59,701 nucleotides of DNA from a virus. The stretch lies in IMG/VR virus record IMGVR_UViG_3300028592_000011, positions 1-59,701 of that record; one strand, 5' to 3'. Below are positions 1 to 59,701 of this stretch, piece by piece; within the stretch, counting starts at the first letter, position 1; every line of letters starts with the position of its first letter. The position numbers and the translations under genes are program-made. Under the pieces are notes generated by a model. It was not told where the DNA came from. It saw only the letters and a list, made by a program, of their open reading frames with translations, and ran no database searches.

Positions 1-111
1 CATGTCTCCAGAATTCAGGTTCGCAACATGTGCATGTGCACACGCCCAATCGCATCGCGATTTGCTGTGAGCGCGTGCGGCATTTCGATCTGATCGCATT
101 GCGATAAACCG
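1..111. promoter_or_regulatory. Leader of the packaging genes; candidate cos/terminase-binding repeats
   Basis: No gene. Two inverted repeats with nearly the same half-site lie just before terS: AATCGC-atc-GCGATT at 48-62 and ATCGCA-t-TGCGAT at 93-105. A CATGTG direct repeat lies near 28-39. With the HNH gene at the other end of the window and terS immediately downstream, this is where a small terminase would bind DNA. The binding role is inferred; the repeats are seen. Confidence 0.4.
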
Positions 112-495
112 ATGGCCCGTCACTCTCAATCCCGCGAAGTCGCAGAACTGAAAGGCGCGACGCGGAAACATCCAGAGCGCTACCGCAAGACGCCGCCGGC
201 CGTCGAGCAGCCGCTGGGAACGGCGCCCGCTCACATGAGCGATGAGGCGCAGAAGTGCTGGTTCGAGCTCGAATCGCTGGCGCCGACGGGCGTGTTGAAG
301 GGCGCTGACCGCGTGGCGTTGGAAACGCTCGCGAATCTGCTGGCCGAGTATCGGAAGAACCCGCCCGAGTTCGCGGCCGGCAAGTACACGCACATGATCG
401 GCATGCTGGCACGTTTGGGCATGACGCCTGCGGATAGGCAGAAGCTTGGCACCGAGAAGCCAGAAGACAACGGCAACGAGTTCGACGCCTTCTGA
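112..495 (+). CDS. terS: Terminase small subunit, P27 family
   Basis: 127 aa. It binds the packaging site and loads the large subunit onto phage DNA. The layout fits P27-type small terminases: a basic N-terminus with Pro-rich linker, a helical core (DEAQKCWFELESLAP, GVLKGADRVALETLANLLAEY) and a C-terminal GMTPADRQKL segment. The ATG starts 6 nt after the second packaging-site palindrome. The 3' end overlaps terL by 50 nt, as is common for this pair. The role is supported by the following terL gene. Confidence 0.88.
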   Translation: MARHSQSREVAELKGATRKHPERYRKTPPAVEQPLGTAPAHMSDEAQKCWFELESLAPTGVLKGADRVALETLANLLAEYRKNPPEFAAGKYTHMIGMLARLGMTPADRQKLGTEKPEDNGNEFDAF

Positions 496-2152
496 TCTCG
501 CGAAGAAGTACGCCGACGATGTCCTTGCCGGGAGGATTGTTGCTGGAAAGTACGTGCGGCTCGCGTGCGAGCGCTTCGTTCGGGATCTCGCGCGCCAGGA
601 CTGGGCGTATCGCTTCGATGAGGCGGCAGCGAACAAGGCCTGCAACTTCATGCAGCTCATGCCGCACACGAAGGGCAAGTGGGCGGCGAAGAAAGAGCGA
701 CTGGTCTTTCAGGCATGGCAGTGCTTCATTGAGTGCAACCTGTTCGGCTGGCTGCACCGTGAGACCGGGAAGCGCCGGTTTCGAGAGAGTTATGAAGAGG
801 TTCCGAGGAAGAACGGCAAGTCTCTGAGGCTTGCGGCCCGCGGCATCTACCTGTTCTGCGCGGATGGTGAGTCCGGCGCGGAAGTTTACTCCGGCGCGAC
901 CACCGAGAAGCAGGCGCACGAAGTCTTTCGGCCTGCGTGGCAAATGGTGCAGAAGCTGCCGAAGTTGCGCGAGCGATTCGGCATCGATCAGGCCGGGAAT
1001 CCCAAGAACCCCGGCCCGATGTATGTCACGGAGGACATGAGCAAGTTCGAGCCACTGATCGGCAAGCCCGGCGATGGTTCGAGTCCGCATGCAGCGCTGG
1101 TAGACGAATACCACGAGCACGACACCGATCACATGGTCGATGCCATGCAGACGGGCATGGGTGCTCGAGAGCAGCCGCTGTTGTCGATCATCACGACGGC
1201 CGGCTCGAATCTCGGCGGGCCGTGTTACGAGAAGCGCCGGGACATCATTCGAATCCTTGAGCGGCAGGTCGAAGACGAGACGATCTTCGGCATCCTGTAC
1301 GGCCTTGACGAGGACGATGAGTGGCAGGACCCGCGCAGCCTGCAGAAAGCCAATCCGAACTACGGGATCTCTGTATTCCCTGAGTTCCTGCTGGCGCAGC
1401 TGGAGCAAGCGAAGCGCTCAGCATCGAAGCAAAACGCGTTCCGGACGAAGCACCTGAACGAGTGGGTCGGGGCGCGAACCGTATGGATGAACATGCTCGC
1501 CTGGCAACGCCAGAAGCGAACCATGGTCGTCGAGGACTTTCGCGGCGTCCCGTGCTGGATGGGCGTCGACCTTGCCAGCAAATTGGACGTGGCCGCACTG
1601 GTGATGCTGTTCGAGCGTGGCCAGGAGTCGTTCTGCATCCCGCGGTTCTACGTTCCCGAGGCGGCGCTCGAAGAGAACGACAAGTACCGCCAGTTTGCGA
1701 CCAGCGGCGATCTGATCGTGACGCCGGGCGCACAGACCGATATCGCGTTCATCGAGGAAGACATCAAACGGTTCGCGTCGATCGTGAGTCTGCAGGATGC
1801 CGGCTTCGATGACTGGCAGGCGAACGACCTCATGAACCGCCTTCAGAGCACGAGCCTGAAGGACAAGGTGGTCAACTTCAATCAGACGGTGCGCAACATG
1901 AGCGAGCCGATGAAGGAAGTTGAGGCACGCGTGATCAGCCGTCGACTCTGGCACGACGGGAACCCGGTGATGACGTGGATGATGGGCAACGTCGCGGCGA
2001 AGATCGACGCGAAAGAGAACATCTATCCGCGCAAGGAAAACGAGAACGACCCGAGATGCAAGATCGATGGCCCGGTTGCGCTCATAACCGCGATGGGGCG
2101 AGCGCTCGTGACGAGAGAGCCCGATAAAAAATATCAGATGATTTTCGTCTGA
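446..2152 (+). CDS. terL: Terminase large subunit (packaging ATPase/nuclease)
   Basis: 568 aa, usual length for the Terminase_1 family. It translocates DNA into the prohead and cuts it. Walker A-like EVPRKNGKS lies near residue 119 and Walker B-like AALVDEYHEH near 217, followed by the coupling motif SIITTAGSN. The C-terminal nuclease half contains GVDLASKLDVAAL (first acidic residue) and later DAGFDDWQAND. The start is TTG inside terS; an internal start near LAKKYADDVLAG is possible, since the first 16 residues are low complexity. Translation is probably coupled to terS. Confidence 0.93.
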   Translation: MAPRSQKTTATSSTPSDLAKKYADDVLAGRIVAGKYVRLACERFVRDLARQDWAYRFDEAAANKACNFMQLMPHTKGKWAAKKERLVFQAWQCFIECNLFGWLHRETGKRRFRESYEEVPRKNGKSLRLAARGIYLFCADGESGAEVYSGATTEKQAHEVFRPAWQMVQKLPKLRERFGIDQAGNPKNPGPMYVTEDMSKFEPLIGKPGDGSSPHAALVDEYHEHDTDHMVDAMQTGMGAREQPLLSIITTAGSNLGGPCYEKRRDIIRILERQVEDETIFGILYGLDEDDEWQDPRSLQKANPNYGISVFPEFLLAQLEQAKRSASKQNAFRTKHLNEWVGARTVWMNMLAWQRQKRTMVVEDFRGVPCWMGVDLASKLDVAALVMLFERGQESFCIPRFYVPEAALEENDKYRQFATSGDLIVTPGAQTDIAFIEEDIKRFASIVSLQDAGFDDWQANDLMNRLQSTSLKDKVVNFNQTVRNMSEPMKEVEARVISRRLWHDGNPVMTWMMGNVAAKIDAKENIYPRKENENDPRCKIDGPVALITAMGRALVTREPDKKYQMIFV

Positions 2153-2370
2153 TCGCTCACCGATCCATCTGCATGACGCCTGTAATGGTGTCGAACTGAA
2201 AGCTCAGCGACCCGGGAACCATCCGGGAATAGGTAAACGATCCGGCCGTCGGCGAGGCATAGATCCTTCCGATGATCGGTCCCGCCACGGACGAGGACTG
2301 CGATGACATCCAGCCCCGTCTGTTGCGCGAGCTTACGAGTGTTCTTCTGACTCATGAGTTGGCGTGCCAT
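2134..2370 (-). CDS. Hypothetical 78-aa protein, antisense between terL and the protease
   Basis: The only reading frame filling the 276-nt gap between terL and the protease, and it runs against the operon. Composition looks protein-like (GLDVIAVLVRGG, DGRIVYLFPDGSRVAELSV), but no family is recognised. It overlaps the terL 3' end by 19 nt. The ribosome-binding site is weak (GGGTG about 14 nt upstream); a second ATG lies five codons in. It may be a small moron or antisense regulator, or non-coding. Confidence 0.42.
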   Translation of the reverse strand: MARQLMSQKNTRKLAQQTGLDVIAVLVRGGTDHRKDLCLADGRIVYLFPDGSRVAELSVRHHYRRHADGSVSDQTKII

Positions 2371-2386
2371 AGGCCGCTGATCTTAC

Positions 2387-2411
2387 ACCCGCCCAACGAG
2401 GCGGGTTTTTC
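2387..2411 (+). terminator. Rho-independent terminator before the prohead protease
   Basis: Stem ACCCGCC / GGCGGGT with a 6-nt loop, followed by a T run. It is fused to the ribosome-binding segment of the next gene (TTTCTGGAGA), the same arrangement as at 13116-13156. It probably trims transcription between the packaging genes and the very highly expressed capsid genes. Confidence 0.75.
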
Positions 2412-2428
2412 ATTTCTGGAGACCGCAA

Positions 2429-3028
2429 ATGCTCAAGCGAGCGTACAGCTTGTTCGAGATCAAAGCTGCTGACGACGAAAAGCGCGAGCTGACTGGCATT
2501 GCGACGACACCGTCCGTGGACAGCTATGGCGACATCGTCGAGCCGAAAGGCGCGGAGTTCACACTGCCGATTCCGTTCCTGTGGCAGCACAACTCAAGCC
2601 AGCCAATCGGGCATGTGACGAATGCGAAGGTCACGAAGGACGGCATTGAAGTCGTCGTGAAGCTGGTCAGCACGGATGAGCCGGGCAAGCTCAAGGAGCG
2701 CTTGGACGAGGCTTGGCAGAGCATCAAGCTGAAACTCGTTCGTGGTCTTTCGATTGGCTTCTCGCCCATCGAATACTCGCGAATCGAAGAAACATACGCG
2801 TATCGGTACATCAAGTGGGCGTGGCGCGAATTGAGCGCGGTCACGATACCCGCAAACGAAGACGCGCAAATCATCACCGTAAAATCGATCAAGTCAATCG
2901 ACCGTCAGCTGCTGGCCGCGTCAGGCCGTGAGCAGCGTGGCGGCGTCGCCTTGATCAAATCTCACCCGGCGTCTCGGGAAACCACCGTCCGCAAACGCGG
3001 ACCCGTGCAAATCATCCCGAGGAAATAA
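2429..3028 (+). CDS. HK97-type prohead maturation protease (U35)
   Basis: 199 aa. It cleaves the capsid delta domain and itself inside the prohead. The family pattern is clear: N-terminal strand LFEIKAADDEKRELTGIATT, catalytic His in LWQHN (about residue 53), catalytic Ser in LVRGLSIGF (about 108), and the acidic segment SAVTIPANEDA (about 138). The ATG has a good ribosome-binding site (TGGAGACCGCAA). The capsid gene follows 2 nt after the stop. Confidence 0.93.
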   Translation: MLKRAYSLFEIKAADDEKRELTGIATTPSVDSYGDIVEPKGAEFTLPIPFLWQHNSSQPIGHVTNAKVTKDGIEVVVKLVSTDEPGKLKERLDEAWQSIKLKLVRGLSIGFSPIEYSRIEETYAYRYIKWAWRELSAVTIPANEDAQIITVKSIKSIDRQLLAASGREQRGGVALIKSHPASRETTVRKRGPVQIIPRK

Positions 3029-3030
3029 CC

Positions 3031-4449
3031 GTGAAGAAGACTCTCCAAGACCAGATCAAGGATCTGGAAAACACCCGTGCGGCGAAGGCGGCGCGCCTGG
3101 GCGAAATCACTCAGAAATCCATCGACGAAGAGCGTTCGATGGATGAGGAAGAGGCAACCGAGTTCGACGACCTGAGCGCCGATGTCGAGCAGGTCGACAA
3201 GGACCTCGTCCGCCTGCGCAAGCTGGAGACCTTGCAGGTGAAGTCGGCCGCTCGCGTCACTGTCGACGCTGGCGTGGATCCGGCAGCTGCTTCGAAACAG
3301 CGTGGCACCCCGCACATCGTGCCGCTGGATAAGAAACGCGACAAGGGCCTGGACTTCGCCCGATATGTTGGCTGCTTGGTGGCCGGCAAGGGCAGCATCT
3401 CGGACTCGCTTCAGTTCGCGAAAGGTCGTTTCAAAGACGACGCGATGCTGCACAAGGCGTTGGACCTGCGTAGTCGCATGAGTGCCGAGCAGATCGTGAA
3501 GACTGCTGTCGACATCGGCACGACCACCGACTCGGACTTCGCTTCGCCGTTGGTTTACTACGCCAACATGGTGAACGACTTCATCGACTTCCTGCGTCCT
3601 CAGACAATTGTCGGCCGCATTCCTGGTTTGCGTCAGGTCCCATTCGACATCCGCATGGCTCGACAGACTGCAGGCTCGACTGCGCAGTGGGTGGGTGAGG
3701 GCGCGCCGAAGCCGCTCAGCCGCCAATCGTTCGATGCCGTGACCTTGGGTCACACCAAGCTCGCAGTGATCACCGTGATCACGGAAGAGTTGGCGAGGTT
3801 CTCCAGCCCGTCTGCGGAGACTCTGATCCGTAATGACTTGGCTGCGGCCGTGATTGAGGCATCGGACTCCGACTTCGTGGATCCGGATAACGCCGGCTCT
3901 GCGAACGTGAAGCCGGCATCGATCATCAACGGTGTCTCGGCTGTCGGCAGCGGCGGTACGTCGGAAGCCGATGTTCGCAGCAACGTGAACACGATCATGT
4001 CGGAGTGGATCACCAACAACAAAGGCGTTGTCGGTGGAGTGTGGATCATGCCGACGGTCGTGGCGATGCGCCTGTCGACGATGGTCAATTCGCTGGGTCA
4101 GCCGTCGTTCCCGACCATCAGGGCGGATGGCGGTACGTTCTACGGCCTACCGGTGGTGACCTCGCAGTCGAACGGCCTGCTGAACGGCTCTGCCAACGGC
4201 AAGGTCGTGATTCTGGCGAACGCGCCGGAGATCCTGCTGGCGGATGACGGTCAGGTGTCGATCGACGTGAGTCGCGAGGCCTCTGTGCAGCTCGAAGACA
4301 CGCCGACCAATCCGGTGGTGGCCGCGACGGTTCTGGTCAGCCTCTGGCAGCAGAACCTGCTCGGCATCAAGGCAGAGCGTTACATCAACTGGACCAAGGC
4401 ACGCAGCACCTCCGCTTCGTGGCTGAACTCGGTCAACTGGGGCGAGTAA
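3031..4449 (+). CDS. Major capsid protein, HK97 fold
   Basis: 472 aa, larger than HK97 gp5. The first ~75 residues are a charged coiled coil (DQIKDLENTRAAKAARLGE, VEQVDKDLVRLRKLETL), the scaffolding delta domain expected to be removed by the upstream protease. The rest matches the HK97 family: TTDSDFASPLV, RIPGLRQVPF, GEGAPKPLS, LGHTKLAVITVITEELA, and a late YGLPVVTS strand. It starts with GTG; a typical ribosome-binding site (CGAGGAAATAACC) precedes it. Confidence 0.93.
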   Translation: MKKTLQDQIKDLENTRAAKAARLGEITQKSIDEERSMDEEEATEFDDLSADVEQVDKDLVRLRKLETLQVKSAARVTVDAGVDPAAASKQRGTPHIVPLDKKRDKGLDFARYVGCLVAGKGSISDSLQFAKGRFKDDAMLHKALDLRSRMSAEQIVKTAVDIGTTTDSDFASPLVYYANMVNDFIDFLRPQTIVGRIPGLRQVPFDIRMARQTAGSTAQWVGEGAPKPLSRQSFDAVTLGHTKLAVITVITEELARFSSPSAETLIRNDLAAAVIEASDSDFVDPDNAGSANVKPASIINGVSAVGSGGTSEADVRSNVNTIMSEWITNNKGVVGGVWIMPTVVAMRLSTMVNSLGQPSFPTIRADGGTFYGLPVVTSQSNGLLNGSANGKVVILANAPEILLADDGQVSIDVSREASVQLEDTPTNPVVAATVLVSLWQQNLLGIKAERYINWTKARSTSASWLNSVNWGE

Positions 4450-4506
4450 TCGTTCTGGGCAACGTGTGGCCGGGGACTTCAACCCCGGCCACCTTCTGAG
4501 GCTGCT

Positions 4507-4683
4507 ATGAAACTCATCGCGAACAAAGAGATGTACTACGCCGGCAGGATGCTCAAGGCCGAAGAGGAGTTCGAGTGTGAGGAGAAGTTTGTTGATGTTC
4601 TGATTCTCGTGAGTTCCGCGCGAAAGCCTAAGCAAGAGAAGCGCGGCTACAAGCGTCGCGACATGGTCGTCGAATCTCCGTGA
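4507..4683 (+). CDS. Small protein between capsid and portal (58 aa)
   Basis: ATG frame beginning MKLIANKEMYYAGRML and ending RRDMVVESP. The N-terminus resembles the short beta-rich proteins often found after HK97-type capsid genes, but no function can be assigned. Its TGA overlaps the portal GTG (GTGA), so translation of the portal is probably coupled to it. A CCCCGG-rich hairpin at about 4470-4493 separates it from the capsid gene. Confidence 0.7.
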   Translation: MKLIANKEMYYAGRMLKAEEEFECEEKFVDVLILVSSARKPKQEKRGYKRRDMVVESP

Positions 4684-6038
4684 ACGTCAAGACTCAGGTC
4701 GCTACGCTGTTTCGAAAAGCGGCCGGCATGCTTGCGCCTATCTCGGGCAGCACGTGGTCATGGTGGCCGCGCGTGCTCGAATCGTTCACGGGCGCCTGGC
4801 AGCAGAATGTCACTGTCGACCGCCCGACCGTTGTACAGAACTGGGCGGTGTTTTCGTGCGCGACGTTGATCGCGGGCGATATTGCGAAGATGCCGGCGGC
4901 GGTGATGGACTTCGACCGCGCACAGCGGATCTTCATTCCGACGCTGAACCGTCCGGTGCTGCGGCGTCCAAACCGCTATCAGACGTATGTTGACTTCATG
5001 CGGATGTGGGTACTGTCGTTGCTGCTCAATGGCAACACGTACGTGCTCAAGCAGCGCGATGACAATGGCTTCATCGTCGCTCTATACATCCTCGATCCCT
5101 GCCGAGTCACGCCACTCATTGCGGACGATGGAGGGATCTATTACCAGCTGAGCGAAGATCGCCTGTCACAGCTTGAGGAAAGCGTGGTTGTGCCTGCGAG
5201 CGAGATCATCCACGACCGACTATGGACGATCTATCACCCGCTGATCGGCGTGTCGCCGATATTTGCGTGTGGAGTCTCTGCCATGCAGGCAGCCGCGATC
5301 CAGCAGAACAGCGCTCTTTTCTTTCAGAACATGAGCCGGCCGAGCGGGATTCTCACTGCGCCCGGTTCGATTTCCGACGAAACCGCGACTCGATTGAAGA
5401 CAGCTTGGGAGGCGAACTACTCCGGCGCGAATGCCGGCAAGGTCGCAGTGCTCGGCGATAGCCTGACATACAGCGCGATGAGCATTACTGCCACTGATTC
5501 GCAGCTCATCGAGCAGCTGAAGTTCACCGGCGAGATGATCTGCGCCACGTTCCATGTGCCGCCGTACAAGCTGGGGCTCGGGCAGATGCCGACGGTCAAC
5601 AACGTCGCGGGCCTCAATCAGCAATACTACGACCAAGCGCTGCAGCCGCTCGTGGAGAACATCGAGCGCCGGCTGAAGGATGGCCTTGAGGTGAGCGATC
5701 CATCCGAAGTATGGCTGGACGAAGGCGTCTTGCTGCGTATGGACCCATCGACGCGCATGGACTCGCACATCAAGGCGATCAGCGGAGCACTGCTCGCGCC
5801 GAATGAAGCGCGGCGCATGGAGAACTGGGCACCGCAGGTAGGTGGCGACGTGCTGTATCTCCAGCAGCAGAATTTTAGCCTTGCGGCGCTGGCCAAACGT
5901 GACGCGAAGGACGACCCGTTTGCGAAGGAATCAAGCGTTGCGCCATCACCGGTGAGCCCGTCCGAAGAAGAGTTGGACAAGGCGTTTGCTGACGAACGAC
6001 GCGAATCTCCGCTTACGCTACGAAAGAAGGCTGCATAA
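4680..6038 (+). CDS. Portal protein, HK97 family
   Basis: 452 aa. It forms the dodecameric DNA gate at one capsid vertex. Family signatures: NWAVFSCATLIAGDIAKMP, NGNTYVLKQRDDNGFIVALY, HDRLWTIYHPLIGVSPI, QNSALFFQNMSRPSGIL, and FHVPPYKLGLG near 290. The C-terminal ~60 residues are polar and probably disordered. GTG start coupled to the preceding small gene. Its position after the capsid gene, instead of before the protease, is unusual. Confidence 0.93.
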   Translation: MNVKTQVATLFRKAAGMLAPISGSTWSWWPRVLESFTGAWQQNVTVDRPTVVQNWAVFSCATLIAGDIAKMPAAVMDFDRAQRIFIPTLNRPVLRRPNRYQTYVDFMRMWVLSLLLNGNTYVLKQRDDNGFIVALYILDPCRVTPLIADDGGIYYQLSEDRLSQLEESVVVPASEIIHDRLWTIYHPLIGVSPIFACGVSAMQAAAIQQNSALFFQNMSRPSGILTAPGSISDETATRLKTAWEANYSGANAGKVAVLGDSLTYSAMSITATDSQLIEQLKFTGEMICATFHVPPYKLGLGQMPTVNNVAGLNQQYYDQALQPLVENIERRLKDGLEVSDPSEVWLDEGVLLRMDPSTRMDSHIKAISGALLAPNEARRMENWAPQVGGDVLYLQQQNFSLAALAKRDAKDDPFAKESSVAPSPVSPSEEELDKAFADERRESPLTLRKKAA

Positions 6039-6947
6039 ATGGACCTGAAGAGCTTCGCCGCCGTCGTGATGAAGCACGTTCGGGAGTATGTGCAGCCAGC
6101 GATCGATGAACTCGCACAGAGGATCGACGCGATTCCTGCTGGTAAAGATGGGCGCGACGGCATCGATGGGAAAGACGGTTCGGCAGGCCGTGACGGCATC
6201 GACGGCAAGGACGGAGCACCCGGCGAAAACGGCCGTGATGGCGTGGATGGCAGGGACGGATCGCCAGGAGAGCGAGGCGCTGACGGTAAGGACGGTCGTG
6301 ACGGTGTCGATGGAAAGGACGGCCAGCCTGGCGCGAATGGTCGCGATGGCGTTGACGGGAAGGATGGCGCACCCGGCGCGGATGGCAAGGACGGCCGCGA
6401 TGGCATCGATGGAAAGGATGGTGCTCCGGGCCTCAACGGTAAGGACGGCGTCAATGGAATCGCTGGGAAGGATGGTGAGCCGGGTCGCAATGGTATCGAT
6501 GGCAAGTCCGTCACTGTGGACGACGTGCTGCCTCATTTCGAGCAGGCGTTCACGAAGTGGGCGCTGGATTTCGAGCGCCGTGCGCAGGACATCCACACGC
6601 GATTGCTCGCGAGTTTTGATAAGCCGAAGGACGGCATCGATGGCACGAACGGCAAGGACGGCTCTGACGGCCTCGGCTTCGACGATATGCGCGTTGAGCA
6701 CGACGGTGAGCGCGCATTCACACTGATCTTCGAACGCGGCGAGCAGCGCAAAGAGTTCACGTTTCAGCTTCCTGTCGTGCTCGAGCGCGGCGTGTACAAA
6801 GCCGGCCAGGATTACGAGCGTGGCGACGGCGTGACGGCGGATGGCAGTTATTGGATCGCGCAGAAAGCCAAGCCGAGTGGCCGCCCTGGGCAGTCGCCGG
6901 ACTGGCGATTGAGCGTCAAGCGCGGCCGTGATGGGAAGGGCGCCTAA
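6039..6947 (+). CDS. Collagen-like Gly-X-Y repeat structural protein
   Basis: 302 aa in three parts. Residues 1-34 form a helix. Residues 35-157 are 41 uninterrupted Gly-X-Y triplets dominated by GKD, GRD and GID, with a second short run (about 5 triplets) near 205. The C-terminal ~90 residues (FTLIFERGEQRKEFTFQLP, YKAGQDYERGDGVT, PDWRLSVKRG) are a carbohydrate-binding-like module of the type seen at phage fibre ends. It should trimerise into a rod. It starts 1 nt after the portal stop and ends overlapping the connector gene, so it is expressed as a head protein, perhaps a capsid or neck fibre. Confidence 0.85.
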   Translation: MDLKSFAAVVMKHVREYVQPAIDELAQRIDAIPAGKDGRDGIDGKDGSAGRDGIDGKDGAPGENGRDGVDGRDGSPGERGADGKDGRDGVDGKDGQPGANGRDGVDGKDGAPGADGKDGRDGIDGKDGAPGLNGKDGVNGIAGKDGEPGRNGIDGKSVTVDDVLPHFEQAFTKWALDFERRAQDIHTRLLASFDKPKDGIDGTNGKDGSDGLGFDDMRVEHDGERAFTLIFERGEQRKEFTFQLPVVLERGVYKAGQDYERGDGVTADGSYWIAQKAKPSGRPGQSPDWRLSVKRGRDGKGA

Positions 6948-7303
6948 TGGCACTGATCACCACGGACCAAGCGCTGCTGCAAATCCGCGGTGGTGACGAA
7001 GTCGACGAGGACGAGTTGCAGGAGATGGTCGACGCCGCTTCCGCGATGGTCCTGAACTATCTCAAAAGCGCATCACCCTACGTTCCCGAGATCGACAGCA
7101 GCGGCGATCCAGTGGTCGACAGCTCGGGCGATACCGTCTACACCGAGAACGTCCGACCGGAAGTGCAGCAGGCCACCAAGATGCTGGTCGGCTACCTGTG
7201 GCGCAACCGTGACGAAAACGCAGATGGCGAGTTCGAGCGCGGCTATTTGCCGATGCCGGTGACAGCGATTCTCTATCCACTCAGACACCCAGCAATAGCA
7301 TGA
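6947..7303 (+). CDS. Head-tail connector, gp6-like
   Basis: 118 aa. The helical pattern LITTDQALLQIR ... DEDELQEMVDAASAMVLNYL and the C-terminal PMPVTAILYPLRHPAI fit the HK97 gp6 / phage_GP6 adaptor that sits below the portal. The central DSSGDPVVDSSGDTVYTENVR segment is typical of the family's loop region. It overlaps the collagen-like gene by 1 nt and the next gene by 4 nt. Confidence 0.8.
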   Translation: MALITTDQALLQIRGGDEVDEDELQEMVDAASAMVLNYLKSASPYVPEIDSSGDPVVDSSGDTVYTENVRPEVQQATKMLVGYLWRNRDENADGEFERGYLPMPVTAILYPLRHPAIA

Positions 7304-7524
7304 ACGAAACAGTCAAGATTCTCCGCGCTTTCCGTCCTGGCGACGTGGTGTTTATCGAAGTTCCGGGTTCCCTGAGTTGCGAGGCTCACGCGAGGTATTC
7401 GGAGCATCTCAGTGCAGGACTGGAAGGAACGGGCGTGAAAGTCGTGATCCTTACAGAGGGGAGCCGCGTGGCCGCCGCTGAAGAGCATGTGGTAGCAACT
7501 GAAGAGAGTGCGGACACGAAGTGA
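7300..7524 (+). CDS. Hypothetical head-region protein (74 aa)
   Basis: Small protein beginning MNETVKILRAFRPGDVVFIE, with a VKVVILTEGS strand and a charged C-terminus. ATGA overlaps on both sides place it firmly in the head-tail joining operon. No family recognised. It could be an accessory connector or stabiliser. Confidence 0.75.
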   Translation: MNETVKILRAFRPGDVVFIEVPGSLSCEAHARYSEHLSAGLEGTGVKVVILTEGSRVAAAEEHVVATEESADTK

Positions 7525-7871
7525 GCCTGTCTGCCGGCCGTCTGCGCCACAAAATCAAAATCCAAGAGCCGAGGCAGCAGCAGGACCCGAATACGGGCGC
7601 GATCCGCACGGTGTGGGTGGACTTCGCCACTGATGTCGCGGCTGAGATCGCGCCGCTGAGCGTGCGCGAGTTCATCGCGTCGAGCCAGATGCAGAGTCAG
7701 ATCACTGCGCGCATCACGATCCGATATCGCGCGGGACTCACGGCGCAGATGCGGATCCTGCAGCCGAGCACCGGGAAAATTTATAACCCAGCTGGATGGC
7801 TGGCGGATCCGGACAGCGGGCGCGAGTACGTGACCGCCCCGTGTAGCGAAGGCGCGAACGCGGGAGATTGA
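7521..7871 (+). CDS. Head closure protein (SPP1 gp16 / PF05521-like)
   Basis: 116 aa, GTG start. It seals the connector after packaging and provides the tail-docking surface. The family pattern is present: AGRLRHKIKIQEPRQQQDPN, then VWVDFATDVAAEIAPLSVREF, QITARITIRYRAGL and a final GREYVTAP. It overlaps the preceding gene by 4 nt, and its TGA shares one base with the following ATG. In a standard cluster the next gene would be gp10-like; here the modification cassette is inserted. Confidence 0.85.
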   Translation: MSLSAGRLRHKIKIQEPRQQQDPNTGAIRTVWVDFATDVAAEIAPLSVREFIASSQMQSQITARITIRYRAGLTAQMRILQPSTGKIYNPAGWLADPDSGREYVTAPCSEGANAGD

Positions 7872-8398
7872 TGGACTTCGTTGTGCTCGCCACTGGCCAG
7901 TCGGTAACGGCTGATCAGGTGGAGTACGTCCGCGAGATGCACGCGGTCGGGAAGTGTGGCGCCATTGCGATCTCCGACATGTACGAGCTTGCGCCATGGG
8001 CCGATGCGCTCGTGAGTCAGGACCCGAACTGGTGGGCAAACAATCCCGAAGCATCGGAGTTTACGGGCCGGAAGTTCTGCGGTGGCTTCCATCCGGGCAC
8101 CGAGCGGTTGGAGCAGACCAGCGAGTTCCATTCCGGGCCGAATAGCGGCCTGCAAGGAATGCGCGTGGCGAGAGACGTGTTCCGGGCGAGCCGCATTGTG
8201 CTGATCGGCTTCGATATGCACGGTACGCACTACTTTGGTCCGCATCCAGATCCGTTACCGAACACGACGCCCGAGCGATTTCTGGCGCACATGAGGCAGT
8301 TCGCCGCGTGGCGGTCTGGCCTAGCCATCAACTGCACGCCGGGTTCGGCGCTGAAATGGTTTCCAACAGGCGATCTGCGTGAAGTTCTACGTCCTTGA
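7871..8398 (+). CDS. Rossmann-fold protein resembling GT42 sialyltransferases / DUF115 (copy A)
   Basis: 175 aa, ATG start overlapping the head-closure stop (TGATG). Motif order resembles GT42/MptE-like proteins: an N-terminal strand with a nucleotide loop (VVLATGQS), a middle NSGLQGMRVA helix, strand IVLIGFDMHGTHYFG, and a C-terminal NCTPGSALKWFP. This suggests a CMP- or other nucleotide-sugar transferase-like fold, but catalysis is inferred. A close paralogue lies at 11985-12509. First gene of the cassette. Confidence 0.72.
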   Translation: MDFVVLATGQSVTADQVEYVREMHAVGKCGAIAISDMYELAPWADALVSQDPNWWANNPEASEFTGRKFCGGFHPGTERLEQTSEFHSGPNSGLQGMRVARDVFRASRIVLIGFDMHGTHYFGPHPDPLPNTTPERFLAHMRQFAAWRSGLAINCTPGSALKWFPTGDLREVLRP

Positions 8399-9272
8399 CG
8401 AGCGCCACGTTTGGTTTGAGCCGATCATCAAGTCGGCCAAGGCGCGAGGATACGACGCTCGCCGAATCTTTCGCGGCGAGGAAGTGAACACAGAGGGCGT
8501 CGGGTTCATTCGATGCCACGCTGAACCTCAGGCGCTGCAGAAAAACCAGCGCGACTACGACCTGATGGCCGCTCGCCTGACGATGGTTCAGGACGAGACG
8601 CAGGTCAGGCTGTACGAAGACAAGAGCGGGCAATCCGCGCGCTGGTCCGAATGGATGCCGCCGACATGGCGATTCACCGATCGCGACGAGGCGCTGCAGT
8701 TCTGCGAGCGGGACGCACCGTATCCGCTGGTCAGCAAGGCGGATGTCGGGGCGAGCTCGGTCAACGTTCGCATCCTGAAGGACAAGCACGAGGCGATTGC
8801 GCACGTCGCATCGTTATTCGCTGCGGGCGTTCCGGTGCATCACTGCGCCGGCAATGCGAAGTCGGTTCAGAAGGGCTACGCACTGCTCCAGCAGTTCATC
8901 CCGCACACGGTCACGTGGCGCGTGAATGCGGTCGGCACGAAGCGTGCGGCCTTCATGCGCTACTGCTACCCCGATAGACCGGTGGCGCAGACGGGGAACG
9001 TTGAGCCAGTCATGACCGTGACCTCGCAGGTCGAATCGCTGCTGGAGTTTTCCAACAGGTTCCTGGAAGCGGCGGACACCAGGTGGTGCGCCATCGACGT
9101 GCTTCAGAACGGCGATCAGTGGCGATTGCTGGAAACAAGTCTTGCATTTCCATGGCCGTCGCCGGGCCGGTGCAACGACGCGCCGTTTTTCGGCACGAAG
9201 CGGCGCTGGATAGACATATTCGACGTGATGCTTGACGAGATCGAGGCTGGAACGTGGCAGAAGAAGCAATAG
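8379..9272 (+). CDS. ATP-grasp ligase-like protein
   Basis: 297 aa, GTG start overlapping copy A by 20 nt. The N-terminal third looks like a preATP-grasp domain. Then come PLVSKADVGASSVNVRIL (nucleotide Lys and Gly-rich loop, about residue 116), LLQQFIPHTVTWRVNAVG (about 169) and the metal-binding end WCAIDVLQNGDQWRLLETS (about 237). These match RimK-like ATP-grasp enzymes that join a carboxylate to an amine or thiol through an acyl phosphate. The substrate is unknown. It overlaps the next gene. Confidence 0.72.
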   Translation: MKFYVLDERHVWFEPIIKSAKARGYDARRIFRGEEVNTEGVGFIRCHAEPQALQKNQRDYDLMAARLTMVQDETQVRLYEDKSGQSARWSEWMPPTWRFTDRDEALQFCERDAPYPLVSKADVGASSVNVRILKDKHEAIAHVASLFAAGVPVHHCAGNAKSVQKGYALLQQFIPHTVTWRVNAVGTKRAAFMRYCYPDRPVAQTGNVEPVMTVTSQVESLLEFSNRFLEAADTRWCAIDVLQNGDQWRLLETSLAFPWPSPGRCNDAPFFGTKRRWIDIFDVMLDEIEAGTWQKKQ

Positions 9273-9571
9273 CGATAGCAACCCAGATCGCCGCACGCCG
9301 GCCGCTGTGGCGTCGATGCCTGTCGCGCGTGTTCGTCCTGTACATCGTTCTCAACATGGCGCTGTGCGCCGTCGTGTTCCTGCCGTGGGCGTTACCGCGA
9401 GAAACCATTTCCGGGCTGCTGGGCCGGTGGATCTCGACAGAGCAGGGATGGAAGCGCGTCGCTGGCCTGCTGCTGGGTGGGATTGCTGACCGTATCTATT
9501 GGTGGGAGCCCGATCACTGCGTCGAAGTCTACAAATGCGAGCATCGCGCGCGCGAGGTGCTGTACCCCTGA
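9254..9571 (+). CDS. Small single-pass membrane protein in the cassette
   Basis: 105 aa, GTG start inside the ATP-grasp 3' end. A basic N-terminus (AARRPLWRRCLSR) is followed by one strong membrane segment, VFVLYIVLNMALCAVVFLPW (about residues 27-46), then a Trp-rich cytoplasmic or periplasmic tail with CVEVYKCEHRAREVLYP. By the positive-inside rule the N-terminus is cytoplasmic. It may anchor the cassette enzymes at the inner membrane; this is inference. Confidence 0.68.
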   Translation: MAEEAIAIATQIAARRPLWRRCLSRVFVLYIVLNMALCAVVFLPWALPRETISGLLGRWISTEQGWKRVAGLLLGGIADRIYWWEPDHCVEVYKCEHRAREVLYP

Positions 9572-10260
9572 TGGATACCAGCAACCTCCGGCGCGCGGTG
9601 CCGGACTACGATACCGTCTCACTCAAGCGCTCGTGGATGCGGGCAGCGTTACCCGTCTTCGAGCAGCTAGGAGAACTGTCTGTCTTTCGTGCGATGTCCA
9701 TTGGCACGCGTCAGATTCTGTATCAGGCAATTCGAGCGATGGGCGCGACCAGCGTGCTGGACATCGGCACGTACACAGGGACCAGCGCTCTCAACTTCGC
9801 CCTGGCGACGGGCCGCGAAGGAAGCGTCGTGACGGTGGACATCGTCGACGCCAACGCGCCCGACGGATTCTGGGCCGTGGACAAGCGCCCGCGTTCGCCG
9901 CGTCAGCTCATGAAGGCAGCCGGGGTCGCGGAGCGCGTCGAGTTCGTGACGATGGATGCGAACGCCTACCTTCGCGAGACCGATCGCACGTTCGATTTTA
10001 TCTGCATCGACGCAGCGAAGACTGAGCAGGATACGTACGAGCAAATGGGGCTTGCACTGGCACGGCTACGACCTGACGGCCTGATCTTCATGGACGACGT
10101 ATTCGCCGATGGCGAGCCAATGCCGTCCGGTTACTTCGAGCCCGCACATTGGAACGTGCTTTGCCGCCTCGTGGATGAGGGTGTGGAGATCCATCCGATC
10201 CCAATCACAGAGACACTTCATGGCGCCCGGATTGCTTGTGCGTGGGTGATCGGCGAGTGA
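9571..10260 (+). CDS. SAM-dependent O-methyltransferase
   Basis: 229 aa; ATG 9571 was chosen because it overlaps the previous stop (TGATG). Class I Rossmann methyltransferase: motif I VLDIGTYTGTSALNFA (about residue 64), acidic motif II VVTVDIVDANAP, DAN-YL post-motif, FDFICIDAAKTEQDTYEQM and LIFMDDVFADG. The ICIDAAK segment and divalent-metal-type Asp residues resemble the caffeoyl-CoA/catechol O-methyltransferase family. It probably methylates a hydroxyl of a sugar or small molecule made by the cassette. Confidence 0.8.
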   Translation: MDTSNLRRAVPDYDTVSLKRSWMRAALPVFEQLGELSVFRAMSIGTRQILYQAIRAMGATSVLDIGTYTGTSALNFALATGREGSVVTVDIVDANAPDGFWAVDKRPRSPRQLMKAAGVAERVEFVTMDANAYLRETDRTFDFICIDAAKTEQDTYEQMGLALARLRPDGLIFMDDVFADGEPMPSGYFEPAHWNVLCRLVDEGVEIHPIPITETLHGARIACAWVIGE

Positions 10261-10901
10261 GAGATCGGATCGTCGCCCATCGCGGAAATGCGATGGAGCA
10301 CCGGGAGAATTCTGTCGCCGCGATTCGCTCCGCCGTTGAACTTGGAGCGCGGTTCGTCGAATTCGACGTGCAGATGTCGAGCGACATGGTGCCTGTCCTG
10401 ATGCACGACGCTTGTTTGCTCCGAACTGTGGGCAAGGACCGTGATTCCTTCGATACGAGCGCTCAGGGACTGAAGGCGCTGGGTGTCGAGCCCTTGTCCG
10501 AAGGCATTGCCGCGCTGGGAGATGCGACGGCGTTCGTTGAGATCAAGCGCGACAGCGTGACGAAATTCGGCGCTCGCGCGGTTGTTGATCGGGTGTGCCA
10601 GCACTGCCCGCCGGATCAATGCGTGATCATCTCGTTCGATTACGACGCGACGCTCCTGGCTCGAGCCAAGGGCTACCGCATCGGCTTCGTCCTGCCGGAC
10701 ATGGGCAAGAGGAGCCGGGCGAGCTGTGACGTGCACAAACCCGAGTACGTCTTCGTCGATCAGAAACACGTCACCGGCCCGGTGTGGCCAGGATTTCTGT
10801 GGGTGTCCTACGAGGTTGCAGATAGAGCGATGGCTGCGCGCCTGATTGGCTACGGCGTTGACCTGCTTGAGACCATGCGCGTCCGGCAGATGCTCCAATG
10901 A
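10257..10901 (+). CDS. Glycerophosphodiester phosphodiesterase (GDPD)
   Basis: 214 aa from GTG 10257, which overlaps the methyltransferase stop (GTGA). The GDPD active-site set is intact: IVAHRGNAMEHRENSV (catalytic His, Arg, Glu), FVEFDVQMSSD (metal Glu/Asp) and VLMHD (second His), then FVEIKRD and VIISFDYDATLL strands of the TIM barrel. No signal peptide, so it acts in the cytoplasm. It cleaves glycerol phosphodiesters; in this context it could release glycerol-3-phosphate or trim a phosphodiester-linked decoration. Confidence 0.85.
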   Translation: MRDRIVAHRGNAMEHRENSVAAIRSAVELGARFVEFDVQMSSDMVPVLMHDACLLRTVGKDRDSFDTSAQGLKALGVEPLSEGIAALGDATAFVEIKRDSVTKFGARAVVDRVCQHCPPDQCVIISFDYDATLLARAKGYRIGFVLPDMGKRSRASCDVHKPEYVFVDQKHVTGPVWPGFLWVSYEVADRAMAARLIGYGVDLLETMRVRQMLQ

Positions 10902-11617
10902 TCGCAGTCATAACGTTCAAGTGGTCGAAGCCAGGCTATCGAAGCACGTTCCTGCCGGTGCACGTCAACACGCTCCGACGGATGGTGGCCCGACATTACC
11001 CGCATCCGTTTCGATTCATCTGCGTGACTGACGATCCAGCGGGGCTGGATCCCGAGATCGAACATATCCCGCTATGGGATGACTACTCAGCGATCTCGAA
11101 TCCGTCCTGGCCGTCGGGCCCGAGCTGCTACCGCCGATTGAAAGTGCACTCGGATTGGTTCGCGGATCAGATTGGCCGCGGGACACGCATGGCTCTCATC
11201 GATCTTGATGTCGTGATCACGGATGACCTGACGCCGATCTTTCATCGAGAGGAACCGTTTCTGATGTGGGAGACCGGTAATCCATCCATCACGCACTGTG
11301 CATCGATGGTGATGGCGAGGGCGGGCGCTCACCCGGAGATATGGGACACGTTCGATTCCAAGACCTCGCCGCGCCTGGCAACACAGGACGGGCGGATGAA
11401 GGGCAGCGATCAAGCGTGGCTCTACTACGTGATGCGGAAACAGCTCGCCGGGTGGGGCACCAGACACGGCGTGTATTCGTATCGCGACCATTGCGTGAAG
11501 CAATATCAGAGCAAGCTGCCGAAGGGCGCGCGCATGGTCATATTCCACGGTCGGCCTGACCCTTGGTCCTATTCGGCGCTCCAGGCGTCTCCCTGGATTC
11601 ACGATCACTACTACTAG
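10898..11617 (+). CDS. GT-A fold glycosyltransferase
   Basis: 239 aa, ATGA overlap with GDPD. It starts with the strand IAVITFKWSKPGY, has FRFICVTDDP, a DxD-type metal motif in MALIDLDVVITDDLTPIF (about residue 106), GSDQAWLYYVM (about 165) and the family-typical end MVIFHGRPDPW (about 213). This matches a family of bacterial glycosyltransferases of unknown sugar specificity. Last enzyme of the cassette core; a 2-nt gap separates it from the tail-completion gene. Confidence 0.8.
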   Translation: MIAVITFKWSKPGYRSTFLPVHVNTLRRMVARHYPHPFRFICVTDDPAGLDPEIEHIPLWDDYSAISNPSWPSGPSCYRRLKVHSDWFADQIGRGTRMALIDLDVVITDDLTPIFHREEPFLMWETGNPSITHCASMVMARAGAHPEIWDTFDSKTSPRLATQDGRMKGSDQAWLYYVMRKQLAGWGTRHGVYSYRDHCVKQYQSKLPKGARMVIFHGRPDPWSYSALQASPWIHDHYY

Positions 11618-11619
11618 CG

Positions 11620-11988
11620 ATGACGCCCTCAGTATTCGCCATCGTCTCGGCATCCAGCGCGTGCCGGGCAGTGCTCGGCAGCCCGCCGAACATGCGCTTC
11701 TATCCGTTTGGCGAGGCGCCGCAAGGCAAGCCTCCGGTTTACGCCGTGTGGCAGATGCCGTTCAGCACGCCGGCTAACTATTTGGGACAGGTGCCCGACG
11801 CGGACAATGCCCGAGTGCAGATCGATGTTTATGGAACGGATCAGGCGGCCGTCACCACAGCCGGGCTTGCTATCCGGGATGCGATCCAGGAACACGCGAA
11901 CATGATCAACGCGGCTCAGCGTCCGCGCGATCCCACGACGCGCAACTACGGCTACATGCTCGACTTCGAGTTCGTCACGGACAGATGA
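11620..11988 (+). CDS. Tail completion/terminator protein, DUF3168-like
   Basis: 122 aa from ATG 11620, just after the glycosyltransferase stop. The pattern SVFAIVSASSACRAVLG, PPVYAVWQMP, NARVQIDVYGTDQAAVTTAGLAIRDAI and a final GYMLDFEFVTD is that of gpU/gp17-like proteins that cap the tail and join it to the head. It is a standard morphogenesis gene caught between two cassette genes. Confidence 0.8.
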   Translation: MTPSVFAIVSASSACRAVLGSPPNMRFYPFGEAPQGKPPVYAVWQMPFSTPANYLGQVPDADNARVQIDVYGTDQAAVTTAGLAIRDAIQEHANMINAAQRPRDPTTRNYGYMLDFEFVTDR

Positions 11989-12509
11989 CGACATGCGTCG
12001 TGCTTGCTACCGGCGAGAGCTTATCGCCGTGGCAAGTCGCGCACGTTCGAGCCGCACACGACGAAGGCCGCTGTAAGGCGGTCGCCGTGTCGGATGCTTA
12101 CCAGCTCGCGCCATGGGCGGATGCGATGGTGAGCAATGACATGCGGTGGTGGCGGCAGCACCCGGAGGCGGTGAAGTTCGCTGGCCGGAAGTTCTGCGGG
12201 GCTGATTACCGGGGCACCGAACGATTGCCACCCAACCCGACGTTTCCAGCCGGGACTAACAGTGGACTACAGGGCATGCGCGTGGCGGCAATGCTGGGAG
12301 CAACGCGGATCGTCCTGCTTGGGCTCGACATGAAGGGCACCCACTACTTCGGCAAGCATCCGTCGACGCTGAAGAACTCAACGCCCGCTGATTTCGAGCG
12401 GATGCTGATTCAGTTCCGCCGATGGAGATCGGACGCCGAAGTCATCAACTGCTCACCGGGTAGCGCGCTCACGTGCTTCAAGACCGCGAATCTCGCCGAC
12501 GTGTTGTGA
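11985..12509 (+). CDS. Rossmann-fold GT42/DUF115-like protein (copy B)
   Basis: 174 aa, ATGA overlap with the tail-completion gene. It is clearly paralogous to 7871-8398: VVLATGESLS, DAYQLAPWADAMVSND, GRKFCG, GTERL, TNSGLQGMRVAAMLGATRIV, LGLDMKGTHYFGKHP and NCSPGSALTCF align along the full length with roughly half the residues identical. The pair brackets the cassette. Both keep the same conserved residues, so both are probably active. Confidence 0.72.
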   Translation: MTTCVVLATGESLSPWQVAHVRAAHDEGRCKAVAVSDAYQLAPWADAMVSNDMRWWRQHPEAVKFAGRKFCGADYRGTERLPPNPTFPAGTNSGLQGMRVAAMLGATRIVLLGLDMKGTHYFGKHPSTLKNSTPADFERMLIQFRRWRSDAEVINCSPGSALTCFKTANLADVL

Positions 12510-12625
12510 CACCGTGCAAGCCGTGTTCGGCCGCACGTCGGTTCCTGCCTCAGAAACTGCGTGATCGATTGGAGCAGTTGGAACAGCGATGGCGGAAGAA
12601 GTTGAAGGACTCGGCGAACTCCTGA
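12506..12625 (+). CDS. Small CxxC basic protein (39 aa)
   Basis: GTG start overlapping the previous TGA (GTGA); product MTPCKPCSAARRFLPQ... ending LKDSANS. A CKPC motif plus a basic helix is common in tiny phage proteins. It overlaps the gp10-like start by 37 nt in another frame, so it may also simply bring ribosomes to that gene. Function unknown. Confidence 0.45.
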   Translation: MTPCKPCSAARRFLPQKLRDRLEQLEQRWRKKLKDSANS

Positions 12626-13071
12626 GGACGCTTCAGGCGCTGCCGAAAGAGATCGTGAGCGTCAAGGGTGGACCGGTGCGCACTGGCCTGAGAGCGGCCG
12701 GGAAGGTCTGGCAGCGCGCGGCGCAAGCAAACATCGATCGCATCGTCGCCGCGCCGAACAAGGACGGCCGACCCAGCGTGTCGAGCGGCACGCTCAAGAA
12801 CGCCGTGATCGTGAGTCGTGACCCCAATCCGCAAAGGTCAGGTGCGAATGAGCGCGTGCTGGTGAGGCTCCGAAAGAAGGGGCGCGCGCCAAATGGACAA
12901 TCGGTTCATGCGTACGGCGGCATGCTCGAGTTCGGCAATGAGCAAGTACCGGCCAAGTCTTGGCTACGTCCTGTCGTGCCCGAGAAGTCGTCCGAGGCGC
13001 TGAGCGTCTTTATCACCGAGACACGCAAGGCGATTGATCGCGCCGTGAAGCGAGCGCGTCGGAAAGGTTGA
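12589..13071 (+). CDS. HK97 gp10-like tail component
   Basis: 160 aa. Basic protein with the HK97-gp10_like layout: GLGELLRTLQALPKEI, helix LRAAGKVWQRAAQANI, GTLKNAVIVSRD, YGGMLEFGNEQVPAKSWLRP, and a basic C-terminal helix. The EFG...PAxxWLRP signature is diagnostic. It takes part in head-tail joining. It is followed by two terminators that end this transcription segment. Confidence 0.87.
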   Translation: MAEEVEGLGELLRTLQALPKEIVSVKGGPVRTGLRAAGKVWQRAAQANIDRIVAAPNKDGRPSVSSGTLKNAVIVSRDPNPQRSGANERVLVRLRKKGRAPNGQSVHAYGGMLEFGNEQVPAKSWLRPVVPEKSSEALSVFITETRKAIDRAVKRARRKG

Positions 13072-13088
13072 TTTAAACCAGTGTTTGG

Positions 13089-13112
13089 AAGCCCGCCTTG
13101 AGCGGGCTTTTT
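13089..13112 (+). terminator. Rho-independent terminator 1 before the tail tube gene
   Basis: AAGCCCGC / GCGGGCTT stem, 5-nt loop, then five T. The first of two tandem terminators in an 85-nt gap. Confidence 0.85.
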
Positions 13113-13115
13113 ATG

Positions 13116-13136
13116 CCCGCCACGTGCGGGTTTTTT
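13116..13136 (+). terminator. Rho-independent terminator 2 before the tail tube gene
   Basis: CCCGC-CACGT-GCGGG followed by six T. It runs straight into the ribosome-binding segment TTTCTGGAGAAC of the tail tube gene, copying the arrangement at 2387-2428. Confidence 0.8.
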
Positions 13137-13156
13137 CATTTCTGGAGAACTGAAAC

Positions 13157-13639
13157 GTGGCGAAGCGAACACAGGGCACGATGCTCTATCTCATCGTGCC
13201 GGCAGAAGACGCGGAGCCCGCGGAGTTGCTGCGGGTTGGGTGTGTGACGAATCTGACAGGTATCAGCGCGACACGCGATCAGATCGAAACGACGTGCCTG
13301 GAATCGCCGGCGCGCACGTATGAAGCCGGCATGCCGACCCCTGGCACGGCCACCTTCACGATCAACTTCGAACCGGAGGATGCGTCGCATCTGGCGGTTC
13401 ACTCGCTGTTCCGATCCGGCAACAAAGTGGACTGGGCAATCGGTTGGTCGGATGGCACTGCTGATCCGGCGCTCGACACCGATGACACGTTCGACATCCC
13501 AGACACGCGCACGTGGATCTTGTTCAACGGCTTCGTGAACGACGTGCCGTTCGATTTTGCCCTCAACACGGTGGTGACATCGAACATCGGCATCCAGCTG
13601 TCCGACTTCCCTGAGATCTTCCCGCGGACGGCGAGCTAA
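13157..13639 (+). CDS. Major tail tube protein
   Basis: 160 aa, GTG start with a strong Shine-Dalgarno (CTGGAGAACTGAAAC). It polymerises into the tail tube. The beta-rich pattern is typical of lambda gpV/TTP-like proteins: LYLIVPAEDAEP, RVGCVTNLTGISATRDQIETTC, GTATFTINFEPED, DWAIGWSDGTADP, FNGFVNDVPFDFALNTVVTS. It is set apart by tandem terminators, consistent with separate high-level expression. Confidence 0.87.
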   Translation: MAKRTQGTMLYLIVPAEDAEPAELLRVGCVTNLTGISATRDQIETTCLESPARTYEAGMPTPGTATFTINFEPEDASHLAVHSLFRSGNKVDWAIGWSDGTADPALDTDDTFDIPDTRTWILFNGFVNDVPFDFALNTVVTSNIGIQLSDFPEIFPRTAS

Positions 13640-13642
13640 CCC

Positions 13643-14005
13643 ATGGACTTCGATACCGAACGTCACGCCGTAGTCGTGAAGCACAAGGACAAGGAAGTCA
13701 CTTACTACATCCGCGAACTCGGCTACTACGAGTTCCAGGAACTGAATCAGGAAGCGGCGCGCACCTATCCCGACACGAAGGATAGTGAGCGTCGCGGCCT
13801 GAAGGTCCTGCACGACACGGCCGTGGCTGCCATCGAAGACAAGGAAGGCAATCCCGCGTTCACGCATGCGACTTGGAAGCGGCTACCGAAAGAGCCCGCG
13901 ACCGAACTCACGAACGCCGTCATGAAAGCGCAGGGCATTGATCTTGAGAAGGCCCGAGAAGAGGCCGACAGCGACGCGTCGGAGGACACCGAGGGAAACG
14001 CGTAA
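13643..14005 (+). CDS. Tail assembly chaperone, short form (gpG-like)
   Basis: 120 aa. Helical acidic protein (YYIRELGYYEFQELNQEAA, LKVLHDTAVAAIEDKEG) that binds the tape measure during tail assembly. The last codons carry the slippery heptamer G-GGA-AAC six bases before the TAA, so most ribosomes stop here while a fraction shift to make the long form. Confidence 0.85.
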   Translation: MDFDTERHAVVVKHKDKEVTYYIRELGYYEFQELNQEAARTYPDTKDSERRGLKVLHDTAVAAIEDKEGNPAFTHATWKRLPKEPATELTNAVMKAQGIDLEKAREEADSDASEDTEGNA

Positions 14006-14307
14006 CGGTCGACGATCTCTGGCACGAGATCGCGTGCGCGATTGGACGACCGGTACGCGAATGCAAACGGACGATGAGCCACAAGGAATGGATGGATTGG
14101 CTCGAATACTTCAACCGCAACGGACGACTCGATCCGATCCGCATGTACGACCGTGGCTCGGCACAACTGTGTTCGATTGTGGCTAACGCATTGGGAGGCA
14201 GCGGAACGATGGAAGATTTCCTGCCTTACCGACCGAAGCCGAAGCTCGACAACCTGGACGATTTCGTCAAAGCCTTTGGCATGGTGAAGCATGGCCGGAC
14301 TCGGTAG
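13643..14307 (+). CDS. Tail assembly chaperone, -1 frameshift long form (gpGT-like)
   Basis: Predicted 221 aa: 119 codons of the short form, a -1 slip at 13993-13999, then 102 codons of the -1 frame (VTVDDLWHEIACAIGRP, MSHKEWMDWLEYFNRNG, LDNLDDFVKAFGM). The -1 frame has no good start of its own near its beginning, but its protein-like content continues upstream of the ATG at 14074 back to the slip site. This is the lambda G/GT arrangement. The end overlaps the tape measure gene. Confidence 0.85.
13993..13999 (+). other. Programmed -1 ribosomal frameshift site
   Basis: GGGAAAC read as G-GGA-AAC in the short-form frame, an X-XXY-YYZ heptamer one base different from lambda's GGGAAAG. The zero-frame stop TAA begins 4 nt after it. 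Re-pairing as GGG-AAA continues in the -1 frame. Confidence 0.85.
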
Positions 14308-16528
14308 CCTTTTCATCGATCTACTTGCGCGGACAGGAAAGTTCGAGACGGATATCGGCCGTGCCGCGCGCGTGGCTGAGAAGCGGGCGAAGGAGATTGA
14401 TCGATCTTTCAAACGGCTTGGCTCGCGTATCACTGGCGCACTTGGCGGGATCGCAGCTGGATTCTCACTCGGCGCGATTATCACCGAGACGGCGAACGCT
14501 GAGAAAGCACTAGCCGCGCTCGACAATGCCGTCAAGAACAATGCGGGCGCGGCTGGACTGTCGACCCGAGAACTCTCCGACATGTCTTCGGAGTTGCAGC
14601 GGCTCACCACATACGCCGACGACTCGATCCAGGGGATGCAGTCACTGCTTCTGACATTCCGTCAGATCAGCGAGCCGGAGTTCAAGCGGGCACAGGTTGC
14701 AGTACTGGATCTCGCTACTGCCCTTGGTCGAGATCTGAACTCTTCGGCGCTGCTGGTTGGTCGAGCGCTGGCTGATCCTGAGAAGGGGATGAAGCAACTC
14801 GCACGAGCCGGGGTTGTGTTGTCGGAGTCCCAGCAGGATCTCATCAAGAATCTTACTGCGACAGGGAAGGTGTCGGAGGCACAGGCGGCGCTGCTCTCGC
14901 AATTAGAAGCACGATTCGGGGGCGCTGCCAAAGCAGCTAAAAATACCCTGGGTGGCGCCATTGAAGGCTTGAAAAACTCGTTTGGTGATCTGCTCGAAGC
15001 GGAGTCCGGCGTGAGCGCGCTCACGAAGTCGGTCAACGAGCTATCGGATGTCCTTTCCGATCCGAAAACCAAGGAGGGCGTGGATGCCATCCTCGGCGCT
15101 ATCGCACGCGGCGCAGCTAATTTGGCGCAAACGATTGCAGCGGTTGGCAATGCCTTCAAATGGTTCTTCGAGAATTCCGACAAGTGGCATCCGCTCTTCC
15201 AAGGAATCAACTACGCCAGAAAGGAACTCGACTTCTTCCTGTCCGATGTAGATCTCCTGAAGGATCAGATTCGGTTTCTCGAAGAGCAGCGTGACACTAT
15301 CCCCCTTGTGTTCACGCTGGGCTTCAGCAACCTGAACCCTGATAGCTTCCTTGGTGTCCTCACTAAGGGCGATATCGCGAAGCGCATTCAGGAGATGAAC
15401 CGTGAACTGGCGCGGCTGCAGTACGATCCTAACCAATCGAGTGGGCCAAAGAACCCGCGCCGTCGATCCGCTGCTGTAGAAGCCGCTCCATCCGAAGAAT
15501 TCGAGAAGCTTTCGTCAAAACTGCAAGAGCAGATCGCACTGTACGGCAAGGTCGGCAAAGCGGCCGAGGTCAGTTACCAGATCCAGTCGGGTGCACTGGA
15601 TGAACTGAGCGGGAAGGAGCAGCAGCAGCTGCTCGCGCTCGCCCGTCGCTACGATGCCATCGTTGCGTCTGTCGACGCCGAGAAGAAGCTCTCTGAGGAA
15701 CAGAAGAAGGCCGTCGAAGAAATCACGAAGATGACGCAATCGCTGGAGCAGCAGGTTGCGACGTTCGGCATGGGTGAGACGGCAACGATCGCCTATCGAG
15801 TCGCTCACGGTGATCTGGCACTCGCGTTTCAACAAGCTGGCGCGGATGGCGCGGCATTGAAGGACAAGCTGCTCGATCTCACGCTGGAGCTGGAGGTCAT
15901 GACCGATGCCGCGAACGGAGCGGCAGAAGCGATATCTGACTTCGCCCAGCAGAACAGCGAGAGCTTGAATCAAAGCCTCGAAGCATTCGAAGCAGACTTC
16001 GAAGAGCGATTCATCAAGGGCGTCGACAAACTCACGGCGTATCAAGAGCAAGCCGCACGTAACACGCAGGACATCATCGCCGACACGCTCCTTTCCGGAT
16101 TCGACAAGGGCGTGGACGGAATCCTGAAGTCCTTCGGCGACATGATCGTCAAACTGGTCGGGCAGGCGGTCGCGGCGGACATCGCCGGGAAGCTGTTCGG
16201 CGCTGCTGGTGGCGGAACCGGTGGCGGATGGGTTGGCATGGCTGCGGGCTGGCTCGGCGGATTGGCTGGTAACCGTGCGATAGGCGGCCCGGTGCTCGCT
16301 GGCATGAACTACCACGTCAACGAGCGTGAGCCCGAGTTCTTCAGGCCGCGCGTCGGTGGCGACATCATTCCGCTGTCGAAGATGCCAAACATGGGCGGCG
16401 GTATGTCCCTGACGCAGCACTTCACCGTGAAGCCCGAAACAGGCGAGCGCGTGACCCGGCGAACCGAACAGCAGATCGCGGCCGCTGCATCTCGTGGCCT
16501 GGCCATGGCCAGCAGGCGGAACAACTGA
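14291..16528 (+). CDS. Tape measure protein
   Basis: 745 aa. It sets tail length and is ejected with the DNA. Lambda gpH-like N-terminus (GSLFIDLLARTGKFETDIGRA), long helical and coiled-coil stretches, weak membrane segments (LGGIAAGFSLGAIITE near 55; GWVGMAAGWLGGLAGN near 645) and the C-terminal FRPRVGGDIIPLSKMP. At about 1.5 angstrom per residue the tail would be about 110 nm. It overlaps the chaperone long form. Confidence 0.92.
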   Translation: MAGLGSLFIDLLARTGKFETDIGRAARVAEKRAKEIDRSFKRLGSRITGALGGIAAGFSLGAIITETANAEKALAALDNAVKNNAGAAGLSTRELSDMSSELQRLTTYADDSIQGMQSLLLTFRQISEPEFKRAQVAVLDLATALGRDLNSSALLVGRALADPEKGMKQLARAGVVLSESQQDLIKNLTATGKVSEAQAALLSQLEARFGGAAKAAKNTLGGAIEGLKNSFGDLLEAESGVSALTKSVNELSDVLSDPKTKEGVDAILGAIARGAANLAQTIAAVGNAFKWFFENSDKWHPLFQGINYARKELDFFLSDVDLLKDQIRFLEEQRDTIPLVFTLGFSNLNPDSFLGVLTKGDIAKRIQEMNRELARLQYDPNQSSGPKNPRRRSAAVEAAPSEEFEKLSSKLQEQIALYGKVGKAAEVSYQIQSGALDELSGKEQQQLLALARRYDAIVASVDAEKKLSEEQKKAVEEITKMTQSLEQQVATFGMGETATIAYRVAHGDLALAFQQAGADGAALKDKLLDLTLELEVMTDAANGAAEAISDFAQQNSESLNQSLEAFEADFEERFIKGVDKLTAYQEQAARNTQDIIADTLLSGFDKGVDGILKSFGDMIVKLVGQAVAADIAGKLFGAAGGGTGGGWVGMAAGWLGGLAGNRAIGGPVLAGMNYHVNEREPEFFRPRVGGDIIPLSKMPNMGGGMSLTQHFTVKPETGERVTRRTEQQIAAAASRGLAMASRRNN

Positions 16529-17169
16529 TGCTGGTTCCAGACACGACCGAGATCTTCCCTGCCTGTCCGTCGTTCGGCTTCACGTCAGGGCCGCGATACA
16601 AGACGAAGATCATCGAACGCGAAGGCGGGCACGAGCGACGCACGCGCAAGTGGTCGCGACCGCTGCATCGATACGCGTCGGTGCCCATCGGTAACCGGGC
16701 AGAGGAAGAGATTCAGGAGATTCTTTACTTCTGGCACGCGATGGGCGGCATGGCCACGGGCTTCAGGCTCAAAGATTACGCCGATTTCAAAAGCTGCAAG
16801 ACACACGAGACGGCGACGCCGCTGGATCAGCCGTTCATTCTGATTGAGGACAGTCCGGGCGGATATCAGCTGGTCAAGACCTATGCGATCGGCTCGATTC
16901 AGCAGGTCCGAGAAATATACAAACCCAATGGCGACACGATCCGCGTGGCGAATGAACTAGGCGAGGAGCAACCGGAGAGCGCTTGGACTGTGGATGAGGG
17001 GACGGGGTTGTTGACGCCCGAGTCCAGTTTCGCAGGCACACCGACGAGCTGGGGCGGGGAGTTCTACGTCTACGCCCGATTCGACAGCGAGCTCGACATT
17101 GCCATCGCCGAGCAGCGCATTCAGCAGTGTGATTTCTCGCTGACTGAGATTCGGATTCCGCGCGTATGA
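16528..17169 (+). CDS. Tail protein, DUF2460 (GTA gp12-like)
   Basis: 213 aa. DUF2460 features: PACPSFGFTSGPRYKTKIIERE, RRTRKWSRPLHRYA, FWHAMGGMATGFRLKDYADFKS and a final LTEIRIPRV. It acts as a distal-tail-like adaptor between tube and tip. One-base overlap with the tape measure stop, ATGA overlap with the next gene; part of a four-gene GTA-type tip module. Confidence 0.9.
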   Translation: MLVPDTTEIFPACPSFGFTSGPRYKTKIIEREGGHERRTRKWSRPLHRYASVPIGNRAEEEIQEILYFWHAMGGMATGFRLKDYADFKSCKTHETATPLDQPFILIEDSPGGYQLVKTYAIGSIQQVREIYKPNGDTIRVANELGEEQPESAWTVDEGTGLLTPESSFAGTPTSWGGEFYVYARFDSELDIAIAEQRIQQCDFSLTEIRIPRV

Positions 17170-18092
17170 AGACAATCGCGGCAGATCTACTCGCACATCT
17201 GCGTGGCGAGGTGTCGACCCTCGCGATCTGCTGGACGATTGAGAAGGGCAACGGCGAAGTTATCCGCTCTACGGACCACGACCGTGACATCGAGATCACA
17301 ACCGGGCGTTACGCGGGCGTGTATCGAGCGGTCGCGAACTTCACCGCCTCCGATGTGCGCTCCACGAGCGACATGTCGGTGGACAACATGGAGGTGGATG
17401 GCGCACTTGCCGACGCCTACGAGATCCCAGACATCACGGTTGCAGAGATTGAAGCGGGCTTGCTGGACAACGCACCAGTCGAAGCGTTCGGGGTGAACTA
17501 CAACGCGCCTGACCAGGGGCAATTGATCGAGCGCCGTGGATATCTCGGCATTCCGGCGCGTGACTCGGATGGCCGATACAAGATCGAAGTTCGCGGACTC
17601 GCGCAAAAACTCCAGCAGAACATTGGATGGACGTACTCCGACCGCTGCAACGTGGTGGAGTTCGGTGATAGTCGGTGTGGATTCAACGTGGCGGCGGTGA
17701 CGCGCACAGCCGTGGTGACGGCGGTGTATAGCCGGCGGCGATTCGATATCGAGATCACGGCCGGTGATGCGGCTCCCAACGCTACTTACTTTGACGGCGC
17801 GAAGCTCACGTTCACGAGCGGCGACAACAACCAGTTTTTCCGCGAGGTGAAGCGGGTGACGACGGTGGGCGATACGCTGACGGTCACGACGTGGGAAGAG
17901 TTTCCGGACGAGCCGGAGGTCGGCGATACCTTGACGCTTCCGCCAGCGTGTAATCGTCTGCTCTCGACCTGCCGAGACGTTCACAACAACATCATCAACT
18001 TCCGCGGCTATGGCGTCTTCGTGCCGGGCGTGCTCGAGATGATGAAGGGAAACTCGAGATCTGAGACATCCAGTGGCGGTGGTGGAAAGTGA
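17166..18092 (+). CDS. Tail tip protein, DUF2163 (GTA gp13-like)
   Basis: 308 aa. DUF2163/hub pattern: LAICWTIEKGNGEVIRSTDH, ADAYEIPDITVAEIEAGLLDN, RGYLGIPARDSDGRYKIEVR, LQQNIGWTYSDRCNVVEFGD and NNIINFRGYGVFVPG near the end. The conserved cysteines (SDRC, SRCGF, PPAC, STCRD) are those of the family. It forms the tail-tip hub below DUF2460. Confidence 0.9.
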   Translation: MKTIAADLLAHLRGEVSTLAICWTIEKGNGEVIRSTDHDRDIEITTGRYAGVYRAVANFTASDVRSTSDMSVDNMEVDGALADAYEIPDITVAEIEAGLLDNAPVEAFGVNYNAPDQGQLIERRGYLGIPARDSDGRYKIEVRGLAQKLQQNIGWTYSDRCNVVEFGDSRCGFNVAAVTRTAVVTAVYSRRRFDIEITAGDAAPNATYFDGAKLTFTSGDNNQFFREVKRVTTVGDTLTVTTWEEFPDEPEVGDTLTLPPACNRLLSTCRDVHNNIINFRGYGVFVPGVLEMMKGNSRSETSSGGGGK

Positions 18093-18538
18093 TCAAGGGC
18101 GCGCATGTGATCACCGCCGACCAGCTGATCGTGGCCGCCCGCGCACTGAAGGATGTTCCCTGGCGAAACCAGGGCCGTACAGCGGATGGCGTTGATTGCG
18201 GCGGCTTCGTTGTGTTGGCCCTGAGGAATGCCGGGCATGACATTGCGAAGTACGTCGGCGAGCGCCTGCCGCACCAGTATCACCGTCGCGCAACCCCGAA
18301 GATATATGAGTTCGCTGCTCGTCATGGGGAACGGATCTCCAATCCGTGCCCCGGCTGCGTCGTGTTGTTCAAGTTCGATGGCGACAAACAACCGAGGCAC
18401 TTCGGCATCGTGACTTACGACGGCAATGTCATTCACGCGGATACGATTCGCTGTCGTGTGCTGGAGCATGGTTTGCGGGCGCAATGGGCGCGGTGGGCGC
18501 ACTCCTATTGGAAGATTCCGGGAGTGCAGTACGCGTGA
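18089..18538 (+). CDS. Tail-tip NlpC/P60 cell-wall peptidase
   Basis: 149 aa, GTG start (GTGA overlap). Catalytic Cys in GVDCGGFVVLALRNAG (about residue 37), catalytic His in PRHFGIVTYDG (about 103), third polar residue in NVIHAD. It opens the peptidoglycan for DNA entry. The position between DUF2163 and the tip fibre is standard for GTA-type tails. Confidence 0.9.
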   Translation: MIKGAHVITADQLIVAARALKDVPWRNQGRTADGVDCGGFVVLALRNAGHDIAKYVGERLPHQYHRRATPKIYEFAARHGERISNPCPGCVVLFKFDGDKQPRHFGIVTYDGNVIHADTIRCRVLEHGLRAQWARWAHSYWKIPGVQYA

Positions 18539-21500
18539 GTAACACGGGCCAGATCGCTGGAGCGATACTTGGCGGCGTTGTGGGTTTCCTTGTCGGTGGT
18601 CCGACGGGTGCCTTGTATGGCCTGCAGCTAGGTTTACTCGCCGGCACGATAATTTCTCCGACGCAACTGCCCACGATGCTGGGGCCACGGCTCGAAGATT
18701 TTCGAACGACGGCGGCGCAAGTGGGAACGCCTGTCGTTCGTTCCTGGGGAACGATCGCTGTACCGGGCACCGTGCTCTGGCTCGGCGCGGTCGAAGAGGT
18801 CGCCACTACCGAAGAGATCGACGGCGGGTTGTTCGGTCCTGATCAGTCCGTAACGACGTACACCTATTACCAGTCCATTGCCGTCGGTCTGGTCGGGAAT
18901 GAGATCAGCGGAATCCTGCGCGTATGGGAAAACGGCGAGCTCGTGTATGACGCGCGAGACCAGCAGATCGGCGAGACCTCGGATGAGTTCCTGGAGCGAT
19001 TCCAGGCCTCGCGTCGCTGGCGCGGAGGCGTGGAGATCTACACCGGCACCGAGGATCAGATGCCGGACCCAACGATTGAAGCTGCGGAGGGCGTGGGCAA
19101 CGTGCCGGCCTTTAGAGGTCTTGCCTACATCATCTTCAACCGTCGACAGCTGCTGGATGGGCAGGGCCGTCGTCATCCGCAGTGGCGCTTCGAGGTCTTC
19201 AGCGGTACCGGAGAGCGAGCATACATCCCGCCCACGCCACTGCCCGACAGTGTCATGTCGGGATATCAGGCCGATGTGATCATGGTGCACTGGGACCGCG
19301 GTCTGGTGTATTTCGTGGACCGAACTGGAGGCGCGGATCAGGAAGGTTTCCGCGTCTTTCGGCTCAGCGACAACACGGAGATTCGGCAGCAACTGTTTAC
19401 CGATGCGCTTGCGGAGAGTGCGAGGCCTGATCCGAACATTGGAGTCGGACAGCCGACGGTTGGGTATCTGGGACACATCTATTTCTCGTGGTTCACGACG
19501 GTCAACAACGTGGCCATCGCTCGGATTGATCCCGACACGATGGTCATGGATTTGTATCGGCCTTCCGGTGGCAGTTCGGATTTCTGGCGAGAGGCTGTCA
19601 CGTTCTATGTTCACCGCTACGGTGACTTGATCTTCACGGTATCTCTTTCTGGCGGGCACTTCAGCTTGTACAACGGACTGACCCTTGAAGGCTCTCCGAT
19701 CTGGTCGCCGGGTGGCGCATACACAACTGGAAAAGTCTGTCGCGGAAATTTCTTCGTAGAAATTGAGGATCTTCTCAACAATTGGACTTTCGCCTACGGA
19801 CTGGCCTACGACCCCGCGACATCGGGCACGTCTCTGCCGATCCTGCTTCGCAGAGTTTATGCGGGCAGGAGGGCTTTCGGTAATCGACTGCTATGGGGAA
19901 GCGAACCCTACGGCACCATTCAGCCGTCGCAGATCGTGCCAGCGTGGACGCGCATTGAGGAGGTCAGAGTATTCCTGTGGGATGAAACTGATCGAACGTT
20001 CTTGATCGGGCTACGTGGCGGCGAAAGCTCGGGCGGCGAGTCGGATCGGTTGTTCAAATGGGACCCGGACACCTCATCGGTGGTCTGGAACGTCGAAACG
20101 AGCTTACCCGTCTATAATGGTCAGCTGAATCTATCTCGCGTGCAGAACAGCCGAATGGCTTGGCCGACTGCCAGTCGAGTCACTCGATACTTCAACACGA
20201 GAGACGGAACCTACCAAGACATCGACTGGAGCGAGGAAGCGGATAACTCCTTCACGGGAGAGCAGGTCTTCGACGGCGGCAGTAACCGCATGGTTACGTT
20301 TGAGATTGGGCGCGGGCCGGTGGTGCTGGAGTTCGGTACACCGTCGCCGCGAGACGTTTCGCTCGCGACCATCGTCTCTGACGTTTGTTACGAATGCGGT
20401 CTCAGCGACGAAGACATCGACGTAGCCGATCTGGAGTCTCGATACGTCCACGGATATGCACGCACGCGTCCTATGGCGGGACGCGCCTGCATCGAACCGT
20501 TGCGCATGGTGGGATTTTTTGATTGCGTTGAATCGGGTCGCGTCCTGAAGTGGCCGACGCGAGGCAAGGCGGCAGTCGCGACCATCGACGCAGACGAACT
20601 CGGCGCGCACGAGGGCGAAGAGGCGCCGCCCGCTGTGACGACGAAGAAGCTCAGTGCGCTTGAATTGCCGCGCGCCATACGGGTGCACTACCTGGCGCCC
20701 TCGCGAGACTACGAACCGGGCGAACAGATCAGCCCGGTGCGACTGACCACCGATGCCGTGAATGACGTGGACGTGGATCTGGCCGCTGCATTGGACGATG
20801 ACCAAGCGGCGCAGATCGCAGAGATCATCTGGGCGGATGCATGGAGGGCCAGATGGGTTCATGAGACAGCTATCGACCGATACTGGTCTCCGTTGGAGCC
20901 GGCCGACGCAATCATATTGCCGGTCGATGGCCGCAACGAGCGCGTGCGGATCGCGACGATGACCACGTCCGATCTGATTCTCAAACGACTTGAACTGGTC
21001 CGTGATGACGATGGGGCGTATGAGTCGACGGCAGTCGCTGAGGTCCCGCAACACCAGCCCGGCAGGCTCATCTCCTACGGGAGCACGAGCCTGCTGATGC
21101 TCGACTTGCCAGCCTTAGTGGAAGCGCATGATGACGCGGGCTTCTACGCGGTGGCTTCGCGAGGCGGCTCGGGGACGGCATGGGCTGGGGCGGTCATCTA
21201 CCGAAGCGCCGATTCAGGCGCGACGTGGGCGGAGGTGGGCTCTGTCAGCAGCGAGGCGACCACCGGGTGGATTGAGGCGCCGCTGGAGCCCGGCATCACA
21301 GGCACATGGGATTACGAGAGTGCCATCGATGTCACGATTGCGACGGGGACGCTGGAGAGTCGGTCGAGGGACGCCGTTCTGGCCGGCGCGAACATGGCAG
21401 CGATTGGCGTGGATGGTCGGTGGGAGATCGTCCAGTTTGCCGATGCGGAGCTGATTGCAACGAATCGCTATCGCCTCACAACGCTGTTGCGAGGTCGGCG

Positions 21501-22014
21501 CGGTACGGAGCACCTGATCGACACCAGCGTCATTGATGACTATTTCGTGCTGGTGTCTGGGCCGGGCGTCGTTCGATTGCCGCTGTCGACCGGCCAGATC
21601 GGGGCGACGATGCTCTACCGTGCGGTGACCATCGGGACCTCAATGGCGTCTGCGCCCACATCGTCCTTCGTGGGGCACGGCATGGCGCTGGAGCCGTTCT
21701 CACCAGTGCATGTACTCGGTGCGCGCGACAGCTCGGAAGACGTGGCCATCACGTGGACACGTCGAGATCGCATCTATCAAACCATGCGCTCTGGGGTGGA
21801 GCTGCCGAACTCCGAAGTCAACGAGTCCTATTCTATCGACATCATGGACGGGTCCTCGGTCGTGCGTACGCTCACGAGTTCGACACCGTCGGTGGTCTAC
21901 ACCGCCGCGGATCAAACGACTGACTTCGGTGCACCTCAATCCGAGGTCACCGTCCACATCTATCAGCTATCCGCATTCGTCGGCCGTGGCACGCCGGCAG
22001 AGGCCACGATATGA
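18535..22014 (+). CDS. Tail tip / host-specificity protein (gpJ or GTA gp15 analogue)
   Basis: 1159 aa from GTG 18535, chosen because it overlaps the peptidase stop (GTGA); the open frame continues 63 codons further upstream without support. The N-terminus has a Gly-rich hydrophobic stretch (GAILGGVVGFLVGG...) then PVVRSWGTIAVPGTVLWL, typical of tip proteins. A beta-propeller-like middle (about 240-600), a tail-assembly domain with VCYECGLSDEDIDV, and C-terminal FN3-like beta domains follow. It contacts the host surface. Confidence 0.9.
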   Translation: MSNTGQIAGAILGGVVGFLVGGPTGALYGLQLGLLAGTIISPTQLPTMLGPRLEDFRTTAAQVGTPVVRSWGTIAVPGTVLWLGAVEEVATTEEIDGGLFGPDQSVTTYTYYQSIAVGLVGNEISGILRVWENGELVYDARDQQIGETSDEFLERFQASRRWRGGVEIYTGTEDQMPDPTIEAAEGVGNVPAFRGLAYIIFNRRQLLDGQGRRHPQWRFEVFSGTGERAYIPPTPLPDSVMSGYQADVIMVHWDRGLVYFVDRTGGADQEGFRVFRLSDNTEIRQQLFTDALAESARPDPNIGVGQPTVGYLGHIYFSWFTTVNNVAIARIDPDTMVMDLYRPSGGSSDFWREAVTFYVHRYGDLIFTVSLSGGHFSLYNGLTLEGSPIWSPGGAYTTGKVCRGNFFVEIEDLLNNWTFAYGLAYDPATSGTSLPILLRRVYAGRRAFGNRLLWGSEPYGTIQPSQIVPAWTRIEEVRVFLWDETDRTFLIGLRGGESSGGESDRLFKWDPDTSSVVWNVETSLPVYNGQLNLSRVQNSRMAWPTASRVTRYFNTRDGTYQDIDWSEEADNSFTGEQVFDGGSNRMVTFEIGRGPVVLEFGTPSPRDVSLATIVSDVCYECGLSDEDIDVADLESRYVHGYARTRPMAGRACIEPLRMVGFFDCVESGRVLKWPTRGKAAVATIDADELGAHEGEEAPPAVTTKKLSALELPRAIRVHYLAPSRDYEPGEQISPVRLTTDAVNDVDVDLAAALDDDQAAQIAEIIWADAWRARWVHETAIDRYWSPLEPADAIILPVDGRNERVRIATMTTSDLILKRLELVRDDDGAYESTAVAEVPQHQPGRLISYGSTSLLMLDLPALVEAHDDAGFYAVASRGGSGTAWAGAVIYRSADSGATWAEVGSVSSEATTGWIEAPLEPGITGTWDYESAIDVTIATGTLESRSRDAVLAGANMAAIGVDGRWEIVQFADAELIATNRYRLTTLLRGRRGTEHLIDTSVIDDYFVLVSGPGVVRLPLSTGQIGATMLYRAVTIGTSMASAPTSSFVGHGMALEPFSPVHVLGARDSSEDVAITWTRRDRIYQTMRSGVELPNSEVNESYSIDIMDGSSVVRTLTSSTPSVVYTAADQTTDFGAPQSEVTVHIYQLSAFVGRGTPAEATI

Positions 22015-22691
22015 CGACACCGATTCTCGGCATGGACGAACTCGCGGCGGCTCAAAGCCAGCCCGAGGTCATCGTCAATGCCGCCCTCCGTGCGCTCGAA
22101 GCGGCGCTGCAGATCTCTGCACTCGGATACCAGAATGATCCACCGGGCTCGCCGAGCGAGGGCGATCGCTATTTGGTGGGCAACTCGCCGACCGGCGCGT
22201 GGACGGGCCATGCGCAGGAAGTGGCGTATTACTCCGGCGGTTGGCAGTTCCTGGAGCCGCGACCCGGCTGGCGCGCATACATCCCCGGTGACGCCGAGTA
22301 CGTGTATGACGAGAGCAGTTCGGGGTATTGGGAACCGGGCGGTCCCGGCGGGCCGCCTCCATATGATGTGGGCGCAATGGTGGCGGGCGTTCCAGATGCC
22401 GACGCTGTGTGTCTGCGATATTCATTCCCGCGCGAAGTGACATTCGCGGCGGGGTTGTCTCCGTCGCAAGGCGTGGCAGGTGTGGCCGCGACCGGTGAGA
22501 CCGACTTCGACATCCAACAGAACGGGGTGTCGGTGGGCACGATGACCTTCGCTGCCGCTGCCACGACAGCGACCTTCGACATGGACTCAGAGACGGTCTT
22601 CGAAGTCGGCGACGTGCTCACCGTCATCGCACCCAACACGCCGGATGCGACGCTCGCGGATATTTCTTTTGTGCTTTCTGGTACGCGCTAG
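22011..22691 (+). CDS. Structural protein with DUF2793 domain
   Basis: 226 aa, ATGA overlap. DUF2793 signature: DPPGSPSEGDRYLVGNSPTG, WTGHAQEVAYYSGGWQFLEP and GWRAYIPGDAEYVYDE. The C-terminal half is a separate beta domain (REVTFAAGLSPSQGVAG, FDIQQNGVSVGTMTFAAA). Common among fibre or baseplate decoration proteins of GTA-type siphophages. Confidence 0.85.
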   Translation: MTTPILGMDELAAAQSQPEVIVNAALRALEAALQISALGYQNDPPGSPSEGDRYLVGNSPTGAWTGHAQEVAYYSGGWQFLEPRPGWRAYIPGDAEYVYDESSSGYWEPGGPGGPPPYDVGAMVAGVPDADAVCLRYSFPREVTFAAGLSPSQGVAGVAATGETDFDIQQNGVSVGTMTFAAAATTATFDMDSETVFEVGDVLTVIAPNTPDATLADISFVLSGTR

Positions 22692-22702
22692 AGGGTGACG
22701 AA

Positions 22703-23725
22703 ATGACCTTGCGGTTCTTTGACGGCTGGGATCACTACGCAACAGCCGATGCAGCCGAGATGTGGAGTGCATTCGATGGCACTTCGTCCGGGCAATCTAT
22801 CGCATCCGGCGCGGGGCGTCGCGGTGGAAATGGGTGGACGTGCAACACAACAGGTCGAGGGTTGACTATCGCAATCCCGTCGACCTCCACTGTCATACTG
22901 GGGTTCGCGTTGAACATGGGTGCCGCGCCAGCGTCAGCCATGAATATCGTTGAGCTTCGAGAAGTATCAACGCTGCACATTGCACTGAGAATTAACACAG
23001 ACCTGTCCGTAAGCGTTCTACGAAACACGACTGTGTTGGGTACGTCCGCATCCGGTGTCATTACCGCTACGGGATTCTGTTATGTAGAGCTGAAGACCCT
23101 GATCAACGACAGCACCGGCACTTACGAGGTTCGGGTAAATGGAGGAAGCGTCCTTTCCGGAACGGGCGCTGACACGCGGAACAGTGGAACGTCTGGCGTG
23201 ATCACAGTCGCCTCGATTCTCTTCGCCCGAGGTGGGCAGATATTCGATGACTTCTATATCTGTGACGGTGCTGGATCGGTCAACAATGATTTCCTCGGGG
23301 ACCGTCGCGTTGATGCCTATTTTCCAAGCGCCAACGGCAACAGTTCGCAGATGGTGGGCAGTGACACAGATTCCACCGACAACTATCTGCTGGTGGATGA
23401 GACCAGTCCAAACGACGACACAGACTACGTGCAGTCGGACGTGCTCAACAACAAGGATACGTACACGTTCCAGAACATGGTGCATACGCCGTCATCGATC
23501 TCGGGTGTTATGGCACTCGCGAACGCGAAGAAGGACGATGCCGGAACTCGTTCGATTGCCATCGTAACGCGGTCGGGCGGTGCTGACTATGACGGGTCAT
23601 CGCATGCGCTCTCGACCAGCTATACCTACTATCGCGATATCCTGGAGACGGACCCGGCCACGTCGGCCGCATGGTCTCTGAGCGGATTCAACAACGCTGA
23701 GTTCGGGCCCAAGGTGGCGGTATGA
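22703..23725 (+). CDS. Tail fibre/adhesin with lectin-like beta-sandwich
   Basis: 340 aa. Beta-rich; begins LRFFDGWDHYATADAAEMW and has a concanavalin/LamG-like pattern (YVELKTLINDSTGTYEVRVNG, IFDDFYICDGAGSVNNDFLG). The FFDGFDHY...YELRVNG...DDFYV pattern is widespread in phage virion proteins. Probably a receptor-binding or decoration protein. The ribosome-binding site (GAGGGTGACGAA) sits in the 11-nt gap. Confidence 0.78.
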   Translation: MTLRFFDGWDHYATADAAEMWSAFDGTSSGQSIASGAGRRGGNGWTCNTTGRGLTIAIPSTSTVILGFALNMGAAPASAMNIVELREVSTLHIALRINTDLSVSVLRNTTVLGTSASGVITATGFCYVELKTLINDSTGTYEVRVNGGSVLSGTGADTRNSGTSGVITVASILFARGGQIFDDFYICDGAGSVNNDFLGDRRVDAYFPSANGNSSQMVGSDTDSTDNYLLVDETSPNDDTDYVQSDVLNNKDTYTFQNMVHTPSSISGVMALANAKKDDAGTRSIAIVTRSGGADYDGSSHALSTSYTYYRDILETDPATSAAWSLSGFNNAEFGPKVAV

Positions 23726-23937
23726 CGGTCGCGCGCACTACCCAGGAAGTTGCGCTAACGCTCAGCGCGGTGACTCCAGTAGCGCGCGTTTCGCAGGCCG
23801 CGACACTGGTGCTCAGTTCCAACTCGCTGCATGCGATCACGTCGCAGGTCTGCGTGCTGATGCTCAGCGAGAACGTCCCCGATGATGTCGTTGGATCGAA
23901 CGCCAACAAGTACCGTCAGATCCAGATCGCCTGTTAG
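23722..23937 (+). CDS. Small virion-region protein (71 aa)
   Basis: ATGA overlap with the fibre gene. Repetitive beta-like content (EVALTLSAV, VARVSQAATLVLS) and a Cys at the C-terminus. Often such short proteins follow the lectin-like fibre protein. Its stop overlaps the convergent 47-aa gene on the other strand. Confidence 0.65.
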   Translation: MTVARTTQEVALTLSAVTPVARVSQAATLVLSSNSLHAITSQVCVLMLSENVPDDVVGSNANKYRQIQIAC

Positions 23938-24077
23938 AGCAGTCGTCGTATCACATGCACGATGACGGCGATGATGATGAGCAGGATGAAAATCGCGGTG
24001 GCCATGCCGAAACCACGCACGGTGGGCCATAGCGTCCAGTTGGCGAGCCAGCACCAGAAATATCTGATGCGTCCCAT
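23934..24077 (-). CDS. Tiny single-pass membrane protein (47 aa), antisense
   Basis: ATG at 24077; product MGRIRYFWCWLANW... with membrane segment GMATAIFILLIIIAVIVHVI and the basic end RRLL. An AAAGGA Shine-Dalgarno sits about 9 nt upstream. It converges with the 71-aa gene and diverges from the HNH gene. Such a basic-ended single-pass protein could be an exclusion peptide, holin regulator or toxin; none can be chosen from sequence. Confidence 0.6.
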   Translation of the reverse strand: MGRIRYFWCWLANWTLWPTVRGFGMATAIFILLIIIAVIVHVIRRLL

Positions 24078-24115
24078 AAGAGAACATCCTTTATGAAGGG
24101 GTTAATGCGGTTCGT

Positions 24116-24124
24116 TGGTATAAT
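24116..24124 (+). promoter_or_regulatory. Extended -10 promoter of the HNH gene
   Basis: TGGTATAAT: TG-N plus a perfect TATAAT, with no clear -35. The start point would be about 24131, three bases before the ATG, so the transcript would be essentially leaderless. Consistent with a self-contained mobile gene. Confidence 0.6.
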
Positions 24125-24133
24125 CTAGTCACA

Positions 24134-24784
24134 ATGCACCTAAAGCCAGTGATTCCAGGATCAAAATTCAATCGCTGGACAGTACTGCGAGAAGCGCCGC
24201 GAGCAAATCCTAAATGCCCCCGCTATTTCTGTAGGTGCGATTGCGGAACTGAGCGAATCGTGGCTTGGGGGGCAATTAAATTGGGCAGGTCCAAATCTTG
24301 TGGATGTCTTCGCAACGAGAAGACCGTCGAACGAAGCACGCTTCATGCTCATGCAAAGCGCGACAATGTGACATCGACATATCGCGCATGGCGAAACATG
24401 CTGAATCGATGCTATGTGGGAACAAACGAGTCTTACTATCGATACGGCGGTCGTGGAATAACTGTTTGTGATCGGTGGCGAGCTTCGTTCGCTGCATTCC
24501 ATGCAGACATGGGCAGTAGTCCTGGTAATGGGTTTTCGCTCGATAGGCGAGACAATGACAAAGGCTACTGTAAAGAGAATTGCAGGTGGGTTTCTTCTGC
24601 AGAGCAGGCGAGAAACAAATCCACGAATGTAATCATAGAATATGATGGAGAAAGGAAGCCCTTGGTGGATTGGGCGATATCTTCCGGCATTACTTATAGC
24701 GCCATTGTGCAGCGAATTTATGCAGGCTGGAGCATTCATGACGCGCTTACTAGACCGACCAGGATAACTTCCAGGTCCAAGTGA
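24134..24784 (+). CDS. HNH-type homing endonuclease-like protein
   Basis: 216 aa. The N-terminal Cys pairs (YFCRCDCGT, SKSCGCLRNE) form a zinc-ribbon/AP2-like part; the nuclease core has YRYGGRGITVCDRW, FSLDRRDNDKGYCKENCRWV, then EQARNKSTN and a C-terminal DNA-recognition repeat (GITYSAIVQRIYAGWSIHDAL). Lower GC than the neighbours, own extended -10 promoter and own terminator: a recently acquired selfish gene between tail and lysis modules. The first His of the HNH is not in classical form. Confidence 0.85.
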   Translation: MHLKPVIPGSKFNRWTVLREAPRANPKCPRYFCRCDCGTERIVAWGAIKLGRSKSCGCLRNEKTVERSTLHAHAKRDNVTSTYRAWRNMLNRCYVGTNESYYRYGGRGITVCDRWRASFAAFHADMGSSPGNGFSLDRRDNDKGYCKENCRWVSSAEQARNKSTNVIIEYDGERKPLVDWAISSGITYSAIVQRIYAGWSIHDALTRPTRITSRSK

Positions 24785-24802
24785 TGGTCACTCAATCGCG
24801 CT

Positions 24803-24828
24803 AACGCCCCCTTCTGGGGCGTTTTTTA
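24803..24828 (+). terminator. Rho-independent terminator after the HNH gene
   Basis: AACGCCCC / GGGGCGTT with a 5-nt loop and six T. It closes the HNH unit before the lysis genes. Confidence 0.88.
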
Positions 24829-24864
24829 TGCACAACGTCATTCGATCCCCACGAGCGAACCTCC

Positions 24865-25254
24865 GTGTACCAGCGCCTAATTGATCTCGTTCTCTCGCTC
24901 ATTGCCCCGCCGAGGAATGCCGGTGCTACTGAGATGCGCCGACACGCGGTCGCGCTCTCGGTCGCTGTCGCCATGATCTACGGCTACATAGCTATCTCAT
25001 GGGGCGCGCTGTCGTCAATTGGAATCTCTGGCTTTGCCAAGGCCGACGATCTGGAAAGCCTGCAGGACGAAAGCGCGGAGGTGCGAGTGACGCTGTATGG
25101 AATCGCGATCCGCGACCTGTACCGCTCGTGCCGGAATGCGGCCGACTACGATGATCGGCTCGCGCTCAACGAAGAGCTGCAGCGGGTTCGCGCCAAGTAC
25201 GAGAACGCCGTCGGCGTGCCGTACCTCCTTCCTCCGTGCATTGAGGGAAGGTAA
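24865..25254 (+). CDS. Membrane protein of the lysis cassette (129 aa)
   Basis: GTG start, no strong Shine-Dalgarno. One membrane segment, AVALSVAVAMIYGYIAISWG (about residues 28-47), after a basic stretch, followed by a helical periplasmic part ending GVPYLLPPCIEG. It directly precedes the endolysin. It could be a holin/antiholin or a spanin-like partner; the topology alone does not decide. Confidence 0.7.
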   Translation: MYQRLIDLVLSLIAPPRNAGATEMRRHAVALSVAVAMIYGYIAISWGALSSIGISGFAKADDLESLQDESAEVRVTLYGIAIRDLYRSCRNAADYDDRLALNEELQRVRAKYENAVGVPYLLPPCIEGR

Positions 25255-25262
25255 ACCAACCC

Positions 25263-25781
25263 ATGACTCCAGCTGATCTTGCGGCATTCATGCCGCTTGC
25301 GGGCCCGCGTGCGTCGATCTACGCCGAGCCGCTGACGCAAACGATGATCGAGTTCGGCATCGACACGCCGAAGCGACAGGCCGCCTGGCTGGCCAACCTC
25401 GCTCACGAATCCGGCAGCCTGCGCTACGTCAAAGAGATTGCCAGCGGTGCTGCGTACGAAGGCCGGCTTGATCTCGGCAACACCCAGCCGGGCGACGGCA
25501 AGCGCTTCAAAGGCCGCGGCTTCGGTCAAATCACAGGGCGCGCGAACTATCTCGCCTGCGGGCAGGCGCTTGGTTTGGACCTGATCGCGAATCCGGAATT
25601 GCTCGAGCAGCCATTGCCGGCCGCCCGATCCGCCGGGTGGTTCTGGAAAGTGAAGCGTCTCGCGCCGCTGGCCGACGACGACAAGTTCGGCTCCGTGTGC
25701 CGATTGTGGAATGGCGGTTTCAATGGAATCGATGACCGTATCCAGCACTGGCTTCGGATACGAAGGATTCTCGGACTGTGA
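25263..25781 (+). CDS. Endolysin, glycoside hydrolase family 19
   Basis: 172 aa. It cleaves the glycan strands of peptidoglycan. GH19 signatures: WLANLAHESGSLRYVKEIA (catalytic Glu in HES), second acidic residue region AAYEGRLDLGN, and FKGRGFGQITGRANY. No signal peptide, so it needs a holin for release; two candidate membrane proteins flank it. Confidence 0.92.
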   Translation: MTPADLAAFMPLAGPRASIYAEPLTQTMIEFGIDTPKRQAAWLANLAHESGSLRYVKEIASGAAYEGRLDLGNTQPGDGKRFKGRGFGQITGRANYLACGQALGLDLIANPELLEQPLPAARSAGWFWKVKRLAPLADDDKFGSVCRLWNGGFNGIDDRIQHWLRIRRILGL

Positions 25782-25791
25782 GGTTCTGCAA

Positions 25792-26055
25792 ATGAAAGCT
25801 TTCTTCGATGAACACGGCACCAAGATCTACGGTGGCGTGACTGCATTTCTCGGTGCGCTCGCGACGCTCATTTCGACGGGCGCGTTCACCCAGTTGATGA
25901 CGCCGGTTGCGATCGGCTGGCTCAACATCTTTGTTTCTCTGGCGACCGCCACCGTCGGTGGTATGACCATCGCGCGCGGGTTCAATAACAGCACTCAAGC
26001 GAAGGTCGCCAGCGCTCTTGAAACGGCGATCAAAGCTCAATCCCCGAAGGAGTAA
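25792..26055 (+). CDS. Holin-like two-pass membrane protein (87 aa)
   Basis: ATG 25792 chosen (MKAFFDEHGTKIYGG) since GAGGTT lies 8-13 nt upstream; the longer frame overlaps the endolysin. Two hydrophobic segments, about 14-35 (GVTAFLGALATLISTGAF) and 41-61 (VAIGWLNIFVSLATATVGG), then an amphipathic C-terminus with Lys residues. Class II holin-like layout, in the lysis cassette. Confidence 0.75.
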   Translation: MKAFFDEHGTKIYGGVTAFLGALATLISTGAFTQLMTPVAIGWLNIFVSLATATVGGMTIARGFNNSTQAKVASALETAIKAQSPKE

Positions 26056-26059
26056 TCCC

Positions 26060-26395
26060 ATGCGAAAACTCGCGATCATTCCCTTACTGCTGATACTCAC
26101 GGCGTGCGCCTCGCTCGGTTTGGCACCGGCGAAAACGTTCGACGAACGCTGGTCCTACGCTCAAGGGCAGACCACCGGCCTGCGCGACGCATCCACACGA
26201 GCACTCGACGCCAAGCTCATCACTTCGGGCGACATGGAGTACTGCATCGCTGTGGCCGACCGCTCGACGCAGATGCTGACCATGGCGAGGGCTGCCTACC
26301 ACGTCGGCGACATCTCGACGGCCGAAGGGCGCTTGCTTTTGGTGAGCAACATCTTGACCGATCTCGAAACGTACCTGACCCAGAGGGCTAAGTAA
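26060..26395 (+). CDS. Lipoprotein of the lysis region (111 aa)
   Basis: Signal peptide MRKLAIIPLLLILTAC with lipobox LTAC; Shine-Dalgarno AAGGAG upstream of ATG 26060. The mature part is helical (TTGLRDASTRALDAKLITSG, LLLVSNILTDLETYLTQ). It would sit in the outer membrane facing the periplasm. Position suggests an o-spanin-like role, but no matching inner-membrane spanin is recognised. Confidence 0.75.
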   Translation: MRKLAIIPLLLILTACASLGLAPAKTFDERWSYAQGQTTGLRDASTRALDAKLITSGDMEYCIAVADRSTQMLTMARAAYHVGDISTAEGRLLLVSNILTDLETYLTQRAK

Positions 26396-26586
26396 TGAAC
26401 GAGCAAGTGATGGCAGCCGGCCTGATGCTGGTCAATACGCTGCTTCAGCGAGCGATGCAGGTGTCGTCACGGATTCAGGCCGGGACGCTGAGTCAGGACT
26501 TCCTCGACGCCCAGCAGATCGAAGATGGCGAGGCGAGGCAGCGTCAGTTGGATGCGCTGGAGCGCGCGAAGGCCAAAGGGCGGTAG
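26395..26586 (+). CDS. Small helical protein ending the late operon (63 aa)
   Basis: ATG overlaps the previous stop (TAATG). Predicted amphipathic helix LMLVNTLLQRAMQVSSRI and charged C-terminus with Lys/Arg repeats. Function unknown; last gene of the rightward late transcript, converging 4 nt from the leftward operon with no clear terminator between. Confidence 0.7.
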   Translation: MNEQVMAAGLMLVNTLLQRAMQVSSRIQAGTLSQDFLDAQQIEDGEARQRQLDALERAKAKGR

Positions 26587-26590
26587 GGGA

Positions 26591-26746
26591 TTACGAGGCC
26601 GGTCTGCGCTTCGTGGCCTTGAACGCGGCCAGACGTTCCCGCAACGGAATCTCGCGATGAGTAGCGAGCGGCGGCGCTATCGTCAATGGTGACGGGCCAG
26701 GGCAGTTGAATACCTCAGCTCGCTTGCTTTTCGGCTTTCGAGTCAC
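26591..26746 (-). CDS. Small basic protein (51 aa)
   Basis: GTG start at 26746 fixed by a perfect AGGAGGT 5 nt upstream. Product MTRKPKSKRAEVFNCPGPS..., ending AFKATKRRPAS; strongly basic with a Pro-rich middle. Last gene of the leftward operon. Possibly nucleic-acid binding; no family recognised. Confidence 0.6.
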   Translation of the reverse strand: MTRKPKSKRAEVFNCPGPSPLTIAPPLATHREIPLRERLAAFKATKRRPAS

Positions 26747-26777
26747 AGTGACCTCCTGAATGCCTCGAACCCAAGCG

Positions 26778-26996
26778 TCAGCCGGACACACGCTCGTTCC
26801 ACGCTGCCATAGCCTTTCGTTGGGTTTCCTCTTTGCTGCCGCTCCAGCCCTCCGCGAATGCCTTTCCCCGAGCGCCATAGCCAGTGCATACGATGTAATG
26901 GTCAATCTCGTGCCCTTGGCCGCTTGGACCGTCCCGGCGGAGAGCTCCCGATCCACCGCAAAACGGGCACTGCTTAAGGTCGTAGGTTCTAGTCAT
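26778..26996 (-). CDS. Lar-like restriction alleviation zinc finger
   Basis: 72 aa. Pattern of the Lar family: LKQCPFCGGSGALRR, then YIVCTGYGARGKAFAEGW and AMAAWNERV at the end. In Rac prophage, Lar protects unmodified DNA by modulating the host type I methylase. One of the second pair of cysteines is absent (CTGYGA instead of CxxCGA), so zinc binding may be altered. Confidence 0.75.
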   Translation of the reverse strand: MTRTYDLKQCPFCGGSGALRRDGPSGQGHEIDHYIVCTGYGARGKAFAEGWSGSKEETQRKAMAAWNERVSG

Positions 26997-26998
26997 CG

Positions 26999-27163
26999 TC
27001 AGTGCCTTTTGGACTCTCGCCCCTGGATGTAATCCTCGACCGCATCTTGAATCACTTGCGCCAGATCGTTCTTCGATTCCATTGTCGCATCATCCGGTAA
27101 GAAGTGGCAGGCCAGTTCCAGGCACAATGGATCGAAGCTGTACTCTCGATTGATGCCAGACAT
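26999..27163 (-). CDS. Hypothetical protein (54 aa)
   Basis: ATG 27163 chosen for its GGAGAA Shine-Dalgarno. Acidic helical protein with NDLAQVIQDAVEDYIQGRES near the C-terminus; ends 2 nt before the Lar-like start. Function unknown. Confidence 0.65.
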   Translation of the reverse strand: MSGINREYSFDPLCLELACHFLPDDATMESKNDLAQVIQDAVEDYIQGRESKRH

Positions 27164-27267
27164 ATCCGTTCTCCGTGGCATGGAATGGGCTATCGGTCGC
27201 CCGGTCGTTCTTTGCTGGGATGCGATCCTAGCCGGCCGGATCTGTGTGCGTCTGCCGCGCAGCCGCC

Positions 27268-27459
27268 TCATCGCTCCGAATCCACCTCCCGCCGACACCG
27301 CGGGCACAGCGGCCGGTCGTCTTCAGGGTGCCGGTCGCGCTCCTGAAAGGTGTTACCGCACTCCGAGCAGGTGCATTCGACCCGCGGAAGCTTCCCGGGC
27401 TTGAGCATCGATCCCAACTCCGGTTTGTGCTTGCGCCTGTAAGTCGTGATGCGCCGCAA
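27268..27459 (-). CDS. Zinc-ribbon protein (63 aa)
   Basis: TTG start with AGAGGG upstream. Basic N-terminus (RRITTYRRKHKP) and one four-Cys zinc ribbon, CTCSECGNTFQERD ... PLCPRCRRE. It diverges from the XRE regulator, so both may be read from the 27460-27582 gap. Probably nucleic-acid binding. Confidence 0.55.
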   Translation of the reverse strand: MRRITTYRRKHKPELGSMLKPGKLPRVECTCSECGNTFQERDRHPEDDRPLCPRCRREVDSER

Positions 27460-27514
27460 CGTCCCTCTGCTCCCGTCCTTCTAGACTGGGCAGAGAGGGT
27501 GCCACACGAACGCC

Positions 27515-27533
27515 ATTCCCCAAAACCGGGAAT
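27515..27533. promoter_or_regulatory. Candidate operator between divergent zinc-ribbon and XRE genes
   Basis: Inverted repeat ATTCCC-(7 nt)-GGGAAT in the 123-bp divergent gap, with a TATAAG -10-like element about 16 nt downstream toward the XRE gene. A plausible autoregulatory site; binding is inferred. Confidence 0.4.
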
Positions 27534-27582
27534 CACCTATTCGGCCTTTATAAGCGTCGGTCCCCAATGAACGGACCGACCA

Positions 27583-27813
27583 TTGAACCACCTCTACAGC
27601 AAGCGGCAGGAGAAGCTGTGCGCGCTCCTGAAGGAATGCCGGCTGAAGGCCGGACTCACTCAGCAGCAGCTCGCTGATCGCCTGAAGCGCAGCGACAACT
27701 TCGTTTCGTACGTCGAGCGAGGGGAGCGGACATTGGGAGTGCTCGAGTTCCTCGACTACGTCGAGGCGATGGGCGCCGATCCGAAGGGGCTGCTCGGCAA
27801 GCTAATTAAGTGA
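27583..27813 (+). CDS. XRE-family helix-turn-helix regulator
   Basis: 76 aa, TTG start (no ATG in frame). Classical Cro/CI HTH: LLKECRLKAGLTQQQLADRL as helices 1-2, KRSDNFVSYVERGERTLGV as recognition helix, then LEFLDYVEAMGADP. The only rightward gene inside a 20-kb leftward operon; it overlaps the leftward neighbour's 3' end by 8 nt. Likely a local repressor of accessory genes. Confidence 0.85.
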   Translation: MNHLYSKRQEKLCALLKECRLKAGLTQQQLADRLKRSDNFVSYVERGERTLGVLEFLDYVEAMGADPKGLLGKLIK

Positions 27814-27985
27814 GCGGCCCTTTGCCGGTCAGCTGGTACGAGTCCACTTTCTCGTAGCCGTCCAGGTCGAACACGTCGATTCGACGCACGAGTACGAGCT
27901 TGGTGTCGAACACGTACTCGACGTTCCACAGCGTCCCATCCTTATCGCGCACGATGTCGCCCTTCGTGAAGTCTGTGGGTTTCAT
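27806..27985 (-). CDS. Hypothetical protein (59 aa)
   Basis: ATG 27985 chosen, giving an ATGA overlap with the upstream gene. SH3/KOW-like beta content: FTKGDIVRDKDGTLWNVEYV, TKLVLVRRIDVFDLDG. Function unknown. Confidence 0.7.
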   Translation of the reverse strand: MKPTDFTKGDIVRDKDGTLWNVEYVFDTKLVLVRRIDVFDLDGYEKVDSYQLTGKGPLT

Positions 27986-28179
27986 GGCTCGCGCTTCCGC
28001 ATAAACGTCTCGATGTAATCCGCCCGATCGCGCCACAGATCGTACTCGCCCATTGCCTCGCGAGCAGCCTCATCGTCACCGGTCTCGTGCAGGTACAGGC
28101 ATCCCGACGCCCAGCGCTCCTGCATTACGATTGTTTGGGCGAGGGCGCCGATGATGGGCTGGATGTCAGGGCGGGGCAT
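27982..28179 (-). CDS. Hypothetical protein (65 aa)
   Basis: Helical (IIGALAQTIVMQERWASGCL, DLWRDRADYIETFM). The start ATG shares one base with the stop of the DUF2335 gene and its stop is coupled to the next gene. No family recognised. Confidence 0.7.
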   Translation of the reverse strand: MPRPDIQPIIGALAQTIVMQERWASGCLYLHETGDDEAAREAMGEYDLWRDRADYIETFMRKREP

Positions 28180-28568
28180 TATTTACGCCCGCGTATCAGC
28201 GCCTGAGCGACGCCAAGAACGGGGACGCCAACGAGGGCAACGCCAACTAACGACGGACCGCCAAAGTAGCTGTTTATGACGGCCGCGAGGATTGCTGTGA
28301 CTCCGATAGCAGCTCCGAGCCACTGACCGCGCCAGTGAGACTTGATGTTGGCGTCCGTACTCGTTTGCTCAATCGCGAGCCGGTGAGATTGCTCTTGCTC
28401 TACCATGCGCAAGATACGATCACCGCCGCCCGGAATAATCCGGTCGAAATGCTCAAGCGCAGCTGGTGGAGGGAGTGGCCCAGACCACTCCATGGATACT
28501 TGTGTCTGCTTACGCTGCGGGACAGTGGGCTGCGGAGGCGGGGCCTTCACTTTTGCGGGGTGCTTCAC
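28179..28568 (-). CDS. DUF2335-type two-pass membrane protein
   Basis: 129 aa, GTG start. Signature PPPAALEHFDRIIPGGGDRI then MVEQEQSHRLAIE is that of DUF2335; two membrane segments follow (WLGAAIGVTAILAAVINSYF, LVGVALVGVPVLGVAQAL) with a basic end. Common in temperate phages, function unknown; membrane position suggests a superinfection or abortive-infection role (inference). Confidence 0.85.
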   Translation of the reverse strand: MKHPAKVKAPPPQPTVPQRKQTQVSMEWSGPLPPPAALEHFDRIIPGGGDRILRMVEQEQSHRLAIEQTSTDANIKSHWRGQWLGAAIGVTAILAAVINSYFGGPSLVGVALVGVPVLGVAQALIRGRK

Positions 28569-28737
28569 GGCTGATTACCGCCCTGAAGTCACGGCCGATT
28601 CGTTCCCAGTCTGACCGCAGTGCATCAGTGGCAGAAGCGGAAAGCTCGGGTTCCACGCGTTCGCCGAAGATCTCGGCCGGACTACCGAGGCCTCGTAGAA
28701 GGCCGCGCCAGAAGGATTTGCGCATCGGTGTACCCAT
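28510..28737 (-). CDS. Hypothetical moron protein (75 aa)
   Basis: ATG 28737 (an internal ATG at 28725 is possible). MRKSFWRGLLRGLGSPAEIF, then LRSDWERIGRDFRAVI: this short membrane-interface helix plus DW..VG.DF pattern recurs upstream of DUF2335 genes in other prophages. Overlaps DUF2335 by 59 nt. Function unknown. Confidence 0.75.
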   Translation of the reverse strand: MGTPMRKSFWRGLLRGLGSPAEIFGERVEPELSASATDALRSDWERIGRDFRAVISREAPRKSEGPASAAHCPAA

Positions 28738-28849
28738 GAAGTCACTATAACACCTGTGAGACGGCCCACAACCGGACATAGTTCCAGGTCTGGAGACGAC
28801 TCCGTCGGCGTATTCAGCCCTCCGTACTATCCCGCTCCCTCCTGATCAG

Positions 28850-28955
28850 AGAGTCCATTGAGAGGGGAGCGGCTCAACGCCGCACAACGGCCACTCCCGG
28901 TACCGTGCGAAGGTAACGCACCACGTCTATCCGTGGTCCCCTCCCAATGGACTCT
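28850..28955 (-). ncRNA. Candidate multibranched structured RNA
   Basis: 106 nt in the 219-nt gap between two leftward genes. A 19-bp closing stem pairs 28937-28955 with 28850-28868; in - strand RNA all 19 pairs form with one G-U, while in + strand RNA that position is A-C, which argues for - strand transcription. Inside are perfect hairpins CCACG/CGTGG (28921-28936), GTGCG/CGCAC with a 7-nt loop (28905-28921), a possible ACGG/CCGT pairing, and GCGGC/GCCGC (28869-28883). No coding frame explains it and no known class is recognised. It is not a tRNA. Confidence 0.65.
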
Positions 28956-28956
28956 C

Positions 28957-29121
28957 CTACTCATCGCAGTTCAGAGGAGTGGCACCGGCCACCTCGGCGG
29001 ACTCGTCGGTCTCGCCCGCAATCAGGCAGTCGATGTGGGCTTCAACATAGTCGAGCTCGACAAGGCCTTTCTTGAAGTCGCCCAGGATGGCTCGAAGCGT
29101 CAACCGTTCTTCTCGTGTCAT
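28957..29121 (-). CDS. Hypothetical acidic protein (54 aa)
   Basis: ATG 29121, GGAG about 10 nt upstream. MTREERLTLRAILGDFKKG ... then YVEAHIDCLIAGETDESAEV. Short helical protein, no family recognised. It lies immediately 5' of the structured RNA, so the RNA could be its 3' UTR. Confidence 0.65.
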   Translation of the reverse strand: MTREERLTLRAILGDFKKGLVELDYVEAHIDCLIAGETDESAEVAGATPLNCDE

Positions 29122-29124
29122 GGC

Positions 29125-29379
29125 TCAGCTCCGTTCAGACTTATCCACCGGCTGCGGGTAGTGCGCCCACTCCTGGTCCGGGGCGGGATCGGCCGGCATG
29201 GGGGCGGGCGCCGGTGTCCTGCCCAGGTAGTGTACGGCAGCCATGAGCCCGAAGATCAGGGCGGCGAACAGCAAGGATGCCGCAATCAGCCAGCCGGTCT
29301 CGGACGGGATCGGCGGGTGAGTGTCGGTTGGGCGCTCGGTTTGAACGCTGGTGTAGCGAAGTGAAGATCCGTCGTCCAT
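29125..29379 (-). CDS. Single-pass membrane protein (84 aa)
   Basis: ATG 29379 chosen because GGAGGA lies 5 nt upstream; two upstream in-frame starts lack a ribosome-binding site. Membrane segment GWLIAASLLFAALIFGLMAA, then a Pro/Ala-rich tail. N-terminus acidic. Accessory gene next to the integration module; function unknown. Confidence 0.65.
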   Translation of the reverse strand: MDDGSSLRYTSVQTERPTDTHPPIPSETGWLIAASLLFAALIFGLMAAVHYLGRTPAPAPMPADPAPDQEWAHYPQPVDKSERS

Positions 29380-29633
29380 TTCGTCCTCCGAAATACAGTT
29401 GCAACTCATTGTTTCTACGTGCGCCAATCACGCCTATTTGGGCCATTAAAACAATGGCGCCGAAGTAGGCTAAAATCAGGAGAAATCCCTTTACGATCAG
29501 GTGATTAACATGGCGCCGATTCGAGTTCTTTTTTGTTGCATGGGGAGCACACGGCGCATCTAAAGTCACCTGGAAAATCAAAGCGTTAGAGGGTTGCTCT
29601 CCGATTCTCTCCGATTCCCCTCCGTTATACAGG
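29380..29633. other. Integrase-proximal non-coding region; attP candidate
   Basis: 254 nt with no convincing gene, between the integrase 3' end and the membrane gene. It holds tandem TCTCCGATT repeats (about 29597-29620), a following CCCCTCCG tract, two GGCGCCGA copies (29457, 29512) and A/T-rich tracts. Lambda-type integrases usually have attP next to the gene, so the core site is expected here. The exact core cannot be given without the host junction. Confidence 0.4.
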
Positions 29634-30716
29634 TCACTTTTTAACATTGATTTTCACCCACTCACCGCGGCCATCAACGTAGGTCGCAGTGGACTTCGGG
29701 TCCTTGTGACTGAGCAAGTCTTGAGGGTCCACATCGCCCTGCTCCTTGTGCAGTCGGGCCGCCAATGACCGAATCTCGTGGAAGGTTGGCGGCGCCTTGT
29801 CAGCCCAGTCGATGCCCAGCTTCGCGAGCTCGGCGGAGAATACCCGAGTGATCATGTCCACGTGCAATGGCTTGCCGATCGTGGCGCCCTTGACTCGCTG
29901 GGTCTGGTGTACGAGGTAGATACTCACGATGCCAGTCTTGCGGCACTGGCTGACGACATCCTCGAGACTCATGCCAAAGACGTTCAGGCGTAGATGCATC
30001 GGCAGGAAGAAGCGTGCGCCTGTTTTGGTTCGCTCGCACCACCAGCCACCATCGCGGAAGTCTGTGAATTTCGCATTCCGAACGCTATCCCGGTCTTTGC
30101 CAGCCACAAGCGCGAGGGCGATGGCATTGCGTAGCCATACGATCTCGGTGGTTTTGTAGAGCCTCATAAGCACGTCCAGCGTGAGCCTGGAGCGCTTCAC
30201 CTTGACCTTGACCTCATCCAGCACCCGCGCCGGGTTGTCCTTGCGCCAGCCCTTGGCGATCATCCTGTCGAAGCAGTCGACCAAGAATGACCGGAATGCC
30301 TGAGCAGTGCGGGCTTTGCCTTCCGAGGTGATCTGGTCAATCACCTTGGCACAGTCCTGCGTGCTGATGCGCGAGGCGGCCAGATCAGCCTCGAAGCACC
30401 GACGTAGGCGGTTCAGCTGGCTCTTGCGGGTGCGTCGCGTATTCGGCCTGGAGTCGCGCTCCTCCAGGATCTTCTCGAAGATGTCGCACCACTCGCCCCA
30501 AGTGTTAGCTGCTCCGGTGATGCGCTCGAGCAGGCTAGGGCGCTTCGATGCGAGGTACACCTCTGCGGCGAGAACTTCCTGGATGGCCTTCGTCCGATCG
30601 CGGCCGAGCCCATGCTCGACGCCAGTCTCGGGGTTCGTCCACGAGTAGTAGCCATCGCGCACTCGCATACCAGGCCGAAGGGAACGATTGATCGCTTTAC
30701 GCTGCCTTGGAGCCAT
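29634..30716 (-). CDS. int: Lambda-type tyrosine integrase
   Basis: 360 aa from ATG 30716. N-terminal arm-binding domain (RKAINRSLRPGMRVRDGYYS), SAM-like core-binding domain about 70-170, catalytic domain with the Lys in ERTKTG, HEIRSLAARL (His/Arg), LLSHKDPKSTATY (second His and the nucleophile Tyr) and the lambda-like end GRGEWVKI. The first catalytic Arg, expected in TGxR, appears as AGKDRDS, one residue off. Integrates phage DNA into the host; excisionase overlaps its start. Confidence 0.93.
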   Translation of the reverse strand: MAPRQRKAINRSLRPGMRVRDGYYSWTNPETGVEHGLGRDRTKAIQEVLAAEVYLASKRPSLLERITGAANTWGEWCDIFEKILEERDSRPNTRRTRKSQLNRLRRCFEADLAASRISTQDCAKVIDQITSEGKARTAQAFRSFLVDCFDRMIAKGWRKDNPARVLDEVKVKVKRSRLTLDVLMRLYKTTEIVWLRNAIALALVAGKDRDSVRNAKFTDFRDGGWWCERTKTGARFFLPMHLRLNVFGMSLEDVVSQCRKTGIVSIYLVHQTQRVKGATIGKPLHVDMITRVFSAELAKLGIDWADKAPPTFHEIRSLAARLHKEQGDVDPQDLLSHKDPKSTATYVDGRGEWVKINVKK

Positions 30717-30906
30717 AGAAACCAGCTGCCTTCGATGGGTCGCGACCGATGAAGACCGCGCTCGGATCAACATAGTACGGCTTCCCGACGCGCTCAGGAG
30801 CTGGGAAAATCCACCCGTCGCGGGCCCAGCGCTGCAGCGTCTTGATGTTGGGCACCGGATCGAACCGAGCAGCTGCCCATGCCTGCAATGTGATCTTCTT
30901 GCTCAT
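30697..30906 (-). CDS. xis: Excisionase, lambda Xis-like
   Basis: 69 aa. Winged-helix pattern like lambda Xis: ITLQAWAAARFDPVPNIKTL, RWARDGWIFPAPERVGKPYY, VDPSAVFI. It binds attachment-site arms and directs integrase toward excision. It overlaps int by 20 nt, ensuring joint expression from the leftward operon. Confidence 0.88.
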   Translation of the reverse strand: MSKKITLQAWAAARFDPVPNIKTLQRWARDGWIFPAPERVGKPYYVDPSAVFIGRDPSKAAGFYGSKAA

Positions 30907-30996
30907 TGTGAATACGTTTCGACATCAATCCCCCTTTATGACGTGCCGCCCGATCTGGTTGCCGGGCTGGCGGTTAGTAGAACTTCCTAGGTCGGA

Positions 30997-31014
30997 GCGG
31001 GCTACTTAGCCCGC
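30997..31014 (-). other. Hairpin at the end of the 76-aa gene
   Basis: GCGGGCT-actt-AGCCCGC spans the stop codon of the gene upstream of xis. No T run follows on the - strand, so it is a processing or pausing hairpin at most, not a clear terminator. Confidence 0.4.
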
Positions 31015-31232
31015 CCGACTTTCACGCGACCGGTGATTGGGGTAACGACCTTGCTCGACGACGCAAACGTCGTTGACGTGGATAGCTTGCCAACCTCGCG
31101 CAGTTCGTACACTGCAGCTTCGATTGTTCCGTTATCGCTCTCGGCAAGATCTGCCCAGTCGGTGTCGGCAACGTAATAAGTCTCGCTTCCATCTTGCTGC
31201 TTCTTCACATATAGCTTCTGGGGAAATTTCAT
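31002..31232 (-). CDS. Hypothetical protein (76 aa)
   Basis: Third of three consecutive ATGs chosen (31232): AGGAG is then 6-7 nt upstream. Sequence KFPQKLYVKKQQDGSETYYV, ADTDWADLAESDNG, AAVYELREVGKL resembles a small beta protein frequent in phage early regions; function unknown. Confidence 0.75.
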   Translation of the reverse strand: MKFPQKLYVKKQQDGSETYYVADTDWADLAESDNGTIEAAVYELREVGKLSTSTTFASSSKVVTPITGRVKVGRAK

Positions 31233-31273
31233 CATCATCTCCTGTGGTTAAAAAAGGTCCAAGGTTGCAATTC

Positions 31274-31471
31274 TCAGCTGATCACATAGCTGTTAAAAAA
31301 GACGCGAGACGGGCTGCCGCCGACCGGCTTGGCATACGACGGAGTCACCCATGACTCCTCATTGTCGGTGGCCAGCTGGGTCCAGCGATCGAAATCTGCC
31401 TCGCGTGATTTCGGGATGACGAACCAGTCGCCATCGTTGGACGCGAGAATGAATGGGCCTTGTTCTGTCAT
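31274..31471 (-). CDS. Hypothetical protein (65 aa)
   Basis: ATG 31471 with GGAG upstream. MTEQGPFILASNDGDWFVIP, then READFDRWTQLATDNEESW and PSYAKPVGG. Looks like a compact alpha/beta protein; a similar small protein is common in phage early operons. Function unknown. Confidence 0.75.
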   Translation of the reverse strand: MTEQGPFILASNDGDWFVIPKSREADFDRWTQLATDNEESWVTPSYAKPVGGSPSRVFFNSYVIS

Positions 31472-31482
31472 GGTCAACTCCG

Positions 31483-31611
31483 TCACTCGGAACGGGTCGC
31501 GAGACCCATCCACATCAAAACCATTGATGCTGTGAAATGGCCGTCCATTTCGTAAATGAGCGCGAATATGAACAGGCATGCCGCGCCACAGAGAAGTGTT
31601 GTGCGGTTCAT
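31483..31611 (-). CDS. Tiny membrane protein (42 aa)
   Basis: ATG coupled to the upstream stop (TGATG). MNRTTLLCGAACLFIFALIY then a second, weaker hydrophobic stretch FTASMVLMWMGLAT. One or two membrane passes. Function unknown. Confidence 0.6.
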   Translation of the reverse strand: MNRTTLLCGAACLFIFALIYEMDGHFTASMVLMWMGLATRSE

Positions 31612-31799
31612 CACGGAGCTGATTCCTTGCCCTTCGCTGACTGATGCTTCTGGATTGCCTTCTCCAGTCGAGCGTTCACGCGATCGCGCTCGGCATCGCT
31701 GAGAAATCCATGCAGGTAGAGCATGCTCCGGCACTGCTGGAGACGTTCGAGCATGTTGGTCGCCGGCCACGGCACAACTTCGGCATTTAGCTTGATCAT
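31611..31799 (-). CDS. Hypothetical helical protein (62 aa)
   Basis: MIKLNAEVVPWPATNMLERL then QQCRSMLYLHGFLSDAERDR and a Lys-rich end. GGAG about 9 nt upstream. Helix-turn-helix-like hairpin but no DNA-binding family recognised. Confidence 0.7.
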   Translation of the reverse strand: MIKLNAEVVPWPATNMLERLQQCRSMLYLHGFLSDAERDRVNARLEKAIQKHQSAKGKESAP

Positions 31800-31803
31800 C
31801 TCG

Positions 31804-32178
31804 TCATCGCTCCATTAGTTCGCTGAGCTTGACCCAGCCGAGTTCTTCAGCGCCGGGCACCATTGGCCCCTCATAGCCGATCAACAAGAATGTGTCTTTG
31901 CTGATCCGCTCGGCGCGTTCGGTGTCCTCTGGCGGCACGTGTGGCAGCCAGAACGCGACGGCCTTCTGCAACTGCTCGACCAGTTGCTCCAGCTCGGCGA
32001 TGCGAGCGCCCAGCTTGGTCACCGACTCCGACAGCGCCAGGTTGTCGTCGTCGTACTCTTTGAACTTAGCGTCGGCATCGGCGGCGAGGTACCATTCGCC
32101 GTCGTCACGCTGTAGTCGCCTGATGTATGGCAAGCGATCCAAGCCTTGGAAACCTAGAATGATGGAGTACTTCTGCAT
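31804..32178 (-). CDS. Coiled-coil protein (124 aa)
   Basis: ATG 32178 with GAGG upstream. N-terminal QKYSIILGFQGLDRLPYIRR, then a coiled coil about residues 45-85 (SESVTKLGARIAELEQLVEQ) and a C-terminal domain with DTFLLIGYEGPMVPG. Function unknown; early operon. Confidence 0.75.
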   Translation of the reverse strand: MQKYSIILGFQGLDRLPYIRRLQRDDGEWYLAADADAKFKEYDDDNLALSESVTKLGARIAELEQLVEQLQKAVAFWLPHVPPEDTERAERISKDTFLLIGYEGPMVPGAEELGWVKLSELMER

Positions 32179-32203
32179 ACTCAGGGCCTCAACTTGTAGC
32201 TGG

Positions 32204-32398
32204 TCATCGACGCTGCGAAGCTCGCATATCGGTGAACACGCCTGGCACATCCTCTCGGTATGCCCAGTTGGACACCTGCTGCTTGCTGATGGGATGAAAC
32301 GCTCGGCAGCACCGATCACAGAAGAGATGCACCGGCGGACGCTTGTAGACGATCGGCTTGCGACCGCAGCAGCGGCCTTTTTCATCAAGGGTGCTCAC
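32204..32398 (-). CDS. Cys-rich zinc-binding protein (64 aa)
   Basis: GTG 32398 chosen with GGAG upstream. STLDEKGRCCGRKPIVYKRP then FCDRCCRAFHP: two Cys pairs suited to one zinc. The GRCCGRKP...HxFCxRC pattern recurs in phage early operons. Function unknown, possibly nucleic-acid or host-protein binding. Confidence 0.72.
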   Translation of the reverse strand: MSTLDEKGRCCGRKPIVYKRPPVHLFCDRCCRAFHPISKQQVSNWAYREDVPGVFTDMRASQRR

Positions 32399-32414
32399 TG
32401 GTCCGCTCCGGTTC

Positions 32415-32615
32415 TCATCCTTCGACGGGCTCGGAATCAGCCTTCTCCCACGCGGAGAGAACGGCCTTTGAGATGGCGATTTCGGCAACACTCATGAGGT
32501 CGCGAGTTCGCGCGTCTGAGAGCAGCACGTCACCGTACGATTCTTTGATCGAAGCCTGGATGTTGATTAGCTTGCCAGCGAGTCGCATCGTCTTGTCTCG
32601 ATTCTCTTTCGTCAC
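32415..32615 (-). CDS. Hypothetical protein (66 aa)
   Basis: GTG 32615, overlapping the upstream TGA (GTGA). Helical: KTMRLAGKLINIQASIKESY, RTRDLMSVAEIAISKAVLSA. No family recognised. Confidence 0.68.
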   Translation of the reverse strand: MTKENRDKTMRLAGKLINIQASIKESYGDVLLSDARTRDLMSVAEIAISKAVLSAWEKADSEPVEG

Positions 32616-33025
32616 AGACTTTCTCTCCGGTTCGCTGTTGAGCCTGTCCGCTGGAATGCGCAGGCAGGGCAATCTGGCGTGCACATTTGCAGTCCCTTGT
32701 GAGGTTCGAACGTGTGATGGAGCGCCAGTGGTGCCGGCGCATCCCCAGGGCACGTTTCCAATCCGAGGCGCTGTCGTAAATCGGCCAGTGCGCCTTCGGC
32801 GGTAGGCTCAGGGCGCGTTTCCTGAGCGGCTCCGCGACCTTCGATGACATGCGTTAGCCGAACCTTCGTGACGGTCTTGTAGCCTTGGCTTTCCCAATGC
32901 GGCACGCCATGGACGCGGATGATGTTGAACGCGCCGTACTGGTCTTCCATGATGTCGACGGACTCCCACAAATCCTTTGCGTACTTGAGCGCTAGATCGA
33001 ACTGATCGCGATTGAAGTCACCCAT
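32612..33025 (-). CDS. Hypothetical protein with C-terminal Cys pair (137 aa)
   Basis: ATG 33025. N-terminal helix DQFDLALKYAKDLWESVDIM, a beta part GAFNIIRVHGVPHWESQGYK and a C-terminal HHTFEPHKGLQMCTPDCPAC possibly binding zinc. Upstream 55-aa gene overlaps its start. Function unknown. Confidence 0.72.
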   Translation of the reverse strand: MGDFNRDQFDLALKYAKDLWESVDIMEDQYGAFNIIRVHGVPHWESQGYKTVTKVRLTHVIEGRGAAQETRPEPTAEGALADLRQRLGLETCPGDAPAPLALHHTFEPHKGLQMCTPDCPACAFQRTGSTANRRESL

Positions 33026-33185
33026 GGCCCGATCCCTCTCCCTCCGGTGAGTAGCCGCGCGTGTTGTCACACTCCCCGGGATCGTGCTCCGGCACGATGC
33101 TGGAGGGGTGATTGCCATGCACCGGGCATCGCGGGTTCAGGCCGCAATCGTCATGACATCGGCAGGCTTCTGGGAAGGCTTGCAT
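33018..33185 (-). CDS. Small Cys/His-rich protein (55 aa)
   Basis: ATG 33185. MQAFPEACRCHDDCGLNPRC then PVHGNHPS and EHDPGECDN. Four Cys and two His early on suggest a zinc knuckle. It overlaps the next gene by 8 nt. Short phage proteins with CxCxxxCGLxPRCPVHG are recurrent; function unknown. Confidence 0.65.
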   Translation of the reverse strand: MQAFPEACRCHDDCGLNPRCPVHGNHPSSIVPEHDPGECDNTRGYSPEGEGSGHG

Positions 33186-33187
33186 GG

Positions 33188-34201
33188 CTACTCACCCGCC
33201 TTCGTTTCGGATGACGTGGCCACCTCGATGAAGGCGACGAGGTGGTGAGTGCGACCGAGGTAAGGCCAGAGCCAGCGTCGTTCAGCGCCCGGCTCCGGAT
33301 CAAAGTCAAGCGACTGTCCTGGCGGCACTAGGACGGCTTTGTACGAAGCGGCGTGCAGGCTCACGCGATCTTCGACGTCGTGGTGCTCAAGGAGGGCAAT
33401 GTGAGTCACCGCTGGCGGTTGCGATGCTCGCTCTTCCCGCAGCGTGTGCAGGTCAACGAATTCCTCGTTTGTCACGATGTTAATCGGCCACGGCTCGCCG
33501 CCTTCAATCCAGGCGCCCTCATCGTGGTCGTAGCGCTCAGAGCGCAACGTCCGCTCGTTGTCATCATCTGGGACCGGCATGGTGTAGCTGTCGTACGGCC
33601 CGCCATACGTGGGCACGCGGCCAAGCTCGGGATGCTCCAGGTGCATGAAGTAGGGCAGCTTCGTGAACGGGCAACGCGTACCCTCGAATGCCGGATCGAC
33701 GCAAAGAGCAGGAGCCGGTTCGTGAGCGGAACTACAGCCGCAAGTCGGGCAGTGCGGCGGCTCTCGCGTCGTGCCGGTCGGGTCGGGGTGGCAGGGCGGT
33801 TCGTTAGAAGCTCTAAGGCGCAACACCTCGGTTTCAAGCCAGTGCTCATAGCCGAGGTTTGGTGCCTGACGCCACTCGTTGTATAGCGAGTCTCGGGCCT
33901 GTTGCTCGGTGACGGCACGGGCCGAGCCTCCGTGTGACGTATCCTGTGCCGACGCAGGCTTGCCTACGATCTCTGTAACAGGGGCGGTGGAGCACTTCTG
34001 GCAGGCCCCGCTGTCGCAATCGCATTTCTTCGTCCGTAACCGCTCGATCTCATTCGCCGCTTCGGCGAGGGTGTCAGCGAGAACTGAAAACATCTGCCCG
34101 ATTTCTCCGTCGCCGTGGCGATCGGCGCTTCGGGCGCACGCGGCCGAGCCGTCACGCAAACGCGGCAACAACTCTTTCGATGTCCGAGTGATGTCGTTCA
34201 T
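33188..34201 (-). CDS. Hypothetical multi-domain protein (337 aa)
   Basis: Helical N-terminus (ELLPRLRDGSAACARSADRH, VLADTLAEAANEIERLR), Cys-rich linker (KKCDCDSGACQKC), a middle YNEWRQAPNLGYEHWLETEV, a zinc-like CPTCGCSSAHEP, and a C-terminal acidic beta region. Looks like a mosaic of small early-gene modules joined together. No catalytic motif seen. Confidence 0.72.
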   Translation of the reverse strand: MNDITRTSKELLPRLRDGSAACARSADRHGDGEIGQMFSVLADTLAEAANEIERLRTKKCDCDSGACQKCSTAPVTEIVGKPASAQDTSHGGSARAVTEQQARDSLYNEWRQAPNLGYEHWLETEVLRLRASNEPPCHPDPTGTTREPPHCPTCGCSSAHEPAPALCVDPAFEGTRCPFTKLPYFMHLEHPELGRVPTYGGPYDSYTMPVPDDDNERTLRSERYDHDEGAWIEGGEPWPINIVTNEEFVDLHTLREERASQPPAVTHIALLEHHDVEDRVSLHAASYKAVLVPPGQSLDFDPEPGAERRWLWPYLGRTHHLVAFIEVATSSETKAGE

Positions 34202-34386
34202 CGGAGTCCAAGCTCCTTTTCCATGCTGTGCAGGCGAGAGCGCTCAGCGTTGTAGGTCGCCCAGTCCTTGCACTGGTCGCTGTGCCAGCAGGCGCCCTTC
34301 TCGCGCTTCTCCGCACGAACGCTCGCGGCCAGCCTGTCCACTTTCGAGCGGAGTTCGGTTAACTCGGTCGTCATCGTATTTGTCAT
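34198..34386 (-). CDS. Coiled-coil protein (62 aa)
   Basis: ATG 34386 with ATGA overlap. TELTELRSKVDRLAASVRAE coiled coil then GACWHSDQCKDWATYNAERS, ending MEKELGLR. Function unknown. Confidence 0.7.
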   Translation of the reverse strand: MTNTMTTELTELRSKVDRLAASVRAEKREKGACWHSDQCKDWATYNAERSRLHSMEKELGLR

Positions 34387-34676
34387 GACTGCAATTTCTC
34401 CCGGATCAGCGCCAAACCTTCCTCTTCCTCTCGGTCGATGGCTATCCAGTCGGTGAGATGGGCGCCAAGCTGATCCGAAAGATCGGCGTGCCGTTTGAGC
34501 AGCCCGACATGCCACTCGAACGCCGCCCGCCATGCCAGTGCGAGCGCGTCGTAACGACGTTCGGCATACAACTCGTCCGTCGAGTCGGCTTTGAGCTTGC
34601 GCTCGTAGTGCGCTATTCGATTCTTCAGTTCGCCGATGCTCAAGGTGTCTTTGGGGAGCGGGGTAGGGTTGCTCAT
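34383..34676 (-). CDS. Hypothetical helical protein (97 aa)
   Basis: ATG 34676 with GAGGAG upstream and ATGA overlap. IGELKNRIAHYERKLKADST, ALALAWRAAFEWHVGLLKRH, GAHLTDWIAIDREEEEGLAL: all helical, possibly a coiled-coil dimer. Function unknown. Confidence 0.72.
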   Translation of the reverse strand: MSNPTPLPKDTLSIGELKNRIAHYERKLKADSTDELYAERRYDALALAWRAAFEWHVGLLKRHADLSDQLGAHLTDWIAIDREEEEGLALIREKLQS

Positions 34677-34984
34677 CGGTCGCTCCTCGCCATGGCGGTG
34701 TCTGCGAGTCGATCGCACTTAGCTTCCAACTGCGTGATCCGTTTTCGCTGCGCCTCGGCCTTCTGACAAAGGGCCTTCATGACCGCTGCCGAGTCGGCTC
34801 CTTCGTCGGATACCTCTGCGATGCGCAGTACCTCCGAGTGAGGCATCTGAAGCTGTTCGATGCGCTCGATCAGCATCAGCAGCTCGGTCGCCTTGACCGG
34901 AATCCAAGGCTCGCGTGCGTTCTGCTCGGCGTAGCGACGCAGCCTGCTCAGGAGGTCCGAGGTTCGCTGAGTAGCGTCGCTCAT
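34673..34984 (-). CDS. Coiled-coil protein (103 aa)
   Basis: SDLLSRLRRYAEQNAREPWI, then helix KATELLMLIERIEQLQ and a C-terminal coiled coil AEAQRKRITQLEAKCDRLAD. ATGA overlaps on both sides. Function unknown. Confidence 0.72.
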   Translation of the reverse strand: MSDATQRTSDLLSRLRRYAEQNAREPWIPVKATELLMLIERIEQLQMPHSEVLRIAEVSDEGADSAAVMKALCQKAEAQRKRITQLEAKCDRLADTAMARSDR

Positions 34985-35190
34985 TGTTCCTCCGGGTATA
35001 CGGCCTTCATGCCCGCCTTGGCGACGAGGTACTTGTACGTTTCCTCGCGCATCACGACCAGGATGGTTCCTTCCTGCAGCGTCATGCGCTTGGCCTGCAT
35101 AGGCTCCAGCGAGCGCAGGCCTTGATAGGTTTCCTCGCTCATGAACCCTATCGGGTCAGAAGTGCGCTGAGTATCAGAAGGGGATGTCAT
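34981..35190 (-). CDS. Hypothetical protein (69 aa)
   Basis: ATG 35190 fixed by AGGAG 6 nt upstream. GFMSEETYQGLRSLEPMQAK, TILVVMREETYKYLVAKAGM; a mixed alpha/beta small protein. Function unknown. Confidence 0.7.
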   Translation of the reverse strand: MTSPSDTQRTSDPIGFMSEETYQGLRSLEPMQAKRMTLQEGTILVVMREETYKYLVAKAGMKAVYPEEQ

Positions 35191-35371
35191 CACATTCTCC
35201 TTGGTGACCGCGTCGCGAGTGGCAATAGATTTCTCGCTGCTTGCTATTGCCGCACGGTAGGTAGTGACAGCTGTAAGGCGGGCTGTAGCCAGCCTTGAGC
35301 AGTTTTCGGTAGTGCGAGCACGACATCCCTGGCGGACGATTCCACCTGAGAATCCAGTCTGTGCGCCTCAT
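35174..35371 (-). CDS. Cys/His-rich basic protein (65 aa)
   Basis: MRRTDWILRWNRPPGMSCSH then KAGYSPPYSCHYLPCGNSKQ and IYCHSRRGHQGECDD. Five Cys and three His, strongly basic: likely a zinc-stabilised nucleic-acid binder. It overlaps the following gene by 17 nt. Confidence 0.65.
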   Translation of the reverse strand: MRRTDWILRWNRPPGMSCSHYRKLLKAGYSPPYSCHYLPCGNSKQREIYCHSRRGHQGECDDIPF

Positions 35372-35709
35372 GGCAGTCTCCGGATGTATTCGAGCGCGGC
35401 GGCGCGGATGGCGAGTGGCGCTGTCGATGCTTTGTTCACTGGAGGGCCAAGCGATTCGATATCGCAGTACCAGTGCGCCTCGTAGCGGCCGAAGTTACCA
35501 ACCTCGACGCCGAGTACTCGCTTGTTCAGCGCATCCAGAATCAGCCCGGCGTCGGCCCAGGTGGTGAAAGAGGGCGTGCGAACGGTTCCTGCATGCTCTT
35601 GGCTGGGGAACCAATAGCCAACAATGCTTGACCGCTTCCAGCCGAGCAGTTTTTCACAGATGGCTTCGTTCTCGATGCCCAGCTCGTCGGGTGTGCGATG
35701 AGCAGTCAT
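35368..35709 (-). CDS. Hypothetical protein (113 aa)
   Basis: ATG 35709, ATGA overlap. GIENEAICEKLLGWKRSSIV then GYWFPSQEHAGTVRTPSFTT and WADAGLILDALNKR, YEAHWYCDIESLG, AIRAAALEYIRRL. The lead 'LGW....WYPP...P.F..WADAGLIL' pattern recurs in phage early genes; function unknown. Confidence 0.75.
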   Translation of the reverse strand: MTAHRTPDELGIENEAICEKLLGWKRSSIVGYWFPSQEHAGTVRTPSFTTWADAGLILDALNKRVLGVEVGNFGRYEAHWYCDIESLGPPVNKASTAPLAIRAAALEYIRRLP

Positions 35710-35891
35710 TCTTGTGTCTCCAGTACGAGCTCGCCGGCCTTCGCTATGGGCTTGCCGTAGGGTTCGCCGATGCACGTGTGCGGCATCCCGTCGAACTCGA
35801 TAAAGCGCTTCTTCTCTTCTGCCACCCATACGCCGCACTTCACGCAGCAGATGTTCAGCAGGACCTTGAAGCGGGATAGGTGGCCGATCAT
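35706..35891 (-). CDS. Zinc-binding-like protein (61 aa)
   Basis: ATG 35891, ATGA overlaps. LLNICCVKCGVWVAEEKKRF and MPHTCIGEP: three to four Cys arranged like a short zinc ribbon. Function unknown. Confidence 0.68.
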   Translation of the reverse strand: MIGHLSRFKVLLNICCVKCGVWVAEEKKRFIEFDGMPHTCIGEPYGKPIAKAGELVLETQE

Positions 35892-36196
35892 GCTGCCCCC
35901 ACAATGATGATCTCGTTTTTCCACAACCATTCGAGCCACTGGTTCTGGGCTCTGTAGCTTTCGGCCTGCAACTGCTCTTGCGAGTAGATCGATTGCTTGA
36001 ACCGACCATCGATCACTGCATGGCACATATCGCATCCCGGGGCCGCGCAGATATCTGGTGGCTTGAGGGAAGTGCCGCCCGTACCGCCGACTCGGAAGTG
36101 GCAGAGCACGGTGTACTGCGGATCGCGCCGACAGAATTCCGGCAGCCGGAAGTAGCACGGCTTTCGCTCGGCCAGCTTGCGAAGATCACGCGGCAC
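35888..36196 (-). CDS. DUF1364 recombination-associated HNH-like protein
   Basis: 102 aa, GTG 36196 with AGGAG upstream. DUF1364 pattern: LRKLAERKPCYFRLPEFCRR, TVLCHFRVGGTGGTSLKPPD, CAAPGCDMCHAVIDGR. The Cys and HxF/CHxxID residues resemble HNH/NinG-like nucleases of lambdoid nin regions. Directly downstream of NinB, consistent with a recombination role. Confidence 0.85.
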   Translation of the reverse strand: MPRDLRKLAERKPCYFRLPEFCRRDPQYTVLCHFRVGGTGGTSLKPPDICAAPGCDMCHAVIDGRFKQSIYSQEQLQAESYRAQNQWLEWLWKNEIIIVGAA

Positions 36197-36638
36197 GGGC
36201 TTCGCGCTCCTCTTTGATCTGATGCCACATCGGATCAGGATCGGGCACCCAGCAGCCGATCTCCGCTCCCTTCTGCTGAACGAATTCGTAGAACGCATTG
36301 AACTCGACGGTGGACAGCTTGTTCTTAGCGCCGTTCTCGTCCGTAGTGGTCGTGCGTCGAGGGCGGGTGATGATCTCTCCGAAGATCTCACGCTCCACCG
36401 TGCCGAAGTAGGCACGCAGGAACACGTCATGCAGCTCCGGCGCGGTGTAGCCAGTGAACTCGCTCAGTGCTTTGTACGCGACGCCAAACAGCGCATTGTT
36501 CTGCGGATCGCTGCGCTCCTTCTTCACGCGAGCGATCGTGATCTTCCACGCGACATCCTTGGCGAGCGCAGACAGGACAGCGACGATTCGCGTCAAGCTG
36601 CGCTCGCCTGGTTGCAGGGTGAAGGTCTGGTCTTTCAT
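36186..36638 (-). CDS. NinB-like recombination protein
   Basis: 150 aa. NinB family features: AWKITIARVKKERSDPQNNA then LFGVAYKALSEFTGYTAPEL and FLRAYFG, STVEFNAFYEFVQQKGAEIG. NinB (Orf) of lambda substitutes for host RecFOR in loading recombinase on SSB-coated ssDNA. Grouped with Erf and YqaJ in one operon. Confidence 0.87.
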   Translation of the reverse strand: MKDQTFTLQPGERSLTRIVAVLSALAKDVAWKITIARVKKERSDPQNNALFGVAYKALSEFTGYTAPELHDVFLRAYFGTVEREIFGEIITRPRRTTTTDENGAKNKLSTVEFNAFYEFVQQKGAEIGCWVPDPDPMWHQIKEEREARAA

Positions 36639-36841
36639 GCGCGCCTCGTCACCACAAGGTCGGACATCGGGTCACGGCTGTTGATTCGTCGAACACTCAG
36701 AACGATGCCGTGCGGGGCAACTCGCCTATAGATGTCGAATCGCAGACGCTTCGGTGGATTCTCGATGGTCACGCTACGGCCCACCGGCATCGTGTAGATG
36801 GGCCACTTGCGGTTGTGGGGGATGCGGGCGGTAAGTCTCAT
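36635..36841 (-). CDS. Hypothetical basic beta protein (68 aa)
   Basis: ATG 36841, ATGA overlaps. IPHNRKWPIYTMPVGRSVTI, KRLRFDIYRRVAPHGIVLSV: beta-rich with many Arg. A similar fragment occurs beside NinB in other phages. Possibly nucleic-acid binding; unassigned. Confidence 0.7.
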   Translation of the reverse strand: MRLTARIPHNRKWPIYTMPVGRSVTIENPPKRLRFDIYRRVAPHGIVLSVRRINSRDPMSDLVVTRRA

Positions 36842-37908
36842 GCCGCGATGTCCTTCGAAAGGTCCATCGCCAGAATCCACTCGATGACCTTGGACGCCGG
36901 CACGTTGTAGTGACGGGTCAGGACGCCGAGCAGTTCATCGTCGGCCGGCTTCTTGATGGAGGCGAGGCGGGCCTGCTCACGCTTGACGCGCTCTTCCTCT
37001 TCCTTGGCCTTGCGGGCCTCGGCCTGCTGGCGCTCGAACTCGGCGCGCTCCGCTGCGAGCTTCGCGGCTTCGGCGTCACGGGCCGCTTTGGCTGCTGCTT
37101 CTTCCTTGGCGATGCGCTTGCGCTCGGCCTCGGCGGCCTGCTGTTGAGCGAGGCGCATCTGGCGTAGTTCCTCGGCCTGCTTCGCCGCCTCGGCATCGCG
37201 AGCAGCCTTCGCCACGCGCTCCTCTTCAGCAAGCCGGGCGCGCTCAGCGGCCTGGCGTTGCTCCTGCTCGGCGCGCAGCTTCGCGAGTTCTTCCCGCTCG
37301 GCCACGATGCGCGCCTGTTCGGCTTCGTGGGCGACGGCAGCGGCGTGCAGCTCGCGGAGCCATGCCAAGCCCTCGGTTTTTGCGGCTTCAGCCCGCTCGC
37401 GGAACTCCTCGAATGACTCATCCACCGCAATGCCTTCCACGTCGCCGATGTGGTCGGCGATCAGCTCAGCGCCCGAAGTAGGGGAGAGCATCCGGTTGCC
37501 CCGCAACTCGGCGACGCGCTCCTGCAGATCGGCCACACGCTTCAGCTCGGCGGCGATCTTGGCTTGCTTCTCGGCTTCGCGTGCGTCGTCCCAAGCATCT
37601 TGCAGCTTCTGCAGACGGTCTTCCTCTGGCTCGATCAGCGCAATAAGGCGCTTCTCTTCGGCGATCACAGCCCGGCTGAACTTCGTCGCTTCGTCACGCG
37701 CTTCCTTGCCGCGGTTCTGAATGTCGACGCGCAGGTTCTTCAGTACCATGCGGGATGAGTGGACCTGCTCACGGCCGTCAACGTTGGTGATGACCGTGAT
37801 ATCTGCAGACTTCGCGGCGAGCTCACGTAACTCATCCTCGGTCTGAGTGAGGACGAGGGCTTTCTTGGCGCGCTCGACGACGGTCAGCGCAGTGGTTTGC
37901 TCGGTCAT
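36838..37908 (-). CDS. Long coiled-coil protein of the recombination operon
   Basis: 356 aa from ATG 37908. N-terminal DUF1351-like part (LTVVERAKKALVLTQTEDEL, NLRVDIQNRGKEARDEATKF, RLIALIEPEEDRLQKLQDAW), then a ~150-residue Ala/Glu/Arg coiled coil with repeated AKAARDAEAAK units, and a C-terminal compact domain (LGVLTRHYNVPASKVIEWIL). Phages often place such a protein between exonuclease and downstream genes; it may be a recombination mediator. Confidence 0.78.
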   Translation of the reverse strand: MTEQTTALTVVERAKKALVLTQTEDELRELAAKSADITVITNVDGREQVHSSRMVLKNLRVDIQNRGKEARDEATKFSRAVIAEEKRLIALIEPEEDRLQKLQDAWDDAREAEKQAKIAAELKRVADLQERVAELRGNRMLSPTSGAELIADHIGDVEGIAVDESFEEFRERAEAAKTEGLAWLRELHAAAVAHEAEQARIVAEREELAKLRAEQEQRQAAERARLAEEERVAKAARDAEAAKQAEELRQMRLAQQQAAEAERKRIAKEEAAAKAARDAEAAKLAAERAEFERQQAEARKAKEEEERVKREQARLASIKKPADDELLGVLTRHYNVPASKVIEWILAMDLSKDIAA

Positions 37909-38549
37909 GCTGCTAACCTCAAAAGTTCTTTGGTTTCCAATCGCACCTCGGCCATGAACCTGTTGGCCTCGGCTTCGTATCCAGCAATGTCGAATTCCGC
38001 GCGCTCCATCGTCACGTAGAACACGCGAAGCTTTTCCGGGAAGTTCGGGTTGTAGCTCATGAAGTGGTGACGCTTGGCGCCAGTGATCCACAACTCATGG
38101 CAGCATTGGTCCATGTACGTCTTCGGGATTTTCTTCCCTTCCATCACGTACGCCATGTGGTTTGCATCGTTCGGGCATTTGATGCTCACCAGCTCTTCGA
38201 AGTCGCCGATGTAGGCATCCAGCGAGCAGCCGTAGTCATGATCCATCGCAAGAAAGCCACTTCTCTGAAGGATCACGCCAGCGAGCGCTTCGAACTTACC
38301 GAAGGCTTCCGGCTCCAGGTCGATGCCGCGTTGCATGTCACGCGAGGTGTAATCGTCTTCCTGAGACTTGCCAGTAACGCGCTCAAGCACCAACTTCGCG
38401 CGTAAGTTAGTACGGCCAGCCGATTCGCCCTTGCCGCTCTTGGGCTTCGACAACATGGCGCTGGCTACCGAGCCAGTAAGCCGTCCGATCCTGGCCGCAT
38501 ACCAAGCCTCGCTCCGCTGCTCGGCGGTGATCTCAATGAAGCGGCTCAT
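37905..38549 (-). CDS. YqaJ/lambda Red-alpha-family exonuclease
   Basis: 214 aa. It resects dsDNA to give 3' ssDNA for Erf. Motifs: EAWYAARIGRLTGS at the start, RGIDLEPEAFGKFEALAG (acidic), GCSLDAYIGDFEELVSIKCP (catalytic Asp, then Glu-x-Lys replaced by Ser-Ile-Lys), and YMDQCCHELWITG. Length and order match viral YqaJ recombinase. ATGA overlaps with Erf and the coiled-coil gene. Confidence 0.9.
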   Translation of the reverse strand: MSRFIEITAEQRSEAWYAARIGRLTGSVASAMLSKPKSGKGESAGRTNLRAKLVLERVTGKSQEDDYTSRDMQRGIDLEPEAFGKFEALAGVILQRSGFLAMDHDYGCSLDAYIGDFEELVSIKCPNDANHMAYVMEGKKIPKTYMDQCCHELWITGAKRHHFMSYNPNFPEKLRVFYVTMERAEFDIAGYEAEANRFMAEVRLETKELLRLAA

Positions 38550-39313
38550 GTCTTCACCTTCGCGGCTTCTTTCTTAACCGCCTCCCACCACGTCACATCG
38601 TGTTGAGTCGCGAAGTCACGCAGTTCCTGCGCGGTCTTGTTCCATGCCTCCTGCAGCTTCTTGAGGCCGCCCTCGGCGGTCGTTCGCATGTGCTTCTGCC
38701 AATCCTTGTAGTCGGCAGGTGCGACGGGCTTACCGGCGGCTGGGTTGCTGGCGCCGTTGCCGTCGTTGTCCTCTCCCTTCATGACGATGTTGAAGATGTC
38801 CAGCGTGAGGTAGCGCCGGCCATAACTTTTGGTTGAGCCAAAGGCGTGCGTAGGCGTCTTGTTGACGTTGCCTTTGATGCCGGCGATGTCGAGCGGAACA
38901 TCGCCGCGATACTTCCGGGTATGCCCAGCCTTGTGAGAGCAATAGCAAATGACACGGATATGGCCTTCCTTCGGGCTGTCTTCTTCATCAAAAGACAAAG
39001 AAAACCCGTGCTTGGTGTAGACCGGCACGGCCGCGTCGCTCAGGGTCTCCAGGCGCGTGTACCATGAGTGCGTCTGCTCGTTCTCGGCGTCGCGCTCGAC
39101 CGCAGGCATCTCCTTCTGGCATGCGGACATAGCATCGTTGAATGCGACCTCGGCATCGCGAGCCACCATCTCCTTATGGTGGGCAAACAGGCGATCCATG
39201 ATCTCCAAGTTGATGTTGGGGTTGGATGCAACCCGCTCGATCACTTGGATCAGCGATGTCGCGCTGCTCAGTGGCTCGGGCTGCGCGACCGGCATTTCAA
39301 CTACGGCGTTCAT
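38546..39313 (-). CDS. erf: Erf-family ssDNA annealing recombinase
   Basis: 255 aa. ERF family core: NLEIMDRLFAHHKEMVARDA, AFNDAMSACQKEMPAVERDA, YTRLETLSDAAVPVYTKHGF, YCSHKAGHTRKYRGDVPLDI, FGSTKSYGRRYLTLDIFNIV. The C-terminal ~70 residues are a variable host-interaction tail. It anneals ssDNA for recombination and circularisation and works with the YqaJ nuclease next door. Confidence 0.92.
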   Translation of the reverse strand: MNAVVEMPVAQPEPLSSATSLIQVIERVASNPNINLEIMDRLFAHHKEMVARDAEVAFNDAMSACQKEMPAVERDAENEQTHSWYTRLETLSDAAVPVYTKHGFSLSFDEEDSPKEGHIRVICYCSHKAGHTRKYRGDVPLDIAGIKGNVNKTPTHAFGSTKSYGRRYLTLDIFNIVMKGEDNDGNGASNPAAGKPVAPADYKDWQKHMRTTAEGGLKKLQEAWNKTAQELRDFATQHDVTWWEAVKKEAAKVKT

Positions 39314-39315
39314 CG

Positions 39316-39498
39316 TTAACCTGCCTTCCTGCGAAGAAACTCTGGAATGTGCTCATCGTCTTTGTACGGCTCCAGGTACGCGTAGGGCTTCCCGGCCGTG
39401 CTCTCGATGCGCACGTATGCGTTGTGGCGCTCGCACAGTTCCGCGATCTCAGCGACGGTCATGTGCGGCATGATGATTACGAGTTCGGGCGTGTTCAT
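39316..39498 (-). CDS. Hypothetical protein (60 aa)
   Basis: MNTPELVIIMPHMTVAEIAE then LCERHNAYVRIESTAGKPYA, IPEFLRRKAG. Small alpha/beta protein upstream of erf in the operon; ATGA overlap with the preceding gene. Function unknown. Confidence 0.72.
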   Translation of the reverse strand: MNTPELVIIMPHMTVAEIAELCERHNAYVRIESTAGKPYAYLEPYKDDEHIPEFLRRKAG

Positions 39499-39683
39499 TC
39501 GGCGATCCTCTTAAACAGAGCCGCGTTCATTTCGAGCAGGGTTCGCAGCGCCGGTTGCCCCGGTCCACAAAGCATCGCTCGCTCTTCATTCATTGAAGCC
39601 GCCATCAGCGCCTCCAGGCGATCGTGCGCCGTGAGCACCTTGGTGCCGTCGCTGCCTGGGAACGTGATGATTTCGGCTGTCAC
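39495..39683 (-). CDS. Hypothetical protein (62 aa)
   Basis: TAEIITFPGSDGTKVLTAHD then RLEALMAASMNEERAMLCGP and a helical end. No family recognised; in step with the operon by ATGA overlap. Confidence 0.7.
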   Translation of the reverse strand: MTAEIITFPGSDGTKVLTAHDRLEALMAASMNEERAMLCGPGQPALRTLLEMNAALFKRIAE

Positions 39684-39703
39684 AGTCCTTTCTCCAACCC
39701 TGG

Positions 39704-40090
39704 CTAGGCGGCGTCGGCCGGAATGTTTGCTTCAATCCAGTCGGCGATCTGAGCGAACGACTTGCCTTCGTCGTTCATGAAGGCGAGGTAGTGAGCGACG
39801 GTTGTCTGATACTCGCGCTCTTCGTTCCTGACATCCGCAGTCAAGCCGAGCCGTTGGCGGTCGATTCCCTCGATGAAGTCGTGGCTGCCGGTCGCCATTC
39901 GATGGCCGTGAATGCGGCAAGGTCGATCCTCATCTTTGATTGGCCCTGTCCAGCCGTTTGGCGAGATCACATCCAGCAGCACGCCCAGGCAGCACATACC
40001 GCCCTCTTCGGTACGGAGTACTCCACGGGCTTGTGGGATTTGTCCGCTACGAAGCTTTTCGAGCCACCGCTGTTTGATTTCGGCTTTCAT
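39704..40090 (-). CDS. Conserved phage protein with MCCLGVL motif (128 aa)
   Basis: MKAEIKQRWLEKLRSGQIPQ then GVLRTEEGGMCCLGVLLDVI, and C-terminal NDEGKSFAQIADWIEANI. This motif order is widespread among phage early proteins but has no assigned function. Shine-Dalgarno CAGGAGA upstream. Confidence 0.8.
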   Translation of the reverse strand: MKAEIKQRWLEKLRSGQIPQARGVLRTEEGGMCCLGVLLDVISPNGWTGPIKDEDRPCRIHGHRMATGSHDFIEGIDRQRLGLTADVRNEEREYQTTVAHYLAFMNDEGKSFAQIADWIEANIPADAA

Positions 40091-40135
40091 GATGTTCTCC
40101 TGAAAAGGTCCAACTTCGTTCGTGTGCGCTGAGGA

Positions 40136-40303
40136 TCAGTCGTTGACGATGGCTTGGAAGAAAGCACCAATGAACGCTGCCCCGATGGAACCCCAGATGA
40201 CCCAGCCCCAACTCTTCACCTCGAGCCCCCAGCCGAACAGCATCACGCAGACGCTGAGGGCCATGGCGATGAACATTCCGAACAAGCTGATTGCGAGTTT
40301 CAT
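40136..40303 (-). CDS. Two-pass membrane protein (55 aa)
   Basis: ATG 40303. Hydrophobic segments SLFGMFIAMALSVCVMLFGW and WGWVIWGSIGAAFIGAFFQA with a short charged loop between. Inner-membrane protein expressed early; exclusion or host-control role possible, not shown. Confidence 0.68.
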   Translation of the reverse strand: MKLAISLFGMFIAMALSVCVMLFGWGLEVKSWGWVIWGSIGAAFIGAFFQAIVND

Positions 40304-40330
40304 TTGTCGTTCTCTCTGAGGGTGCGCAGC

Positions 40331-40543
40331 TCACTTGTCGATTGCGTTGAATGCTTCGACGGCCTTGTCGATGCTGTCAGTGACGTAGGCGCTATTGCCT
40401 CCTGCGCTCACCTCATATTTCACGGTCGTAGTCGGGATCACCGTGACGATTACGCGCAGTCGCTTGCTTCCCTTTGGGCCAGCCGCTGATGCGTAATCGA
40501 ACTCGTGTGTCAAGGATGTTGGGATTTCAAGTTGGTGTATCAT
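40331..40543 (-). CDS. Hypothetical protein (70 aa)
   Basis: ATG 40543 with AGAGGA upstream. SLTHEFDYASAAGPKGSKRL, VIVTVIPTTTVKYEVSAGGN, TDSIDKAVEAFNAI: two-strand-plus-helix layout. Function unknown. Confidence 0.7.
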   Translation of the reverse strand: MIHQLEIPTSLTHEFDYASAAGPKGSKRLRVIVTVIPTTTVKYEVSAGGNSAYVTDSIDKAVEAFNAIDK

Positions 40544-40559
40544 CGTTAGGTCCTCTCTA

Positions 40560-40754
40560 TTACTTGCTCGTGCATTCGCAGGGCTCTTCGCATCCATCGG
40601 GAGCATCGCAGGCAGGTACCCATCCTGCGCCTTCGCACTTTGGGCAGTCTTTCTCGGCTCGCGCTTCGATCTGCTCATGGCGTTCACATGGCTTGCAGTA
40701 GTCGTCCATTTGCTTGCCATGCGGGCAGCGTCTCGTGTCATGAATATCGAACAT
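40560..40754 (-). CDS. Zinc-ribbon protein with eleven cysteines or so (64 aa)
   Basis: CPHGKQMDDYCKPCERHEQI, then DCPKCEGAGWVPACDAPDGC ending PCECTSK. Several CxxC pairs typical of double zinc ribbons, including a DnaJ-like CPKCEGAG. Function unknown. Confidence 0.7.
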   Translation of the reverse strand: MFDIHDTRRCPHGKQMDDYCKPCERHEQIEARAEKDCPKCEGAGWVPACDAPDGCEEPCECTSK

Positions 40755-40762
40755 CGCACGCT

Positions 40763-41356
40763 CTACACGCTGAGTAGGCTGTCGCGCAGCGCCCTGATCC
40801 AGGCATTACGGTCGTTCGTGCGCTCGACTTCCTCGGCATATGCCTTCTCGTGGTAGGCGACCATGCGGCGCGCTTCGGTGATCTGCTTGGCAAGCCATTG
40901 CGAGCCGGTCAGACGCTCGGGCTCGGTGATGTATTTCTCGTTGCAGTCCCAGTCGATGCTCTCCCTGATCTGATCGATCATGAACTGCTTGTAGTTCACG
41001 TGATCGGGCGTTGGGGGTTCCCACTTGACGACCTGGGCCAGCATCGCGTTGTACTTGTTGCGAAGGTCGATGTATTCGCGGCGGCGCTCGTTGCAGCGAT
41101 CAACCTCAGCGACGTACGCGCTCTCGGCCGCGCTCGCCGCATCAACAAGGCTCATGGCATCCAAGCGCGCGAGTTCGGCGCGGGCGTCTTCCAGTGCCTT
41201 TCGGTTGTAATCGCTGGGCTCGAAGCGCTCAGGGATCGGGGCGTCTGCCGGATCGTCGCGCATCAGAATCAAGGCGCCGAATGCGCGAGCACAGCCAAGG
41301 GCGTACTGCTCGAACGTGATGCCGTCTTTGATCGGCGCTGTGTATCCAGTGGGCAT
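40763..41356 (-). CDS. Hypothetical phage protein (197 aa)
   Basis: Pattern TGYTAPIKDGITFEQYALGC, ARAFGALILMRDDPADAPIP, helical middle (LEDARAELARLDAMSLVDAA) and C-terminal AYHEKAYAEEVERTNDRNAW. Frequently found near recombination genes of siphophages; function unknown. Coiled coil in the middle third. Confidence 0.8.
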   Translation of the reverse strand: MPTGYTAPIKDGITFEQYALGCARAFGALILMRDDPADAPIPERFEPSDYNRKALEDARAELARLDAMSLVDAASAAESAYVAEVDRCNERRREYIDLRNKYNAMLAQVVKWEPPTPDHVNYKQFMIDQIRESIDWDCNEKYITEPERLTGSQWLAKQITEARRMVAYHEKAYAEEVERTNDRNAWIRALRDSLLSV

Positions 41357-41392
41357 TGCTTATCTCCGACTATCTAATGATTTGTGCGATGG

Positions 41393-42133
41393 CTATGCGA
41401 TGAGCGCCTGCTGGGACATTTGACGCTCCCAGGTTGGCGCGCTGCTGTGAGCTTCGATCCGGCTTGCGATGACGATCGCGCGTTGAGCTGCCGTCGGCGG
41501 CGGATACATGCCGAAGCGTTTTACGCTGCCGCCGTTTACCGCGGCGTTGGTGGAGTCGCCAGAGGAAAGCGGCAGGCGCGTGAATATCTGCATGTCGAGC
41601 ATGCGCAGCCCGTGGAGCTTGCACCGAGGGCGCCCGTGCTTGTCACAGATCACGTCCATGGCTTGACCCATACGAGCCCACCATGCTGGAGTGCCTGGCG
41701 TCGCCCATTGCCCGGACGAACCGAGCGCAACGATCTCGAAGTGGCTGACGAGCCATTCCAGATATTCCAAGCTTTCGTGCATATGCCAGACCGGCACGCC
41801 CTTGATGCGATGGCCCCAGCGCAGCCAGTCGCGCACCCACCGGTAGTTCTGTTCCTCGGTGCCGTCGATAATGTCCGGGATGATTGCCCAATCGAAACAG
41901 GGGTGGCGGTAGAACGTGAGCAGCCATTCGACGTAGCCATCGTAGTCAACCTCACCTTGGCCTTTCTGCCAGATCGGGTACGACGAACAGTCAGTGATGA
42001 TCGATCGGGCCACTTCCAGTGCCACAGGCAGATCATCAGGCCGGGCATACGGGATCAGCACATCACGGCCTTGGATAAAGCGCGCGGGTGCGTCCCTTGG
42101 TCCGCCTATAGGTGTGCCGTGGTAGCACTTCAC
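41393..42133 (-). CDS. TIM-barrel protein resembling DpdA/TGT DNA-base transglycosylases
   Basis: 246 aa, GTG start (GTGA overlap). Motifs in TGT-like order: FDWAIIPDIIDGTEEQNYRW (Asp after a strand), GVPVWHMHESLEYLEWL, then a strand FEIVALGSSGQWATPGT, LHGLRMLDMQIFTRLPLSSG with DSTNAAVNGGSV after it. TGT and DpdA have the same IVALGS/G...LHxxG...SxDS layout. It would swap guanine for a 7-deazaguanine in phage DNA using a host-made base. Shorter than classical DpdA; no deazaguanine synthesis genes here. Confidence 0.5.
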   Translation of the reverse strand: MKCYHGTPIGGPRDAPARFIQGRDVLIPYARPDDLPVALEVARSIITDCSSYPIWQKGQGEVDYDGYVEWLLTFYRHPCFDWAIIPDIIDGTEEQNYRWVRDWLRWGHRIKGVPVWHMHESLEYLEWLVSHFEIVALGSSGQWATPGTPAWWARMGQAMDVICDKHGRPRCKLHGLRMLDMQIFTRLPLSSGDSTNAAVNGGSVKRFGMYPPPTAAQRAIVIASRIEAHSSAPTWERQMSQQALIA

Positions 42134-42372
42134 GGGCGCGTCGTCCTGATGTCCGTGCCGTGGTGGTGCGCATCCAGCGTTTGAGTCCCGCCAAACTTTT
42201 CGTGCAACTCATCCGCGATTGACTCGTGGTAGTCGCCAGTCTCGAAGTCAGCGACAGCTTGCTGTATGTCTTCGACCATGATCACGTTCTGAGACTCGAT
42301 CGTCAGCCTGTATTCGACCCGCGCCTTTGTCTTCGGGCAGATCGAGAAGAATCGTTGCGTGTAGTAATTCAT
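42130..42372 (-). CDS. Hypothetical protein (80 aa) coupled to the DpdA-like gene
   Basis: YTQRFFSICPKTKARVEYRL, VIMVEDIQQAVADFETGDYH, DELHEKFGGTQTLDAHHHGT. The beta-strand N-terminus and the His-rich end could bind metal. Its stop overlaps the next GTG, so it is produced with the DpdA-like protein and may be its partner (inference). Confidence 0.7.
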   Translation of the reverse strand: MNYYTQRFFSICPKTKARVEYRLTIESQNVIMVEDIQQAVADFETGDYHESIADELHEKFGGTQTLDAHHHGTDIRTTRP

Positions 42373-42399
42373 GACTCAACTCTCGATCAGTGCGAAGGG

Positions 42400-42477
42400 T
42401 GGCGAACCGGACGGGATTCGAACCCGCACAAAACGCATTGAAAGTGCGTTCGCTTTGACCAATTTGCATACCGGTTC
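42400..42477 (-). tRNA. tRNA-Glu (UUC anticodon)
   Basis: Cloverleaf on the - strand: acceptor GAACCGG/CCGGTTC, anticodon arm ACGCA-CTTTCAA-TGCGT giving anticodon TTC, T arm with GTTCGAATC, discriminator G and an encoded CCA at 42402-42400. The D stem is short (3 pairs). It lies in the leftward operon and would be processed from it. Confidence 0.9.
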
Positions 42478-42484
42478 ATGTCAG

Positions 42485-42730
42485 TTAAATCCGCGACCGC
42501 AGGAACGCCGCGAGCACGCGAATCACGTCGACGTAATCCTGCGGCGCAGGGTCGAACTTGATGCCGTCGCGATCTGCGATGATCTTGTTGCCTTCAGCAA
42601 TCGCGGCGGCGAGCTGGTAGTCCAGGATCGATGACGTATCGATACCGTTGTCGACGCACCAGTCCAGAACTGCACAGGCGCGCTGCTCAGGGTTGAGGTG
42701 AGACCAGCGGGGAATGTTTGGTGCGGCCAT
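42485..42730 (-). CDS. Hypothetical protein (81 aa)
   Basis: ATG 42730 shares a base with the upstream stop. NIPRWSHLNPEQRACAVLDW, CVDNGIDTSSILDYQLAAAI, YVDVIRVLAAFLRSRI: helical, no family recognised. It ends 7 nt before the tRNA. Confidence 0.7.
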   Translation of the reverse strand: MAAPNIPRWSHLNPEQRACAVLDWCVDNGIDTSSILDYQLAAAIAEGNKIIADRDGIKFDPAPQDYVDVIRVLAAFLRSRI

Positions 42731-43146
42731 CACAGCGTCTCCGGGATACGCTCGTCATCGCGCAGCAGTTGAATCAGATCCGCGATGGCTGCAGCCTCAG
42801 TCGGTCCCCAGCCGTAGGCGCCGTCTTCCTCTTCACCGGCCGGGTACGCGCACCAGTCGTGCTCACGGCACGGGATAGGCGGGCAAACGTTGACGGTGAC
42901 GATCGGCTTGCCGAGGTAGCCCTCAGCCAGCGCGCGCTCCGAAAAATCGCCGACTCCTGCAGTCCCGGCAGTCGGCGAACAGGGGGACGAAGAGGCAGGC
43001 CGTTCTACTAGAGGCGGGATACGGCTCATGGGTTGCTGCGGGCCTGTGTCTTCGGGGATCGCGCTGGAAACAGCGGTGCGCTTCGGGAAATCGTTCCTTC
43101 GCTCAAGCGGCAGGAATGCAATGTTGATCAGGTCGAGGGTTTTCAT
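42730..43146 (-). CDS. Hypothetical protein (138 aa)
   Basis: ATG 43146 (ATGA overlap). N-terminal 40 residues variable; the C-terminal part (GKPIVTVNVCPPIPCREHDW, CAYPAGEEEDGAYGWGPTEA, AIADLIQLLRDD) matches a pattern frequent in phage early proteins with 'PPIP.R..DW.A......YG.G.T..EAI.DL'. Function unknown; an internal start at 43029 is possible. Confidence 0.75.
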   Translation of the reverse strand: MKTLDLINIAFLPLERRNDFPKRTAVSSAIPEDTGPQQPMSRIPPLVERPASSSPCSPTAGTAGVGDFSERALAEGYLGKPIVTVNVCPPIPCREHDWCAYPAGEEEDGAYGWGPTEAAAIADLIQLLRDDERIPETL

Positions 43147-43508
43147 GCGGCACCCGTTGCTTTGACGATGGCAGCGCGGGCCTCTTCGAGCATGGGGTGC
43201 GTGACCGTTACGAGCGCCGTATCTTTGAGTGGCTTTGCGTCGTCCCACATCTTCTGGGCGGTGAACACCAAGTTCCGCAACGCCTCCAGCAGATCGGGCG
43301 CGGCGGCGATCAGGCGGGCGTTCGCTTCGGCTTCCAGTTGGTGACAGCCGTGCTCGCCGCGCTGGATTTCTCGCACGGTGTTGAAGTGACACTCGCAGAT
43401 CGACTTCGCGGTGTGCGGATCGTGCGATGTCCAGACGGCAGTGTCTGCGTCGTTCTCGGTGCAGAAGTCGTTGACGACCCAGGGGCCGGGAGTGTGACGA
43501 GCGCTCAT
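43143..43508 (-). CDS. Conserved phage protein with HTPGPW motif (121 aa)
   Basis: ATG 43508. SARHTPGPWVVNDFCTENDA, SICECHFNTVREIQRGEHGC, EANARLIAAAPDLLEALRNL. The HTPGPW...EANARLIAAAPDLLEAL combination is very widespread in phages, always without known function. ATGA overlaps both sides. Confidence 0.85.
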   Translation of the reverse strand: MSARHTPGPWVVNDFCTENDADTAVWTSHDPHTAKSICECHFNTVREIQRGEHGCHQLEAEANARLIAAAPDLLEALRNLVFTAQKMWDDAKPLKDTALVTVTHPMLEEARAAIVKATGAA

Positions 43509-43738
43509 GACCGCACCATCCAATCTCGCCCCTCGTACTTCATCGGGTCGCGCGAGTTACGCGGATCGCCTGCCAACAGATCGCGCATGAGCTGCGAGGG
43601 GTAGCGCAGCGTGATCAGCGTCAGCTTGGCGCCGGCGAAGATTCCAAACTTCTGCCGCAGCGAGCGGCGGCCGTCATAGACGGGGCGCGCGGTGATGCGC
43701 TCGTGCATGAGCGGCTGTATGGGGAGGTTGGGGATCAC
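43505..43738 (-). CDS. Hypothetical basic protein (77 aa)
   Basis: GTG 43738 (GTGA overlap). IPNLPIQPLMHERITARPVY, SLRQKFGIFAGAKLTLITLR, DLLAGDPRNSRDPMKYEGRD. Arg-rich and probably nucleic-acid associated; unassigned. Confidence 0.7.
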   Translation of the reverse strand: MIPNLPIQPLMHERITARPVYDGRRSLRQKFGIFAGAKLTLITLRYPSQLMRDLLAGDPRNSRDPMKYEGRDWMVRS

Positions 43739-44136
43739 GGCTGGACCTCGGTGTGCTCAGCGACGAAGCGCTCAATCCAGTCGGCGGCTTCATTCGCCGT
43801 CTTGGCCTCATCAACCAGGAACGGTCCCGTAAGTCCTCGTTCGCGTGCATGGCGGGCGGCGACGTGGCATCCGAAGAACTGGTTGGCTTCGTCCTCGGAA
43901 GAGAATTCGAAGTGATCGAGCACCACCTGATCGTCGTGGGAAACACATTCTCCGTCGCGCAGTTCCGGGCCGGATTCGGTCAGCAGGAATGCAGTTTGCA
44001 GATCCGTGCGATACGCGTAGTGCCCGAAGGCGCACATCGGGGTGTCGCAGTGGCCATAGCTGTACATCGCGAACTTGTCCGGGTTCGGCGATTCCCGCAG
44101 CGCCTTCGCGACATTGAGCAATCGTTCTGCGTTCAC
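43735..44136 (-). CDS. Hypothetical phage protein (133 aa)
   Basis: GTG 44136 preferred: GGGAGATAAACCAA places a Shine-Dalgarno at the right distance. An ATG at 44175 would extend it into the TnpB element. LLNVAKALRESPNPDKFAMY then HCDTPMCAFGHYAYRTDLQT and EFSSEDEANQFFGCHVAA. The 'CDTPACAFGHYA' and 'FG...ANQLFGCxGC' pattern recurs in phages. Function unknown. Confidence 0.78.
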   Translation of the reverse strand: MNAERLLNVAKALRESPNPDKFAMYSYGHCDTPMCAFGHYAYRTDLQTAFLLTESGPELRDGECVSHDDQVVLDHFEFSSEDEANQFFGCHVAARHARERGLTGPFLVDEAKTANEAADWIERFVAEHTEVQP

Positions 44137-44154
44137 TTGGTTTATCTCCCTCGT

Positions 44155-45309
44155 CCTAGGCCGGCCGATATTCATGCCGCCGCCATCGCCAGCGATGACG
44201 AAGACTCGTTCCCGCGCATGGAGGCTCGACACCTGAGCCCGACAGTCAGAATGTTTCTCGCGGCGTTGATGTCGCGATCATGCTTGGCTCCACACTCCGA
44301 GCATTCCCACTGCCTTACAACGAGACCTGTCCGGCCTGCGGGACCCGTGAGGGCTCCGCAGCCGCTGCAGGCTCGCGTTGTGAATCTCTCGTTGACGATC
44401 TCAACCGTTCTGCCGGCGTACTCGCCCTTGTATCGCAGCTGGTCGCGCAGCAGCCCCCACCCAGCATCGAGCACGGACTTCGCCATCCGTGTCTTAGCCA
44501 ATCGAGTGCTACTCACGTCGCCGATGAATATCTGGTCGTACTGGCGCACGAGCAGAGTCGAAAACTTGTGCATGGAGTCGCGGCGCTGATTTACGGCGCG
44601 GCGATGCAACCGCTTAGCCTGACGCCTATGGCCGCGGCGTTGTGCCTGAGCGATCTTGATTTCCAGTTGACGGTAGTGGCGCCCCTCAAGGCGGTCACCG
44701 TCACTGGTCACGGCTGTATCCTTGCAGCCCAGATCAATCCCCACTGCCTCGCGCTCTGGCGCTGTCTGCTCGATCTGTACTTCCACAGGGATGCACAGCC
44801 ACCACGTACCGCAGGCGTCTTGTGCGAAACAGCCATCGCGAAACCGCACACCATCCAGTCGCTCGCGCTCGAACACGCGGAATGACTTCCCACAGAAACG
44901 GATTCCAGCGCCTTTGCGCTTGATGGTGACGGCCTTGAACGGCACCCAGCCGAGACTACGACGCGCGCCACGACTCACGCGCCAGCGAAGACGTGGGCGC
45001 TTCGCGATCCGCCGCTTTGCGGCGTACTCGCAGTTGATGCGCTGGATTGTGTCGGCCCCGATGTGTTCGAAGTACTCAGACGCACCGGCGCTCAAATTGC
45101 ACAGATCGAAACCGCTCAGCCACTTGGCGTTTGCACGACGGTTGCGATCCGCTGCATCGATGCTGGTGGCATTGGCCCAATTCCAAACATCGTTGCATTC
45201 GATGGCGGCCGCATTCAGCCACGCATACGCATTAGTCTGCACCTTGAGTCGCAGAGTGCGCGTGAGCGAGGCGGTGTGCATTCAAACTCTCCCAGTTGGC
45301 CTAGGCCGG
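44155..45309. mobile_element. TnpB-only insertion bounded by 10-bp direct repeats
   Basis: CCTAGGCCGG occurs in direct orientation at 44155-44164 and 45300-45309, bracketing exactly one gene. Outside them, the left neighbour's ribosome-binding site and the right neighbour's stop are only 15-20 nt away. No TnpA transposase and no clear terminal hairpins were recognised. Excision by repeat recombination would restore a normal intergenic gap. Confidence 0.55.
44172..45281 (-). CDS. TnpB-like (IS605 OrfB) protein with altered RuvC-II site
   Basis: 369 aa. RuvC-I Asp in AVGIDLGCKDTAVTSDG (about residue 181); zinc finger CSGCG...CSECG; RuvC-III Asp in HDRDINAARN. The RuvC-II segment reads QIFIGDVSSTRLAKT where active TnpBs have a Glu (VEDL-like), so the usual catalytic Glu is Gly; a Glu in VNERFTTRACSGCG could be a relocated one. 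TnpB proteins are RNA-guided nucleases; this could be active with a rearranged site or act as a nuclease-dead RNA-guided regulator. Confidence 0.88.
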   Translation of the reverse strand: MHTASLTRTLRLKVQTNAYAWLNAAAIECNDVWNWANATSIDAADRNRRANAKWLSGFDLCNLSAGASEYFEHIGADTIQRINCEYAAKRRIAKRPRLRWRVSRGARRSLGWVPFKAVTIKRKGAGIRFCGKSFRVFERERLDGVRFRDGCFAQDACGTWWLCIPVEVQIEQTAPEREAVGIDLGCKDTAVTSDGDRLEGRHYRQLEIKIAQAQRRGHRRQAKRLHRRAVNQRRDSMHKFSTLLVRQYDQIFIGDVSSTRLAKTRMAKSVLDAGWGLLRDQLRYKGEYAGRTVEIVNERFTTRACSGCGALTGPAGRTGLVVRQWECSECGAKHDRDINAARNILTVGLRCRASMRGNESSSSLAMAAA

Positions 45310-45324
45310 GTGGCTTCGGTGTGG

Positions 45325-45672
45325 TTACTTCGAAAGCTTCTCGATCTCGGCCTGCAGCACAGGCTTCGCGTTCACGACCAAGTTGTAGTAGTGAGTTGCG
45401 AGCTGGAACGTGGAGCCGATCGTTGAGGGAAGCTCGGCGTCGAATGCGTCGAGCATCGCGGCAAGCTTGGTGCGCAAGCCGTGGTTGCTTCTTTGATCGC
45501 TGCGGCCGGCGTAGTAGGCGATTGCGGCAGGAACCGACATCGCAAGGAAGATCGTCAGCGGCGTGGTCCAGCCAGTGATCTCGCCGCACGAGTCCGTGTC
45601 GCCGACCAGGCCGACCGAGATCAGGGTCGTTGAGACGATGATGCTGGCAGTGGCAAACAGAGCTTTGTTCAT
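45325..45672 (-). CDS. Two-pass membrane protein, first gene of the leftward operon (115 aa)
   Basis: ATG 45672 with GGGGAAG upstream. Hydrophobic stretches ALFATASIIVSTTLISVGLV and PLTIFLAMSVPAAIAYYAG, then a helical C-terminus (LRTKLAAMLDAFDAELPSTI). It lies just downstream of the best consensus leftward promoter, so it is the first early-left product; a membrane protein there could affect superinfection or host physiology. Confidence 0.72.
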   Translation of the reverse strand: MNKALFATASIIVSTTLISVGLVGDTDSCGEITGWTTPLTIFLAMSVPAAIAYYAGRSDQRSNHGLRTKLAAMLDAFDAELPSTIGSTFQLATHYYNLVVNAKPVLQAEIEKLSK

Positions 45673-45711
45673 CTTGCTTCCCCGGTGCGGTTTTGGCGTC
45701 GGCGTGGAAGC

Positions 45712-45740
45712 ATCATCTTGCACGCACGTAAGGATGTCAA
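45712..45740 (-). promoter_or_regulatory. Leftward early promoter candidate
   Basis: TTGACA (45740-45735), 17-nt spacer, GATGAT (45717-45712; 4 of 6). A perfect -35. It precedes the membrane gene and, through it, the long leftward operon. Confidence 0.6.
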
Positions 45741-45798
45741 TACATCAACGCAAGATTTTACGCGCTCGTGCGCAGGCAGGGATTCGGGTGCACGGGCA

Positions 45799-45824
45799 CA
45801 AAAAACCCGGCTCTAGGCCGGGTT
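45799..45824 (-). terminator. Rho-independent terminator of the 72-aa gene
   Basis: On the - strand AACCCGGC-CTAGA-GCCGGGTT then TTTT. It ends the 46590-45872 unit before the leftward early promoter, isolating the immunity genes from the operon. Confidence 0.85.
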
Positions 45825-45871
45825 CTCTGGGTTGCTTTTGGAGGGTGTGCGCTAGGGGCAGGGCTGCGTGG

Positions 45872-46090
45872 TTAGCGATCCTTGTCCGCACCAGCGTCCC
45901 GACGCTGGCCGTAATCGACCACAGCGTGGCAATCACACATTAGATCGAGCCAGTAGCCCCGATCCTTGGTGATGCTTTTTTCTGCCTCCGCGACGGAGAT
46001 CATCCGGGCAAGGTCAAGCATCACCCGATATTTTGAGTCGTCGGTATGGGTCGTGACATTCCCGGTTACTCTTCTTGATTCATCGGCCAT
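45872..46090 (-). CDS. Small protein of the immunity unit (72 aa)
   Basis: ATG 46090 with AAGGGAG upstream. MADESRRVTGNVTTHTDDSK, YRVMLDLARMISVAEAEKSI then GYWLDLMCDCHAVVDYGQRR. It shares a transcript with the repressor candidate and ends at a terminator, so it should be expressed in the lysogen. Function unknown. Confidence 0.72.
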   Translation of the reverse strand: MADESRRVTGNVTTHTDDSKYRVMLDLARMISVAEAEKSITKDRGYWLDLMCDCHAVVDYGQRRDAGADKDR

Positions 46091-46140
46091 GGATTCTCCC
46101 TTTCTGATTGTTGTGGGTGATCCCTAGGGTGGTTCGCCCT

Positions 46141-46590
46141 TTAGCGTTTTGCTCGCTCAATCGGCGTGACGTTTCCAGCCGTGCGCTTGGCTTCCTCCAG
46201 CTGTCGCTTGTGCTCGAACGCACGCTCGATCTGCTCGTTGATGGCGTAGAAGTCCTCTTTCGGCAGGCTCTCCAGTCGCTGCGCCAGGAGGATGGTGGAA
46301 AGCTTGTAGTCGGTCAGGGCCTTCTCTGCATCGGGCGTCATGGGCTCACCTCTCAGGAGGGCTTTGGGGAGCCCGAACGTGCGGTGAGTCGCCTCGATGG
46401 TATCCGGGCCCACCTCCTGGAGCTCGCGAAAGATGCGAGACAGGGTGGCCTCCGAGATCGGGTGGCCTTTGGCTTTGTAGTGCCGAGCAACGGCACCAAG
46501 GTTCAGTCGGCCGTCGTTTCGCCACAGCTCCTTGTACGGCTGTGCCGCGGCCTCGATGAGTTCCTTGAAGGTTAGTTGTCGCTTTGCCAT
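46141..46590 (-). CDS. Candidate lysogeny repressor (149 aa)
   Basis: ATG 46590; no Shine-Dalgarno, perhaps leaderless. MAKRQLTFKELIEAAAQPYK, then an HTH-like stretch LNLGAVARHYKAKGHPISEA with TLSRIFRELQEVGPDTIEAT, and a helical C-terminus. It lies opposite the Cro-like gene across a repeat-bearing gap, the usual repressor position. No LexA-type autocleavage domain is present, so induction would need another route. Confidence 0.65.
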   Translation of the reverse strand: MAKRQLTFKELIEAAAQPYKELWRNDGRLNLGAVARHYKAKGHPISEATLSRIFRELQEVGPDTIEATHRTFGLPKALLRGEPMTPDAEKALTDYKLSTILLAQRLESLPKEDFYAINEQIERAFEHKRQLEEAKRTAGNVTPIERAKR

Positions 46591-46630
46591 CACTGAAATG
46601 GTGTGCGGGTCCGGTGCCCGCGACAACCAA

Positions 46631-46669
46631 CCTTGCGGCGATGTATTGAAGTCCTTGCGGACATGTAAT
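46631..46669. promoter_or_regulatory. Tandem operator repeats in the immunity control gap
   Basis: CCTTGCGGcgATGTAtT at 46631-46647 and CCTTGCGGacATGTAaT at 46653-46669: two 17-bp direct repeats with a 22-bp period (two helical turns), overlapping the rightward promoter. Strong candidates for the repressor/Cro binding sites. Confidence 0.6.
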
Positions 46670-46674
46670 ATGTT
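46646..46674 (+). promoter_or_regulatory. Rightward early promoter candidate (PR-like)
   Basis: TTGAAG, 17-nt spacer, TATGTT. The predicted start is at or next to the ATG of the Cro-like gene (46682), giving a leaderless message; no Shine-Dalgarno precedes that ATG. Overlaps both operator repeats. Confidence 0.5.
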
Positions 46675-46681
46675 GGCGCCT

Positions 46682-46897
46682 ATGTCCACAGACCTCGCCT
46701 CCAAGATTCAGGAATTGATCGGCGCTGGCGTCAATGAGAGCCAGATCGTCACCACCCTCAACGCCGAAGGCGTGGAGGTGACCTTGCCCACGATCAACCG
46801 CATCAAGAACGGACTCATCAAGCGGACTAGTTTCGACATTGGTAGTGCTCTGGTGCGCCTCCACAAGAAGCGCGTTCGTTCTGGTCGTGCTGCCTAA
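46682..46897 (+). CDS. Cro-like small HTH protein (71 aa)
   Basis: ATG 46682. SKIQELIGAGVNESQIVTTL then NAEGVEVTLPTINRIKNGLI: a compact helix-turn-helix like a Cro or transposon-resolvase HTH, with a basic end (RLHKKRVRSGRAA). First gene rightward from the operators. A hairpin (AACCCTC/GAGGGGTT) follows its stop as a weak terminator. Confidence 0.75.
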   Translation: MSTDLASKIQELIGAGVNESQIVTTLNAEGVEVTLPTINRIKNGLIKRTSFDIGSALVRLHKKRVRSGRAA

Positions 46898-46941
46898 CCC
46901 TCGCTGAGGGGTTCCGTTCCTCACCGTCATCGTCGGCCCCC

Positions 46942-47439
46942 GTGGCAAAAAAATTTTCGCCAAAAATGGTCAGTCAAAAGAAATCAAATAATGTGACTCA
47001 GCTTGAGCTACCAACGTTCAAGCCGGCGGAGCGCGTGGCGAAGCCTCAGTCCATTGATGTGATCGCCTTGCTGCCGACCATTCGCAACATCCCCACGTTG
47101 CACAAGGCGATCGAGGTAGCTCGTGAGCTATCGGGTCTCCAAGACAAGGAGATCTACGACGAAGTAGGGATCGATCCTGGCGCCTTCTCGCGGATGACGG
47201 CCGGTACAGCTTGGTATCCCCAAGACGCGCGCTGGCAAAAGCTGACGAAGAAGATCGGTCATCTTCCGCTTGCTTGGCAGTGCGAGGCCGAGGGCTACGA
47301 CTTCGCGACACTCCGAAAGCACCAGACCGATGCGGAGCGCGAGGCCGAGTTCTGGAAGCGACGCTGCGAGCAGATCGAGCACGAACGCGAGATCGAGCGA
47401 AAGGCCGTGCAGGAATATTTATGCGCCCCTCGTCGTTAG
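46942..47439 (+). CDS. Second early regulator, CII/XRE-like (165 aa)
   Basis: GTG 46942 or ATG 46966. The central part, AIEVARELSGLQDKEIYDEV then GIDPGAFSRMTAGTAWYPQD, ARWQKLTKKIGHLPLAWQCE, is an HTH of the type seen in phage CII-position proteins. The C-terminus is a charged coiled coil (RCEQIEHEREIERKAVQEYL). Probably chooses lysis or lysogeny or activates the next module. Confidence 0.72.
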   Translation: MAKKFSPKMVSQKKSNNVTQLELPTFKPAERVAKPQSIDVIALLPTIRNIPTLHKAIEVARELSGLQDKEIYDEVGIDPGAFSRMTAGTAWYPQDARWQKLTKKIGHLPLAWQCEAEGYDFATLRKHQTDAEREAEFWKRRCEQIEHEREIERKAVQEYLCAPRR

Positions 47440-47705
47440 TCATGGTAACGGCCGCCCCTACGTCCGTGATCAAACTTAATCTGGGTTTTGGATTTTCTAC
47501 ACTGGTCGCCGCTCTGCGACAACCCCTGACACGTAGCGGTTTTCCCTCCGGTCGAGTCGAGAAAGTCCTAGAAATTGCCGTTAGTTCTGAACTTGAGGCG
47601 GATGACAGGACAACCGATTCAGGGACTGTCTCAACCGCTGGCAATTATCCCGACACGGGATATCCCCGACACACCGTTCGCTTATGCCCGTTCGGTGCCC
47701 AATGA
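47421..47705 (+). CDS. Hypothetical protein (94 aa)
   Basis: ATG 47421 with AGGA 6 nt upstream; overlaps the regulator by 19 nt. MRPSSLVMVTAAPTSVIKLN, LVAALRQPLTRSGFPSGRVE, then a Thr/Ser-rich C-terminus. Codon use looks ordinary, yet no family is recognised. The 3' half contains a perfect palindrome GGGATATCCC (47657-47666). May be a real gene or a leader region. Confidence 0.5.
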   Translation: MRPSSLVMVTAAPTSVIKLNLGFGFSTLVAALRQPLTRSGFPSGRVEKVLEIAVSSELEADDRTTDSGTVSTAGNYPDTGYPRHTVRLCPFGAQ

Positions 47706-47737
47706 TTTCCCCGCGCCGATATCCCCTGAGCGCGGAC

Positions 47738-47772
47738 GCCGCCGGTACATCTTTGCCGGCGGCTTTCTTTTC
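47738..47772 (+). terminator. Rho-independent terminator before the replication genes
   Basis: GCCGCCGG-(10 nt)-CCGGCGGC followed by TTTCTTTT. It would need antitermination or a second promoter for the replication genes downstream; none was clearly identified. Confidence 0.8.
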
Positions 47773-47784
47773 TGAGGTGATGTT

Positions 47785-48216
47785 ATGCGCAAAGTGAAAC
47801 GCTGGCGCTACTTCTGCGATCACTGCAAGAAAAGCGGTGGATCAGCACCTCACATGGTGAAGCACGAACGAGGCTGCACCGCTAACCCTAACCGTTACTG
47901 CGGTGTATGCGATCGCATCGGCTTGAGCGCAGCCCCGCTGGCAGAACTGATCTCGCTGGTGAAGGCCATCGGTAAGCCAGAGCACAACGAATTCATCGAC
48001 TACTCGTGGTGGAGCCTCGACCAAGCAGCGTTTCAGACTTTGCGTGAGAAGGCGGACAACTGCCCCTGCTGCATTCTCGCAGCCCTGCGTCAGGGCAATG
48101 GCCAAGCGACAAGCGATGTCGATTTTGATTTCAGGAAAGAGATCAAAGACGTGTGGAAGGACTACAACGACGACGCCTATCAGGAGCGCATGGGCTCGTA
48201 CTACGGGGGTTACTAA
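47785..48216 (+). CDS. Zinc-finger-like early protein (143 aa)
   Basis: Shine-Dalgarno GAGGTGA upstream. YFCDHCKKSGGSAPHMVKHE looks like a C2H2-type finger; NRYCGVCDRIGL and NCPCCILAALRQ give further Cys pairs. The C-terminal FRKEIKDVWKDYNDDAYQER is helical. This protein type often precedes phage replication initiator genes; function unknown. Confidence 0.78.
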   Translation: MRKVKRWRYFCDHCKKSGGSAPHMVKHERGCTANPNRYCGVCDRIGLSAAPLAELISLVKAIGKPEHNEFIDYSWWSLDQAAFQTLREKADNCPCCILAALRQGNGQATSDVDFDFRKEIKDVWKDYNDDAYQERMGSYYGGY

Positions 48217-48440
48217 TGAGCCAGCCAACCCAGAACCAACGTTTGCTCTCATACCTCAAGCGCCGCAAGTACATCACGCGCGCGCCGGCCTTCACGGAGC
48301 TGGGCATCGCGAACTTATGGCAGCGCTGCGCAGAGCTGCGCGAGATGGGCCACCGCATCGACTCGCGATGGCACAAGACGCCCGACGGCGCCAACGTGAA
48401 GCAGTACTGGTTGGTCGAAGGGCGGAAGAGAGCAGCGTGA
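48216..48440 (+). CDS. Winged-helix DNA-binding-like protein (74 aa)
   Basis: Start overlaps the previous stop (TAATG). NQRLLSYLKRRKYITRAPAF, TELGIANLWQRCAELREMGH then a wing RIDSRWHKTPDGANVKQYWL. Matches the small HTH proteins encoded before phage O genes. A further 17-codon frame (48437-48490) is coupled to its stop. Confidence 0.8.
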   Translation: MSQPTQNQRLLSYLKRRKYITRAPAFTELGIANLWQRCAELREMGHRIDSRWHKTPDGANVKQYWLVEGRKRAA

Positions 48441-48495
48441 CCAGAGTGATCACATTTCGGCGGTCCGAGCTGCAAGCGGTCTTAGCGTAGCCCAC

Positions 48496-49278
48496 ATGGC
48501 GCGTATCCGAACCATCAAGCCGGAGTTTCCCCACAGCGAAAGCATGGGGCGCGTGTCTCGAGATGCGCGCTTGACCTTCATCGAACTTTGGACGCTCGCC
48601 GACGATGAAGGGAGGCTTCGCGGAAATTCGCGAATGCTCGCGAGCCTTCTCTTCCCCTATGACGACGATGCGAAAGACCTCATCGACACATGGCTGGCGG
48701 AGTTAGAGCGCGAAGCGTGCGTCGTTCGTTACCAGATCGATGGCGCCAGCTACGTTCAGATCTGTAACTGGTTGGAACATCAGAAGATTGACAAGCCATC
48801 CAAGTCGAAAATCCCACCATTCGCGGCACCCTCGCGAATCCTCGCGAATCCTCGCGAAGGTTCGTCGGAGGATCTAAGGATCAAGGATCAAGGAGAGGAA
48901 GGGAAGGGAGAGGATCGTGTATCTCACGCGCGCGAGGGCGAAGCGGTTGGGTTTCACACCGTTCGCGAAACCTATCCGGAGTTCAGCGGCCGACAGGATT
49001 GGATCAGCGCTCAGCACTACGCAAACCTTCGCGTCGAGCGTGATGGCCTGACGTGGAGCGATCTCCATGCGGCAGTCGAGCGGTACCGGGCCTATTGCGA
49101 TTCCGGCGGCGTGAGCAGCCCGCAGTTCGTGATGACGCCTGCGAAGTTCTTCAGCGGTGCTGACAAGCCTTGGCTTCAGGAGTGGAAGCCACCGCCCAGC
49201 AAATCCCAGGTCAAGCAGGACAAGAACATTTCCGTGGCCCAGCAATGGTTGAGTAAGCAATCCGATGCGACCCAGTGA
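48496..49278 (+). CDS. Replication initiator (lambda O-like)
   Basis: 260 aa. N-terminal winged helix (RIRTIKPEFPHSESMGRVSR, LTFIELWTLADDEGRLRGNS, YVQICNWLEHQKIDKPSKSK), a low-complexity linker that encodes the iterons (ILANPREGSSEDLRI), and a C-terminal helicase-loader contact domain (DLHAAVERYRAYCDSGG, MTPAKFFSGADKPWLQEWKP). Binds the origin within its own gene and recruits the next gene's product. Confidence 0.88.
   Translation: MARIRTIKPEFPHSESMGRVSRDARLTFIELWTLADDEGRLRGNSRMLASLLFPYDDDAKDLIDTWLAELEREACVVRYQIDGASYVQICNWLEHQKIDKPSKSKIPPFAAPSRILANPREGSSEDLRIKDQGEEGKGEDRVSHAREGEAVGFHTVRETYPEFSGRQDWISAQHYANLRVERDGLTWSDLHAAVERYRAYCDSGGVSSPQFVMTPAKFFSGADKPWLQEWKPPPSKSQVKQDKNISVAQQWLSKQSDATQ
48831..48897 (+). 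other. Candidate replication origin with iterons inside the initiator gene
   Basis: Three tandem 10-bp iterons CTCGCGAATC, CTCGCGAATC, CTCGCGAAGG (48831-48860), then a purine-rich strand with GGATCAA repeats and poly-purine AGGAGAGGAAGGGAAGGGA (48873-48910). Related TTCGCGAATGCTCGCGAG lies at about 48626-48643. Same plan as lambda ori: iterons followed by an easily melted asymmetric tract. Confidence 0.6.
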
Positions 49279-49765
49279 CAAACCGAAGTTCGTGACGACG
49301 CTGGTCGGGCTCGCGGCAATCAAGAACCGCGAGCTCACTGGCGAGGCGATCGACCTGTGGTGGCTCTCGATGGCGAAGTGGTCCATCGAAGATTTCACAT
49401 CGGCGGCGGCGCATCTGGTGACCGAGTGCCAGTTCATGCCGACGCCGTATGACTTCGCGCAGCTTCGTAAGGCCGGCGAACTGACGGCCGGCGAAGCATG
49501 GGAACGGGTTCTTGGCGGCGCCAAGTTGGAGTTGGGCAGCCGCGCTTACCGGGCTGCTCAGATCGTGGGTGGCCAGGTTGCCATCCGTCACGCAGACATC
49601 GAGCGTGATCTGCCATTCATCCAGAAGCGATTCATGGAGGCGTACGGCGATCTCAGCGATGTTGATTCCGTGCGCGAAGCACTACCTCAGATCGCGAATA
49701 TCGACGTTCTCCCGGCGCTGCCATCGGGGCGCGGTGGGTTCGCTCGTATCGGATCTGTGTCCTAA
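49265..49765 (+). CDS. Helicase-loader-like replication protein (166 aa)
   Basis: Overlaps the initiator by 14 nt. KFVTTLVGLAAIKNRELTGE, DLWWLSMAKWSIEDFTSAAA, FMPTPYDFAQLRKAGELTAG then EAWERVL, and FIQKRFMEAYGDLSDVDSVR. This is the short P-position protein of many phages, thought to bring host DnaB helicase to the initiator. Position supports it. Confidence 0.78.
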   Translation: MRPSDKPKFVTTLVGLAAIKNRELTGEAIDLWWLSMAKWSIEDFTSAAAHLVTECQFMPTPYDFAQLRKAGELTAGEAWERVLGGAKLELGSRAYRAAQIVGGQVAIRHADIERDLPFIQKRFMEAYGDLSDVDSVREALPQIANIDVLPALPSGRGGFARIGSVS

Positions 49766-49794
49766 CAACCGCGGCAGCGTCCGCAGAGGTCAAC

Positions 49795-50709
49795 ATGTTT
49801 TTCAAGAATCTCGTCGTCTACCGCTTGCCCGCCGACTGGGCTGTGTCTGCTGCCGAACTGGAGGAGAAGCTGGCGGCGCGCTCGCTCATGCCATGCGGCA
49901 GCTTCGACATGCAGAGCCGAGGTTGGGTGTTCTCCAGCGATCTTGGCCGCTACGTCCACGCAGTCAACGGCCAGCTTCTGATCGCGCTCGGCGTCGATCA
50001 GAAGATCCTGCCGGCCAGCGTGATCAATCAGGCCACTGCCGAGCGTGCGAAGGGACTGGCGGAGGAGCAGGGCTACCCCGTGGGCCGTCGGCAGATGCGT
50101 GAGCTCAAGATGCGCGTCACCGAAGAACTGCGCGGCCGCGCACTGACTCGCAAGCGCATCACTCATGCCTGGATTGATCCTAAGAACGGATTGCTGGTGG
50201 TGAATGCGTCGAGCGAGGGCAAGGCCGAAGAGGTGGTCGAGGCGCTGCGCAACGATCTGGGCAGCTTGCAGGTTACGTATCTCGAGACGGAGCGCTCGCC
50301 GTCGGCATCGATGACTGCCTGGCTGGCGCTGGGCGATGCGCCAGCAACGTTCTCCATCGATGCTGATTGTGAGTTGCAGGCGGCAGACCAGAGCCGGCCG
50401 ACAATCCGGTACGCGCGATGCCAGCTGGATGCGAAGGAAATCCGCACCCAGATCACCGGTGGCATGTTCGCGACGCGCCTTGGCCTGACCTGGAAGGATC
50501 GCGTTGCCTTCGTCCTCAACGAGAAGCTGCAGCTCCGGAAGATCGAGTTCCTGCTGATCGGCAAGGACAAGCCGGCCGACGGTGAATCAGTCAGCCCGGG
50601 CGAGCAGTTCGACATCGACTTCACGCTGATGACCGGCGAGCTTGCGGCACTGTTGAGCGATCTGCAGCGGGCGCTTGGTGCCGGCGAGGGTCTGGCTCAG
50701 GCGGCGTGA
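49795..50709 (+). CDS. rdgC: RdgC-like DNA-binding protein
   Basis: 304 aa, the length of bacterial RdgC. MFFKNLVVYRLPADWAVSAA, RSLMPCGSFDMQSRGWVFSS, LIALGVDQKILPASVINQAT, RGRALTRKRITHAWIDPKNG, LLVVNASSEGKAEEVVEALR and the end FDIDFTLMTGELAALLSDLQ are all RdgC motifs. RdgC forms a ring on DNA and blocks RecA filament exchange. Shine-Dalgarno AGAGGT upstream. Confidence 0.93.
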   Translation: MFFKNLVVYRLPADWAVSAAELEEKLAARSLMPCGSFDMQSRGWVFSSDLGRYVHAVNGQLLIALGVDQKILPASVINQATAERAKGLAEEQGYPVGRRQMRELKMRVTEELRGRALTRKRITHAWIDPKNGLLVVNASSEGKAEEVVEALRNDLGSLQVTYLETERSPSASMTAWLALGDAPATFSIDADCELQAADQSRPTIRYARCQLDAKEIRTQITGGMFATRLGLTWKDRVAFVLNEKLQLRKIEFLLIGKDKPADGESVSPGEQFDIDFTLMTGELAALLSDLQRALGAGEGLAQAA

Positions 50710-50712
50710 CGT

Positions 50713-50937
50713 ATGAATAACCGCATCGACATCGAGCGATTGAGGCAGTTATGCGCAAAAAACCTCAACGCCGTGCAGATCGCGGCGCGCCTCGGAGTGA
50801 CGTCGGAGTCGGTGAGGGAAGCCTGCAAGCGCCACGGGTTAACTGTCGCTGCGGCTCCCCTCGGGAAGCAGGGCATTTGTTCTGTATCGACTGCCTCACT
50901 GCATACCGAAAATGCTACGACAGGCCGAAGTGAGTAA
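50713..50937 (+). CDS. Small HTH protein (74 aa)
   Basis: MNNRIDIERLRQLCAKNLNA then VQIAARLGVTSESVREACKR: a good HTH in the first 45 residues, with a featureless C-terminus. Another frame overlaps it from 50751 and carries the better C-terminal domain. Contains an A-AAA-AAC heptamer at 50756-50764. Confidence 0.65.
   Translation: MNNRIDIERLRQLCAKNLNAVQIAARLGVTSESVREACKRHGLTVAAAPLGKQGICSVSTASLHTENATTGRSE
50751..50933 (+). CDS. Overlapping frame with zinc ribbon (60 aa)
   Basis: ATG 50751 with TGAGG upstream, -1 frame relative to the HTH gene. The N-terminal half has shadow-like composition, but the C-terminal VNCRCGSPREAGHLFCIDCL, TAYRKCYDRPK is a convincing four-Cys zinc ribbon. Its stop overlaps the next GTG (GTGA), which supports real translation of this frame. 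Confidence 0.6.
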   Translation: MRKKPQRRADRGAPRSDVGVGEGSLQAPRVNCRCGSPREAGHLFCIDCLTAYRKCYDRPK

Positions 50938-51049
50938 GCCGCGCTGGCGTTGGCACTGGGGGTGTGGCTGGTGGGAGCGCAGCACCGAGAACACATTCGA
51001 GGTATGGGACCCGGATTGTGATCATCCGATTATAGGATTTCGTCCATGA
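50930..51049 (+). CDS. Trp-rich small protein (39 aa)
   Basis: GTG coupled to the zinc-ribbon stop. MSKPRWRWHWGCGWWERSTE then WDPDCDHPIIGFRP. Seven Trp in 39 residues; no family. A 13-codon frame (51046-51087) links its stop to the HAD gene start by two further overlaps. Confidence 0.55.
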   Translation: MSKPRWRWHWGCGWWERSTENTFEVWDPDCDHPIIGFRP

Positions 51050-51083
51050 GCGAGCCGCGCACGACAAAGAAGGTGATCATTCG

Positions 51084-51500
51084 ATGAAAAAACCGATCCT
51101 TTGCATGGATTTCGATGGAGTCATCCACAGCTACACAAGCGGCTGGAAAGGCGCACGAAATATTCCCGACCCGCCGATGCCTGGAGCGCTCGACTTCATC
51201 AGCGATGCCATGTTGGCCGGCTGGGATGTCGTGATTCATAGCTCTCGTGCCCGGCACTTCGGCGGTATCGGTGCCATGCGCAACTGGCTACGCGAGCATG
51301 CCGGCAACCAGTGGGATTGCATGGGCCCGAGCTTCTGCGATGTGCGCTTCGCCCGCTGGAAGCCGTCGGCAACGCTGACGATCGACGACCGCGCCATGCG
51401 CTTCACCGGTGTATGGCCTTCACTGGTCGCCATGAAGAAATTCAAGCCCTACAAGCATGACATGCAGTTGAAAACTGTAACCGGAGGAGATATCCCATGA
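51084..51500 (+). CDS. HAD-superfamily phosphatase-like protein
   Basis: 138 aa. Motif I CMDFDGVIHSY (nucleophile and acid Asp), motif II-like VVIHSSRARH (Ser), motif III/IV region LTIDDRAMRFTG. Small capless HAD like those in phages that act on nucleotides or DNA ends. Substrate unknown. Shine-Dalgarno absent; coupled to the tiny upstream frame. Confidence 0.85.
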   Translation: MKKPILCMDFDGVIHSYTSGWKGARNIPDPPMPGALDFISDAMLAGWDVVIHSSRARHFGGIGAMRNWLREHAGNQWDCMGPSFCDVRFARWKPSATLTIDDRAMRFTGVWPSLVAMKKFKPYKHDMQLKTVTGGDIP

Positions 51501-51667
51501 GCGAGATCAACAGAGCACTGCAAGATCAGCAGGCCAAAGACGTTGGCGAGGCATTCAAGGAGATCTTCGGCAACATTCCCGTCATCGATCACAGCAAGGA
51601 AAAGCTGCGCTTCTTGCAGGATCGCATTGCCGAGGAGCAGCAGAAGGCCCGTGCTGAGCGGCCATGA
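51497..51667 (+). CDS. Hypothetical helical protein (56 aa)
   Basis: ATG with ATGA overlap; ends with another ATGA. MSEINRALQDQQAKDVGEAF, KEIFGNIPVIDHSKEKLRFL and a Glu/Gln/Arg helix. No family recognised. Confidence 0.68.
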   Translation: MSEINRALQDQQAKDVGEAFKEIFGNIPVIDHSKEKLRFLQDRIAEEQQKARAERP

Positions 51668-52179
51668 CCGACCATCTCCCGTCGAAGGATCTGACGCTGG
51701 CCGAAGCGCTTGAGCTGGTGCGTAAGCACGAGGGCTGGTTCAAGGAGCAGGAGGTTCCGAGCGTATCTCGCACGCTGGTCCGCGAGCTCGACCGCCTCAA
51801 CGCTCTCGTGAACAAGCTCTCCATTGAGCACGCATGGGCCGTGGGTCACGCGCGTGAGCTTCGCACCACCCTGACCGGCATCTCCACCTGCAGCACCTGC
51901 GAGGCGTGCAGAGGGGCGGCGCTGAGGGCGTTGGGCGATCCCCTCCAGACTGAAACAAGGGCTGCTACTTCGAGAGACGCGCGTAGTACCGAAGATGCGG
52001 GTAGGTCTGGCCCATACACCATCGAGCCTCACGGCGACGGCCATGCGCTCTATAGCGGCCGTGATCAGATGCACCACGGATGGAATCTCGCGCGCATCAC
52101 TGAGGCAACGCCCGAGACATTGCAGCTGATCGAGCAGGCGCTGAACGCGAGAGCCGCGCAACCTCCGGGAGATGAGTAG
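51664..52179 (+). CDS. Hypothetical protein (171 aa)
   Basis: N-terminal helices (LTLAEALELVRKHEGWFKEQ, LVRELDRLNALVNKLSIEHA), a Cys pair in STCSTCEACRGAA, and a C-terminal beta part (GPYTIEPHGDGHALYSGRDQ) ending in ETLQLIEQALNARA. Looks modular; function unknown. Confidence 0.75.
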   Translation: MTDHLPSKDLTLAEALELVRKHEGWFKEQEVPSVSRTLVRELDRLNALVNKLSIEHAWAVGHARELRTTLTGISTCSTCEACRGAALRALGDPLQTETRAATSRDARSTEDAGRSGPYTIEPHGDGHALYSGRDQMHHGWNLARITEATPETLQLIEQALNARAAQPPGDE

Positions 52180-52646
52180 TGATCCGTGTGCGCAACCCAA
52201 GCCTCGAATTCAACTGGCTGCCGAACAGTCTGCGCAAAGGACTGTCGACGCCGAGGCTCGTGATCGTCGACCGGAACGATTGCGGCGGATTCTGTTGCCA
52301 GCCCACTCTGGAGAGGTGTGTGCATCCCTGGGTGGAGATGGATGTCGCCGAGGGAGCGGTGATTGGAGTCTCAAGCAACGAGTTGGACATCGCAGGAACC
52401 TTGGCTCACGAGTACCGACACTACTGGCAATGGTTCAGCTATTCGAAGTCGATGGCTCAGTCGGTATGGAATCATCGCAGCACCGACTACAAGGCAGCGA
52501 TCATCAGCTATTTCCGTTCGTACTGGTGGGAGATGGATGCGCTCAAGTTCCAACTGAAGTATGCACCCGACGACGTGTCTCGTCTGTGGTGGGACTGGTT
52601 GATGGAGGCGCCGTGCGGTGAGCACGCCGCCAAGGCGGGCCCGTGA
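52179..52646 (+). CDS. Putative zincin-type metalloprotease (155 aa)
   Basis: GTG start sharing a base with the preceding TAG. HEXXH motif in GTLAHEYRHYWQWFSYSKS (about residue 77), with a downstream Glu in YWWEMDALKFQLKY (about 118) placed as the third zinc ligand of gluzincin-like enzymes. Cys-rich loop NDCGGFCCQPTLERC may bind a second metal. No signal peptide, so it would act on cytoplasmic targets. Confidence 0.65.
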   Translation: MIRVRNPSLEFNWLPNSLRKGLSTPRLVIVDRNDCGGFCCQPTLERCVHPWVEMDVAEGAVIGVSSNELDIAGTLAHEYRHYWQWFSYSKSMAQSVWNHRSTDYKAAIISYFRSYWWEMDALKFQLKYAPDDVSRLWWDWLMEAPCGEHAAKAGP

Positions 52647-52927
52647 AGCACCCAATCTTCCACGTCGGCGAGCGCTGTTACATCGACATCAGCAACACCG
52701 CCCCGCGTTATTCGCAGCTGGAGTGCGAGGTCACCGGGCCGCTGATGAATCGACCTGTCTATGACGAAACGGGCCGAATGCTGGGCTACTCCATGGCGTA
52801 CAGGCTCAAGCCTGACGAGCTTTGTGAGGAGGTGTGCGCTCCGGAGCAGATGCTGCGTAAGAAATGGGAGCGCTGTGACTGGGGCATGTTGCGCGGGATC
52901 TGGCAGCCGAATCGGGAGGCGCGGTGA
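52643..52927 (+). CDS. Hypothetical protein (94 aa)
   Basis: GTG (GTGA overlap). IFHVGERCYIDISNTAPRYS, LECEVTGPLMNRPVYDETGR, AYRLKPDELCEEVCAPEQML: an SH3/KOW-like beta barrel then a helix. Frequently found in phage early regions; function unknown. Confidence 0.74.
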   Translation: MKHPIFHVGERCYIDISNTAPRYSQLECEVTGPLMNRPVYDETGRMLGYSMAYRLKPDELCEEVCAPEQMLRKKWERCDWGMLRGIWQPNREAR

Positions 52928-52970
52928 CCGACCTCGCCGAGACGCTCTCTTTCCAATGAGGAGAAAAATT

Positions 52971-53150
52971 TTGAAAGGTTCAGACTGGGTTCTGGTTTGG
53001 TCGTGGGCGGCGTTCCTGCTGTTCCTCGGCCCGTTTCTCATCTCAGCCCGCGACAGCCTCATGGTGTTCGTTGGCTTGGGGATTCTTGCTGCGCTGGTCT
53101 ACTTCACGCAGCGTCGTATCGTTCCAATCATCCAGGAGAAAATTAAGTGA
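52971..53150 (+). CDS. Two-pass membrane protein (59 aa)
   Basis: TTG 52971 preferred because AGGAG lies 8 nt upstream; an ATG at 52956 overlaps that site. WVLVWSWAAFLLFLGPFLIS and SLMVFVGLGILAALVYF are membrane segments, with a basic end. Directly coupled to the SPFH gene (GTGA), so probably an inner-membrane partner. Confidence 0.65.
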   Translation: MKGSDWVLVWSWAAFLLFLGPFLISARDSLMVFVGLGILAALVYFTQRRIVPIIQEKIK

Positions 53151-54001
53151 GAAAGATCCTATTGGTCATGATTGCGCTGGCGCTCAGCGCGTGCTCGAAG
53201 GTTCCTGCCGGCAATGTCGGCATCAAGTTCTACCTGCTGGGCGGCGACAAGGGCGCGGACACCGAGGAGCTTGGGCCCGGCCGATACTGGATCGGGGTCA
53301 ACGAGGAATTGTATCTGTTCCCCACGTTCACGCAGAACTACACCTGGACCAAGGAGCCGATTGACGGCGACGCCGCTGACGAGTCGATCACGTTCCAGAC
53401 GAATCAGGGCCTGTCGGTCAATGCGGATGTCGGCATTAGCTACGCAGTCGATCCGAGAAAGGTCACCGATCTATTCCAGAAGTATCGCAAGGGCATCGAA
53501 GAGATCACCGACACGTACTTGCGCAACATGGTTCGCGATGCACTTGTGACAGCTGCCAGCACGCGCGAGATTGAGATGGTGTACGGCCAGGGCAAGGCGG
53601 AGTTACTGGCCGAGGTTGAAAAGCGCGTCCGCGAGCAGGTCGACCCGCTGGGCATCAAGATCGAACGTTTGTATTGGGCCGGCGACTTCCGGCTGCCAGC
53701 GACAGTGACGGCCGCCATTGACGCCAAGATCAAGGCCACGCAATTCGCTCAGCAACGCGCCAACGAAGTCGCGGCCGCCAAGGCCGAAGCAGACAAGGCC
53801 GTCGAAGAGGCGCGCGGCGTTGCTGAATCCACCTTGCTCAAGGCGAAGGCCGAAGCCGAAGCGATCCGCATCAAGGGATCTGCGCTCTCCGAGAATCCCA
53901 AGCTCGTGGAACTGTCCGCCGTCGAGAAGTGGGACGGCAAGATGCCTCAGTTCACCGGCGGTGGTGCTATCCCGTTTGTGACGGTGCCACAGGGCAAGTG
54001 A
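53147..54001 (+). CDS. SPFH/band-7 (prohibitin-like) lipoprotein
   Basis: 284 aa, GTG start. Lipoprotein signal RKILLVMIALALSAC with lipobox LSAC; SPFH core VPAGNVGIKFYLLGGDKGAD, ITFQTNQGLSVNADVGISYA, RDALVTAASTREIEMVYGQG, IERLYWAGDFRLPATVTAAI; then a coiled coil (ANEVAAAKAEADKAVEEARG). SPFH proteins form large membrane rings (HflK/C) that regulate FtsH. The phage copy could alter host envelope or protease control. Confidence 0.85.
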   Translation: MRKILLVMIALALSACSKVPAGNVGIKFYLLGGDKGADTEELGPGRYWIGVNEELYLFPTFTQNYTWTKEPIDGDAADESITFQTNQGLSVNADVGISYAVDPRKVTDLFQKYRKGIEEITDTYLRNMVRDALVTAASTREIEMVYGQGKAELLAEVEKRVREQVDPLGIKIERLYWAGDFRLPATVTAAIDAKIKATQFAQQRANEVAAAKAEADKAVEEARGVAESTLLKAKAEAEAIRIKGSALSENPKLVELSAVEKWDGKMPQFTGGGAIPFVTVPQGK

Positions 54002-54002
54002 C

Positions 54003-54389
54003 GTGAGGTGGACCGAGGAGCAGTTCGCCGACTTCCAGCGCGGGCGCGTACAGCCTGCGCCGGCCAAGCCGCGGAAGTATCGCAACAAGCCTTGCCAGGC
54101 GGACGGCGAGAAGTTCGATTCGAAGCTGGAAGCGACTCGTTTCCAGCTTCTGCAGCTGCAGGAGAAGGCCGGCGAGATCCGCGACCTTCGCGCGCATGTG
54201 AGCTTCCCGTTGATGGTGGGCGACGCACTCATCGGTGCCTATGAGGCGGACGCCGTCTATACCGAAGTCGCGACCGGACGGAAGGTGGTCGAGGATTCGA
54301 AGGGAGTCCGAACGCCGCTTTTCCGTTGGAAGGCACGCCACTTCAAGGCGCAGTACGGATTCGCGATTACTGAGGTTCGAAAGCGATGA
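54003..54389 (+). CDS. DUF1064 nuclease-like protein
   Basis: 128 aa, GTG start. KYRNKPCQADGEKFDSKLEA (first Glu), YEADAVYTEVATGRKVVEDS (Asp), then KGVRTPLFRWKARHFKAQYG: the E...D...ExSKG pattern is a PD-(D/E)XK-type nuclease core. DUF1064 proteins replace RusA-like resolvases in many phages. It would process recombination or replication junctions. Confidence 0.85.
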   Translation: MRWTEEQFADFQRGRVQPAPAKPRKYRNKPCQADGEKFDSKLEATRFQLLQLQEKAGEIRDLRAHVSFPLMVGDALIGAYEADAVYTEVATGRKVVEDSKGVRTPLFRWKARHFKAQYGFAITEVRKR

Positions 54390-54595
54390 GCGCAGTCAAA
54401 GAGCGATACCTGTCCTACGGCGCAAACCTGGGCTTCGTGCGGCTGTACTGTGGCGCGTGCAAGTCTGAAACATTGCACCGATCCCAGCTGTGCATCCACT
54501 GTGGCACGGCTGCGACCATCGTCCAGCGCGCCAATGCGATGTCAGCGCAGCAGCAGTACAAAGATGGGCTGCAGTTGCGACGGAGGCGGGCATGA
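54386..54595 (+). CDS. Zinc-ribbon protein (69 aa)
   Basis: ATGA overlaps both sides. LSYGANLGFVRLYCGACKSE then TLHRSQLCIHCGTAATIVQR and a basic end: CxxC-x12-CxxC zinc ribbon. Probably a nucleic-acid or transcription-associated small protein placed right before the late regulator. Confidence 0.75.
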   Translation: MSAVKERYLSYGANLGFVRLYCGACKSETLHRSQLCIHCGTAATIVQRANAMSAQQQYKDGLQLRRRRA

Positions 54596-55131
54596 AACGC
54601 GATCCAGTTTCTTACGTCGACCGTGGCAGGCCCGGTCTGCGCTATGTGGATGGCCAGTTGCCAACGGTGCGGGAGCCGGAGGCGGTCCCGCATAAGGTGC
54701 TGACCAAGGAGGCACTACAAGAGCGGGGCGACTCCGAGTTCCCAGATGCAGACGCCGCGCTCGAGCACTGGGCAGCGTGGGCGAAATCGGCTCTGTCGAG
54801 CATGGGCTGGCCACCGCGGACGCTGCTCGCGAGGATCATTGAATGCGGTGTGTTAGGTGCAGCTCAGCGTGGGAGTGGCATGCTGTTGGTGGTCGGCAGC
54901 ATGGTTGAATATGACGAGCTGTGCGCATGGGTAGAGGCGGCGGTCATGCGGCTCACGCTCACCGAGCGAAACGTTATCGTACGTGCGTACATGCATTTCG
55001 AGTCACCAGAGGCATCGGCGCGGGAGCTTGAGATGTCCGCATCGAACTTTCGTCAGATCCTGTACCGTGCGCGCCGATCTGTTCGTGACTATCTCGACGG
55101 CAGAAAAGCTGCAAAGGCAGTTGTGTTATAA
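54592..55131 (+). CDS. Late-gene transcription regulator (Q/RinA-like)
   Basis: 179 aa from ATG 54592. A helical N-terminal half (EHWAAWAKSALSSMGWPPRT) and a C-terminal sigma-4-like HTH: LTLTERNVIVRAYMHFESPE, ASARELEMSASNFRQILYRA, RRSVRDYLDGR. Last gene of the early-right unit, just before two hairpins and the late genes, which is where antiterminators or late activators sit. Confidence 0.78.
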   Translation: MKRDPVSYVDRGRPGLRYVDGQLPTVREPEAVPHKVLTKEALQERGDSEFPDADAALEHWAAWAKSALSSMGWPPRTLLARIIECGVLGAAQRGSGMLLVVGSMVEYDELCAWVEAAVMRLTLTERNVIVRAYMHFESPEASARELEMSASNFRQILYRARRSVRDYLDGRKAAKAVVL

Positions 55132-55174
55132 CAAAACACCCCATAGGATGCTCGCATCCAATGCTTTCCCCGAG

Positions 55175-55200
55175 CCCCGCTTCGTGCGGGGTTCTTCGTT
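55175..55200 (+). terminator. Terminator between regulator and late genes
   Basis: CCCCGC-TTCGT-GCGGGG then TTCTTCGTTT. A second perfect hairpin GGATGC-TC-GCATCC lies at 55146-55159. The late regulator would be expected to act here. Its tail (GTTTCTGG) resembles the other terminator/Shine-Dalgarno modules. Confidence 0.75.
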
Positions 55201-55280
55201 TCTGGCCGCTCCGTCCAACACCTCACGCTAACCCCTAGCATCGCGGGCGAGAGGCGGCCACCTAACATTCGGAGCCTCGC

Positions 55281-56486
55281 ATGTACTTCCACCGTTTGAT
55301 CGTGGCGGTTGCCCTGTGCCTGATCGTGACTGGCGTGGCGATCGCGGCGGAACGATCTGCGGTCCCGTCCGTCACCTATACGTTGCTACGCTCGGGCGCA
55401 TCGCTCGGGACGCATGAGTCGAAGGAGTCGTGCGACATCGCGCTCCAGGCACAGCGGACAATCGATGCAACGAGGACATCCGGACAGATCCGCTACGTCT
55501 GCCGGACCGATGAGGCGTTAACCGTTCAGTACGGGCCGAACCCGACCTGCCCGGCGCTGCCAGCACCGCAAGGGCGTGTTGTTGATTGTCCCGCAGGGTT
55601 CATCGGCGCATACACGCAGACGCTGTCCTATACGCGCGCCTCGTATCCAACTTGCGCCATTCCTGGCCAATGGACGCCCGCTGAGCCGCCGGCCGGCATC
55701 TGTGTTCCTGTTCCGCCGCCCGAGCCCGAGGATCTGCCGCCGCCAGCGAATGTCCGCGCCCAAGGCATAAGCACGAGCGCGATCCGTGTTACTTGGGATG
55801 CGGTCACCGGCGCTTCGGCATATTCGCTTGAGCGCTGCATCGGCGCGACGTGCGCCGGGTTCTCGCAGTTGCTGTGTGTGCCGGGCCTGAGTGGCAATCA
55901 CTCCGGTCTGCCGGCCAATCTCACCGCCCGATATCGCGTTCGCGGCTCGCGTGATGCTGCCTGCGGTACCGCCGCCGGCAACCTCGGCGAGTACAGCGCG
56001 GTCGTCAGCGGCACGACGTTGAGCGCGCCGGCACCGACGCCGGTCAATTGCGCCGTCAGTGCGTGGAGTGCTTGGAGCGCGGGTGCCTGGTCGGCCTGTA
56101 GCGGTGGCCAGCAGTCGCGGACCGAAACACGCACGCGCACGGTGACGACGCAGCCTGCGAATGGTGGCACTGCCTGCCCGGCGTTGATCGAGACGCGGAC
56201 CACGACGCAGGCGTGCAGCTTGCCGGCGACTGGCACGGCGACGCTCCCGTGGACCGCGCCGACGCACAACACGGACGGATCAGTGCTCACTGACTTGGCG
56301 GGCTACCGAGTGGTGTGGGGCCAAGATCCAAACGCGCTGACCAATGTGCAGCAGGTTGGGCCTGCAGTCGGAACCTACACCGTCACCGAGCTATCACCGG
56401 GCACTTGGTATCTGGCGGTGAAGGCATTCAGCGCCAGCGGTCGCGAATCCGACTTGTCGGCAGTGAGATCAAAGGTCATTCGCTGA
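55281..56486 (+). CDS. Secreted FN3 / thrombospondin-1-like protein
   Basis: 401 aa. Signal peptide MYFHRLIVAVALCLIVTGVA with cleavage near AIAA. Then a Cys-paired N-terminal domain, Pro-rich linker (PVPPPEPEDLPPPANV), FN3 domain (ISTSAIRVTWDAVTGASAYS), a TSP1-like repeat (SAWSAWSAGAWSACSGGQQS, then RTETRTRTV and Cys residues) and a second FN3 (YRVVWGQDPNALTNVQQVGP). All-beta, disulphide-bonded, exported from the host: rare in phages. First gene after the late regulator. Confidence 0.8.
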   Translation: MYFHRLIVAVALCLIVTGVAIAAERSAVPSVTYTLLRSGASLGTHESKESCDIALQAQRTIDATRTSGQIRYVCRTDEALTVQYGPNPTCPALPAPQGRVVDCPAGFIGAYTQTLSYTRASYPTCAIPGQWTPAEPPAGICVPVPPPEPEDLPPPANVRAQGISTSAIRVTWDAVTGASAYSLERCIGATCAGFSQLLCVPGLSGNHSGLPANLTARYRVRGSRDAACGTAAGNLGEYSAVVSGTTLSAPAPTPVNCAVSAWSAWSAGAWSACSGGQQSRTETRTRTVTTQPANGGTACPALIETRTTTQACSLPATGTATLPWTAPTHNTDGSVLTDLAGYRVVWGQDPNALTNVQQVGPAVGTYTVTELSPGTWYLAVKAFSASGRESDLSAVRSKVIR

Positions 56487-56493
56487 TTTCGTG

Positions 56494-56715
56494 ATGACGT
56501 ACTACGAGCATCGAAAGCTGAGTGATTGCGAATATCTCACGCAGCTGTTCGCGGCTCACACCTCGACAACCAAAGCAGCGGCGGCGGCTGGTGTGAACCG
56601 AACCACGCTCTATAAGATTGCCGCTCGCTGCGGTTTCAGCATGCCTCAACGGCCAGCGGGCAACCGCGGCACTGAAGCCTGGCAGCGCCTCACCGCTGAG
56701 TCTCGGGCGCACTGA
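56494..56715 (+). CDS. Small HTH (Fis/homeodomain-like) protein (73 aa)
   Basis: ATG 56494. LSDCEYLTQLFAAHTSTTKA then AAAAGVNRTTLYKIAARCGF: a Fis-type recognition helix. Lies between structural-type genes. It may be a late regulator or a DNA-condensing factor. Confidence 0.7.
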   Translation: MTYYEHRKLSDCEYLTQLFAAHTSTTKAAAAAGVNRTTLYKIAARCGFSMPQRPAGNRGTEAWQRLTAESRAH

Positions 56716-57983
56716 TGGCCTGGGAAGACGTAACCGCCAGCTTCTCGGAGATGCCCGCGGAGCTGGGCGGCACCGATGGCCGCAAGGTCATGCTGGATAT
56801 CCCCAGCGAGGATTGGGGCGAGCAGGTAGGCACAGGCGCGTCAGCAACGCGTATCGTTGGTGGCGCCTTCGACGGATCAGACTCGATTCGACTGGTCCCG
56901 CCGACGGTTGACGAGAGCTACGCTTGTATCCTGCGGTTTCTGGACCTCAGTGACGGCGGCGACAAAGACGTTGCGCAGGTCAACCTCGGCTTCTGCATCA
57001 AGGCAGGCCCCACGTATTGGAGCCTTGCAGGTGAGGATAAGCTGACCGGCGTTCAGGCGAGCACCACGGTAGGTGGCGAACCGAACGCCTCGCTATCTCG
57101 TGCGGCCATCTTCGATGCGCACAAGGCGCCCGGTGATGACCGGCGCCTGTACTCGATCACGGCAACCACCGTTGCAAGCTATCATCAACCGCCCTCGGGA
57201 ACCTTCCCGGACACGGGCGATGACGAAGATAAGTTGCTCATCCTAGGCAACACCTCGGATCATGACAACGATCCGCCGCTGGTCAACTCCGAGTGGCTGT
57301 ACTTCGAGCAAGAGGTCGACTACCGGCAGGACCGCGGTAACGCGAACGGCCGCAACCGATTGGATGTCTGGTCGCGCGACGGATATCTGGGATATCTCGA
57401 GATCCCGCTGAGCTGGCGTGAAACCGGACCAGATCCAGACGGCGATCCGTGGGACTTCTCATATCGCTATGCCCGGGTCATTGAGTTCATCGGTGGCTAC
57501 TGGAACGATCAAGCCACACCTGACGAGGACAACTATCTCGAGCTGTCGCACGTCATCGTCGCGGTCAACCGGGCGAAGGACGCGCGGATTGGGCCGCCGG
57601 AGGAGTTCACGGAGGGTGAGGACCCAGATCCGGATCCGGACACGACGCCGAATGCGTTTTCGTTCACGGACCAGACCGGTGTCGCGCGCTCAAGCACGAT
57701 CACCTCAGCGCCGGTCACGATCACGGGCATCGATGCTACCGTTACGTTCGATGCAACAGGTGGGACAATCGATGTCAACGGAGACGGTGATTTCCAAACA
57801 TCTCGCGATGTGACGAACGGTGATCAGATCAGGGCTCGGCATACGAGCAGCGCCAGTTACCTCACTGCGGTCAATACATTGGTTGAGGGTGGCGGCGTCT
57901 CGGACACGTTCACCAGTACGACCTTGGAAGAAGGCGAGGTCATCCCTCCAGCCTATCGATGGTTCAGAGTGCCCCGCAGATGA
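56715..57983 (+). CDS. Lyase/lectin-like virion protein (422 aa)
   Basis: Start shares a base with the previous stop. The N-terminal ~290 residues form a beta-sandwich like heparin- or alginate-lyase/LamG domains (YACILRFLDLSDGGDKDVAQ, YLEIPLSWRETGPDPDGDPW, IEFIGGYWNDQATPDEDNYL), then an acidic DPDPDPDTTP linker and an Ig-like C-terminal domain (TSAPVTITGIDATVTFDATG). Looks like a tail decoration or adhesin. Its TGA overlaps the next ATG. Confidence 0.75.
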   Translation: MAWEDVTASFSEMPAELGGTDGRKVMLDIPSEDWGEQVGTGASATRIVGGAFDGSDSIRLVPPTVDESYACILRFLDLSDGGDKDVAQVNLGFCIKAGPTYWSLAGEDKLTGVQASTTVGGEPNASLSRAAIFDAHKAPGDDRRLYSITATTVASYHQPPSGTFPDTGDDEDKLLILGNTSDHDNDPPLVNSEWLYFEQEVDYRQDRGNANGRNRLDVWSRDGYLGYLEIPLSWRETGPDPDGDPWDFSYRYARVIEFIGGYWNDQATPDEDNYLELSHVIVAVNRAKDARIGPPEEFTEGEDPDPDPDTTPNAFSFTDQTGVARSSTITSAPVTITGIDATVTFDATGGTIDVNGDGDFQTSRDVTNGDQIRARHTSSASYLTAVNTLVEGGGVSDTFTSTTLEEGEVIPPAYRWFRVPRR

Positions 57984-58471
57984 CCGAATGTATCGCCAAG
58001 ATCAAAGCCTGTCAGGGTGATCAGGCCAAGCTCGACTATGCGTTCGACCTGACCGAGCGTTTCGCGATTCCGCGGCAGCCGAACCATCCGTACGCGGAGA
58101 GCGCCTGCGTGCGGCCGACCGAGGGCGAAACAGGGCGTCAGTATCGCTCAAGCGGTGGCGTCACCAACGGTGATGACTTCGAACCGCAATGGCCGGCAGA
58201 GGATGGCGGCGAGGTTGTTGACGGCTCACTCACGTGGACCGGTGAGGACATCACGTTCGAGAGCCTGCGCTACCGGATCGACAGCGTCGAATGGACTGCG
58301 CCGGATGGCATCACGCTCTCGGATGAACTGGTCATCGATCAGCCAGCACTGCAGGAGGCGCGAGTCACCGTGGCAGGTGGTGTCGCCGGCCAGAAGTACC
58401 GCATCGTCGGCGTGGTCACGACCACGACTGGCCTCGAGTACGAAGTGCGGATTGAGTTGAAGGTGAAGTGA
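57980..58471 (+). CDS. Virion-associated beta protein (163 aa)
   Basis: ATG 57980 (ATGA overlap). CIAKIKACQGDQAKLDYAFD then GEDITFESLRYRIDSVEWTA and GQKYRIVGVVTTTTGLEYEV. The C-terminal part matches a common phage structural pattern in which a linear stretch of sample-like beta strands ends in a YRIVxxVTTxxGxxYE motif. Probably a fibre-tip accessory. Confidence 0.75.
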   Translation: MTECIAKIKACQGDQAKLDYAFDLTERFAIPRQPNHPYAESACVRPTEGETGRQYRSSGGVTNGDDFEPQWPAEDGGEVVDGSLTWTGEDITFESLRYRIDSVEWTAPDGITLSDELVIDQPALQEARVTVAGGVAGQKYRIVGVVTTTTGLEYEVRIELKVK

Positions 58472-58626
58472 TGCGAAACTTTGAGCAGGTCCAGCAGCCT
58501 CTCGGCCATGCTAGCCAAGCTGAGTACGCGATCACGTTGCCGGCGAGCGGGGACCGGATCACTGCCACATCTATAGCTTTAGGTGTATGCGGCGGGTCAA
58601 TCGCCGGGTCATCCACCCATGGATGA
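58471..58626 (+). CDS. Small protein (51 aa)
   Basis: ATG shares a base with the preceding stop. MRNFEQVQQPLGHASQAEYA, ITLPASGDRITATSIALGVC. A short hydrophobic C-terminus (ALGVCGGSIAG). No family. Confidence 0.55.
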   Translation: MRNFEQVQQPLGHASQAEYAITLPASGDRITATSIALGVCGGSIAGSSTHG

Positions 58627-58780
58627 CCTCACCCAAGCCCTCACGCGCCTCGCTGAAGCAATCGAACGCCAGGCCCAGTCCATCGACACCCTGGCCCACG
58701 TCATCGCATCTCAGTATGTAGAGGATGATGAGGGCGCGCAGTCGGATACGTATCTGGACGGAACGCCGATTCCCAGCTAG
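58619..58780 (+). CDS. Coiled-coil protein (53 aa)
   Basis: ATG 58619. DDLTQALTRLAEAIERQAQS then IDTLAHVIASQYVEDDEGAQ: heptad pattern over 30 residues. Function unknown; it converges with the leftward gene that follows. Confidence 0.62.
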   Translation: MDDLTQALTRLAEAIERQAQSIDTLAHVIASQYVEDDEGAQSDTYLDGTPIPS

Positions 58781-59199
58781 TCGCGCTTCGGCCAGAACGG
58801 GTTCAGATCGCAGCACCCGCTGTCCTTGGCGCCAACGCAGTTACAGTAGTCCGGGAAGCACCCGGCATAGTTCTCGTCACGGTCGGTCGCGACGATGAGT
58901 TGATCGACGCTACGAGCGCGGATGTACTCGGCCAGAGCCTTGCCGTTCTCGGTCAACCACCCGTGGCGCGGTGAAGTGCCGTAGTCGATTACGCCAGCGT
59001 GGCCAAAGGCACTGATGAGGAGCCATGCAACCTGCGGGCTGCAGCCCGACTCCAGGGTCTCGTAGCTATAGCGCCCATCGATTGAGACGGAGCAAAAGAA
59101 GTTGCGTAGAGCCTGGAACACATGCGGCTCGCCAGTTCCATAGCCGTAGCCGAACACGTGCGATTCCCAGTCGGTGAAGTAGTCATCTATCGTCTTCAT
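58777..59199 (-). CDS. Hypothetical leftward protein (140 aa)
   Basis: KTIDDYFTDWESHVFGYGYG, TGEPHVFQALRNFFCSVSID, YETLESGCSPQVAWLLISAF and a Cys-rich end (GCFPDYCNCVGAKDSGCCDL). The first half resembles a widespread phage protein with DWESxxFGYGYGTGE. The only leftward gene in the last 12 kb; it diverges from the HNH gene by 18 nt. Function unknown. Confidence 0.78.
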   Translation of the reverse strand: MKTIDDYFTDWESHVFGYGYGTGEPHVFQALRNFFCSVSIDGRYSYETLESGCSPQVAWLLISAFGHAGVIDYGTSPRHGWLTENGKALAEYIRARSVDQLIVATDRDENYAGCFPDYCNCVGAKDSGCCDLNPFWPKRD

Positions 59200-59217
59200 A
59201 GATCGCGAGCGTAAGTT

Positions 59218-59580
59218 GTGCCATCTCTGCTACGCAACCATCGCGCACCGTCACACAGCGGTAGGCAGCACACACCTCGACGGGATGCAGGCCAGCGGAC
59301 GCGCAAGCGCTTCTATGACTCGGCACTATGGCAGCAGACCCGAGAGGCAAAGCTGCGCCGTGATCCGTTCTGCCAGTGCTGTGCGGTCGATGAGATCGTG
59401 ATCGAGGCAAGGCACGTCGACCACTGGACGCCACTGGCTCAGGGTGGCCACCCGACAGCCGATGACAACCTCGTATCGATGTGCGTTCCATGCCACTCGC
59501 GCAAGACCCTGGCCGAGCAGGCAGGGACGGCGCTGCCACGCGTCATGCCGAGCCGGCCGCGTTGCATTGCGATTGCGTGA
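59218..59580 (+). CDS. HNH endonuclease linked to packaging
   Basis: 120 aa, GTG start (approximate). RKRFYDSALWQQTREAKLRR then DPFCQCC, the HNH core ARHVDHWTPLAQGGHPTADD, NLVSMCVPCHSRKTL. HK97-like phages often carry such an HNH next to terS/terL, where it helps the terminase cut the cos site. The terminal position fits. Confidence 0.88.
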   Translation: MPSLLRNHRAPSHSGRQHTPRRDAGQRTRKRFYDSALWQQTREAKLRRDPFCQCCAVDEIVIEARHVDHWTPLAQGGHPTADDNLVSMCVPCHSRKTLAEQAGTALPRVMPSRPRCIAIA

Positions 59581-59701
59581 GAGTGGTGCGATGCACGGTA
59601 TACCAAACGTCAAGGAAAACTTGATTTGACACTTCGATGCGGCAGCGAAGCAGTCGCGGTGCAATATGGTGCGAGGCGGCGGGGGGAAGTACGTATTGCG
59701 C
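59581..59701. other. End of the genome between HNH and terS; likely part of the packaging site
   Basis: No gene seen. Contains A-rich TTGATTTGACACTTCG, a G-run (about 59681-59689) and a GTGCG/CGGCGG tract. Joined to positions 1-111 it would form a 230-bp intergenic region with the packaging repeats. Confidence 0.4.

Follow-up and report, generated by a model that had tools for sequence, protein, structure and literature searches.

The question raised by this locus is why a phage should carry a set of glycosyltransferase-like, ligase and methyltransferase genes among its head-tail joining genes, and what these enzymes act on. The window (the whole stretch of DNA analyzed here, a virus record of 59.7 kb) has a late operon and an integrase gene at 29634-30773 (- strand), so that the phage is probably a temperate bacterial virus. 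A transposase gene (44172-45281, -) and a tRNA-Glu gene (42400-42477, -) lie with the integrase in the non-structural half; an RdgC-like protein (49795-50709), an SPFH/Band 7 protein (53147-54001) and a Gp77-type fibre-tail adaptor (57959-58471) are also encoded. The order of the late operon is terminase, protease, capsid, portal, collagen-like fibre, gp6, Hc1, the cassette, gp10 and major tail protein, and the cassette and its borders are composed as follows.

7521..7871, +, Hc1 head-closure protein, upstream border (phrog_25, E 2e-27)
7871..8398, +, ST-A, a 175-aa sialyltransferase/MptE-like Rossmann protein (phrog_4603, E 3e-21)
8379..9272, +, ATP-grasp ligase of the LysX/ArgX/RimK fold (AF2 and Foldseek)
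9254..9571, +, TM, a small membrane protein with the motif RETISGLxGR...HC (one hydrophobic segment)
9571..10260, +, OMT, a SAM-dependent O-methyltransferase, optional (PF01596 1.6e-14; PF13578 1.7e-15; 5lhm 7e-12)
10257..10901, +, GDPD-family glycerophosphodiester phosphodiesterase, optional (PF03009 1.8e-21; 1o1z 2.9e-12)
10898..11617, +, GT, a GT-A glycosyltransferase, GT8/glycogenin-like (phrog_1962, 2e-13)
11620..11988, +, gp17 tail terminator/completion protein, inside the cassette (PF11367 1e-13; phrog_78)
11985..12509, +, ST-B, a second sialyltransferase/MptE-like protein (phrog_4603, 2e-30; AF2 pLDDT 95.6)
about 12506..12625, +, small Cys-rich ORF of 39 codons (same frame in contigs L003, L008 and L009)
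12589..13071, +, gp10-like neck/tail completion protein, downstream border (phrog_5, 2e-9)

The first-pass annotation had described two ST proteins, an ATP-grasp, a TM protein, an OMT, a GDPD and a GT as one unit of the late operon with the tail-completion gene in its midst. Indeed, all were found on the + strand at 7871-12509, its broad family assignments were correct, gp17 sits between GT and ST-B, and starts and stops overlap at TGATG (Hc1/ST-A and TM/OMT), GTGA (OMT/GDPD) and ATGA (GDPD/GT and gp17/ST-B), by 20 nt at ST-A/ATP-grasp and by 19 nt at ATP-grasp/TM, the 2-nt gap of GT/gp17 being the sole junction without overlap. The ST-B–gp10 gap is occupied by the Cys-rich ORF (CKPCSAARR...), which that annotation lacked; it overlaps both the stop of ST-B and the start of gp10 and was met solely alongside ST-B. 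A foreign origin by composition was rejected, the GC (59-63%) and GC3 (72-79%) of the cassette being similar to those of neighbouring genes.

The AF2 model of the ATP-grasp protein (pLDDT 90.5) has the RimK/LysX fold: Foldseek ranks 1-9 were all LysX/ArgX/RimK-type enzymes (ArgX 2e-14, LysX 1.5e-12, RimK 6e-12; range for these amino-acid ligases 2e-14 to 1e-11), followed by D-Ala ligases, synapsin and the RiPP ligases PruB, MdnC and PsnB. Residues K82, K120, D240 and E252 are invariant or nearly so among 14 homologues, and from the fold we take the lysines to be those of the ATP site and the two acidic residues to be metal ligands, both kept as in the LysX/ArgX/RimK enzymes. The window protein differs from these in being only 14-18% identical to them and in its third metal-ligand position, usually Asn, which is Ser in 13 of the 14 homologues. 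No match to it was present among 50,697 records of isolated phages, and pattern-based searches, run twice over 84,980 genomes with the ATP-grasp and capsid alignments, gave none.

ST-A and ST-B (57% identity) both belong to phrog_4603 ('alpha-2,3-sialyltransferase'), whose HMM covers nearly the full length of each, and the conserved ST residues look catalytic. The PHROG name is a lead, short of an identification, because Foldseek with the ST model returned no solved structure at E<0.001 and no significant match to solved glycosyltransferases, and the sequence profile of Cst-II matched just at E 0.014; Cst-II was not among the 50 Foldseek matches listed. The best fold probabilities were for MptE (HPPK) and thiamine pyrophosphokinase (prob 0.96, E about 0.03), and the MptE-like family PF01973 was matched by ST-B at 11.7 bits, below its curated cut-off of 34.6, and by ST-A not at all, with matches at E<=0.1 in 28 of 46 ST homologues (best 1.5e-7). 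The ST thus has some likeness to both Cst-II and MptE, but is just 174 aa long and both matches fall below usual significance. GT42 membership was therefore rejected, and the former label 'GT42/DUF115-like' holds at the superfamily level only.

The remaining enzymes were placed by their profiles. OMT scored 54.1 bits against the PF01596 cut-off of 22, and GDPD 77.8 bits against the PF03009 cut-off of 23.6, with the His/Glu-Asp/His catalytic residues kept (H8-R9, E35/D37, H50) and its GTG start backed by relatives that begin MRDRIVAHRGN; enzymes of this family act on glycerophosphodiesters. For GT, the profile search reached glycogenin at 1.4e-4 and the DxD motif (D102xD104) is invariant across 21 homologues, only one of which reached Pfam GT8 (E 0.068). 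The TM protein, which alone in the cassette has a membrane segment (single hydrophobic segment, hydropathy peak 2.52 at residue 26), matched no family except, weakly, a PHROG of unknown function, and a search of isolated phages with its L038 homologue found none; in 12 long contigs, as in L011, it is conserved together with the ATP-grasp.

That other phages would share the set, on which the first-pass reading depended, was borne out by HMM mapping across 133 loci. ST–ATP-grasp–TM–(OMT/GDPD)–GT occurs in the same order in 12 IMG/VR contigs, namely the window and L003, L004, L008, L009, L016, L017, L018, L019, L038, L059 and L077 (L017 and L038 being closely related to each other), and in reordered form in a thirteenth, L011 (ATP-grasp-TM-OMT-GT, then an ST-like gene), where it adjoins a major head protein of another family than that of the window. 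ST, ATP-grasp, TM and GT are the core present in all 12 ordered contigs, while OMT, GDPD and ST-B can be missing: six of the contigs have GDPD and six lack it, OMT is found in the window and L016 only, and ST-B is confined to the closest relatives. OMT is an exact single-gene presence/absence, window positions 9573 and 10258 being adjacent in the DNA of L008 and L009, and the breakpoints coincide with the start/stop overlaps. At the site of the OMT, L003 has a 60-codon DnaJ-type zinc-ribbon ORF (11192-11381), and in L009 an HNH-endonuclease-like gene (5323-5901) is inserted between GT and gp17.

Against L003, the nearest long relative, dN/dS was 0.03-0.16 for the six shared cassette genes (OMT, absent from L003, lies outside the comparison), approximately the range of the structural genes, so that these six are under purifying selection. 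The same gene order in 12 contigs, together with these values, means that the arrangement is not due to chance. Moreover, in a diverged contig, L054, a Mu F-like head protein is soon followed by ATP-grasp, OMT, a further methyltransferase, an NAD-dependent (NDP-sugar-type) epimerase/dehydratase and GT. Relatives with an NDP-sugar epimerase or extra glycosyltransferases at the same location back the nucleotide-sugar part of the sugar chemistry proposed earlier; the proposed trimming of a glycan by phosphodiester cleavage is unsupported, as both GDPD and OMT can be missing from the module.

The ST gene keeps close to the virion genes. Among ST loci gathered irrespective of genomic location, the distance to a head or connector gene was within 4 kb in 73 of 75, and the connector genes near ST were all on its strand (179/179); further homologues, D3 orf7 and PAJU2 ORF010, are both beside connector genes. 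In a sample drawn by portal similarity, 9 of the 37 contigs spanning the region had ST and none of the 37 had ATP-grasp; in its full form the cassette is therefore an uncommon, optional insertion. The match of L008 to the window spans the neck, cassette and tail genes from Hc1 onward (ATP-grasp 79%, GT 89%, gp10 88%, MTP 85%), with only distantly related head genes (MCP 32%, portal 39%), which indicates that the cassette was inherited with a neck/tail block. Such inheritance speaks for an acceptor among the products of this block, but linkage by itself would give the same picture.

The collagen-like protein, one of the possible targets named in the first-pass annotation, is weakened as such. 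Its gene (6039-6947) matches phrog_1289, and the C-terminal part resembles, by eye, a carbohydrate-binding module. Relatives sampled by portal similarity nearly all carry the fibre gene, whether or not they have the cassette; its repeats range from 0 to 76 triplets among relatives, and repeat number was not significantly associated with ST presence (Fisher p=0.44). The idea of the fibre as a special target was therefore set aside as unsupported. DNA hypermodification was also rejected, as no base-modification genes were seen in those replication-region ORFs that were scanned (a part of them) and the late position is unfitting, and so was anti-phage defence, for which PADLOC yielded just a generic methyltransferase match to mad2.

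Phage P1 offers the known relatives, with pmgO in phrog_4603 (E 4e-74) and pmgQ in phrog_1962 (E 2e-127), separated by pmgP and the phosphatase gene ppp and adjoined by pmgR. PmgP matches phrog_4603 weakly (1.8e-5; the pmgO-pmgQ region is L223 4872-7430), so that P1 may carry two ST-like genes, pmgO and pmgP, judging by this similarity. The late genes pmgO-pmgP-ppp-pmgQ are thus like the window in having both families, tandem ST-like genes, a phosphoesterase between and pmgR adjacent; they differ in being without ATP-grasp, membrane protein, OMT and GDPD and in being reported nonessential. According to the paper on the P1 virion proteome (PMC9024508), deletion of pmgR leaves heads and tails unjoined; PmgO, PmgP, PmgQ and Ppp go unnamed in its main text. 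A CRISPRi study (PMC10695390) scored pmgO, pmgP, ppp and pmgQ as nonessential and lists them as nonessential also in a deletion survey; P1 knockouts of these homologues are reported to plaque without defect. Since pmgO and pmgQ are reported to be dispensable and are unnamed in that main text, the cassette is probably catalytic and accessory.

Tetraselmis viridis virus S20 is similar in having, between capsid and Hc1, two ST genes, a methyltransferase and a 45% identical GT (the full set being ST x2, GT2, GT-D, methyltransferase and GT); it differs in its GT2 and GT-D enzymes, and ATP-grasp and GDPD were not recognised in it. Freeman et al. 2023 are said to have found that mycobacteriophage-encoded glycosyltransferases decorate virion proteins. 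The likeness to the window lies in the phage-encoded glycosyltransferases, the window cassette being known here from its genes. To our knowledge, the mycobacteriophage virion-glycosylation systems are without the ATP-grasp/ST/TM set.

We give about an even chance to the reading that the locus is an accessory cassette for glycan modification, expressed late, whose likeliest acceptors are virion proteins of the neck/tail block; it probably decorates virus particles late in infection, the host cell being less likely. In the scheme that we infer, for the reactions and their order as for the role of TM, the acceptor and the benefit, the GT-A (GT8-like) enzyme would use an NDP-sugar as donor to place a sugar on an acceptor within the host cytoplasm, a second, nucleotide-linked group would be added or activated by the ST/MptE-like proteins, and the RimK/LysX-type ATP-grasp would form an amide on the acceptor with an amino acid or amino sugar, OMT and GDPD presumably being optional tailoring enzymes and the TM protein perhaps holding enzymes or substrate to the inner membrane. 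The likeliest acceptor would be a neck/tail-block virion protein assembled at that time, and the benefit may be, for example, masking of the particle or its stability outside the cell. A cytosolic acceptor fits because only TM has a membrane segment and the cassette holds no flippase, polymerase or lipid-linked GT, and an accessory enzyme fits because of the homology to P1 pmgO/pmgQ and their reported nonessentiality (PMC10695390). As counterpoints, a late-operon position can arise by hitch-hiking without any virion target, TM and GDPD could be equally compatible with the envelope, the ST model is without a significant glycosyltransferase match and the P1 knockouts plaque normally as reported. 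A more specific form, in which a RimK-type ligase and a GT8-like GT, together with tailoring of the ST-like and methyl kinds, build a tag of both sugar and amino acid as a dedicated neck/tail-protein modification passed with the neck/tail genes between unrelated phages, is put forward tentatively.

The alternative that survives best, though unlikely, is that LPS or lipid head groups of the host envelope are modified late, blocking superinfection or the re-adsorption of progeny to debris, with TM and GDPD acting there. TM is part of the core set, and glycerophosphodiesters are the substrates of the GDPD family. Alteration of the host surface by phage glycosyltransferases is a familiar phenomenon (noted in PMC10955285). 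However, the flippase, polymerase and lipid-linked GT are lacking from the cassette, its enzymes are without membrane segments, about half of the module contigs have no GDPD, and the genes as a set stay tied to the virion operon. We regard as less likely still that the cassette makes a small nucleotide-, amino-acid- or peptide-linked molecule, ST being a pyrophosphokinase like MptE and the ATP-grasp a ligase of the peptide/RiPP type: the best-probability folds of ST, the MptE-like Pfam matches of its homologues and the resemblance of ATP-grasp to PruB, MdnC and PsnB speak for it, but those ST folds match at E about 0.03 only, the dedicated GT-A and, in relatives, the NDP-sugar-type epimerase and GT-D/GT2 enzymes indicate sugar, and a carrier or precursor peptide was not identified, the Cys-rich ORF being seen only with ST-B. 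Least likely is that the ST homologues are virion components and the remaining genes passengers (morons) without a common product, for although PAJU2 ORF010 bears the record label 'structural protein' and P7 hdmB and P1 pmgO have morphogenesis-type names, the apparently catalytic ST residues, the recurrent ordered set, the nonessential pmgO, pmgP, pmgQ and ppp (PMC10695390) and the absence of their products from the P1 proteome main text (PMC9024508) speak against it.

Returning to the glycan-modification reading, the recurring module ties P1 pmgO/pmgQ-type late genes to sugar transfer and an amide ligase in the virion operon, and the P1 homologues open the matter to experiment in a laboratory phage. 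Should the acceptor be the virion, particle modification would be widespread beyond actinobacteriophages and have a richer chemistry than glycosylation alone, which would bear on how stable phages are, how they adsorb and how they are recognised.
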